Shown: positions 1-32,526 of the stretch, piece by piece
How the letters are laid out: each line of letters starts with the position of its first letter
Numbering within the stretch: position 1 is the first letter of the stretch
Assembly (NCBI GenBank): GCA_947630485.1
Contig: CANRHU010000039.1
Coordinates: 1 to 32,526, forward strand
DNA: 32,526 nucleotides
Source of the DNA: an uncultured Lachnospiraceae bacterium
Lineage (GTDB): Bacteria > Bacillota > Clostridia > Lachnospirales > Lachnospiraceae
Direction: 5' to 3'
Notes under the pieces: model-generated
Told to the model about the DNA's origin: nothing
What the model saw: only the letters and a program-made list of their open reading frames with translations
Database searches by the model: none
Made by a program: the position numbers and the translations under genes

Positions 1-87
1 GAGATCCGCAAGAGAGAGCATTACGAGAAGCCCAGCGTAAGACGTAAGAAAAAGTCCGAAGCTGCGAGAAAAAGGAAATATAATTAA
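1..87 (+). CDS. rpsU: 30S ribosomal protein S21, C-terminal end (partial)
   Basis: Only the last 28 codons are present; the gene begins before the window. The tail is very basic (EIRKREHYEKPSVRRKKK and then Ala/Arg/Lys-rich to the stop), which is the characteristic C-terminus of ribosomal protein S21, a small-subunit protein involved in initiation. In Firmicutes rpsU commonly sits just upstream of the yqfC-yqfD-phoH-ybeY run, as it does here. A terminator follows about 20 bases after the stop, so it is probably transcribed separately from yqfC. Confidence 0.92.
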   Translation, partial: EIRKREHYEKPSVRRKKKSEAARKRKYN

Positions 88-107
88 TCATTGGAATTCG
101 TATGTTG

Positions 108-138
108 AAGTCCTGGTCATTGCGGCCGGGACTTTTTT
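108..138 (+). terminator. Rho-independent terminator of rpsU
   Basis: Ten paired bases, AGTCCTGGTC against GGCCGGGACT (two G-T pairs), close a five-base loop and are followed directly by a run of six T. It lies about 20 bases after the rpsU stop. Confidence 0.88.
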
Positions 139-140
139 AT

Positions 141-182
141 ATCGGTATGCGAAAACGCGCCAGTGACGCGTTTTTTGTATTT
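141..182 (+). repeat. Conserved-loop hairpin repeat, copy A
   Basis: AAAACGCG (152-159) pairs perfectly with CGCGTTTT (167-174) around the seven-base loop CCAGTGA, and a further TT follows, so it can also act as a second terminator after rpsU. The same loop on different stems recurs near 13650, 24280, 24315 and 29133. The 5' flank TCGGTATGC and 3' flank TTTGTATTTC are shared with other copies. Unlike the other copies, no clear inverted partner hairpin is visible here; the following CCGCAAATTGCGG palindrome (about 190-202) may be a degenerate remnant. Confidence 0.72.
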
Positions 183-276
183 CGCGGGTCCGCAAATTGC
201 GGCGGCGTTTGCCGTATCCGCGGGCTTCTAAATCCCTTCCCCTCCGCATAGACATAACTAAGCGACGGAAGTTTGG

Positions 277-558
277 ATGATGAAGATGTTTAAAAATCTC
301 GGAAGCCAGGCGGCTGCGCTTCTTCACATTCCGCAGGAAGTGATGCCCGGGGAGCCGGTGATTACGCTGATCGGACGCAGGAACGTGCATATTGAGAATT
401 ATCACAGGATCGAATGGTTCAGCGGGGAGCAGATCCGGCTCCGCGCCAAGACCTGTCGGGTTATTGTATCCGGCAGCCGGCTTTGGATTGAGTATTATAC
501 GAAGGACGAGATGATGATCAGCGGACAGATCGCCTCGGTATGTATCGAAAATGGCTGA
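277..558 (+). CDS. yqfC: Sporulation protein YqfC
   Basis: A 93-residue protein with no signal peptide or membrane segment. Small size, the core around PGEPVITLIGRRNVHIENY and position directly before yqfD match the YqfC family, a conserved endospore-former protein made in the mother cell whose exact role is unknown. The start at 277 follows a weak GGAA about seven bases upstream; the ATG two codons later at 283 is also possible. In Bacillus the pair is under sigma-E. A CATAGACATAACT stretch at about 247-259 could be a sigma-E -10 region, but I cannot identify a convincing -35. A 60-base gap separates it from yqfD. Confidence 0.85.
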   Translation: MMKMFKNLGSQAAALLHIPQEVMPGEPVITLIGRRNVHIENYHRIEWFSGEQIRLRAKTCRVIVSGSRLWIEYYTKDEMMISGQIASVCIENG

Positions 559-618
559 GGAGACCTGCGCGCCGGGAGAGTTTCTTAACAGTTCCTTGCG
601 GAAAGGAGAGAATGAACG

Positions 619-1977
619 ATGCGGGGGGGATGCGTGTTGACGGGGAGACTGAACTGCTGCGGAAAAGGATATCTGCGCGTGCGGATCAGCGGGGCCGGCG
701 TGGAGCGTTTTTTGAACCTTTGTCTGGCAAACGGCATTGAAACCTGGGAACTGCGCGCGTGCGGCGAGAGAGGCGCGGAGTGCTGTATGGAGCTCTCGCA
801 GTTTTACAGAATCCGGCCGTTCGTTCGGAAGGCGGGCGTCCGGGTGCGGATTGCGGGAAGATACGGCCTTCCTTTTTTTATTTACAGGAACCGGTATCGG
901 GAGGGCGCGGCCTGCGGGATTCTGGCCTTTGCGGGACTGCTCTACCTTCTGACGCTGTTTGTGTGGAATATCACGTTTGAAGGAAATTATCATTACAGCC
1001 GGGATACGCTCCTTAGCTATCTGGAGACGCTGGATATCCGCTACGGAATGCGCAAAAACCGGATTTCCTGCGAGGATTTGGAGGAGTCCATCCGCAGCGC
1101 CTTTCCGGAGATCACATGGGTGTCGGCCAGCGTCGCCGGAACCCGCCTCGTGGTGCGCATCAAGGAGAATGAGGTGCTTTCGTCGGTTCCGGAGAGGGAC
1201 GATACCCCCTGCGAGCTGACGGCAAAAAGAGCCGGAACCATTACGCGCATGATTGTGCGGCAGGGAAAGGCGTGCGCGGCGATCGGGGACGTTGTGGAGG
1301 AAGGGCAGCTTTTGGTCGCGTCGGGACTTTCGGTGATGAACGATGCCGGCGAAGTGGTACGGACCAAGTATGTCCGCGCGGACGCGGATATCTATGCGCA
1401 GACACATTATACTTATCAGAAAACACTTCCGGGGCTCTGCCGTCAGGAGGTCCCATCTGGGCGTGTCCGCAGGGAATACCGGCTCTCGGTCGGCGCTTTT
1501 AGGGCAAGGATGCGGCTTCCGGCGCGCGGGGAGCTTTGGGCGGGGGTGCGGGACGGGGCGTTGTCGTTTGCAAAATGGCTTGCCGAAAAGGCCGGGCTGG
1601 ACAAATGCATTCCGTTTCCGGCGGCGCAGGCGGAGACTGCCGTGTGGAACGAGACCGCGGAGAGCCGCCAGCTGTGCCTGTTCGGGGATTTCTTTCTGCC
1701 GGTCTATTGGGAGGAATGCGTGTCGCGGGAGGTCTATATTTACGAGCGCTCCTATACGCGGGAGGAGCTTTCGGCGCTCGCACAGGAGGAAGAGGCAAAA
1801 TATCTTGAAAATTTATGTGAAAAGGGGGTACACATTATGAAAAATAATGTTAAAATACTAGAGTATGGCACATCCTTACGGATAGAAGGCACGGTGACGG
1901 CGGAGGAGGAGATTGCGCAGGCCAGAGCCGTTGATGTGCCGGATACGTCAGGCGAGGAGTTGAGTAAGGAACCATGA
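619..1977 (+). CDS. yqfD: Sporulation protein YqfD
   Basis: A 452-residue protein of the YqfD family (stage IV sporulation-associated in Bacillus). The N-terminal ~90 residues form a basic/aromatic region ending in LPFFIYRNRYREG, followed by one clear membrane segment at about residues 97-116. A long extracytoplasmic part then contains the characteristic N-T-F-EGN-Y sequence just after the membrane and the VRIKEN motif near residue 180. AAAGGAG at 602-608 precedes the ATG at 619. An ATG at 612 is out of frame. The stop overlaps the phoH start by four bases (ATGA), so the two are translationally coupled. The C-terminus is charged and acidic, of normal family length. Confidence 0.9.
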   Translation: MRGGCVLTGRLNCCGKGYLRVRISGAGVERFLNLCLANGIETWELRACGERGAECCMELSQFYRIRPFVRKAGVRVRIAGRYGLPFFIYRNRYREGAACGILAFAGLLYLLTLFVWNITFEGNYHYSRDTLLSYLETLDIRYGMRKNRISCEDLEESIRSAFPEITWVSASVAGTRLVVRIKENEVLSSVPERDDTPCELTAKRAGTITRMIVRQGKACAAIGDVVEEGQLLVASGLSVMNDAGEVVRTKYVRADADIYAQTHYTYQKTLPGLCRQEVPSGRVRREYRLSVGAFRARMRLPARGELWAGVRDGALSFAKWLAEKAGLDKCIPFPAAQAETAVWNETAESRQLCLFGDFFLPVYWEECVSREVYIYERSYTREELSALAQEEEAKYLENLCEKGVHIMKNNVKILEYGTSLRIEGTVTAEEEIAQARAVDVPDTSGEELSKEP

Positions 1978-2987
1978 GTGTGATCGAAACGTTGATCGAT
2001 ATCCCGGCAGAGCATGAGAAGAACGTGTGCGGACAATTTGACGAGTATATGAAGAAGATCGAGCGCACGCTGCATGTGACGATGGTATCGAGGGACGGTG
2101 AACTAAAGCTGATCGGACCGGAGGAGACGATCAACCGGGCCAAGAGCGTTTTTAACAATCTTTTGGAGCTGTCGAAACGCGGCAATACGATCACGGCCCA
2201 GAATGTGGACTATGCGCTTGCATTGTCCTTCTCTGAGAAGGACGGAGAGATCCTGGAGATCGATAAGGATATCATCTGCCGGACCGTGAACGGCCGTCCG
2301 GTAAAGCCGAAGACGCTGGGACAGAAAAATTATGTGGACGCGATCCGCAAAAAGATGATCGTTTTCGGGATCGGCCCCGCGGGAACCGGCAAAACGTATC
2401 TTGCCATGGCTATGGCGATTCAGGCTTTTAAGGACGGGGAGGTAGGCAGGATCATTCTGACGCGCCCGGCGATCGAGGCGGGGGAGAAGCTGGGATTTCT
2501 TCCTGGGGATCTGCAGAGCAAGATCGATCCGTACCTGCGGCCGCTGTATGACGCGCTGTATCAGATTCTGGGCGCGGAAAGCTACCAGCACAACGCGGAG
2601 AAAGGCCTGATCGAGGTCGCGCCTCTCGCCTACATGCGCGGTCGCACGCTGGACAACGCCTATATTATTCTGGATGAGGCGCAGAATACGACGCCGGCGC
2701 AGATGAAGATGTTCCTGACCAGAATCGGTTTCGGCTCGAAGGTCATTGTGACGGGCGACCAGACCCAGAAGGATCTGCCACCGGGCAGTGTGTCGGGACT
2801 GGACGTGGCGGTAAAGGTGCTTAAGAAGGTGGAAGATATCGGCTTTTGCTATCTGACCAACACGGATGTGGTGAGGCATCCGCTGGTACAGAAGATCGTG
2901 GAAGCCTATGATGAATACGAGACCCGCGGCAAGGGCCCGAGCGGCGGTCACCGCTATCCGATGGACCATAAGCGGCGTCAGGAGTGA
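1974..2987 (+). CDS. phoH: PhoH-family ATPase (PhoH/PhoL)
   Basis: A 337-residue cytoplasmic P-loop ATPase. The N-terminal ~110 residues resemble the small RNA-binding-like region of PhoH/YbeZ proteins. Walker A is GPAGTGKT at residues 134-141, followed by RPAIEAGEKLGFLPGDL, a family hallmark. Walker B is IILDEAQN with DEAQ at 234-237, then the GDQTQKDLP motif at 261-269. PhoH-like proteins are widely found next to ybeY and are implicated in RNA or ribosome metabolism with it. The start overlaps the yqfD stop and the ybeY start lies seven bases after its stop, which indicates one transcript. The symbol follows common genome usage; phoL or ybeZ would serve equally. Confidence 0.95.
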   Translation: MSVIETLIDIPAEHEKNVCGQFDEYMKKIERTLHVTMVSRDGELKLIGPEETINRAKSVFNNLLELSKRGNTITAQNVDYALALSFSEKDGEILEIDKDIICRTVNGRPVKPKTLGQKNYVDAIRKKMIVFGIGPAGTGKTYLAMAMAIQAFKDGEVGRIILTRPAIEAGEKLGFLPGDLQSKIDPYLRPLYDALYQILGAESYQHNAEKGLIEVAPLAYMRGRTLDNAYIILDEAQNTTPAQMKMFLTRIGFGSKVIVTGDQTQKDLPPGSVSGLDVAVKVLKKVEDIGFCYLTNTDVVRHPLVQKIVEAYDEYETRGKGPSGGHRYPMDHKRRQE

Positions 2988-2994
2988 GGAACCC

Positions 2995-3492
2995 ATGACG
3001 ATCAATATTGATTACGAGGCCGGACAGGAGCTTGCGCTCCCCTGGGAGAAGATTATCCGGGAGATCATTGAGGCCGCCCTTGACTATGAGGAATGCCCTT
3101 ACGAGGCGGAGGTCAATGTGGTTTTGACCGACGACGAGGGGATTCGGGAGGTAAACCGGCAGTTTCGGAATCTGGACAAGCCCACGGACGTGCTGTCTTT
3201 CCCGGCGCTTGAATATCTCAGACCCTCGGATTTCAGCCATGTGGAGGAGGCGTTTGCCGACTGCTTCAATCCGGAGACAGGCGAGCTTATGCTGGGAGAT
3301 ATGATGATCAGCGTGGAGCGCGTCCTCGCGCAGGCGGAGGAATACGGCCACTCCCCGGAGCGGGAGCTTGCGTTTTTGACGGCCCACAGTATGCTGCATC
3401 TGTGCGGCTATGACCATATGGAAGACGGGGAGAGGGCCGTCATGGAGCAAAAGCAGGAAGAAATCTTAGAGAAGAGAGGATACCGGAGATGA
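2995..3492 (+). CDS. ybeY: Endoribonuclease YbeY (rRNA maturation factor)
   Basis: A 165-residue single-domain metalloprotein. The zinc motif HSMLHLCGYDH (His-x3-His-x5-His) lies near residues 129-139. The preceding N-R-Q-F-R-N-L-D-K-PTDVLSFP block near residue 60 is the other family signature. YbeY acts in 16S rRNA 3'-end processing and ribosome quality control. The frame is open further upstream inside phoH, but the ATG at 2995 has GGAGTGAGG immediately before it and gives the normal family length. Its stop overlaps the start of the next gene by four bases. Confidence 0.96.
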   Translation: MTINIDYEAGQELALPWEKIIREIIEAALDYEECPYEAEVNVVLTDDEGIREVNRQFRNLDKPTDVLSFPALEYLRPSDFSHVEEAFADCFNPETGELMLGDMMISVERVLAQAEEYGHSPERELAFLTAHSMLHLCGYDHMEDGERAVMEQKQEEILEKRGYRR

Positions 3493-4655
3493 GAAGGAAA
3501 CTGATATGGCTGGCGGTGATTCTGGCTGCGGCGCTTACGGCGGCTGCCTGTGGAAAGGATACCCGCGAGGCGGCCGCGACGGCTGCCGCTTCGACAGAAG
3601 AAACCACGGAGGAGCCGACTACGGTTCAGATTACGACGGCGGAGGAGCCCGAGACAGAGGAAGAGACGGAACCGGAGACGGAGGCAGAGACGGAGCCGGA
3701 GGAGTGGCAGCCGGAGGAGCGCGTCGAGGTGGACGGCAAGATCCGCAGCTATCTGACCGGTGAGATGGTTGACGTGGAGAAGGCGAACCGCAGACCGCTG
3801 GCGATCATGATGAGCAACGACAAGGAGGCTATGCCCAACTACGGAATCAACCGCGCCGGCGTCGTCTATGAAGCGCCCGTGGAGGGCAGTATGAACCGCT
3901 ACATGTCCATCATCGAGGATTACGACGATCTGAACCGAATCGGTTCCGTGCGCAGCTGCCGGACCTATTATATCTATTTTGCCAGGGAGTTCGACGCGAT
4001 CTACGCGCATTTCGGCCAGAGTACGTTTGCCAAGCCGTATCTGAAGTACATCGACAATATCAACGGCATCGAGGGCATCGGCACGGTGGCTTACTACCGT
4101 TCGAAGGACCGGAAAGCGCCGCACAACGCCTACGCCAGCTTTGAAGGCATTCAGAAGGCCATCGACCAGCTGGGCTATTCGCAGGAGTATTCGGAAGATT
4201 ATAAGGGGCATTACCGGTTCGCGAGGGACGGCCAGGAGATTCATCTGGAGAATTCCCTGGAAGCCTATAAGGTCGAGCCCGGCTATGTCTATAACAATCC
4301 TTATTTCCTGTATAATGAGGATGACGGGCTCTATTACCGCTACCAGTACGGCGCTCCCCATGAGGGCGATGAAGGACAGATCGCGGTCAAGAACATTATT
4401 TTCCAGTACTGCGCCGCTTCCTACCTGTCTCCGTCGCCTTACCGCAATATCGAGGTACATACGGGCCAGTGGGGATATTACTTCACAAACGGCCGCGTAA
4501 TCCCGCTTTCGTGGGAGAAGGATGGCGAATTTGGCGTCACCCATTACTATAATGTGGAGCATGAAGAAATCGTTCTGAATCAGGGGAAGACCTGGGTCTG
4601 CATCATCCCGACAGGCGATTTCGACAGAACAGTGATTCATGGAAAAGACGAGTAG
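3489..4655 (+). CDS. DUF3048 (YerB-like) lipoprotein
   Basis: A 388-residue secreted protein. Residues 1-20 form a hydrophobic signal peptide ending ALTAAA before Cys21, a plausible though degenerate lipobox. A Thr/Glu-rich acidic linker spans about 35-78, suiting a surface tether. From about residue 100 the sequence NRRPLAIMMSND begins the DUF3048 domain found in Bacillus YerB, with the typical YEAPVEG-MNRYM and G-VRS-R-YY blocks following. Its function is unknown. The ATG overlaps the ybeY stop (ATGA), so it is coupled to the upstream genes. Its last 17 bases overlap the next gene. Confidence 0.88.
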   Translation: MRRKLIWLAVILAAALTAAACGKDTREAAATAAASTEETTEEPTTVQITTAEEPETEEETEPETEAETEPEEWQPEERVEVDGKIRSYLTGEMVDVEKANRRPLAIMMSNDKEAMPNYGINRAGVVYEAPVEGSMNRYMSIIEDYDDLNRIGSVRSCRTYYIYFAREFDAIYAHFGQSTFAKPYLKYIDNINGIEGIGTVAYYRSKDRKAPHNAYASFEGIQKAIDQLGYSQEYSEDYKGHYRFARDGQEIHLENSLEAYKVEPGYVYNNPYFLYNEDDGLYYRYQYGAPHEGDEGQIAVKNIIFQYCAASYLSPSPYRNIEVHTGQWGYYFTNGRVIPLSWEKDGEFGVTHYYNVEHEEIVLNQGKTWVCIIPTGDFDRTVIHGKDE

Positions 4656-6453
4656 AGGACGAAGCCGGGCCAGGGGACAGAGCAGAGCCAGCGGACAAGG
4701 CGGAGTCAGGGAGCAAAACAGGGCCGGCAGGCAAATCGGAGTCGGAGTCAGGGAGCAAAACAGGGCCGGCAGACAAATCGAAGGCGGAGTCAGGGAGCAA
4801 AACAGAGTCGGCGGGCAGAGCGCCGGCGCCAATTTCCTGGTGCAGGGAAGTATCCTCGCCATCGCGGGGATTATTGTCCGCCTGATCGGCATGGTTTACC
4901 GGATTCCGCTGGCGAATATGATCGGCGACGAGGGCAACGGCTATTACGGCGCGGCATATAATATTTACGCCACGCTTCTTATCATGTCCTCCTACAGCCT
5001 CCCGGTTGCCGTCTCCAAAATGGTGGCGTCCCGCCTGGCGGTGAGGCAGTACCGCAATTCCATTCGGATCCTTAAGGCGGCGCTTCTCTATGCGACCGTC
5101 GCGGGCGGTATCTGCTTCTGCCTGATGTGGTTCGGCGCGGACTTTTTCGCGGACCGGATGCTCAAGATGCCTTACTGCCGCTTTGCGCTGCGCGCGCTGG
5201 CCCCGACCGTCTGGATTATGGCGTACCTGGGAGTGCTGCGCGGATATTTCCAGGGCCATTCCACGATGGTGCCGACCGCGTTTTCCCAGATTGTGGAGCA
5301 GATTGTCAACGCGGCGGTAAGTCTTCTGGCGGCCGGAACGCTTTTTTCGCTGGGCCTAAAGTCCAATCTGGTCTATGGCGTCACCGAGTATTCCTACGCT
5401 TTCGGCGCGGTCGGCGCGACTATGGGAACCGGAGCCGGCGCTCTTGCGGCGCTTCTCTGCTTCCTCTTCCTGATGGCGAGGCAAAGGCCGGTCATCAGCA
5501 GACAGCTGCGCAGCGACCGCAGCGGCCGTCCGGAGAGCTACAGGACGATCTCCTCCATCATGGCGATGACGATTCTTCCGATTCTGGTCAGCAGCACCAT
5601 TTACAACAGCGGCACCGTTATCGACAATGTGATTTTCGGTCAGGTTATGGCCGGCGCCGGAGCGGAGGAGGAGATTGCGTCCCAGTGGGGCATCTATTCC
5701 GGGCGCTATCATCTGCTGTTTAACATTCCGGTGGCGATCGCCAACGCGCTTTCGTCGTCCCTGATTCCGTCGCTCTCCATGGCGATGGCGGAGAAAAACC
5801 GCCGTCAGGTGGTCACGCGAATTGCGATGGCGGTCCGTTTCTCCATGATTATTGCGATACCGGCGGCCGTAGGGATGACGGTGCTGGCGGGACCGATCGC
5901 ACGGCTTTTGTTCCCGAGTCTCGACAACACCATGCTGATTTCCATGCTGCAGCTGGGATCGGCGGCGGTCGTCGTGTTTTCCCTGTCTACTGTGACCAAC
6001 GGTGTCCTTCAGGGAATCAACCGGATGCGTTCCCCGATTATCAACGCCAGCGTCGCCATGGTGCTGCACATCGCGATTCTGTACGTGATGCTGGGAGTAT
6101 TTCATATGGGAATTTTCGGCGTCCTCTGGGCCAATATCCTGTTCGCGCTTCTGGTCTGTATCTTCAATGCGGTCTCGATTGCCCGGTATGTCCGATACCG
6201 GCAGGAGATTGTGCGGACCTTTCTGATTCCGCTTGCCGCCTCCGCGGTTATGGGCGGCGCGGCGGTCGGCGTCTACCGTCTGTGCGCTCAGGCGGCAGGC
6301 AATTTGATCAGTACGGCCGCGGCCGTGGGCTGTGCGGTTGTGATCTATTTCCTTCTCCTGCTTCTGATGCGCGGCGTAAACGAGCAGGAGCTGAAAAAAA
6401 TGCCGGGCGGGACAAGACTTCTTGCGCTGGCCAGGCTGCTTCATCTGATGTAA
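4639..6453 (+). CDS. SpoVB/YtgP-type polysaccharide flippase (MOP superfamily)
   Basis: A 604-residue integral membrane protein. After a soluble N-terminus of about 62 residues it shows NFLVQGSILAIAGIIVRLIG, the usual first helix of SpoVB-like lipid-linked oligosaccharide flippases, then GDEGNGYYGAAYNIY and about 13 more hydrophobic segments. SpoVB-like proteins act in spore cortex or cell wall precursor export at the membrane. The N-terminus is odd: residues 21-62 are three near-identical 14-residue repeats (GVREQNRAGRQI-type) encoded by a 42-bp tandem repeat. No good ribosome site precedes the ATG at 4639, which overlaps the previous gene by 17 bases, so coupled translation is likely. SpoVB proper cannot be told from its paralogues by eye. 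Confidence 0.87.
   Translation: MEKTSRGRSRARGQSRASGQGGVREQNRAGRQIGVGVREQNRAGRQIEGGVREQNRVGGQSAGANFLVQGSILAIAGIIVRLIGMVYRIPLANMIGDEGNGYYGAAYNIYATLLIMSSYSLPVAVSKMVASRLAVRQYRNSIRILKAALLYATVAGGICFCLMWFGADFFADRMLKMPYCRFALRALAPTVWIMAYLGVLRGYFQGHSTMVPTAFSQIVEQIVNAAVSLLAAGTLFSLGLKSNLVYGVTEYSYAFGAVGATMGTGAGALAALLCFLFLMARQRPVISRQLRSDRSGRPESYRTISSIMAMTILPILVSSTIYNSGTVIDNVIFGQVMAGAGAEEEIASQWGIYSGRYHLLFNIPVAIANALSSSLIPSLSMAMAEKNRRQVVTRIAMAVRFSMIIAIPAAVGMTVLAGPIARLLFPSLDNTMLISMLQLGSAAVVVFSLSTVTNGVLQGINRMRSPIINASVAMVLHIAILYVMLGVFHMGIFGVLWANILFALLVCIFNAVSIARYVRYRQEIVRTFLIPLAASAVMGGAAVGVYRLCAQAAGNLISTAAAVGCAVVIYFLLLLLMRGVNEQELKKMPGGTRLLALARLLHLM
4699..4824 (+). repeat. 42-bp tandem repeat x3 in flippase N-terminus
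   Basis: Three 42-bp units at 4699-4740, 4741-4782 and 4783-4824. The first two differ at only a few bases and the third drifts at its 3' end. Each encodes 14 residues of the GVREQNRAGRQI type, keeping the frame open. The unit contains GGAGTCAGGGAGCAAAACAG unchanged in all three. Confidence 0.95.
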
Positions 6454-6507
6454 ACGTTTAAAAATAGCGGAACAGGCAGATACTATACGTCATAAGGAGG
6501 GTTTCTT

Positions 6508-6897
6508 ATGAAAAAGTATGGTATCTGTTTTTTTGCCGCCCTGATCGCCGTGCTGGTCGGACTGGCGGCGGGGATCGGCATCTGCGGCCGGCATCTGCGC
6601 TACGAGGAGCCGATTCCCAATACGGTATACGAGACGGAGACCGTCCCGCAGCAGCGCGTCGTGATCAATCAGGAGGAGATTGAGCCGGTCACGGAGGCGG
6701 TTCGGCTGGAACGGTATCTTCTGGTGTCGGAAACCGGCTATCTTCTGGTATTTACGGAGGGGAAGCCGGACGAATGTATGCAGACCCATATTCCGATCAC
6801 GGATTTTCCGGAGGAAGAACAGGAAAAACTGCGGCAGGGAATCTGGTTTAACTCCATGATGGAGGTTTTCTATTATCTGGAGTCCTTTACCAGCTGA
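6508..6897 (+). CDS. Small membrane-anchored protein, possibly BofC-like
   Basis: A 129-residue protein with a single N-terminal hydrophobic segment (about residues 5-26) and a short soluble extracytoplasmic part. A strong AAGGAGGG lies about eight bases before the ATG. The C-terminal ~55 residues (ERYLLVSETGYLLVF, then ITDFPEEEQEKLRQGI, ending FYYLESFTS) resemble the short domain seen in BofC-like proteins of Clostridia. That assignment is from memory and tentative; function is unknown. It lies 54 bases after the flippase gene on the same strand. Its stop codon falls in the first unit of a 15-bp tandem repeat. Confidence 0.7.
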   Translation: MKKYGICFFAALIAVLVGLAAGIGICGRHLRYEEPIPNTVYETETVPQQRVVINQEEIEPVTEAVRLERYLLVSETGYLLVFTEGKPDECMQTHIPITDFPEEEQEKLRQGIWFNSMMEVFYYLESFTS

Positions 6898-6998
6898 ACA
6901 GAGAAGGACTGAACAGAGAAGGACTGGACGGAGAAGGACTGGACGGAGAAGGACTGGGCGGAGAAGAACTGAAGGCAGAAAGGCTGGACGGAAAAGGA
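6894..6998 (+). repeat. 15-bp tandem repeat x7, intergenic
   Basis: Seven consecutive 15-bp units of the form CTGGACGGAGAAGGA start at 6894, 6909, 6924, 6939, 6954, 6969 and 6984. The first four are identical in pairs; the last three are diverged. The array begins over the TGA stop of the preceding gene and ends nine bases before the -35 element of the next promoter. It is purine-rich on the top strand. Confidence 0.93.
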
Positions 6999-7006
6999 AA
7001 ATGAAG

Positions 7007-7035
7007 TTGAAAACCGGCCGCAAAACAGGTACAAT
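7007..7035 (+). promoter_or_regulatory. Sigma-A promoter for the flavoprotein pair
   Basis: TTGAAA (7007-7012) and TACAAT (7030-7035) are separated by exactly 17 bases, each one mismatch from consensus. The predicted start near 7042 leaves a leader of about 27 bases with AGGAGG before the ATG at 7069. Confidence 0.8.
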
Positions 7036-7068
7036 GGGGGCAGATGTTTGGGAAGGCAGGAGGAGCGT

Positions 7069-8481
7069 ATGGAAAGAAGGGTATTGGTGATCGGCGGCGG
7101 CGCGGCGGGCATGACGGCCGCTATCTTTGCCGCGAGATCGCATGCATCTGTGACGGTGCTGGAGCATATGGACCGTGTGGGAAAAAAGCTGCTTTCCACC
7201 GGCAATGGGCGCTGCAATTTCACCAACCGCGATCAGAAGCCGGAGTACTATCGGTGCGGGCAGGAAGGATTTCCGCAGAAAGTTCTCTCACAGTTTTCCG
7301 CCGAACAGACCGTGGCGTTTTTCGGAGAGCTTGGAATTCTCCCGAAGGAGCGTAACGGCTGTCTCTATCCGAATTCCGATCAGGCTTCGTCGATACTGGA
7401 TGTGCTGCGGATGGAGCTTGAGCGGCAGAAAGCGGATGTGCGGACAGGCTGCCGGATAAGCAGGCTTCTCAGGTGCGGGAACCAATTCCGGGCAGAGACG
7501 AATCTGGGTGTTTTTGAGGCGGACGCCGTGGTTCTGGCCACTGGCTCGAAGGCAGCGCCTGCGACGGGTTCGGACGGCAGCGGCTACGAGCTGGCGCGGC
7601 GTCTGGGACACCGCATCCTCACGCCGCTTCCGGCCCTGGTACAGCTGCGCTGCGGGGAGAAGGACTATAAACAGCTTGCCGGTGTCCGCGCGGAGGCGCG
7701 CGTGGATCTGTACGTGGAGGAGGAAAGCAGAAAAGGTGGGAGCGCAGACGGTGCGGAGGGCGCAGACGCGTCGTGGCGTCTGGCGGCGTCGGACTGCGGG
7801 GAGCTTCAGCTGACGGACTACGGGATTTCCGGCATACCGGTGTTTCAGGTCAGCCGCTATGCTTCCGTCGCATTACATAAAGGCCTGCGCGTGAAGGCGG
7901 TAATCGATTTTCTGCCGCATCAGACCAGACAGGAGACGGAGGCCATGACCGCCTTCCGGCTGGAGCAGATGGCAAATGAGACCTGCGAGCGCTGGATGAT
8001 CGGACTGTTTCACAAAAAGCTGGCGGGGGTGCTTCTCAAGCGCGCAGGGATATCCCCCGGACAAAAGGCAGGGGATGTGCCTGCAGGGCGCTGGAAAGCC
8101 TTAATCGGGCAGATGCGCGGTTTTACAGCGACGGTGACGGCGACGAATTCTTTCGAGCAGGCTCAGGTCTGCTGCGGCGGCGTGGATACACGGGAGGTGG
8201 ATCCGCTGACGCTTGCATCAAAACGGACGGCCGGGCTCTACCTGGCCGGGGAGATTCTTGACGTGGACGGGATCTGCGGCGGCTATAATCTGCAGTGGGC
8301 CTGGTCAAGCGGAGCGGTAGCGGGCCGGCATGCGGCCGGGACAGGAACAAGCAAAGCGGCGGCGGGCCGGCATGCGGCCGGGACAGGAACAAGCAAAGCG
8401 GCGGCGGATCGGCATGCGGCCGGGACAGGAACAAGCAAAGCGGCGGCGGATCGGCATGCGGCCGGGAGGGCAGGAAAATGA
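7069..8481 (+). CDS. HI0933/YhiN-family NAD(P)/FAD-dependent oxidoreductase
   Basis: A 470-residue flavoprotein. The N-terminal dinucleotide motif GGGAAG (residues 9-14) is followed by KKLLSTGNGRCNFTN near residue 45, the signature of the HI0933-like (BaiN/YhiN) family. Near the C-terminus GGVDTREVDPLTLASK and GICGGYNLQWAWSSG complete the FAD site. Members are flavin oxidoreductases; one homologue acts in bile-acid dehydroxylation, but substrate cannot be inferred here. The ATG at 7069 was chosen over the in-frame TTG at 7048 because AGGAGG ends five bases before it. The C-terminal ~54 residues are not part of the fold: they are a 14-residue repeat (AGRHAAGTGTSKAA type) from a 42-bp tandem expansion. 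The stop overlaps the next start. Confidence 0.9.
   Translation: MERRVLVIGGGAAGMTAAIFAARSHASVTVLEHMDRVGKKLLSTGNGRCNFTNRDQKPEYYRCGQEGFPQKVLSQFSAEQTVAFFGELGILPKERNGCLYPNSDQASSILDVLRMELERQKADVRTGCRISRLLRCGNQFRAETNLGVFEADAVVLATGSKAAPATGSDGSGYELARRLGHRILTPLPALVQLRCGEKDYKQLAGVRAEARVDLYVEEESRKGGSADGAEGADASWRLAASDCGELQLTDYGISGIPVFQVSRYASVALHKGLRVKAVIDFLPHQTRQETEAMTAFRLEQMANETCERWMIGLFHKKLAGVLLKRAGISPGQKAGDVPAGRWKALIGQMRGFTATVTATNSFEQAQVCCGGVDTREVDPLTLASKRTAGLYLAGEILDVDGICGGYNLQWAWSSGAVAGRHAAGTGTSKAAAGRHAAGTGTSKAAADRHAAGTGTSKAAADRHAAGRAGK
8320..8469 (+). repeat. 42-bp tandem repeat x3.5 in flavoprotein C-terminus
   Basis: Units at 8320-8361, 8362-8403 and 8404-8445 plus a partial unit to 8469. All contain CGGCATGCGGCCGGGACAGG. 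In the coding frame each unit adds 14 residues rich in Ala, Gly, Thr and Lys with one His. The repeat lies immediately before the start of the next gene, so an expansion lengthens only the C-terminus of the first protein. Confidence 0.94.
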
Positions 8482-10115
8482 TACGGATTTCACAGATAAA
8501 GCTTCCGGTTGCGCATACGGAGGAGGACTTGCTGGAAAAAGCGGCCGGAATGCTCCGAGTTCCGCGTTCGGCCATCCGCAGCTGGAGCGTTGCAAAGCGT
8601 TCCATCGACGCCAGGAAAAAGGAACAGATTCTGTTTATCTATACACTGGATGTGAAGCTTGGGGGAATCAGAGAAGCGCAGGCGGTGAAGAGAGCGAAGA
8701 ACCCTCAGATTTCCATCGCGGAGGAGAAGCGATATCATTTTGAAGTGTGCGGGGAAAAGACTTTGGCGCATCCTCCCGTGATTGTCGGAAGCGGTCCCGC
8801 GGGACTTTTTGCCGGTTATCTGCTGGCAGAGGCCGGCTTCTGCCCTTTGATTTTGGAGCGGGGCGACGCGGTGGATATCCGAAGGCAGAAGGTGGACCGG
8901 TTCTGGAGAGATGGTATTCTGGACGGGCAGACCAATGTGCAGTTCGGCGAGGGCGGCGCGGGCACATTTTCGGATGGGAAACTGAACACGATGGTGAAGG
9001 ATCCGTCCGGAAGGAACCGGAAGGTGCTTGAGATTCTTGTCGAACATGGGGCGGATCCGTCGATTCTCTATGATGCGAAGCCACATATCGGTACGGATGT
9101 GCTGGCAGAAGTGGTGAAAAATATCCGCCAGCATGTGATTCAGCTCGGCGGCAAGGTGATGTTCGGCACGCAGATGACCGATCTTTTGCTGGAGCAGGGC
9201 TGCGTAAAGGGCCTGAAAGCCGTGCGCAGGCGGGCGGAAGGATCGGAGGAAGAGCTGACGATTCCCGCGGAGGCGGTCATCCTGGCCATCGGGCACAGCG
9301 CGCGGGATACGTTTGCCATGCTGCTTGGACGCGGCGTTCCCATGCAGGCAAAATCTTTTGCCGTCGGGCTTCGTATTCAGCATCCGCAGAGGATGATCAA
9401 CCGATCCCAGTACGGCGCTGAAGAGTCGGGAATTCTCGGGCCTGCTCCGTATAAGCTGACCCACCAGACGACCGCGGGTCGGGGCGTCTATTCCTTCTGC
9501 ATGTGTCCGGGCGGCTATGTAGTCAATGCGTCCTCGGAACCGGGGCGTCTGGCGGTCAACGGTATGAGTTACCACGACCGGGCCGGCGTAAACGCCAACA
9601 GCGCGCTGATCGTAACGGTGACGCCGGCAGATTTCGGCGGCGAATCGCCTTTGGCGGGCATGGAATTCCAGCGCCGTCTGGAGGAGCTGGCGTATCGGGC
9701 CGGCGAAGGGAAAATTCCTGCGCAGCTTTACGGGGACTTCCGCGAAAACCGCGTCAGCACCGGCTGGGGCGGCGTGGAACCGCAGTTTATGGGAGATGTG
9801 AGGTTTGCCAATCTCCGGCAAACGCTGCCGGGGACGATCTCGGCGGCACTGATTGAGGGCGTGGAGAGTTTTGAGCAGAAGATCAGTGGATTTTCAAGAT
9901 ACGACAGCATTCTCGCCGGGGTGGAGAGCCGCACATCCTCGCCGGTGCGGATTCCCCGCGACGGTCGGTTTGAGAGCGCGGTTGCGGGGCTTTTTCCCTG
10001 CGGCGAGGGGGCCGGCTACGCGGGCGGTATTATGTCCGCGGCGATGGACGGAATGAAGGCGGCGGAAGAACTGGCGAGAAGATACCGGGCGGACGGCTCC
10101 GTCCGCCCGGCGTAA
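8478..10115 (+). CDS. FAD-dependent dehydrogenase, COG2509-like
   Basis: A 545-residue protein. An N-terminal ~90-residue cap-like region (beginning MIRISQIKLPVAHTEEDLL) precedes the dinucleotide motif GSGPAG at residues 104-109. NVQFGEGGAGTFSDGKLNT and a C-terminal GEGAGYAGGIMSAAMDG, which completes the FAD site, are typical of this uncharacterised family found in many Clostridia. The substrate is unknown. The frame is open from 8295 through the upstream 42-bp repeat, but the ATG at 8478 is preceded by GGGAGGGCAGGAAA and matches the family N-terminus. It shares ATGA with the previous stop, so the two flavoproteins are coupled. Confidence 0.88.
   Translation: MIRISQIKLPVAHTEEDLLEKAAGMLRVPRSAIRSWSVAKRSIDARKKEQILFIYTLDVKLGGIREAQAVKRAKNPQISIAEEKRYHFEVCGEKTLAHPPVIVGSGPAGLFAGYLLAEAGFCPLILERGDAVDIRRQKVDRFWRDGILDGQTNVQFGEGGAGTFSDGKLNTMVKDPSGRNRKVLEILVEHGADPSILYDAKPHIGTDVLAEVVKNIRQHVIQLGGKVMFGTQMTDLLLEQGCVKGLKAVRRRAEGSEEELTIPAEAVILAIGHSARDTFAMLLGRGVPMQAKSFAVGLRIQHPQRMINRSQYGAEESGILGPAPYKLTHQTTAGRGVYSFCMCPGGYVVNASSEPGRLAVNGMSYHDRAGVNANSALIVTVTPADFGGESPLAGMEFQRRLEELAYRAGEGKIPAQLYGDFRENRVSTGWGGVEPQFMGDVRFANLRQTLPGTISAALIEGVESFEQKISGFSRYDSILAGVESRTSSPVRIPRDGRFESAVAGLFPCGEGAGYAGGIMSAAMDGMKAAEELARRYRADGSVRPA
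10085..10110. other. Hairpin at convergent gene ends
   Basis: CCGGGCGGAC (10085-10094) is perfectly complementary to GTCCGCCCGG (10101-10110) around a six-base loop, inside the last codons of the COG2509-like gene. The convergent helD gene ends at 10124, eight bases after the other stop. Neither side has a T run, so it is not a classical terminator; it may block converging transcripts. Confidence 0.6.
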
Positions 10116-10123
10116 GCGGCGGT

Positions 10124-13100
10124 CTATGCGTTTCGGCAAAGGTATTCATACAGCTTTAAGATATCGGTTTCTGTCTCGCCGCGCAGGAAGTAGAAGTCCA
10201 GCTGGCCGCATTTCCGAATCTGAATGTAGGAGCCGGCTGACGGAAGATCGCAGCAGACGACGCCGCTTTCCGCGGCGATCAGGAGTCCGTAGCCTGCGTC
10301 GGAGACAATCAGCGGAAACGGGAATTTAGGATTGTCGGGAGATATGACGCCCGCGCGGCCCCGAAGAGGGATCCGCGCCTCGGCGCATTCGGCATTGGCC
10401 GCGGTGAGGCTTTCTTTTTTCGCCCAATCCAGGTAGAGCCAGGCGGAAAAGGATACGTCATTGACCGCTTCCATCTGACGGCAGCAAGCGGCCTGCTCCG
10501 TCAGCAGCGGCATCCTGTCGCGGGTCATATACTGGACGGCGCCGGTGGATTTATTGACGCGCAGGCAGAGCTCGTCGGTCAGAAGCTCAATAAAGCCGCC
10601 GATTTCCCGGTACATCCAGGCTTTATCCTGTCTTTGAACGGCGATTTTCGGATGACATGCCGCGCTCATCTGTCCAAGCTTGGCGAAGGTGACTCGGATG
10701 ATGCGGCTTGTTACCGGGCTTAGGCGGAGAACGCCGTAGCGGCTCTGGAGACAGAGACCGTCCGGCTGCCGGGAGGACCAGCGGACTGCCAGGTCGATCC
10801 GCCCGTGGCCGGGCGGCCGGAGGGAATCCGGAGGCGGGGTCTGCCCGAAGGACGGCTGCGGCCTTGCGGGAGCTTGTCCGCCTGTCCTTTTAAGTTTCGT
10901 AGAAGTAAGTTTCGTAGAAGTCTCTCCGCCCGCTGCTATCGGCGGGGTCAATGTTTGTCCCGCTCTGGCCTTTTTCAGAATGTTTTCCGCATCATAGAGG
11001 TCCGGCATCTGCAGGGATTTCCCTGAAGAGAAGAAGAGGCTGGTCGGCTCTACGGTGGTTTTCTTCTGGAACGCCGGCGAGGAAACGCCCCCTTCCTTCT
11101 GATAGACCGGTTCGGCTTTTGCGGGCTCCTCCGCGATCAGTCCTGTCAAATCCTTATCATAGAGCACGCAGAGCTCGTGGAGCGCCCTGGTGGCCGCCAC
11201 GTAGAGAAGTTTTGCGTGTTCATTGTCAACAGGATAATCCTGTCTGGTCGGATTAAAGAGAAGAACCGCGTCAAATTCCAGACCCTTTGTATATTCGACC
11301 GGAAGCACCATGATTCCTTCGCCGAAGACGGCGTCCTCCAGGCGGCTTCCGATGACAGGAAGAAATTCTCCAAGTTCGTCGGCGGTTCGGGAAGCGCTGG
11401 CGGCGTCCCGACAGATGACGGCCAGCGTGCCGTAGCCCTGTGACTGCCAGAAGGAGAGAATCTGCGCCGCCTTGCGGATCAGGTGCGTTCTCTGACTGTC
11501 CGCCTTACCGGAAACTTTGCGAGGCGGAGGCGTTTCCTGTACCTCCTGTACGGGATTGCCGTGCCGGATGATCGGTTCCACCGGGTAGATGGAAAACGTC
11601 CCGTGCCGCAGGATGCGCGAAGCATAGTTCGAGATTTCGATCGTATTGCGGTAGCTCTTTTTCAGTGTGCGGAAGCTGTCGGTCTCATCACGGATGAGAA
11701 GCGCGCGGAGTTCCTCCCAGTCGTTTAAGCCGCTTCCGAAGCGGATATTCTGGGAGACGTCGCCCATGATGGTGTAGGTACATCCCCGCAGACAGAAGTT
11801 CAGCACGGAATACACCATCATGCCGAAATCCTGCGCTTCGTCGATGACTACATGGTGCGCCTCCTGGATGACCTCCTTTTCGCAGGTTCTGGCGTAGAGA
11901 TAAGCCAGCGCCGCAAGGTCATAGACATCCAGCTTTGCGGCGCGCGCCGGGACGTCGAAGCCCTTTTTCTGCTGTTCCGCCAGAAAATCGTTATACAGCG
12001 AGAAAATGGACAGCTTAAGATTCCGGCCTCCGAACCATCCGCGGAAGGATTTCAGGATCGCCTTTTGTTCATCGCCGGTATATCTGCCGATATGTTCCAG
12101 AAAATGATTGTGAACCTGATTCAAAAGCCGTTCGTTGAGACCGTCGATCTTATTCTGCAGGGAAACGGCCGGGTTCTGGCGGATATATTTTTCGATGGCT
12201 TCGCGGCCAAGCAGAAGGACGCGGCCGGTTCTTCCGTCTGCGTCCCGGCTGCGCCGCGCAGACGGAGCCTGTCCTGGCGATAAGCGCACGGTCGGAGACC
12301 GTCTTAACGAAGAATGCGCGGCCCCGGACTGTCCCTCATCCAGATAAATGTCCTCCCGCGCGAGGTAATTCCACTCCAGCCGGTCGCAGAATGCTTTCAG
12401 ATCCTCAAACCATCCGAGGCTGCCGCGGATATCGCCGCGGACGGCGCAGATCCGGTATTTTTTCTCATCCCATTCCTCATAGAGAAGCCGCGTAAACAGC
12501 TGTTCCATGGTCATCTGGCGCACGCCGCTGACGTCCAGCTCCGGAAGGACGCCGGTGATGTAGTTTAAAAGAATCCGGTTGCTGCCCACGATATAAAAAT
12601 CGTCCGGGCGGAAGTGTTCCGCGTAGTTATAGAGAATATAGGAAATCCGGTGCATGGCGACGGTGGTTTTGCCGGAGCCGGCCACGCCCTGGACGATCAG
12701 GTTGCGGTAGGGCGTCAGCCGGATGATTTCGTTCTGCTCCTTCTGAATCGTGGCGACGATTTCACCGAGAACCGCCTGTTTATTCTTTGCCAGATATTTC
12801 GTCAGAAGCTCGTCGTTGGCGATGACTTCGCTGTCGAAGTAATCCTTAAGCGTCCCGTCCTCAATCTCAAAGGTCCGCTTCAGCTGCAGGTCGATGGGCA
12901 TCTCCTGGCCGCCCGGGGCGGTGTAGGAGCAGCGCCCCAGATTGCTTTCATAGTAAGCGTTGGCCACCGGAGCGCGCCAATCGACGACTACCGGGTGGAT
13001 CGTATCCCGCACAATGCCGCCCCTTCCGATATAGAGGGATTCCTGACGTGACAGCGTTTCGTCCTGAAAAATGATACGGCCGAAATAAGGCTTTTTCAGG

Positions 13101-13348
13101 GCCCGCTTGTTCTTATCCAGCGTCCGCTTCATGTGTTCATGCAGCGTGACCGTGTTGTTAAGATCCGTCAGGGATTCCACGTCGTTGTCATGATAATGCT
13201 CCAGCATATCGTCGATATCGGACTGCATCTTTGCGACCTGTTCACTGTAGCTTTTCGTGTTTTGACGCACGATTCTGATGGTTTCGGCCAGATACTGTTC
13301 TTCGTCGGCGCGTGAGACGCGCGGGAGTTTCTTTTCTTCCTGATTCAC
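10124..13348 (-). CDS. helD: HelD-type UvrD-like helicase fused to a GH31 N-terminal-like domain
   Basis: A 1074-residue protein. Residues 1-740 match HelD, the superfamily 1 motor that strips stalled RNA polymerase. They include an N-terminal coiled coil (~15-90), Walker A GVAGSGKT (221-228), Walker B IDEAQD (502-507), GDVSQNIR (529-536) and motif VI VAATRA (717-722). Residues 740-850 are a low-complexity Pro/Thr/Lys linker. Residues ~850-1074 are foreign to HelD: RYGVLRLSPVTSRIIRVTF, FPLIVSDAGYGLL and QLDFYFLRG with a following ILKLYEYLC resemble the N-terminal beta-sandwich of GH31 glycosidases. The protein stops where the catalytic barrel would begin. A second low-complexity insert is at ~338-376. 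The GTG at 13348 was chosen because GAGGAG sits seven bases upstream; the upstream open frame (to 13423) is AT-rich leader. It has its own consensus promoter. Confidence 0.85.
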   Translation of the reverse strand: MNQEEKKLPRVSRADEEQYLAETIRIVRQNTKSYSEQVAKMQSDIDDMLEHYHDNDVESLTDLNNTVTLHEHMKRTLDKNKRALKKPYFGRIIFQDETLSRQESLYIGRGGIVRDTIHPVVVDWRAPVANAYYESNLGRCSYTAPGGQEMPIDLQLKRTFEIEDGTLKDYFDSEVIANDELLTKYLAKNKQAVLGEIVATIQKEQNEIIRLTPYRNLIVQGVAGSGKTTVAMHRISYILYNYAEHFRPDDFYIVGSNRILLNYITGVLPELDVSGVRQMTMEQLFTRLLYEEWDEKKYRICAVRGDIRGSLGWFEDLKAFCDRLEWNYLAREDIYLDEGQSGAAHSSLRRSPTVRLSPGQAPSARRSRDADGRTGRVLLLGREAIEKYIRQNPAVSLQNKIDGLNERLLNQVHNHFLEHIGRYTGDEQKAILKSFRGWFGGRNLKLSIFSLYNDFLAEQQKKGFDVPARAAKLDVYDLAALAYLYARTCEKEVIQEAHHVVIDEAQDFGMMVYSVLNFCLRGCTYTIMGDVSQNIRFGSGLNDWEELRALLIRDETDSFRTLKKSYRNTIEISNYASRILRHGTFSIYPVEPIIRHGNPVQEVQETPPPRKVSGKADSQRTHLIRKAAQILSFWQSQGYGTLAVICRDAASASRTADELGEFLPVIGSRLEDAVFGEGIMVLPVEYTKGLEFDAVLLFNPTRQDYPVDNEHAKLLYVAATRALHELCVLYDKDLTGLIAEEPAKAEPVYQKEGGVSSPAFQKKTTVEPTSLFFSSGKSLQMPDLYDAENILKKARAGQTLTPPIAAGGETSTKLTSTKLKRTGGQAPARPQPSFGQTPPPDSLRPPGHGRIDLAVRWSSRQPDGLCLQSRYGVLRLSPVTSRIIRVTFAKLGQMSAACHPKIAVQRQDKAWMYREIGGFIELLTDELCLRVNKSTGAVQYMTRDRMPLLTEQAACCRQMEAVNDVSFSAWLYLDWAKKESLTAANAECAEARIPLRGRAGVISPDNPKFPFPLIVSDAGYGLLIAAESGVVCCDLPSAGSYIQIRKCGQLDFYFLRGETETDILKLYEYLCRNA
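10892..10921 (-). repeat. 15-bp perfect tandem duplication in helD linker
   Basis: AAGTTTCGTAGAAGT occurs twice in a row (10892-10906, 10907-10921, top strand), encoding TSTKL-TSTKL in the linker between the helicase and the GH31-like domain. Confidence 0.93.
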
Positions 13349-13491
13349 CGGAATGCTCCTCGTATGATAAAGTAGTAGTGTAAAAAGGGTGTGTACTCCA
13401 AAAAGATAAAAAGGTGACTTCAAAATTAAACAGGCATTTAGCTGTTTTAGATCAGATATATGCAGCGCGGTTTTATAGAAACCGGAATCTA

Positions 13492-13520
13492 ATTATACCG
13501 CTAACTTTATTTCGTGTCAA
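13492..13520 (-). promoter_or_regulatory. Perfect-consensus sigma-A promoter of helD
   Basis: On the reverse strand TTGACA (13520-13515), a 17-base spacer and TATAAT (13497-13492) match consensus at all twelve positions. The predicted start near 13485 gives a leader of about 137 bases before the GTG at 13348. Confidence 0.9.
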
Positions 13521-13574
13521 TTTCTTAGTTTTCTTAATTTCTTAACATTTCTTAGTTTTCTTAATTTCTTAATT
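13521..13574 (-). repeat. 27-bp direct repeat, A-tract upstream element of helD promoter
   Basis: Two 27-bp units (13521-13547 and 13548-13574) differ only in the last two bases. Read on the reverse strand they are AAGAAA-rich and abut the -35 hexamer directly. The A-tracts and location suggest an UP element for RNA polymerase alpha subunit binding; an operator is the alternative. Confidence 0.8.
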
Positions 13575-13599
13575 CTTTTTCGATTGTTTCATTGAATAC

Positions 13600-13671
13600 G
13601 AGGAGAACGTCGCCGGCGCTCTCCTCGCATGGAAATACAAACGGAGCGTCATTGGCGCGTTTTTGCATACT
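13600..13671. repeat. Conserved-loop hairpin repeat, copy B (two hairpins)
   Basis: First hairpin at 13600-13626: GAGGAGA pairs with TCTCCTC, with one mismatch before a CG/CG pair and the loop TCGCCGG. Second hairpin at about 13639-13663: loop TCATTGG closed by GCG/CGC with flanking A/T pairing after a bulge. The spacer contains CGCATGGAAATACAAA, shared in part with copies A and C. It lies in the gap between the helD promoter and the creatininase operon terminator. Confidence 0.75.
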
Positions 13672-13683
13672 GACGTAATTTGA

Positions 13684-13729
13684 AGGGCCGCTGCTTTAAT
13701 AGATTACGCATCTATTTTGCAGCGGCCCT
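13684..13729 (-). terminator. Terminator hairpin of the creatininase operon
   Basis: An 11-base perfect stem, AGGGCCGCTGC (13684-13694) with GCAGCGGCCCT (13719-13729), encloses a second stem AATAGAT/ATCTATT. It lies about 40 bases past the creatininase stop. The downstream T run on the reverse strand is short (TTCAAATT), so efficiency is uncertain. Confidence 0.65.
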
Positions 13730-13769
13730 CTTCTATGAGGTCATCATTTTGAGTGAAATAGTGTCTGGT

Positions 13770-14636
13770 TTATTGTTTGCTGTTATATGCGCTGGGCATC
13801 CAGGGATATTTCGCTTCATTTTCATGTCCGTACTGCTCCAGCTTCCTGAGCTGTTCCACAATATGGGGGACGTTCAGACGTTCCACCAGTTTCTCGATCA
13901 GCGCCTGTCCTGTGTCGGCCATCTCCTGGCGCGTCTGCGCGTCCGGGATCGGAGTGGTGGGAGCGTGATCGCTGTTTTCGCCGAAGCAGTATCCGACCGA
14001 GCCGCTCTGGTAGGCCAGATTGAAGAGGTCGTTAAACGGGGCGCAGCTCTGCGGCTTCATAGCGGATAATCCGTTCGTCAGCGGAACGTCCTTAAGACGG
14101 CCCATGATCTGGTAGCCGCCGACGAACATGGAATCCAGCAGCTTCATAAAGGCCAGCGGATTGCTCTGCATGGCGTCCGTGCCGAACAGATCCTTCGCGT
14201 GATTGAACATCTGCATGGTCATATCCATGTAAAGGATCGGCACGCCGGTCTCATCATAGAAATCCCTCACCATGGGGCTTACCGTCATATGGGCCGGGCC
14301 GTGGAGGCTTAAGTAGATCTGCCGTTTAAAGCCCTGCCGCAGCAGGCTTCTGGCAATGGCGCCCAGATAGTCGATGCCCTGCCGGACAGAAACCTGTACG
14401 GTCCCTCTTCCCGACGCGGTGGCGCCGGAGTAGAAGTACGGGAGACCGGTCAGCAGAAGTCCGTCACAGGCTTCCGCCATTTTCAGTCCCACGGCCTCGC
14501 TGATGACGGTTTCCACATCCAGCGGCAGTCCGCCGTGCATTTCCACCGTTCCGACCGGGACGATGATGATATCATTTTCTTTTAAATATTCCTGAACCTC
14601 CGCGTTCAGCATTTTGGGGAGTATTCTTGTACGCAT
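13770..14636 (-). CDS. Creatininase-family amidohydrolase
   Basis: A 288-residue cytoplasmic protein. IIIVPVGTVEMHGGLPLD near residues 23-40 matches the creatininase metal site, with Glu32, His34 and Asp40 as the expected ligands. The second conserved block, usually an N-G-H-G-G-N type sequence, here reads SLHGPAH (His112, His116), so part of that ligand set has changed. The family hydrolyses cyclic or linear amides in various pathways; the substrate is not known. AAGGAGG lies seven bases before the ATG. The gene is 27 bases downstream of the symporter gene, so the transported compound may be its substrate or precursor. Confidence 0.85.
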   Translation of the reverse strand: MRTRILPKMLNAEVQEYLKENDIIIVPVGTVEMHGGLPLDVETVISEAVGLKMAEACDGLLLTGLPYFYSGATASGRGTVQVSVRQGIDYLGAIARSLLRQGFKRQIYLSLHGPAHMTVSPMVRDFYDETGVPILYMDMTMQMFNHAKDLFGTDAMQSNPLAFMKLLDSMFVGGYQIMGRLKDVPLTNGLSAMKPQSCAPFNDLFNLAYQSGSVGYCFGENSDHAPTTPIPDAQTRQEMADTGQALIEKLVERLNVPHIVEQLRKLEQYGHENEAKYPWMPSAYNSKQ

Positions 14637-14663
14637 GGTATTGCCTCCTTATTCAGCAGTTTG

Positions 14664-16082
14664 TCAGTTCTTTGCGGCGGCAGCCTTCTTCTCCGCCGTG
14701 TACGCAGCCATTTTGGCCCGGATATCCGGCGTGATATTCCAGACGAACTTAAACGCCAGCCAGCTTCCCAGTGTGAAGATCGCGGGAAGGAGCACGCACA
14801 GAACCTTGATGCCGACGATAACGCTTCCGGCCTGGGTACCGCCTGCAGCGGCTACCGCGGCGTCATAACCGATCCAGCCCAGCATCAGGACGGCAGCCGA
14901 ATTGCCGATGGTCTGGCCGATACGGCGGGACAGGTTGAAGGTGCCGTAGATGGAGCCCTCGGTGCGTTTTCCGGTCAGGTATTCGTTGTAGTCGATGGCT
15001 TCGCCCACCAGGCCCCACTGCATGTAGATGGAGACGCTGCCGAAGGCGGAAGCGATGGTGGTCCAGATCATATGCACCATGGCGGGAACGCTGAACAGCA
15101 TATGGGCGGCGAACAGCAGAAGGTTGGACGCGCAGCCGATCAGCAGGCAGTAGCGGATCATATTCTCCAGACCAAGCTTCTTCGCCAGCTTCGGCGCGAT
15201 GAGGAGCGTTATGAACATGATGGGCATCGAGGCGACGGAGGCCAGACTCATGATGCCGATGCTTCCGAGGACGTCGGCGTACATATAGGTGCCCAGCGTC
15301 TGCGCCACATACTGGTTGGTGCAGATGCAGATGCCGTGGATACACAGGGCCAGGAACGCGCGGTTCCGCTTAAATACCTGGAAAATATCGGAGAATTTAA
15401 TGTTGTCGGCCGCATCCGGAGCGGACGCGACGATGTTGCGTTCCTCGGTCCAGCTGTAATGGAGGTAGCAGAGGACCGCGCCGATCAGGGCGCAGACCGT
15501 TGCCCCAAGGCCGTAGCCGGTGGGGTTGCTGTCGCCGAATTTGTTCAGAAGGATCGGGAAGATCATCATGGGAAGAAGATTGCCGATGGTGCTGCCGAAT
15601 CCCCTGGCCGAGGACAGGGAGGCCCGCTCCTCGTCAGTGTCCGCCATAGCTGACAGAAGCGACCCCATGGGGATATTGAACATGGTGTAGCAGCCCTCAT
15701 ACAGGATCTTGCAGACGAACAGCACGCAGATCAGGGCGGTGCCTTCGAAGAAGGTCGGCACGGTCCAGAAGGCGATGGACGTGATCGCCAGAAGAGGCGT
15801 AGCCCGAAGAAGCCATGGGCGGAACTTGCCCTGCGGATGGGCCTTTTTGGCGAACATCTTGTCCATGAGCGCGCCCATCATCGGATCGTTGACGGCGTCC
15901 CAGACGTTCCAGACCAGCAGAAGAACTGCAAGAACAGCCGTGTTGATCTTAAGAACGTTCACGTAGTAGCGGGTGACCATGGAGCCCATGAGGGCGAAGG
16001 TCATGCATCCGCCGAAATCGCCCAGACCATAGCCTACGATCTGCTTTTTGGTCAGGCCGGTTGCGGGTTTCTTAGACATCAT
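14664..16082 (-). CDS. GPH-family sugar:cation symporter (MelB-like)
   Basis: A 472-residue membrane protein with about 12 hydrophobic segments. The N-terminal IVGYGLGDFGGCMTFALMG and the WDAVNDPMMGALMDK loop with a following GKFRPWLL block are hallmarks of the glycoside-pentoside-hexuronide:cation symporters of the MFS. The substrate cannot be told from sequence. Two ATG codons are adjacent (16082 and 16079); GGAGGA at 16087-16092 is better spaced for the second. It is the first gene of a two-gene reverse operon with the creatininase-family gene and is divergent from an AraC regulator across a 222-base intergenic region, so that regulator probably controls it. Confidence 0.9.
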   Translation of the reverse strand: MMSKKPATGLTKKQIVGYGLGDFGGCMTFALMGSMVTRYYVNVLKINTAVLAVLLLVWNVWDAVNDPMMGALMDKMFAKKAHPQGKFRPWLLRATPLLAITSIAFWTVPTFFEGTALICVLFVCKILYEGCYTMFNIPMGSLLSAMADTDEERASLSSARGFGSTIGNLLPMMIFPILLNKFGDSNPTGYGLGATVCALIGAVLCYLHYSWTEERNIVASAPDAADNIKFSDIFQVFKRNRAFLALCIHGICICTNQYVAQTLGTYMYADVLGSIGIMSLASVASMPIMFITLLIAPKLAKKLGLENMIRYCLLIGCASNLLLFAAHMLFSVPAMVHMIWTTIASAFGSVSIYMQWGLVGEAIDYNEYLTGKRTEGSIYGTFNLSRRIGQTIGNSAAVLMLGWIGYDAAVAAAGGTQAGSVIVGIKVLCVLLPAIFTLGSWLAFKFVWNITPDIRAKMAAYTAEKKAAAAKN

Positions 16083-16185
16083 TGATTCCTCCTTTGCTTT
16101 TTGTACAGAAAATATAACTACCAGCTTCCATTTATATAATAAATGATTTGTTCTGCAAAATAAATTGACAATTCGGCGAGGTTTA

Positions 16186-16214
16186 TTGTAATTCCGGCAA
16201 ACTTATGGTATAGT
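16186..16214 (+). promoter_or_regulatory. Probable sigma-A promoter of the AraC gene
   Basis: TTGTAA (16186-16191) and TATAGT (16209-16214) are 17 bases apart. An upstream TTGACA at 16175-16180 has no good -10. The reverse-strand promoter for the symporter must lie in the AT-rich 16090-16170 but I could not place it with confidence. Confidence 0.6.
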
Positions 16215-16304
16215 TTCCGTAAAGGGTATGACAATCGGAATGTGACGATCGGATGAACAGCGAACCGGGAGGTATTATGACCGGGGCGGCAGTTAGGGGA
16301 AAGT

Positions 16305-17249
16305 ATGAAAAAAAGCGAAGTGGCCAGATATGCCGGCGAGGGAGTTTCGCGTGATGAGATCCGCAGGAGACTCTATCTGCATGGCGTTAAGAATTTTTAT
16401 CAGGAAGTTGAGATGGATTCGGAACTGGCGGACGCCCATCGCGACGTCAGCTTTACCGCGGCTCATTTGACACAGCACAGTCACCAGTTTCTGGAGATCA
16501 TCTGCTGCGTCCGGGGGAGATTGGGATATCTTCTGGATACGCGGCGGTATCAGATCCAGCCGGGAGATATTATTATCGTGCCTCCCGGCGTGACGCACCT
16601 GCCCATTCTTCCGGACAGGATGACATCGCCCTATGTGAGGGATGTGGTCTGGGTCAGTCCCCTGATGCTTGATTATATCCGGAAAGTGCATCCGGATTTT
16701 CAGGGCGCGGACAGGCCGATGGTGCTTTCCACGGCGGGAACCGGATGGGAGTACCTGGCGGGCTTCTTTGAGAGAAATACAAGGGAGTCGCAGACAAGGG
16801 CCGCCGGCTGGGAGGTCTGTGTGTATGGCAATACAGCCCAGATGCTGGTTCATCTGACCAGGGCCGTGAGGGAGGCGGATACATACGCTTCTGCTGTTCC
16901 CAAAGAGGATCTTCTGGAAAAGGTTCTGGATTATGTCAGGGAGAATATGGCCGGGCGGATCACCTTGTCGGAGACGGCGCGGCATTTTCATATCAGTGAG
17001 AGTACACTGACCCATCTGTTCTCCCGCGAGATGGGAATGGGGTTCTATCGCTGTGTGACACAGCGGCGGCTGGCGGAGGCGAAGAATCAGATCGCCAGAG
17101 GGCTTTCCATGGAGGAAACAGGAAGACATGTGGGATACTCGGAGTATTCGGCATTCTACCGGGCGTTTAAGGCGGAATACGGCATTTCGCCGCTTCAGTA
17201 CCGGAAGATGATCGTGGATCAGAAGAAGCGCGAAGAAAAGCGGCGCTGA
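16305..17249 (+). CDS. AraC-family transcriptional regulator with cupin sensor
   Basis: A 314-residue regulator. The N-terminal half contains HSHQFLEIICCVRGRLGY and QIQPGDIIIVPPGVTH, a cupin-type ligand-binding fold. The C-terminal ~100 residues hold two helix-turn-helix units: ITLSETARHFHISESTLTHLF and the later EETGRHVGYSEYSAFYRAFK, with the closing GISPLQYRK typical of AraC/XylS proteins. It is transcribed divergently from the symporter-creatininase operon, the usual layout for local control by a sugar-responsive AraC protein. GGGGAAA precedes the ATG. Ligand unknown. Confidence 0.92.
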   Translation: MKKSEVARYAGEGVSRDEIRRRLYLHGVKNFYQEVEMDSELADAHRDVSFTAAHLTQHSHQFLEIICCVRGRLGYLLDTRRYQIQPGDIIIVPPGVTHLPILPDRMTSPYVRDVVWVSPLMLDYIRKVHPDFQGADRPMVLSTAGTGWEYLAGFFERNTRESQTRAAGWEVCVYGNTAQMLVHLTRAVREADTYASAVPKEDLLEKVLDYVRENMAGRITLSETARHFHISESTLTHLFSREMGMGFYRCVTQRRLAEAKNQIARGLSMEETGRHVGYSEYSAFYRAFKAEYGISPLQYRKMIVDQKKREEKRR

Positions 17250-17331
17250 GACAGCCTGATCATTCCCTGAAAGCGGCTGAAAATGAACGATTGCAATTTG
17301 CGCCAAGGCTTTTGATGAAGGAGGAATCGAT

Positions 17332-19905
17332 ATGGCGGCTTTTGACCCTATCCTAAGCGGCTGTCCCGGCATGGATCCGATCCTGGATCACATCCGGCTG
17401 GGAGATAATGTGGTTTGGCAGGTATCCGGTATCGACGAGTTTAAGCTGTTCGCCGAGCCGTTTGCCCGGCAGGCGGTGGCCGACGGGCGCAATATCGTCT
17501 ACATCCGCTTCGCCCAGCATGAGCCGGTTCTCACCGACCTCACCGGCATCGACGTGCGCCGTTTTGACCCGGAGGAGGGTTTTGAAAGTTTCACCGTCAG
17601 ACTCCACGACGAGATCACCCGCCGGGGGCGGGACGCCTTCTATGTATTCGACTGCCTGTCCGAGCTCCAGTCGGCCTGGTACACGGATCTTATGATGGGA
17701 AACTTCTTCCGTGTCACCTGTCCTTACCTGTTTGAACTGGACACGGTGGCCTATTTCCCCCTGATCCGCGGACGCCACTCCTTTGACGCGGTAGCCCGTA
17801 TCCGGGACACCACCCAGCTTCTGCTGGACGTGTGCTCCGCGGGGCGGTATGTCTACCTCCACCCCCTCAAGGTGTGGAACCGGTACTCGAACCGAATGTT
17901 CCTGCCCCACTGCTTCGACACACAGACCGGCGCGTTCTCCACCGTCCAGGACGGAGTGGGCACCAGCCGCTACTATCAGGCTCTCCAGCGGATGGAGGCG
18001 GCGAATCAGGACCAGAACTACGACAGCTACGACCGGTTTTTCAGCGCCGCCCGCATGGAGTACGCCCACGGCGGGAATTTAAGCGCCGGGATCGAAGATC
18101 AGCTCATCGCCAGTATGATGACCAGGGACGATCACCTGCGGGAGCTGGTGCGCCGCTATTTCCATCCGCGGGACTATTTCGCCCTACGGGATCGGATGAT
18201 CGGCAGCGGGGCGATCGGCGGCAAGTCCTGCGGGATGCTGCTGGCCCGGAAGATCGCCGGGACCGAACTGCCCGGGGATATGGATGCCCACAGCGAGCCC
18301 CATGACTCCTGGTACATCGGATCCGACGTGTACTACACCTATATTGTGTCCAACGACTGCTGGCGGCTGCGCATCCGGCAGCGCACCGGGGCGGAGTATT
18401 TCACCGCGGCGGAGGAGCTTAAGCAGCACCTGCTCACCGGTGTGTTTCCGGCCAAGATCCGGGAGCAGTTCCTGACCATGCTGGAATATTTCGGCCAGAG
18501 CCCCATCATCGTGCGTTCTTCCAGCTTCCTGGAGGACGGCTTCCACAACGCCTTCGCCGGAAAATACGAGTCGGTGTTCTGCGTCAATCAGGGCGGATCC
18601 CAGGAGCGGCTGGAGGCTTTTGAGCAGGCGGTACGCCGGGTATACGCCAGCACCATGGACGTATCCGCCCTGGAGTACCGCCGTCTGCGGGGGCTGGAGG
18701 ATAAGGACGAGCAGATGGCCATTCTGGTTCAGCGGGTGTCCGGCTCCTGGTACGGGCGGTACTTCATGCCCGGCGCGGCGGGAGTGGGATACAGCCACAG
18801 CGCCTACAAGTGGAACAGGGACATGGATCCGGCAGCGGGGATGCTGCGGCTGGTGATGGGCCTGGGCACCCGGGCGGTAGACCGCACCCGGGAGGACTAC
18901 CCCCGGCTGGCCAATCTGGATCGGCCGGCGGCCACCATCTACACCACCTCCGCCCTGAAGCACCGCTTCTCCCAGCGCTGGGTGGACGTTCTGGACCGGG
19001 AGACCAATCAGATCCGGGAGCTGCCGGCTGACCGGCTGCTGCCCGATCTGCCCCGGTGGTATCTCAATCAGGTGATGGAACATGACTGGGAGGCGGAGGA
19101 TCTGCTGCGCCAGCGGGGCGCCAACGCGAACGTGTGGTTTGTCAGCTGCCAGCGGCTGCTGGAAAACAGAGACTTCACCGGCATGATGAGTCGTCTTTTA
19201 AAGACTCTGGAGCGGGTCTATCAAAGTCCGGTGGACATCGAGTACGCCGTGAATCTGGACGAGAGCGGGGACTTTGTGGTCAACCTGCTCCAGTGCCGTC
19301 CCCTCTACCTGGGCCAGGAGGGCGAACAGGTGGACATTGAGCATCTGCGTCTTAGGGAGACCCTGTTCGACCTCGTGGATTCCTCCATGGGCCCCTCGGG
19401 GGTGCGGGATATCGACGCCGTGGTTTTAGTGGACGCGGAGAAATACTACCGCTATCCTTATGCCCGGAAGTACGACGCGGCGGCAGCCGTGGGCCGGGTA
19501 AATCACTGCCTCAAAGAGAAGGGGAAAAAGGTACTCCTGCTGACGCCGGGGCGGATTGGGACCTCCTCCCCGGAGCTTGGGGTACCGGTGAACTTTGCGG
19601 AGATCGTGGGCTGCACCGCCGTGTGCGAGGTGTCCGACGCCCGGGCGGGCTACCAGCCCGAGCTGAGCTATGGCAGTCATATGTTCCAGGATCTGGTGGA
19701 GGCCGAGATCCTGTACGGCGCGGTGTGGAACAACGAGAAGACGCTGGTCTACCGGCCGGAGGCGCTGAACCGTCTTCCGGATCTATTTTCGGAGCTCTGC
19801 CCCGACGCCCCGGCGCTCGCCGGGATGATCCGGGTCGCGGAGACTCCGGGGCTGCGGCTTTGGCAGGACGCGGTGTCCGGTCGGGCGGTGTGCGGCTGGG
19901 AGTGA
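17332..19905 (+). CDS. PPDK/PEP-synthase-like ATP-grasp protein without phosphohistidine domain
   Basis: An 857-residue cytoplasmic protein. Residues 1-270 are an N-terminal region with a RecA/KaiC-like feel (GDNVVWQVSG, then FYVFDCLSEL) but no intact Walker A. Residues ~290-670 match the ATP-binding domain of PEP synthase and pyruvate phosphate dikinase: GAIGGKSCGM (294-302), PIIVRSSSFLEDG and FAGKYESVF (391-416), and VNLLQCRPLYL. The C-terminal part has LLTPGRIGTSSPELGVPV, as in uncharacterised PEP/pyruvate-binding proteins. No swivelling-His motif or PEP-binding barrel is visible, so it is not a standard PEP synthase. AAGGAGG lies before the ATG. It uses CCC and CTG more freely than its neighbours, which hints at different ancestry. 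It is the first gene of a four-gene set with the next three. Confidence 0.85.
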   Translation: MAAFDPILSGCPGMDPILDHIRLGDNVVWQVSGIDEFKLFAEPFARQAVADGRNIVYIRFAQHEPVLTDLTGIDVRRFDPEEGFESFTVRLHDEITRRGRDAFYVFDCLSELQSAWYTDLMMGNFFRVTCPYLFELDTVAYFPLIRGRHSFDAVARIRDTTQLLLDVCSAGRYVYLHPLKVWNRYSNRMFLPHCFDTQTGAFSTVQDGVGTSRYYQALQRMEAANQDQNYDSYDRFFSAARMEYAHGGNLSAGIEDQLIASMMTRDDHLRELVRRYFHPRDYFALRDRMIGSGAIGGKSCGMLLARKIAGTELPGDMDAHSEPHDSWYIGSDVYYTYIVSNDCWRLRIRQRTGAEYFTAAEELKQHLLTGVFPAKIREQFLTMLEYFGQSPIIVRSSSFLEDGFHNAFAGKYESVFCVNQGGSQERLEAFEQAVRRVYASTMDVSALEYRRLRGLEDKDEQMAILVQRVSGSWYGRYFMPGAAGVGYSHSAYKWNRDMDPAAGMLRLVMGLGTRAVDRTREDYPRLANLDRPAATIYTTSALKHRFSQRWVDVLDRETNQIRELPADRLLPDLPRWYLNQVMEHDWEAEDLLRQRGANANVWFVSCQRLLENRDFTGMMSRLLKTLERVYQSPVDIEYAVNLDESGDFVVNLLQCRPLYLGQEGEQVDIEHLRLRETLFDLVDSSMGPSGVRDIDAVVLVDAEKYYRYPYARKYDAAAAVGRVNHCLKEKGKKVLLLTPGRIGTSSPELGVPVNFAEIVGCTAVCEVSDARAGYQPELSYGSHMFQDLVEAEILYGAVWNNEKTLVYRPEALNRLPDLFSELCPDAPALAGMIRVAETPGLRLWQDAVSGRAVCGWE

Positions 19906-19952
19906 GAAACTGACAAAATAAAAATTGGACAAGATAAAAATTTAAAAATTAC

Positions 19953-19988
19953 TAGACTTTTATTCCTCCCTATGGTAGACTACATAAT
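19953..19988 (+). promoter_or_regulatory. Possible promoter before the circularly permuted ATP-grasp gene
   Basis: TAGACT (19953-19958) and a second TAGACT (19976-19981) are 17 bases apart, each four of six to consensus. CATAAT at 19983-19988 is an alternative -10. The preceding 40 bases are A-rich. Weak evidence only. Confidence 0.35.
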
Positions 19989-20054
19989 GAAGTGTGGGCG
20001 AAATCGATTTGCGACCAGCCCGATGAGAGATATCATTTTGATGGAAGTGAATGG

Positions 20055-20078
20055 GCGCTCCAATAGGGGCGCTTTTCC
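20055..20078 (+). terminator. Intrinsic terminator-like hairpin in the leader (possible attenuator)
   Basis: GCGCTCC (20055-20061) pairs with GGGGCGC (20066-20072) around AATA and is followed by TTTTCCTTT. It sits 35 bases before the start of the circularly permuted ATP-grasp gene and about 90 bases after a possible promoter. It could end readthrough from the PPDK-like gene or attenuate the downstream genes. The upstream leader has a GGGC/GCCC stem around 19996-20021; I recognise no riboswitch class. Confidence 0.6.
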
Positions 20079-20113
20079 TTTATCTCCGATTTTGCGAGAA
20101 AGGACGTAAAGAC

Positions 20114-21430
20114 ATGCTGCTGGATCTGGTAGACCACAAAGAATCGATCAACCGCCTGCTTGCGCGCTATGGCGTCAAGTTTGGTATCTACAAGAATAAT
20201 GTATTTCATGAGCAGTTATTTCCGTTCGACCCGATTCCGCGGGTCATCACCCAGAAGGAGTTCGATTATCTGAACCGGGGGCTTTCCCAGCGGGTGCGGG
20301 CGCTGAACTGCTTTCTGGCCGACGTGTATTCGGAACGGAAGATCGTGAAGGACGGCGTCATTCCGGCTGACTTCATCTATTCCTCCAAGGGGTATCTGCC
20401 CCAGTGCGAGGGCATCACGCCGCCGAAGAAGATTTACAGCCATATCTCCGGTATCGACCTGGTGCAGGGGCGGGACGGCGACTGGTATATCCTGGAGGAC
20501 AACCTGCGGATTCCGTCAGGGGCGTCCTATCCGATGATCGCGAGGGATTTGACGCGGCAGGCAGCGCCGGAGGCGTTCACCCGCCGACATGTGCTGGATA
20601 ACCGCAACTACGCGTCCATGCTCCGCGAGACCATGGATTATGTGAATACAGGCGGCATCAACGTGGTGCTGACGCCGGGGCGCTACAACGCCGCGTTCTT
20701 TGAACATTCCTATCTGGCGGAACGGTCTGGGGCCGTTCTCTGTATGCCCCAGGATCTGGCGGTGGAGGATAATAAGCTTTATTACCGGAGCTATGAGGGA
20801 AAGAAAATGCAGGTGGGCGCGGTTTACCGGAGGCTTTCCGACGAATATCTGGATCCCTTATGCTTCCTGCCGGAGTCGCTGATCGGCGTGCCGGGTCTTA
20901 TGAATGTCTACGCTTCCGGCAATGTGGCCGTGATCAACGCGCCGGGTAACGGCGTGGCGGACGATAAGGGCATTTATTATTTTGTGCCGCATATGATCCG
21001 GTATTATCTGGGCGAGGACGCGATTCTGAAAAATGCGCCCACCTATCTGGCGTTCTACGAGAAGGACCGGAGCTTTATTCTGGAGCATTTAAACCGGCTG
21101 GTGGTAAAGGATGTGTCGGAGGCAGGCGGCTACGGCGTCGTCTTCGGAAGCAATTTAAGCGCCGGGGAGCTTAAAAAGCTGGCAGATGCCATCAAGGCGG
21201 AGCCCAGGCGGTTCATTGCCCAGGAGGTCATCGATTTCGTGGATCTGATGATCGTGGACGGAAATGAGCAGGTGCCGAGAAAGGCGGATCTGCGGGCCTT
21301 CGTGCTGGCCGGCGAGAAGACGCGGGTGTGGCCCAGCGGGCTGACCAGATTCTCGCGGAATCCGGATTCGTTTGTGGTGAATTCTTCGCAGGGAGGAGGT
21401 TTTAAGGATACATGGGTATTATCTCATTAG
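20114..21430 (+). CDS. Circularly permuted ATP-grasp protein (COG2308)
   Basis: A 438-residue protein. It shows the COG2308 order of blocks: an N-terminal region with FPFDPIPRVI, ALNCFLADVYSERKIVKDG, GIDLVQGRDGDWYILEDNLRIPSG and NAPGNGVADDKGIY, then a C-terminal ATP-binding part with VVKDVSEAGGYGVVFG and RRFIAQEVIDF. COG2308 proteins are predicted ATP-dependent carboxylate-amine ligases and usually lie next to alpha-E (COG2307) and transglutaminase-like (COG1305) genes, as here. AGAAAGGACG precedes the ATG at 20114; the frame is open upstream to 20051 but that start lies in a hairpin. It overlaps the alpha-E gene by 19 bases. Confidence 0.92.
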   Translation: MLLDLVDHKESINRLLARYGVKFGIYKNNVFHEQLFPFDPIPRVITQKEFDYLNRGLSQRVRALNCFLADVYSERKIVKDGVIPADFIYSSKGYLPQCEGITPPKKIYSHISGIDLVQGRDGDWYILEDNLRIPSGASYPMIARDLTRQAAPEAFTRRHVLDNRNYASMLRETMDYVNTGGINVVLTPGRYNAAFFEHSYLAERSGAVLCMPQDLAVEDNKLYYRSYEGKKMQVGAVYRRLSDEYLDPLCFLPESLIGVPGLMNVYASGNVAVINAPGNGVADDKGIYYFVPHMIRYYLGEDAILKNAPTYLAFYEKDRSFILEHLNRLVVKDVSEAGGYGVVFGSNLSAGELKKLADAIKAEPRRFIAQEVIDFVDLMIVDGNEQVPRKADLRAFVLAGEKTRVWPSGLTRFSRNPDSFVVNSSQGGGFKDTWVLSH

Positions 21431-22080
21431 AGAGAGCCGATCATCTGTACTGGATCGGCCGGTATACGGAGCGGGTGTTTACGACGCTGGTGACGTTTTT
21501 TGATTTCTATGACCAGATGATCGACATGGACTTAAACGCTTATCAGGATTACTGTAAAATGGTGGCGATCCCGGACATTTACGGGGACAAAGGGACATTT
21601 AACAGGCGGTATCTCTTCGATCAATATGACCCGAATTCGGTTTACAGCAATCTGGAGAGGGCCTATGACAACGCCATCGTGATCCGCGACGAGATCAGCA
21701 GCTACACGCTGGCTTACATTCAGCTGGCGCTGGATCATCTGCAGGCGGCCTCCGGTTCGGCGGCGCCCCATTATGACCTCCAGCAGGTGATCGACGACCT
21801 CCACGCCTTCTGGGGCTGTGTGGACGACCGGGTGGACGATGAGGAGGCCCGCAATATCATGAAGTGCGGTAAATATCTGGAACGGCTGGATTTGTATATC
21901 CGGCTGGGCTATCCGAAACGGGATATCGAGCGCGGTTACAGCAAGTTTATAAACCGGCTGGACAGGGTGCACCTGCAGTATCACGAGGAGTGCCGCGGGA
22001 AACTGGATGAGATCATCGGCTCCGGCAGCGTGAAGGAGCGCAGGGACGAGGCTGTGGCGGCGGTGTGGAATTTCTTCTGA
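21412..22080 (+). CDS. Alpha-E domain protein (COG2307)
   Basis: A 222-residue, mainly helical protein. The N-terminal SLERADHLYWIGRYTERV is the signature of the alpha-E family, which co-occurs with circularly permuted ATP-grasp proteins and may bind or orient their substrate. It is shorter than the ~310 residues often seen in this family. GGGAGGAGG (within the end of the upstream gene) is well placed before the ATG, and the 19-base overlap points to translational coupling and a shared complex. Confidence 0.9.
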   Translation: MGIISLERADHLYWIGRYTERVFTTLVTFFDFYDQMIDMDLNAYQDYCKMVAIPDIYGDKGTFNRRYLFDQYDPNSVYSNLERAYDNAIVIRDEISSYTLAYIQLALDHLQAASGSAAPHYDLQQVIDDLHAFWGCVDDRVDDEEARNIMKCGKYLERLDLYIRLGYPKRDIERGYSKFINRLDRVHLQYHEECRGKLDEIIGSGSVKERRDEAVAAVWNFF

Positions 22081-22105
22081 GAATTGTTATCTGAGGTGGG
22101 ACAGT

Positions 22106-23026
22106 TTGAAGGTTTTGCAGGTTCAGTATGAGATGCGGCTTACATTTACCGCGCCGGCGGCGGATCATTATTTTCAGTTCCGGTGTCTGCCGATGGAAGA
22201 TGATTCGCAGACGGTGGAGAAGCTGGAGCTCGCGGTGGATCCCGCGTGCGCGGTTCATGAGAGGATTGACGGCTTTGGCAATCGGATGTGCTATGGGGAG
22301 ATTCTGTCGCCGCATGATTCGCTCTGCGTTCGGATGGGCGCGAGAGTGCGGGTGGAGAGAAAACCGGTTCGTTGTAGTTTTGGAAAACGTAGAATGCGAT
22401 CAGTCAGTATAGAAACGCTGAGTCTAAGCATTGCTGGGAATCTGAAACCAGAATCGGAGCCATTATGTTCGGATACTGCAGAAATTGCACAGTATCCGCT
22501 TATAGATAGTCCGGCAGGGAAAGTTCCTGGAATCGTCTATGCGTATCCATCGGAACTGACCAGGCCGGATCAGGCGATGAGGGAGTGGCTTTCTGCCGTT
22601 CGGGAAAATTATAATTCTGAATACGGATTCCCGGAATATCTGATGCACCGGCTGTATCAGAGGCTTGCCTATGTCCAGGGGCAGACCCATATTGGGACTA
22701 CTGCGGCGGAAGCCTTCGCGCTTTCAGGAGGCGTCTGCCAGGACTATGCGCATATTTTTGCGGCGATGTGCCGTATGGCCGGCTTCCCGGCCAGGTATGT
22801 GGCGGGCATGGCCGTCGGCGAGGGCGCGACCCATGCGTGGACGGAGGTATGGCAGGACGGCGCGTGGATCGCTTACGATCCGACCCATGACTGCGTGGCT
22901 GACGACCGGTATATCAAGCTGTCCCATGGCCGGGATTTTATTGACTGTTCCGTTGACAGAGGGAGCTTTTTCGGCGCGGGAGGACAGGAGCAGACGGTGT
23001 ATGTGAAGGTGGCGGAAACATCATAG
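22106..23026 (+). CDS. Transglutaminase-like cysteine protease-fold protein (COG1305)
   Basis: A 306-residue protein. The N-terminal ~150 residues form the beta-rich region that starts YEMRLTFTAPAADHYFQFRCLP in this family. The catalytic triad is visible: Cys in GGVCQDYAHIF, His in ATHAWTEVW, Asp in YDPTHD. No signal peptide is seen. Such proteins in COG2307/2308 operons are predicted to cleave or transfer the peptide product of the ATP-grasp enzyme. The start is TTG at 22106 after GAGGTGGG; the in-frame ATG at 22133 would remove conserved residues. The middle of the gene (about 22370-22640) is visibly more AT-rich than both ends. Confidence 0.9.
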   Translation: MKVLQVQYEMRLTFTAPAADHYFQFRCLPMEDDSQTVEKLELAVDPACAVHERIDGFGNRMCYGEILSPHDSLCVRMGARVRVERKPVRCSFGKRRMRSVSIETLSLSIAGNLKPESEPLCSDTAEIAQYPLIDSPAGKVPGIVYAYPSELTRPDQAMREWLSAVRENYNSEYGFPEYLMHRLYQRLAYVQGQTHIGTTAAEAFALSGGVCQDYAHIFAAMCRMAGFPARYVAGMAVGEGATHAWTEVWQDGAWIAYDPTHDCVADDRYIKLSHGRDFIDCSVDRGSFFGAGGQEQTVYVKVAETS

Positions 23027-23141
23027 GCTGGAATCTGCAGGGGGCAGCGCTTTATATGGAATTTGAACATTTCTAATGTTTCTTTAATGCCAATTCTATT
23101 CCGAATAATGACTTTCTCAATATTGCTCTGAGAGATTTGTA

Positions 23142-23198
23142 TTGAACTCATATCTGAATATTGCTATAATGCATTTGGATGTATCCTGACAGTATAAT
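23142..23198 (+). promoter_or_regulatory. Toxin promoter(s): two TATAAT boxes
   Basis: TTGAAC (23142-23147), 17 bases, TATAAT (23165-23170) is a near-consensus promoter. A second TATAAT at 23193-23198 lacks a good -35 but sits in the same sequence context (TATAATAT-CTT-ACCA-G-GAGCC) as the antisense promoter, so it may be the ancestral start. Confidence 0.75.
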
Positions 23199-23266
23199 AT
23201 GCTTTACCAGGGAGCCGAAGGGGCGATTACGTCAGCCGCCGGACTTAATGAAAGGGGGCTGGTGCT

Positions 23267-23353
23267 ATGGTTACATATGCGGATTTATTTGCGTTTGTGA
23301 TTATGCTTTGCGCCGTTGTAACTCTTGTTATATATGCAACACGCAAAAAGTAG
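23267..23353 (+). CDS. Type I toxin, short holin-like membrane peptide
   Basis: A 28-residue peptide starting MVTYADLFAF, with one hydrophobic segment (about residues 7-23) and a basic end ATRKK. Start MVTY, length, single membrane span and Lys-rich tail match the 'putative holin-like toxin' peptides of Firmicutes type I toxin-antitoxin systems (TxpA/BsrG-like). AAGGGGG lies eight bases before the ATG. The stop codon lies inside the terminator stem, and a convergent antisense RNA overlaps the 3' end, the arrangement of txpA/ratA. It probably damages the membrane if overproduced. It has no hydrophilic enzyme features and is too short for ordinary gene callers. Confidence 0.82.
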   Translation: MVTYADLFAFVIMLCAVVTLVIYATRKK

Positions 23354-23440
23354 CGCCCTTGTCTTGGTAGGATAGACGCTACTTTTATAGTACTTATCTT
23401 GCCGGCGGCTAGGCGGATTCTAGCTTTCGGCTCTCTTGTT
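23341..23440 (-). ncRNA. Antisense RNA antitoxin (predicted)
   Basis: Predicted from a strong reverse promoter (start near 23440) to the shared terminator (end near 23341), about 100 bases. It would overlap roughly the last 50 bases of the toxin mRNA, as in txpA/ratA-type systems. Its 5' part mirrors the toxin leader: GAGAGCCGAAAG and TAGCCGCCGG correspond to GGGAGCCGAAGG and CAGCCGCCGG on the sense side (about 23211-23242). Confidence 0.7.
23346..23386. terminator. Bidirectional terminator shared by toxin mRNA and antisense RNA
   Basis: AAAAGTAGCG (23346-23355) pairs perfectly with CGCTACTTTT (23377-23386). The top strand ends in TTTTATAG and the bottom strand in TTTTTGCG, so it can terminate both transcripts. 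The toxin stop codon (TAG, 23351-23353) is in the left arm. Confidence 0.85.
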
Positions 23441-23446
23441 AAGTAT

Positions 23447-23475
23447 ATTATATGCCATATCCAAAATATTTGCAA
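23447..23475 (-). promoter_or_regulatory. Antisense RNA promoter
   Basis: Reverse strand TTGCAA (23475-23470), 17 bases, TATAAT (23452-23447). The -10 is perfect consensus. Confidence 0.82.
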
Positions 23476-23476
23476 T

Positions 23477-23596
23477 ATGTTTTTGAAAAGTAAAGGAGAT
23501 ATCATCACAGTATCCGCGCTTATCATGGGAATCGGTCTGTTCGGAAGCCGTATCTGCGGGGTGCTCAGAGCGGTTCAGGATGAGAGGAAGAATTGA
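23477..23596 (+). CDS. Possible 39-residue hydrophobic peptide
   Basis: An open frame from ATG 23477 to the TGA at 23594-23596 encodes MFLKSKGDII followed by a hydrophobic stretch (VSALIMGIGLFG) and a charged tail ending QDERKN. I do not recognise it. AAAGGAG at 23492-23498 lies inside the frame and no ATG, GTG or TTG is well placed after it, so initiation is uncertain. The start lies in the reverse-strand antisense promoter. It may be a decayed second toxin or chance. Confidence 0.25.
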   Translation: MFLKSKGDIITVSALIMGIGLFGSRICGVLRAVQDERKN

Positions 23597-23598
23597 GG

Positions 23599-24299
23599 AT
23601 GGAAAAGAGTATGGATCAAAAACCGATCACCAAAGAACGGTTCGGGAACGTCTATTTTATCAATGGAAACGCCTATGCCGGGAAGTCGACGATGGTCAAA
23701 CTGCTGGCGGAAAAATACGACGGGATCGCATGTGAAGAAAACTATCACAACCGTCTGCTGCCCAAACTGAACAAGGAAGAATTTCCCGGACTGACCTACA
23801 CCAGAGACCTGGAGGACTGGCATGATTTCATTCGGAGAACCCCGGATGAATACGAGGCGTGGATCCGGCGCACCAGCAGGGATGCGAGATTCTGGAGCTT
23901 GGGATTCTGAAAGAACTGCGGACGCGGGAAAAGCCGGTTTTCGTGGATACGAATATTTCAATCGAGACGCTGAAAACGGTCGCGAAGCGCGGTCATGTTC
24001 TGATCATGCTTGCGGATCCGGAGGTTTCGGTGCGGCGCTTTTTCGAAAGACCGGACAGGGAAAAACAGTTTCTGTATCAGCTGATCATGGAAGAGCCGGA
24101 CCCGGAATACGCGCTTGAAAATTTCCGACATTGCCTGATGCGGATCAATACGCGGGAGAATTACGACCGCTTCCTGAATTCCGGGTTTTCCGTGATTCTC
24201 CGGGATGAGAGCCGGAGCATCGAGGAGACGCTGGCCCTGGCGGAGAAAGCATTCGGATTTCCATGCAAACGGAGCGCCAGTGACGCCCTGTTTGTATAA
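23599..24299 (+). pseudogene. P-loop kinase/ATPase-like protein, frameshifted
   Basis: Two overlapping frames make one protein of about 233 residues. Frame one (23599 to 23910) carries VYFINGNAYAGKST, a Walker A motif, then an Asp/Glu-rich segment ending DEYEAWIRRTSR. Frame two continues CEILELGILKEL, VFVDTNISIETL and on to the stop at 24299. The junction near 23880 needs one extra base (AGG GAN TGC GAG would restore it), so one base appears lost. No slippery heptamer is present, which argues against programmed frameshifting. The intact family looks like small shikimate/cytidylate-kinase-like P-loop proteins; no substrate is inferred. The last ~13 codons and the stop lie in repeat copy C. GAGG before 23599 is a weak ribosome site; ATG 23611 is an alternative. 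Confidence 0.7.
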
Positions 24300-24338
24300 T
24301 ACAAAGAAAGCGTCACTGGCGCTTTCTTCGCATGGAAA
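24258..24338. repeat. Conserved-loop hairpin repeat, copy C (complete inverted pair)
   Basis: An 81-bp element with outer ends TTTCCATGC / GCATGGAAA and a centre TTTGTAT-A-ATACAAA. Each half is a hairpin: 24267-24293 (AAACGG, one mismatch, GCG, loop CCAGTGA) and 24304-24328 (AAGAAAGCG perfectly paired, loop TCACTGG). It covers the last codons and stop of the frameshifted P-loop gene. A small CCGCGC-TCA-GCGCGG hairpin follows at 24348-24362 before the next gene. Confidence 0.88.
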
Positions 24339-24379
24339 AATAATCCGCCGCGCTCAGCGCGGCAGAATGGAGAAGAAAA

Positions 24380-25315
24380 ATGATAAAGACAGTTGTGTCT
24401 GTAGGACTACCGGTGGACGAGCGGCTGCAGATCCGCAAATCCACCATCGCCCCGAAGAACGTGACCGGCAGCGAGAAGCGAATCTGCATTGTCACGGGCA
24501 CGCACGGCGACGAGTTAGAGGGGCAGTATGTGTGTTACGAACTGATTCACAGGCTGAACAGCCAGATGGAACACCTGAAAGGGATTGTGGACGTGTATCC
24601 GGCGCTGAATCCCTTGGGGATCGATTCCATCACACGCGGCATCCCGGCCTTTGATCTGGATATGAACCGGATCTTCCCGGGAAGCGAGGACGGCCAGGTG
24701 CAGGAACAGATCACGAACCGGATCGTAAAGGATCTAAGCGGCGCGGATCTCTGCATCGATATCCATGCCAGCAACATTTTTCTGCGGGAGATTCCGCAGG
24801 TGCGCGTCAGCGAGATGACGGCGGAAAACCTGCTGCCTTACGCGAAGCGTCTGAATGTGGATTACGTGTGGATCCACGCGGCGGCGACGGTGCTGGAGTC
24901 CACGCTGGCCCACACAATGAACATGGCCGGCGTCCCCACGCTGGTGGTGGAAATGGGCGTGGGTATGCGCATCACGCTGGATTACGGCAATCAGCTTCTG
25001 GACGGCATTTTCTGCCTGATGAAGGATCTGGGAATCTGGGACGGGCCGGTGATCACGCCGAAGGAGCCGATCATTTCCTCGGACGGGCAGGTCGGATTTA
25101 TCAACGCCAACCGTCCGGGCATTTTCATCCCGAAGGTGGAGCACTGGATGCATATTAAGAAGGGCGAAGTCATCGGCGAGATCTTAAATCCGCTGGAGGG
25201 CAAGGTGGAAGAGACGCTGTACGCGCCGTTTGACGGCATGGTCTTTACGCTGCGGGAGTATCCGATTGTCAACAGCGGCTCCCTGATCGCCAGAGTTCTG
25301 GGAGGTGAGTTCTGA
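24380..25315 (+). CDS. Succinylglutamate desuccinylase/aspartoacylase-family (M14) enzyme
   Basis: A 311-residue zinc hydrolase of the AstE/AspA branch of M14. Visible active-site elements: GTHGDE with zinc ligands His42 and Glu45, DMNRIFPG (94-101) for substrate carboxylate binding, DIHAS with the third zinc ligand His129, and VVEMG with the catalytic Glu191. The C-terminal ~80 residues (from NRPGIFIPKVEHW) form the small beta-barrel domain typical of this group. Such enzymes remove acyl groups from amino acids or small peptides; the substrate here is unknown. TGGAGAAG precedes the ATG. The stop overlaps the next start (TGATG), so it is coupled to a paralogue. Confidence 0.9.
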   Translation: MIKTVVSVGLPVDERLQIRKSTIAPKNVTGSEKRICIVTGTHGDELEGQYVCYELIHRLNSQMEHLKGIVDVYPALNPLGIDSITRGIPAFDLDMNRIFPGSEDGQVQEQITNRIVKDLSGADLCIDIHASNIFLREIPQVRVSEMTAENLLPYAKRLNVDYVWIHAAATVLESTLAHTMNMAGVPTLVVEMGVGMRITLDYGNQLLDGIFCLMKDLGIWDGPVITPKEPIISSDGQVGFINANRPGIFIPKVEHWMHIKKGEVIGEILNPLEGKVEETLYAPFDGMVFTLREYPIVNSGSLIARVLGGEF

Positions 25316-26250
25316 TGAGAAAAGAATTGATTTTCCGTATGGAAAATACATACCGGGACGCATTGAATATTTTCGGATATCATTTCGGCATCGGGGAGAA
25401 ATCCACCTGCATCGTGGGTGCGCTACGCGGAAATGAGGTTCAGCAGATGTACATCTGCAGCCAGCTGGTGCGGGCCCTGCGGGACCTGGAAAAGCACGGC
25501 AATCTGGTCGCGAACAACGAGATTCTGGTGATTCCGTCGGTAAACCATTCCGCGATGAACATCGGCAAGCGCTTCTGGCCCGTGGACAATACGGACATTA
25601 ACCGGATGTTCCCCGGCTACGACCAGGGCGAGACGACCCAGCGGATCGCCGCGGGGCTTTTTGACGTGGTGCAGCAGTATAACTACGGCATTCAGTTTGC
25701 CAGCTTCTATATGCGCGGCAATTTCGTGCCCCACGTGCGGATGATGGAGACCGGCTACGAGAACGCCAGCCTGGCCAATCTGTTCGGCCTTCCCTATGTG
25801 GTGCTGCGCAAGCCCAGACCGGTGGACACGCTGACGTTAAATTATAACTGGCAGATCTGGAACACCAACGCGTTTTCCGTCTATACCAACGCGACGGATC
25901 AGATCGACGAGGCGTCGGCCCGCCAGGCGGTGGCGGCGGTGCTGCGTTTCCTGACCCGGATGGGCGTGATCCGCTATAACAGCCATGCGGGCTTCATCGC
26001 TACCACGATCCATGAGGAGGAGCTGATGAACGTGCGCAGCAACGAGGCCGGTATCTTCCGCCGCAGGGTGGAACCGGGCGAGGAGGTTCATATGGGGGAG
26101 ATCATGGCGGAGATTATCGATCCCTGCGAGGGCGAAATTCTGAGCAGTATCGCGGCGCCGACAGACGGAATCGTCTTTTTCGCCCACTCGCAGCCGTTAG
26201 TGATGGAGAACGCGGTGCTGTTTAGGATCATACGGAGACTGCATGAGTAG
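25315..26250 (+). CDS. M14 AstE/AspA-like paralogue lacking zinc ligands (predicted pseudoenzyme)
   Basis: A 311-residue paralogue of the upstream gene with the same fold order: IVGALRGNE aligns with the metal motif, DINRMFPG (94-101) is kept, and the C-terminal beta-barrel begins NEAGIFRRRVEPGEEVHMG. The catalytic residues are not kept. The first zinc His is Arg38 (Glu41 remains), the DIH block reads GIQFAS so the second His is Gln127, and the VVEMG block reads SVYTNA, losing the catalytic Glu. It is therefore probably inactive as a zinc hydrolase and may act as a partner subunit. The equal length and coupled start (TGATG) support a heteromeric pair. No frameshift or stop suggests decay. Confidence 0.85.
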   Translation: MRKELIFRMENTYRDALNIFGYHFGIGEKSTCIVGALRGNEVQQMYICSQLVRALRDLEKHGNLVANNEILVIPSVNHSAMNIGKRFWPVDNTDINRMFPGYDQGETTQRIAAGLFDVVQQYNYGIQFASFYMRGNFVPHVRMMETGYENASLANLFGLPYVVLRKPRPVDTLTLNYNWQIWNTNAFSVYTNATDQIDEASARQAVAAVLRFLTRMGVIRYNSHAGFIATTIHEEELMNVRSNEAGIFRRRVEPGEEVHMGEIMAEIIDPCEGEILSSIAAPTDGIVFFAHSQPLVMENAVLFRIIRRLHE

Positions 26251-26305
26251 GCAAAGGCGCGCAGGCCGTTAGAATCATATCCGGCGGAAGGAGCAGAGGA
26301 TCGAT

Positions 26306-27544
26306 ATGAAAAGGAAAATTTTAATTTTGTGCCTGGCGGGAGCCATGGTATCGATGAATATGGGCTGCGGTATCGGCAGTGCGACGGCGGCAGAAAATGC
26401 GCGTCAGAAAGAAAAAGGGACGGACATCCGTATAGAGAAACGCACGCCGGCTGCGGGAACGGACACATCGGCCGTCGATTTTGTGCGGAAGCTGAAAGTC
26501 GGCTGGAATCTGGGCAATACGTTTGATGCCGGCAGCGATCAGAATATGCAGGATGAAATGGCTTTTGAGTCTCTGTGGTGCGGGATCAGGACGACAAAGG
26601 AGATGATCGACGCCGTCAAGGCCGCCGGCTTTGAGACGCTCCGCATTCCGGTGTCCTGGCATAACCATGTGTCGGACGACGGAAGCTATACCATCAGCGC
26701 GGCCTGGCTCGACCGCGTACAGGAGGTGGTGGATTACGCGATGGATGACGGGATGTATGTAATCCTCAATATCCATCATGACAATTCCACCGGGTATCTC
26801 TATCCGTCGCAGGAGTACGCGGAGCAGTCCAAAGCGTATATCAGGTCGGTCTGGACGCAGCTGGCGCGTCGGTTTGCGGATTATGACGAACATCTGATCA
26901 TGGAGTCGATGAATGAGCCGCGGCTGGTGGGAACCGGTTATGAGTGGTGGCTGGATCTGAATAAGAAAGAGTGCGTGGAAGCGGTTAAGCTTATCAACGA
27001 ATATAATCAGCTTTTTGTGGATACGGTGCGCGCCGCAGGTTCCCATAACGCGGACCGCTACCTTCTGGTGCCGGGATACGACGCGTCCCTGCAGGGAGCT
27101 TCCAACGAGTATTTTGAACTTCCGAAGGATGCGGAAGGAAATGAAAACCGGATTCTGGTGGAGGTCCACGCCTATACGCCCTACGATTTCGCGTTGCAGC
27201 CGCCGGATGAAAAGGGCAGCACGGCCAAGTGGAGCATGGACAGCCGGGCGAGCACATCCGAGATCGATTCGCTGATGGACACGTTGTTTGAAAAATATGT
27301 GAAGAACGGCACCGGCGTCGTCATCGATGAATTCGGCGCAAGGGACAAAGGCGGCAATACGCAGGCAAGGGTTGATTTTGCGGCTTATTATCTGGCCGCG
27401 GCCCGGGCGCGGCAGATCAGCTGCTGCTGGTGGGATAACAACGCATTTGCGGGAAGCGGCGAGAACTTCGGAATTTTCCGCAGAAGCGACTGTACGTTTG
27501 CGTATCCGGAGATCGTCGAAGCGATGATGAAGTACGGCGAGTGA
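26306..27544 (+). CDS. Glycoside hydrolase family 5 lipoprotein (endoglucanase-like)
   Basis: A 412-residue secreted enzyme. A signal peptide ends at a degenerate lipobox (NMGC, Cys21), so it is probably membrane-anchored. VGWNLGNTFDA (65-75) is the usual opening of bacterial GH5 cellulase-type enzymes, NIHHDN (155-160) follows, the acid/base is Glu204 in SMNEPR and the nucleophile is Glu342 in IDEFG. No carbohydrate-binding or dockerin module is present. It probably cleaves beta-glucan or related plant or food polysaccharides at the cell surface. AAGGAGCAGAGG lies before the ATG. The stop is 50 bases before truA on the same strand. Confidence 0.92.
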   Translation: MKRKILILCLAGAMVSMNMGCGIGSATAAENARQKEKGTDIRIEKRTPAAGTDTSAVDFVRKLKVGWNLGNTFDAGSDQNMQDEMAFESLWCGIRTTKEMIDAVKAAGFETLRIPVSWHNHVSDDGSYTISAAWLDRVQEVVDYAMDDGMYVILNIHHDNSTGYLYPSQEYAEQSKAYIRSVWTQLARRFADYDEHLIMESMNEPRLVGTGYEWWLDLNKKECVEAVKLINEYNQLFVDTVRAAGSHNADRYLLVPGYDASLQGASNEYFELPKDAEGNENRILVEVHAYTPYDFALQPPDEKGSTAKWSMDSRASTSEIDSLMDTLFEKYVKNGTGVVIDEFGARDKGGNTQARVDFAAYYLAAARARQISCCWWDNNAFAGSGENFGIFRRSDCTFAYPEIVEAMMKYGE

Positions 27545-27594
27545 CGTTTTCGGAACAGCGCAGGATATTTCAGGAGAGGAAGTTTGAATTAGCG

Positions 27595-28338
27595 ATGAAC
27601 CAGAACTATAAATTGCTCATTTCCTATGACGGCACCCGGTATCATGGCTGGGAGACGAAACCGGATGCGGAGATGACGGTGGAGGGAAAGATAGAGGCGG
27701 TGCTTGAGAGGATGGCGGGCGCGCCGGTGCATGTGATCGGCGCGGGACGGACGGACGCCGGCGTCCACGCCAGGGCAATGGCGGCGAACGTGCATCTGGA
27801 TGTGGCGATGGATGAGGAAGAAATCCGCAGCCGGCTGAACCGTTACCTGCCGGACGATATTTGCGTGCTGGAGGTGAAAAAGGCTTCGGAGCGCTTCCAC
27901 GCGCGGTACAACTCTGTCGGCAAAACGTATCGGTACAGCTGTTATTACGGCCCTCTCAAGCCTGTGTTCGACCGTAAATATGTCTGTGTGCTCGAACAGG
28001 AGCCGGATATGAAGCGGATGAAAAAGGCGGCGGAATATCTGACGGGAGAGCATGATTTTGCCAGCTTCTGCGGAAATACGAAGATGAAAAAGTCCACCGT
28101 GCGCAGAATCGATTCCATCGAGATCACGAAAAACGGCCCGTACATTTATTTTACCTATCAGGGCGACGGATTTCTGTACCATATGGTTCGGATTCTTACC
28201 GGAACCTTATTGGAAGTCGGTTTTGGCCGGCGCTCGCCGGAGAGCATGACGGCGCTTCTTGAGGCGCGGAACCGTTCGGAAGCCGGTTTCTTGATGCCTG
28301 CCCAGGGCCTGTGCCTCATGGACGTTCGCTATTTTTGA
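27595..28338 (+). CDS. truA: tRNA pseudouridine synthase A
   Basis: A 247-residue enzyme making pseudouridine at positions 38-40 of the tRNA anticodon stem-loop. It starts YKLLISYDGTRYHGW, has the catalytic Asp54 in GAGRTDAGVHA, and KTYRY, DFASFCG and YHMVRILTGTLLEVG further on, all family signatures. Length is normal. The frame is open upstream to a GTG at 27541 overlapping the GH5 stop, but the ATG at 27595 gives the standard N-terminus; the GGAGAGG at 27573-27579 is somewhat far from it. Confidence 0.95.
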   Translation: MNQNYKLLISYDGTRYHGWETKPDAEMTVEGKIEAVLERMAGAPVHVIGAGRTDAGVHARAMAANVHLDVAMDEEEIRSRLNRYLPDDICVLEVKKASERFHARYNSVGKTYRYSCYYGPLKPVFDRKYVCVLEQEPDMKRMKKAAEYLTGEHDFASFCGNTKMKKSTVRRIDSIEITKNGPYIYFTYQGDGFLYHMVRILTGTLLEVGFGRRSPESMTALLEARNRSEAGFLMPAQGLCLMDVRYF

Positions 28339-28351
28339 AGGCGGTGACTGT

Positions 28352-29050
28352 ATGAATATCAAAATAGCGGTCTGCGATGATTCGGACGCGGACAGACAAT
28401 ATATATCAGATATGGTCGGACGTTGGGCCGGAAACGCGGGGCATACCGCGCAGATTGTGGGCTTTTCGTCGGCGGAGCAGTTTCTTTTCGCGTATGCGGA
28501 GAAGAGCGATTACGATATCCTGCTTCTCGACATCGAGATGGGAGAGATGGACGGCGTCACGATGGCCAGAAGGCTGCGCCGGGACAACGACGCGATCCAG
28601 ATCATTTTCATCACCGGCTTTTCCGAATATATTTCCGAGGGCTACGACGTGGCAGCGCTTCACTACCTGATGAAGCCGGTGAAGGAAGAGAAGCTTGACG
28701 GCGTTCTCGACCGGGCGGCGGAGCGGCTTGCGAAGAACGAGAAGGTTCTGACCTTCGAGACCGGCAGCGAGATGATCCGGATCCCGATCTACCAGATCCG
28801 TTACGCCGAGGTGTTCGGCAATTACGTGACGGTCCACGCTGCGGTCGATTTCACCGTGAAAATGACGCTGGGAGAGCTGGAGAAGGAGCTGGACCGCCGT
28901 TTCTTCCGGGCCGGCCGCTCCGTGCTGGTGAATCTGACGCAGATCAGCCGCGTCACCAAAAACGAGATCCGGCTTGGCGACGGCACGGCGATTCCTCTGC
29001 CCAGAGGGGCGTATAACGGCGTGAACCGGGCGATTATCGAATTCGAGTAG
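28352..29050 (+). CDS. LytTR-family response regulator (AgrA/LytR type)
   Basis: A 232-residue two-component regulator. The receiver domain (1-120) has the acidic pair Asp9/Asp10, phosphorylation site Asp60 in LLLDIEMGEMDG, and Lys108 in YLMKPVK. The LytTR DNA-binding domain (about 134-230) shows IPIYQIRYAEVFGNYVTVH and FFRAGRSVLVNL. No sensor kinase is beside it in the window, so the partner is elsewhere. GGCGGTGA precedes the ATG. It starts 13 bases after truA and may be cotranscribed with it. The ABC pair downstream is separated by a terminator. Confidence 0.93.
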   Translation: MNIKIAVCDDSDADRQYISDMVGRWAGNAGHTAQIVGFSSAEQFLFAYAEKSDYDILLLDIEMGEMDGVTMARRLRRDNDAIQIIFITGFSEYISEGYDVAALHYLMKPVKEEKLDGVLDRAAERLAKNEKVLTFETGSEMIRIPIYQIRYAEVFGNYVTVHAAVDFTVKMTLGELEKELDRRFFRAGRSVLVNLTQISRVTKNEIRLGDGTAIPLPRGAYNGVNRAIIEFE

Positions 29051-29067
29051 TGTGCCGTTCATACTTG

Positions 29068-29146
29068 CGGGGCATCGCCGGCGCTCTGCCTTCGTGGAAC
29101 TCTGATTACGTCGGTATGCAGAAAGCGCGCCAATGACACGCTTTCT
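29068..29146. repeat. Conserved-loop hairpin repeat, copy D (two hairpins, one decayed)
   Basis: The second hairpin is clear: AGAAAGCGCG (29120-29129) pairs with CACGCTTTCT (29137-29146) with one mismatch around loop CCAATGA. The first, around 29068-29090, has the loop TCGCCGG (29075-29081) and a poorly paired stem. The TCGGTATGC flank matches copy A. Confidence 0.75.
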
Positions 29147-29175
29147 TACAATTCATCCCCCGATAACGACGATTC

Positions 29176-29205
29176 GTCCCCGAATACACATATTCGGGGA
29201 CTTTT
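29176..29205 (+). terminator. Strong intrinsic terminator before the ABC operon
   Basis: GTCCCCGAATA (29176-29186) pairs perfectly with TATTCGGGGAC (29191-29201) around CACA and is followed by TTTT. It probably ends the truA-response regulator transcript. The ABC gene begins 50 bases later. Confidence 0.85.
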
Positions 29206-29255
29206 GTGGTATGCTGAATCCAGCACAGATTACCGCAGAACAGGAAGTGACTTTT

Positions 29256-31115
29256 ATGAAAAAGGAAAAAGAAAAACCGCAGTATAATATGGCGGAATGT
29301 CTCCGCTATTTTTTCGGCAGGGCGAGGAAATACCGCCCCGAGACCCTTGTACTGCTGTTTTTCCAGGTTTTGTTCAATATTTCAAGCGCCGTCTTCGGGT
29401 TCTATATGTCCCCGATGATTCTCTCGCGGCTTGAAAATCACAGCTCCGCCCAGGAGCTTATCCTGACGGCGGCGTTCTTCATCGGCGGGTGCTTTCTCTC
29501 CGACGCGCTTGTCAGCTACATCGGAAACGACATCGGAGGCGGAGGAGTGAAGGGCGCTTATCAGATCGAACTGCGCTTAAAAATTCTGCGGGAGCTCAGT
29601 GACAAGACCGCCTCGACTTCCTATTGCCACTGTCTTGATAACAAATTTTCGAGAACGGCGGAAAGGGCTTTGACGGCCTGCAGCAACAACAATAGTGCCG
29701 CAGAGGGAACCTGGCACACGCTTCAGAACCTGATGGTGAACGTGGTGATGTTCGGCTTTTTTACCGCCATGCTCACTCACATTCATCCCCTGGTATTCGC
29801 GGTGACGATGCTTTTGGGCCTTACGGATTTTGTGGTGACAGGCTGTGTCCATCGGTATAACTACCGCCACCGTGAGGAACTGTCGCATATCGACCGGCAG
29901 GCGGGGTATCTTAAGGGGCTTCCGGGGCAGCTTTCCATTGCCAAGGATATCCGGCTGTTCGGGCTCGCCGGCTGGATCGGCCGCCTTACCGACAAGGCCT
30001 TCGCGGCCCGCGAGGCCTACGCGAGACGGGAGCATGCGTTCTACCTGATCGGCACATTCACCAGTGTGATCATCGAATTGCTGCGAAGCGGCGCAGTCCT
30101 GTTTATTCTCCTGAAAATGTGTCTCGAGAGCGGCATGAGCGCGGCGGAGTTCATGCTGTACTTCTCGGCGGTAAACTCCTTTGGCGGGCGCTTAGACGGC
30201 ATCTTAAACGATTTTCGGGATCTCAGGGACAAGTGCCTCGACTTTTCCTGTATGCTGGAATTCTTAAACTATCCGGAGCCGTACCGCTTCGCCGGGGGCG
30301 AGCCGGTTCCGGCCGATTATACTTATGAGATCCGCCTTGAAAATGTGAGCTACGCCTATCCGGAATCGGATAAAAAGATCATTGACAACGTAAATCTCAC
30401 GATCCGGCGCGGGGAAAAGGTCGCCATCGTCGGTTTAAACGGCGCGGGCAAGACGACGCTAATCAAGCTGATCACCGGCCTTTTGGATCCGGACGAGGGC
30501 CGGGTGCTTCTAAATGGCGTCGACATCCGGAAATTCAACCGCGAGGAATATTATAAGCTCTTTTCGGCTGTGTTCCAGCGTTTCAACCTGTTCGATATCA
30601 CCGTCGCCGAAACCGTGGCGCAGTCGGCGACCGGCATTGACGCGGCGCGTGTCAGGGACTGTCTGGAAAAGGCGGGGCTTACGAAGACGGTACAGGAGCT
30701 GCCGAACGGGATCGACACCCACCTGGGGAGGGAGGTATATCTGGACGGCGTCGTGCTGTCGGGAGGCCAGACCCAGCGGCTGATGCTGGCGAGGGCACTC
30801 TATAAGAACGGCGCCGTGCTGGTTCTCGACGAGCCAACCGCGGCCCTGGATCCGTTAGCCGAGCGGGATCTGTATGAAAAATACAATGAGATGGCCGAGG
30901 GAAAGACGGCGCTCTTCATTTCCCATCGGCTGGCCTCGACCCAGTTCTGCGACAGAATCCTGTTCCTGAAAGACGGGACGGTCGCCGAGGAGGGAAGCCA
31001 CGAGAGTCTGCTCAGGCTCGGAAAGGAGTACGCCGGGCTGTTTCAGGTTCAGGCCAGATATTATCAGGAAGACTATGGGAAACAGGAAGATTGCGGAAAA
31101 AAGGAGGCGGTATAA
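29256..31115 (+). CDS. ABC exporter half-transporter (membrane + ATPase), first of pair
   Basis: A 619-residue half-transporter. Residues ~25-320 hold about six hydrophobic segments; the ATPase part has Walker A GLNGAGKT (393-400), signature LSGGQ (501-505) and Walker B LVLDEPTAA (522-530). The substrate is unknown; many Clostridia carry such pairs for peptide or drug export. The frame is open to 29133 through the terminator, but the ATG at 29256, preceded by CAGGAAG, gives the normal start. The next half-transporter begins directly after its stop, suggesting a heterodimer. Confidence 0.93.
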   Translation: MKKEKEKPQYNMAECLRYFFGRARKYRPETLVLLFFQVLFNISSAVFGFYMSPMILSRLENHSSAQELILTAAFFIGGCFLSDALVSYIGNDIGGGGVKGAYQIELRLKILRELSDKTASTSYCHCLDNKFSRTAERALTACSNNNSAAEGTWHTLQNLMVNVVMFGFFTAMLTHIHPLVFAVTMLLGLTDFVVTGCVHRYNYRHREELSHIDRQAGYLKGLPGQLSIAKDIRLFGLAGWIGRLTDKAFAAREAYARREHAFYLIGTFTSVIIELLRSGAVLFILLKMCLESGMSAAEFMLYFSAVNSFGGRLDGILNDFRDLRDKCLDFSCMLEFLNYPEPYRFAGGEPVPADYTYEIRLENVSYAYPESDKKIIDNVNLTIRRGEKVAIVGLNGAGKTTLIKLITGLLDPDEGRVLLNGVDIRKFNREEYYKLFSAVFQRFNLFDITVAETVAQSATGIDAARVRDCLEKAGLTKTVQELPNGIDTHLGREVYLDGVVLSGGQTQRLMLARALYKNGAVLVLDEPTAALDPLAERDLYEKYNEMAEGKTALFISHRLASTQFCDRILFLKDGTVAEEGSHESLLRLGKEYAGLFQVQARYYQEDYGKQEDCGKKEAV

Positions 31116-32526
31116 ATGACGGACAAGTCTGACAGAATGCCCTGGCGTGAAGCGCTGCAGATCAATATCCGGGCCATCCGGCTTTTAAATTCCAAAAACA
31201 GGCTGATGTTTCCTTATGTAACCATAAAAGCGCTGTTTGGCACCGTATTTTCCTACGCTTCTCTGTTTGTGACGGCAAGGCTGATCGGTGAGCTGGCTGG
31301 GGAGCGGAGAGTGGAAAAACTCCTCTTTTGGGCGGCGTTCCAGCTCATCGCGACAGCGGTATTCGCGGTCATAAACGGCGTGATGCAGCACGCCTATGAA
31401 GTCAGGGCCGTGAATTTCTGGAACAATATGCAGCGCATCGAAGATGAGAAGTTCATGTCGATGGACTACGGCGACGTGGAGGATCAGCGTGTGCGCGACT
31501 TAAGAGATCAGATAAACCAGAACCATAACTGGAGCGGCTGGGGATTTTCAAGGATACAGTGGAATTTTGAGGGACTTGTGTCGAATGTGTTCGGCGTTTT
31601 CGGCGCGGCGGCGATGTCGGCGGGACTGATCTTTCGTAAGGTTCCCGAGGGCAGCCCCTATGCGTTCCTGAACAGTCCGCCTGCCCTTCTCGGCTTTCTG
31701 GCGCTCATCATTCTCTGCGCGGGGATCTCTCCCTGGGCAGAGAAGAAATGGACCGAGAAGTACGCCGCTCTCAGCGATAGAGCGAGATTCGGAAACAGGC
31801 TCTTTTCCCATTTCGGTTTTTTGAACGGGGATCCGGATTCCATGGTCGACTACAGAATGTACGGGCAGAACGAGGGCTTTGTGAAACATTATAACTGGAT
31901 TCCAGGCGGGAATCCCTGGTGTTCCGGAGGGCCTTTTCACCGGTACAACATGGGGATCGGAGGGCTTATCCGGATCGGCGTCGTCTTCGGGGAAAAGCTG
32001 CTGATGTGCGTGATCTATCTCTTTGTCTGCCTGAAGGCTCTGGGCGGCGCGTTCGGCCTGGGCGAGGTGACGCAGTATGTGGGCGCGGTTACGAGATTCA
32101 TCGGAGCTTTCACCCAGAGCATGATTCTGTTAAATAATTTCCGCATTAACGCCAAGTTCCTGAAAGACAACTTTGCGTTCCTGGACATTCCGAACAAGAT
32201 GTATCAGGGCACTCTGACTACCGAAAAGCGCCGCGACAGGAAGTATGACATCGAATTTAAGGATGTGAGTTTCCGGTATCCGAATTCCGACAGATGGGCG
32301 CTTCGGCATGTCTCGGTGAAGTTCGAGGTCGGCACCAAACTGGCCGTGGTGGGTGAAAACGGCTCGGGAAAATCCACATTCATAAAGCTTCTCTGCAGGC
32401 TCTACGACCCGCAGGAAGGGGAAATCCTCTTAAACGGCGTGGATATTAAGAAATACCGCTACGACGAGTACATGCAGATATTCTCGGTGGTTTTCCAGGA
32501 CTTCTGGCTGATGTCCCATAAGCTGG
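31116..32526 (+). CDS. ABC exporter half-transporter, second of pair (partial)
   Basis: The frame runs from ATG 31116 to the window end (470 codons visible) without a stop. It starts at the base after the previous TAA, with AAGGAGG inside the previous gene. About six hydrophobic segments occupy residues ~35-340. The ATPase domain begins around residue 375 (IEFKDVSFRYPNSD) with Walker A GENGSGKS at 413-420, and the sequence ends in the Q-loop region (VVFQDFWL). The signature motif and Walker B lie beyond the window. Together with the previous gene it probably forms one heterodimeric exporter. Confidence 0.92.
   Translation, partial: MTDKSDRMPWREALQINIRAIRLLNSKNRLMFPYVTIKALFGTVFSYASLFVTARLIGELAGERRVEKLLFWAAFQLIATAVFAVINGVMQHAYEVRAVNFWNNMQRIEDEKFMSMDYGDVEDQRVRDLRDQINQNHNWSGWGFSRIQWNFEGLVSNVFGVFGAAAMSAGLIFRKVPEGSPYAFLNSPPALLGFLALIILCAGISPWAEKKWTEKYAALSDRARFGNRLFSHFGFLNGDPDSMVDYRMYGQNEGFVKHYNWIPGGNPWCSGGPFHRYNMGIGGLIRIGVVFGEKLLMCVIYLFVCLKALGGAFGLGEVTQYVGAVTRFIGAFTQSMILLNNFRINAKFLKDNFAFLDIPNKMYQGTLTTEKRRDRKYDIEFKDVSFRYPNSDRWALRHVSVKFEVGTKLAVVGENGSGKSTFIKLLCRLYDPQEGEILLNGVDIKKYRYDEYMQIFSVVFQDFWLMSHKL

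What the first reader, a model, noticed from the sequence alone, without database searches (positions are those of the whole stretch)
10124..10801. HelD helicase fused to a GH31 glycosidase N-terminal-like domain
The reverse-strand helD frame continues about 330 residues past helicase motif VI. After a low-complexity linker the last ~225 residues carry blocks (RYGVLRLSPVTSRIIRVTF, FPLIVSDAGYGLL, QLDFYFLRG-ETETDILKLYEYL) that I recognise from the beta-sandwich preceding the catalytic barrel of GH31 enzymes. It ends exactly where that barrel would start, so it would be a carbohydrate-binding-like or scaffold domain on an RNA polymerase-recycling motor. I know of no described HelD with such a domain. 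It could sense a sugar or simply act as a new protein-interaction module.
Basis: partly seen in the sequence, partly recalled or inferred. Interest (0 to 1): 0.85.

Follow-up and report, generated by a model that had tools for sequence, protein, structure and literature searches.

The report
RNA polymerase motor with borrowed glycosidase domain
In gut bacteria of the family Lachnospiraceae, HelD, a motor protein that frees stuck RNA polymerase, often carries at its end a spare domain taken from a sugar-cutting enzyme, which has lost a motif shared by those enzymes and probably now helps the motor hold a partner.

Summary

It is no artefact: 24 of 299 sampled family genomes carry it, as do named isolates. 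The HelD tree shows one origin; order and phylum samples showed none outside the family. The domain is under purifying selection (median dN/dS 0.157, linker 0.418). GLGQ, in 21 of 21 GH31 enzymes, is in 0 of 94 fused domains; median charge moved from -8 to +4.

Best explanation: an enzyme domain exapted as a tethered docking module, like PcrA's Tudor domain. Partner unknown; sugar sensing disfavoured, not excluded.

Prior art: one Methods sentence of a 2020 HelD paper mentions HelD-like "DUF4968" proteins. New variant of a known kind.

The parts
10124..13423 (-). Whole fused HelD reading frame, 1,099 codons from TTG 13423; likely start GTG at 13348 (1,074 aa)
   Evidence: HelD
12734..13348 (-). 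N-terminal region of HelD (residues 26-230), which should hold the secondary-channel arm
   Evidence: Alignment A5; DWRAP motif at residue 148, in 50 of 50 aligned fusions; the arm assignment is by homology to B. subtilis HelD, not modelled here
11129..12733 (-). UvrD-like motor core (residues 231-765): Walker A GVAGSGKT (residue 246), DEAQDF (528), motif VI AATRALHE (743)
   Evidence: Pfam UvrD families, motif positions, PDB HelD hits
10853..11128 (-). Variable low-complexity linker rich in A, P, K and S; 92 aa here, 71-160 aa in 50 aligned fusions
   Evidence: Median dN/dS 0.418 and 11% mean identity to the window; composition and charge
10793..10852 (-). Short leader (FGxxPxxxLRPxGHxxID) conserved in most fusions, before the part alignable to GH31
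   Evidence: Alignments A1 and A5; GH31 enzymes align to the profile from position 18-43 onward
10127..10792 (-). GH31 N-terminal beta-sandwich-like domain (residues 878-1099)
   Evidence: Profile search, AlphaFold model, structural alignment, the genome search matches to frames of which five were scanned and are GH31 by Pfam

Best explanation
An ancestor of a Lachnospiraceae HelD acquired, once, the N-terminal beta-sandwich of a GH31 glycosidase at its C-terminus. The domain has been kept as a folded module on a tether of about 70-160 residues. Shown here: HelD identity of the motor, GH31 homology and predicted fold, one origin within the rows sampled, purifying selection on the domain and much less on the linker, loss of a motif found in all GH31 relatives compared, and a switch from acidic to basic. 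Inferred: the domain no longer serves catalysis or GH31-type sugar contact, and acts as a docking or anchoring module that binds RNA polymerase, nucleic acid or an RNAP-associated factor and so raises the local concentration or stability of HelD on stalled complexes, as the tethered C-terminal Tudor domain does for PcrA. Which partner it binds is not known.
Against: The basic shift could reflect stability or drift; the window's own core charge is only +2, and the 94 domains are related, many from close species, so the p-value overstates the evidence. The 18 dN/dS pairs share members and are not independent. Domain dN/dS is about twice that of the helicase, so constraint is weaker than on the motor. 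Gene context gives no clue: near relatives (L034, L068) share some neighbours with the window, but the more distant loci among the 12 listed do not, judged by eye from the first residues.
Confidence: 0.6

Rival explanations
1. The domain is a sensor: it binds a sugar, sugar phosphate or glycan and so couples RNA polymerase recycling to carbohydrate supply.
For: The fold is that of carbohydrate-active enzymes; in the window an MFS/sugar transport protein (PF13347) is the second gene upstream of helD.
Against: In glucosidase II the pocket is formed by the barrel together with the N-domain's N-loop (PMC4742823, passages); the barrel is absent here. GLGQ, which by my alignment lies at that loop (inference), is gone in 94 of 94 fusions. 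The transporter was not recognised beside helD in the other loci listed (judged by eye).
Confidence: 0.1
2. The domain is a structural cap or stability element without a separate partner (for example it folds back on the motor core).
For: Purifying selection demands only a fold; many conserved residues are glycines, prolines and aromatics shared with GH31.
Against: The linker is hypervariable in sequence and length (11% mean identity, 71-160 aa), which suits a free tether better than a fixed contact. Unfused relatives do without it.
Confidence: 0.2
3. The domain replaces the function of the RNA polymerase delta subunit, which works with HelD in Bacillus.
For: Delta (TIGR04567) passed its cut-off in 0 of 24 carrier genomes (one match below the cut-off, in G278), with positive controls in B. 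subtilis and L. lactis.
Against: Delta was also found in 0 of 20 genomes with an unfused HelD, so its absence is not tied to the fusion. Delta's tail is acidic (PMC7749165, passages) whereas this domain and linker are basic.
Confidence: 0.07
4. Assembly error or a decaying read-through remnant.
For: Two relatives are broken between motor and domain (L045; L099). The window's assembly is a 118-contig draft.
Against: In-frame fusions in dozens of independent genomes including isolates; selection on the domain; one clade.
Confidence: 0.01

Closest known systems
HelD Class I (B. subtilis HelD; structures 6wvk, 6zca, 6zfb)
   Same: Motor core and overall arrangement; E 4.7e-67 to the PDB chain, NCBIfam HelD_BACSU E 8.3e-94; DWRAP motif, a HelD motif according to PMC8655204
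   Different: About 340 extra C-terminal residues (linker plus beta-sandwich). Larsen et al. 2021 ascribe HelD length variation to the two arms (PMC8655204, section 3.5). The score is below NCBIfam's equivalog cut-off (315 against 419 bits), as is that of an unfused relative (358)
GH31 glycoside hydrolases, N-terminal domain (Pfam PF13802 Gal_mutarotas_2)
   Same: Homologous sequence and predicted fold over nearly the whole domain
   Different: No catalytic barrel; GLGQ absent in 94 of 94; a stretch with T-DG columns (95-100% in the enzymes) is a gap in the fusions; basic instead of acidic
HelD-like 'DUF4968 domain-containing' proteins mentioned by Newing et al. 2020 (PMC7749167)
   Same: Probably the same architecture: HelD-like proteins named after a second domain. 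That DUF4968 is a GH31 N-terminal family in Pfam is recalled, not from a call
   Different: In the main text only a Methods sentence; supplement not readable here
PcrA/UvrD with C-terminal Tudor domain
   Same: SF1 motor with a small C-terminal domain on a long, apparently disordered linker, used to bind RNAP (PMC8318588, passages)
   Different: Different fold and origin; the HelD domain's partner is unknown

Membership tests
HelD | UvrD-like SF1 motor motifs (Walker A, DEAQD, motif VI) | tested here: met
   Pfam UvrD families; motifs at residues 246, 528 and 743
HelD | DWRAP motif and sequence similarity to solved HelD | tested here: met
   DWRAP at residue 148, in 50 of 50 aligned fusions; 6wvk E 4.7e-67
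HelD | NCBIfam HelD_BACSU equivalog cut-off (419 bits) | tested here: not met
   315 bits for the window, 320 and 337 for two fused relatives, 358 for an unfused relative. So it is HelD-like of the Class I kind, not an equivalog of B. subtilis HelD by that curated rule
HelD | Two arms inserted into RNAP channels; RNAP recycling activity | not testable with these tools
GH31 N-terminal domain (as a homologous domain) | Beta-sandwich fold and sequence profile of GH31 N-domains | tested here: met
GH31 N-terminal domain (as a homologous domain) | Pfam PF13802 gathering score (27 bits) | tested here: not met
   The window is not matched by PF13802 at E up to 10. 11 of 24 members match, best E 4.1e-5, bits not shown; L040 scores 22.0 bits. 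Two GH31 enzymes proper (L058, L061) also lack a PF13802 match at E 0.01, so the model is not sensitive here
GH31 glycosidase (as an enzyme) | Catalytic TIM barrel | tested here: not met
   The frame stops after the N-domain; no PF01055 match in the window protein
GH31 glycosidase (as an enzyme) | GLGQ motif present in the GH31 relatives compared | tested here: not met
   0 of 94 fusions against 21 of 21 enzymes; that it defines GH31 at large was not tested

The most novel reading that the evidence does not exclude
The domain is a ligand-responsive part of the transcription machinery: a former glycosidase domain on HelD that binds a carbohydrate or metabolite at a new site and thereby tunes RNA polymerase recycling to nutrient supply in Lachnospiraceae, where the fused protein is often the only HelD.
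Probability: 0.08. Interest if true: 0.85.

Novelty: new variant of a known kind. Interest (0 to 1): 0.55.

Why it matters
It is a clear case of an enzyme's accessory domain reused on an RNA polymerase motor. It is conserved across many genera of a major gut family and traceable to one fusion event, with unfused relatives available for comparison. If the domain docks on RNA polymerase it would define a new contact surface and a new way of recruiting HelD in bacteria in which no delta subunit was found. It allows a direct test (with and without the domain) of what recruits HelD to stalled complexes.

Tried and rejected
Rejected readings: misassembly or remnant (conserved fusions, selection). 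Replacement of delta as the reason for the fusion (delta equally not found in unfused relatives). An origin from a GH31 gene beside helD: no match to four GH31 proteins or to the domain in the 20 fetched unfused loci, 9 to 16 kb each (20 of at least 28 unfused HelDs of this subfamily in the list). One genome (L061) has a GH31 gene just upstream of an unfused HelD of another subfamily, but in the opposite order. A sampled GH31 subgroup as donor: the 21 enzymes fall on one side of a single branch and the 30 fused domains on the other, so no donor clade is identified.

Results that weaken the reading: the window's own domain alone gives no significant database hit; PF13802 does not match the window; the HelD_BACSU cut-off is not reached. 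One of the 71 records is titled Acetivibrio (L131), a genus of another family; its protein is 62-64% identical to those of Parablautia, so a mislabelled metagenome bin, a naming matter or a transfer are all possible. Two further records have titles that name no family (L085, L120).

The tree is a quick search with SH-aLRT only. In the combined alignment six duplicate loci and the second copy of the window were dropped from A4. One search used two peptide patterns from the seven closest domains, so it finds close relatives and its 71 loci are a lower bound. In one search at most three candidates per genome were scored, so absence of a second HelD was taken, where all were scored; that used one HelD query at E 1e-15, and some of the genomes are incomplete. 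Of the eleven order genomes with a frame over 1,000 aa, six were fetched and show the domain at the frame's end, three (window, G028, G290) had the motor checked (for the last two, for the window), and G618 and G627 were not looked at further.

Literature: searches. The word HelD cannot be separated from the verb 'held', so searches are noisy. Only PMC7749167 in that library holds both DUF4968 and helicase. Supplements could not be read.

Full report
What is there. The reverse-strand frame 10124-13423 encodes 1,099 codons. The first 765 residues are a HelD motor: phmmer finds the B. subtilis HelD chains (6wvk and others) at E 4.7e-67 and the mycobacterial HelD chain at 8.3e-30. Pfam gives UvrD families and NCBIfam HelD_BACSU E 8.3e-94, although under that model's cut-off. 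Motor motifs and the DWRAP motif are in place.

The extra C-terminus. After motif VI about 350 residues follow: a linker and a domain. Alone, the window's domain hits nothing significant, with only a hint of GH31 xylosidases (E 0.43 and 0.78). A search of 299 genomes of the same family found 41 with a match at E 0.001 or better. In 24 of them, the window's included, there is a match in a HelD-type frame. Checking the 23 others, 20 have motor and domain in one frame, two are cut by a contig end (L035, L036) and one is frame-broken (L045). The other 17 genomes match in frames of 506 to 860 aa, apart from one of 133 aa. Five of these that I scanned (L056, L057, L058, L061, L065), and the window genome's own 645-aa homologue, are GH31 enzymes by Pfam's barrel model. 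A profile of the 24 domains (A1) lists 15 PDB sequences at E up to 10; the top 12, all at E 0.0036 or better, are GH31 (some by recalled family). The other three are a forkhead-associated domain (0.87), one more GH31 enzyme (1.1) and aggrecan (1.8). In a small set of frames the same profile scores GH31 enzymes of the order down to E 2.1e-48.

Distribution and origin. A scan of the genome-contig collection with the seven closest domains returned 71 loci from 92 candidate stretches. The record titles name Lachnospiraceae or genera of it, except three (L085 'uncultured bacterium', L120 'Bacillota bacterium', L131 'Acetivibrio'; for the last see Tried and rejected). Isolates among them are Acetatifactor muris, Eisenbergiella porci, Parablautia muri and P. 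intestinalis, and Lachnospiraceae bacterium 10-1. In 65 of 71 the whole motor and the domain lie in one frame, in 2 part of the motor and the domain (contig-cut), and 4 do not show it (L099 frame-broken; L113, L116 and L136 contig-cut). Seven of the 71 appear to be the same contigs as, or from the same assembly as, loci of the first search. In 392 genomes of the order, matches in frames over 1,000 aa were seen in 11 genomes, all in the window's family; matches in other families lay in frames of at most 833 aa. In 398 genomes spread over the phylum only the window's own genome matched at E 1e-20. A tree of the motor part with 105 rows (83 labelled fused, 22 unfused) puts all fused rows in one clade of 84 (SH-aLRT 98). 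The row in it labelled unfused is the frame-broken L045, and the nearest unfused relatives are L197-L200. That is one fusion event as far as sampled. In 24 carrier genomes a second, unfused HelD was found in 8 and none in 15; in one (G006, 67% complete) that query found no HelD. So the fused form is often the only HelD.

Selection and change. Over 18 pairs of close relatives, which share members, median dN/dS was 0.052 for the N-terminal region, 0.084 for the helicase, 0.418 for the linker and 0.157 for the domain. Linker length ranges from 71 to 160 in 50 sequences, with 11% mean identity to the window, against 48% for the domain. Comparing 94 fused domains with 21 GH31 enzymes, GLGQ is in 21 of 21 enzymes and 0 of 94 fusions; a stretch with T-DG columns in the enzymes is a gap in the fusions; a cysteine (window C1058) is kept in 99% of fusions and is not the GH31 consensus. 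Over 216 shared columns the median net charge is +4 in fusions (range -2 to 13; window +2) and -8 in enzymes (range -16 to 2); restricted to 15 enzymes of the same family it is -9. These rows are related, so this is a description rather than an independent test. In glucosidase II the N-domain's N-loop forms part of the active-site pocket and one residue of it contacts the +1 sugar (PMC4742823, passages). That the GLGQ region is this loop is my inference from strand positions and alignment.

How it most likely works. HelD enters RNA polymerase with two arms and removes nucleic acid (PMC7749167 and PMC7749165, start of abstracts and passages). Here a folded, basic beta-sandwich without the enzyme's barrel hangs from the motor on a variable tether. 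The closest working parallel is PcrA, whose C-terminal Tudor domain on a long, apparently disordered linker binds RNAP (PMC8318588, passages). I therefore take the domain as a docking module for RNAP, nucleic acid or an associated factor. The homology, single origin and constraint are shown; the docking role is inferred. Delta, which works with HelD in Bacillus, was not found over its cut-off in carriers (0 of 24) nor in genomes with unfused HelD (0 of 20), so it does not explain the fusion.

What is known. Larsen et al. 2021 (PMC8655204; outline and abstract, section 3.1 part 1 of 2, section 3.5, appendix and passages seen) describe three HelD classes and ascribe length differences to the two arms; no C-terminal domain is mentioned in what I saw, and DUF4968 does not occur in its text. 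Newing et al. 2020 state in Methods that sequences were also chosen from 'DUF4968 domain-containing protein' hits (74 and 37) for their HelD-like parts. So the architecture was probably retrieved then. No paper describing it was found by the searches.

Verdict. The finding is real and its interpretation largely right: a conserved fusion, of one origin as sampled, of a HelD motor with a GH31-derived domain. It is a new variant of a known kind, of moderate interest until its partner is known.

Noticed in passing
8306-8467: A 42-bp tandem repeat (3.9 copies, 95% matches) where two long frames overlap (7048-8481 and 8295-10115); both frames read through it.
   Followed up: no
20051-23023 (+): Cluster of circularly permuted ATP-grasp, Alpha-E and transglutaminase genes, preceded by a PPDK_N-type protein at 17332-19902.
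   Followed up: no
13773-16082 (-): Creatininase-family amidohydrolase and an MFS/sugar transport protein (PF13347) directly upstream of helD on the same strand; not recognised beside helD in the other loci listed.
   Followed up: partly
L061:7078-12058: In G263 a GH31 enzyme gene lies about 430 bp upstream of an unfused HelD of another subfamily, same strand.
   Followed up: partly
L045 (G149), about 10919-11028: A member of the fused clade whose motor and domain lie in two overlapping frames: a recent break or a sequencing error.
   Followed up: no
L002:469-2406: The window's genome also has a short (645 aa) GH31 protein in which Pfam matches only positions 2-176 of the 328-position barrel model, with an N-domain match above cut-off.
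   Followed up: no
G032:C53:7444-8241 (-): A HelD of the other subfamily (35% identity to the window's) lies in an open frame of 1,032 aa; G032 is not among the genomes with a match to the GH31-like domain, so it may carry a different extension or just a long open frame.
   Followed up: no
L131:2-2743: A fused HelD, 62-64% identical to Parablautia proteins, in a record titled Acetivibrio, a genus of another family.
   Followed up: partly
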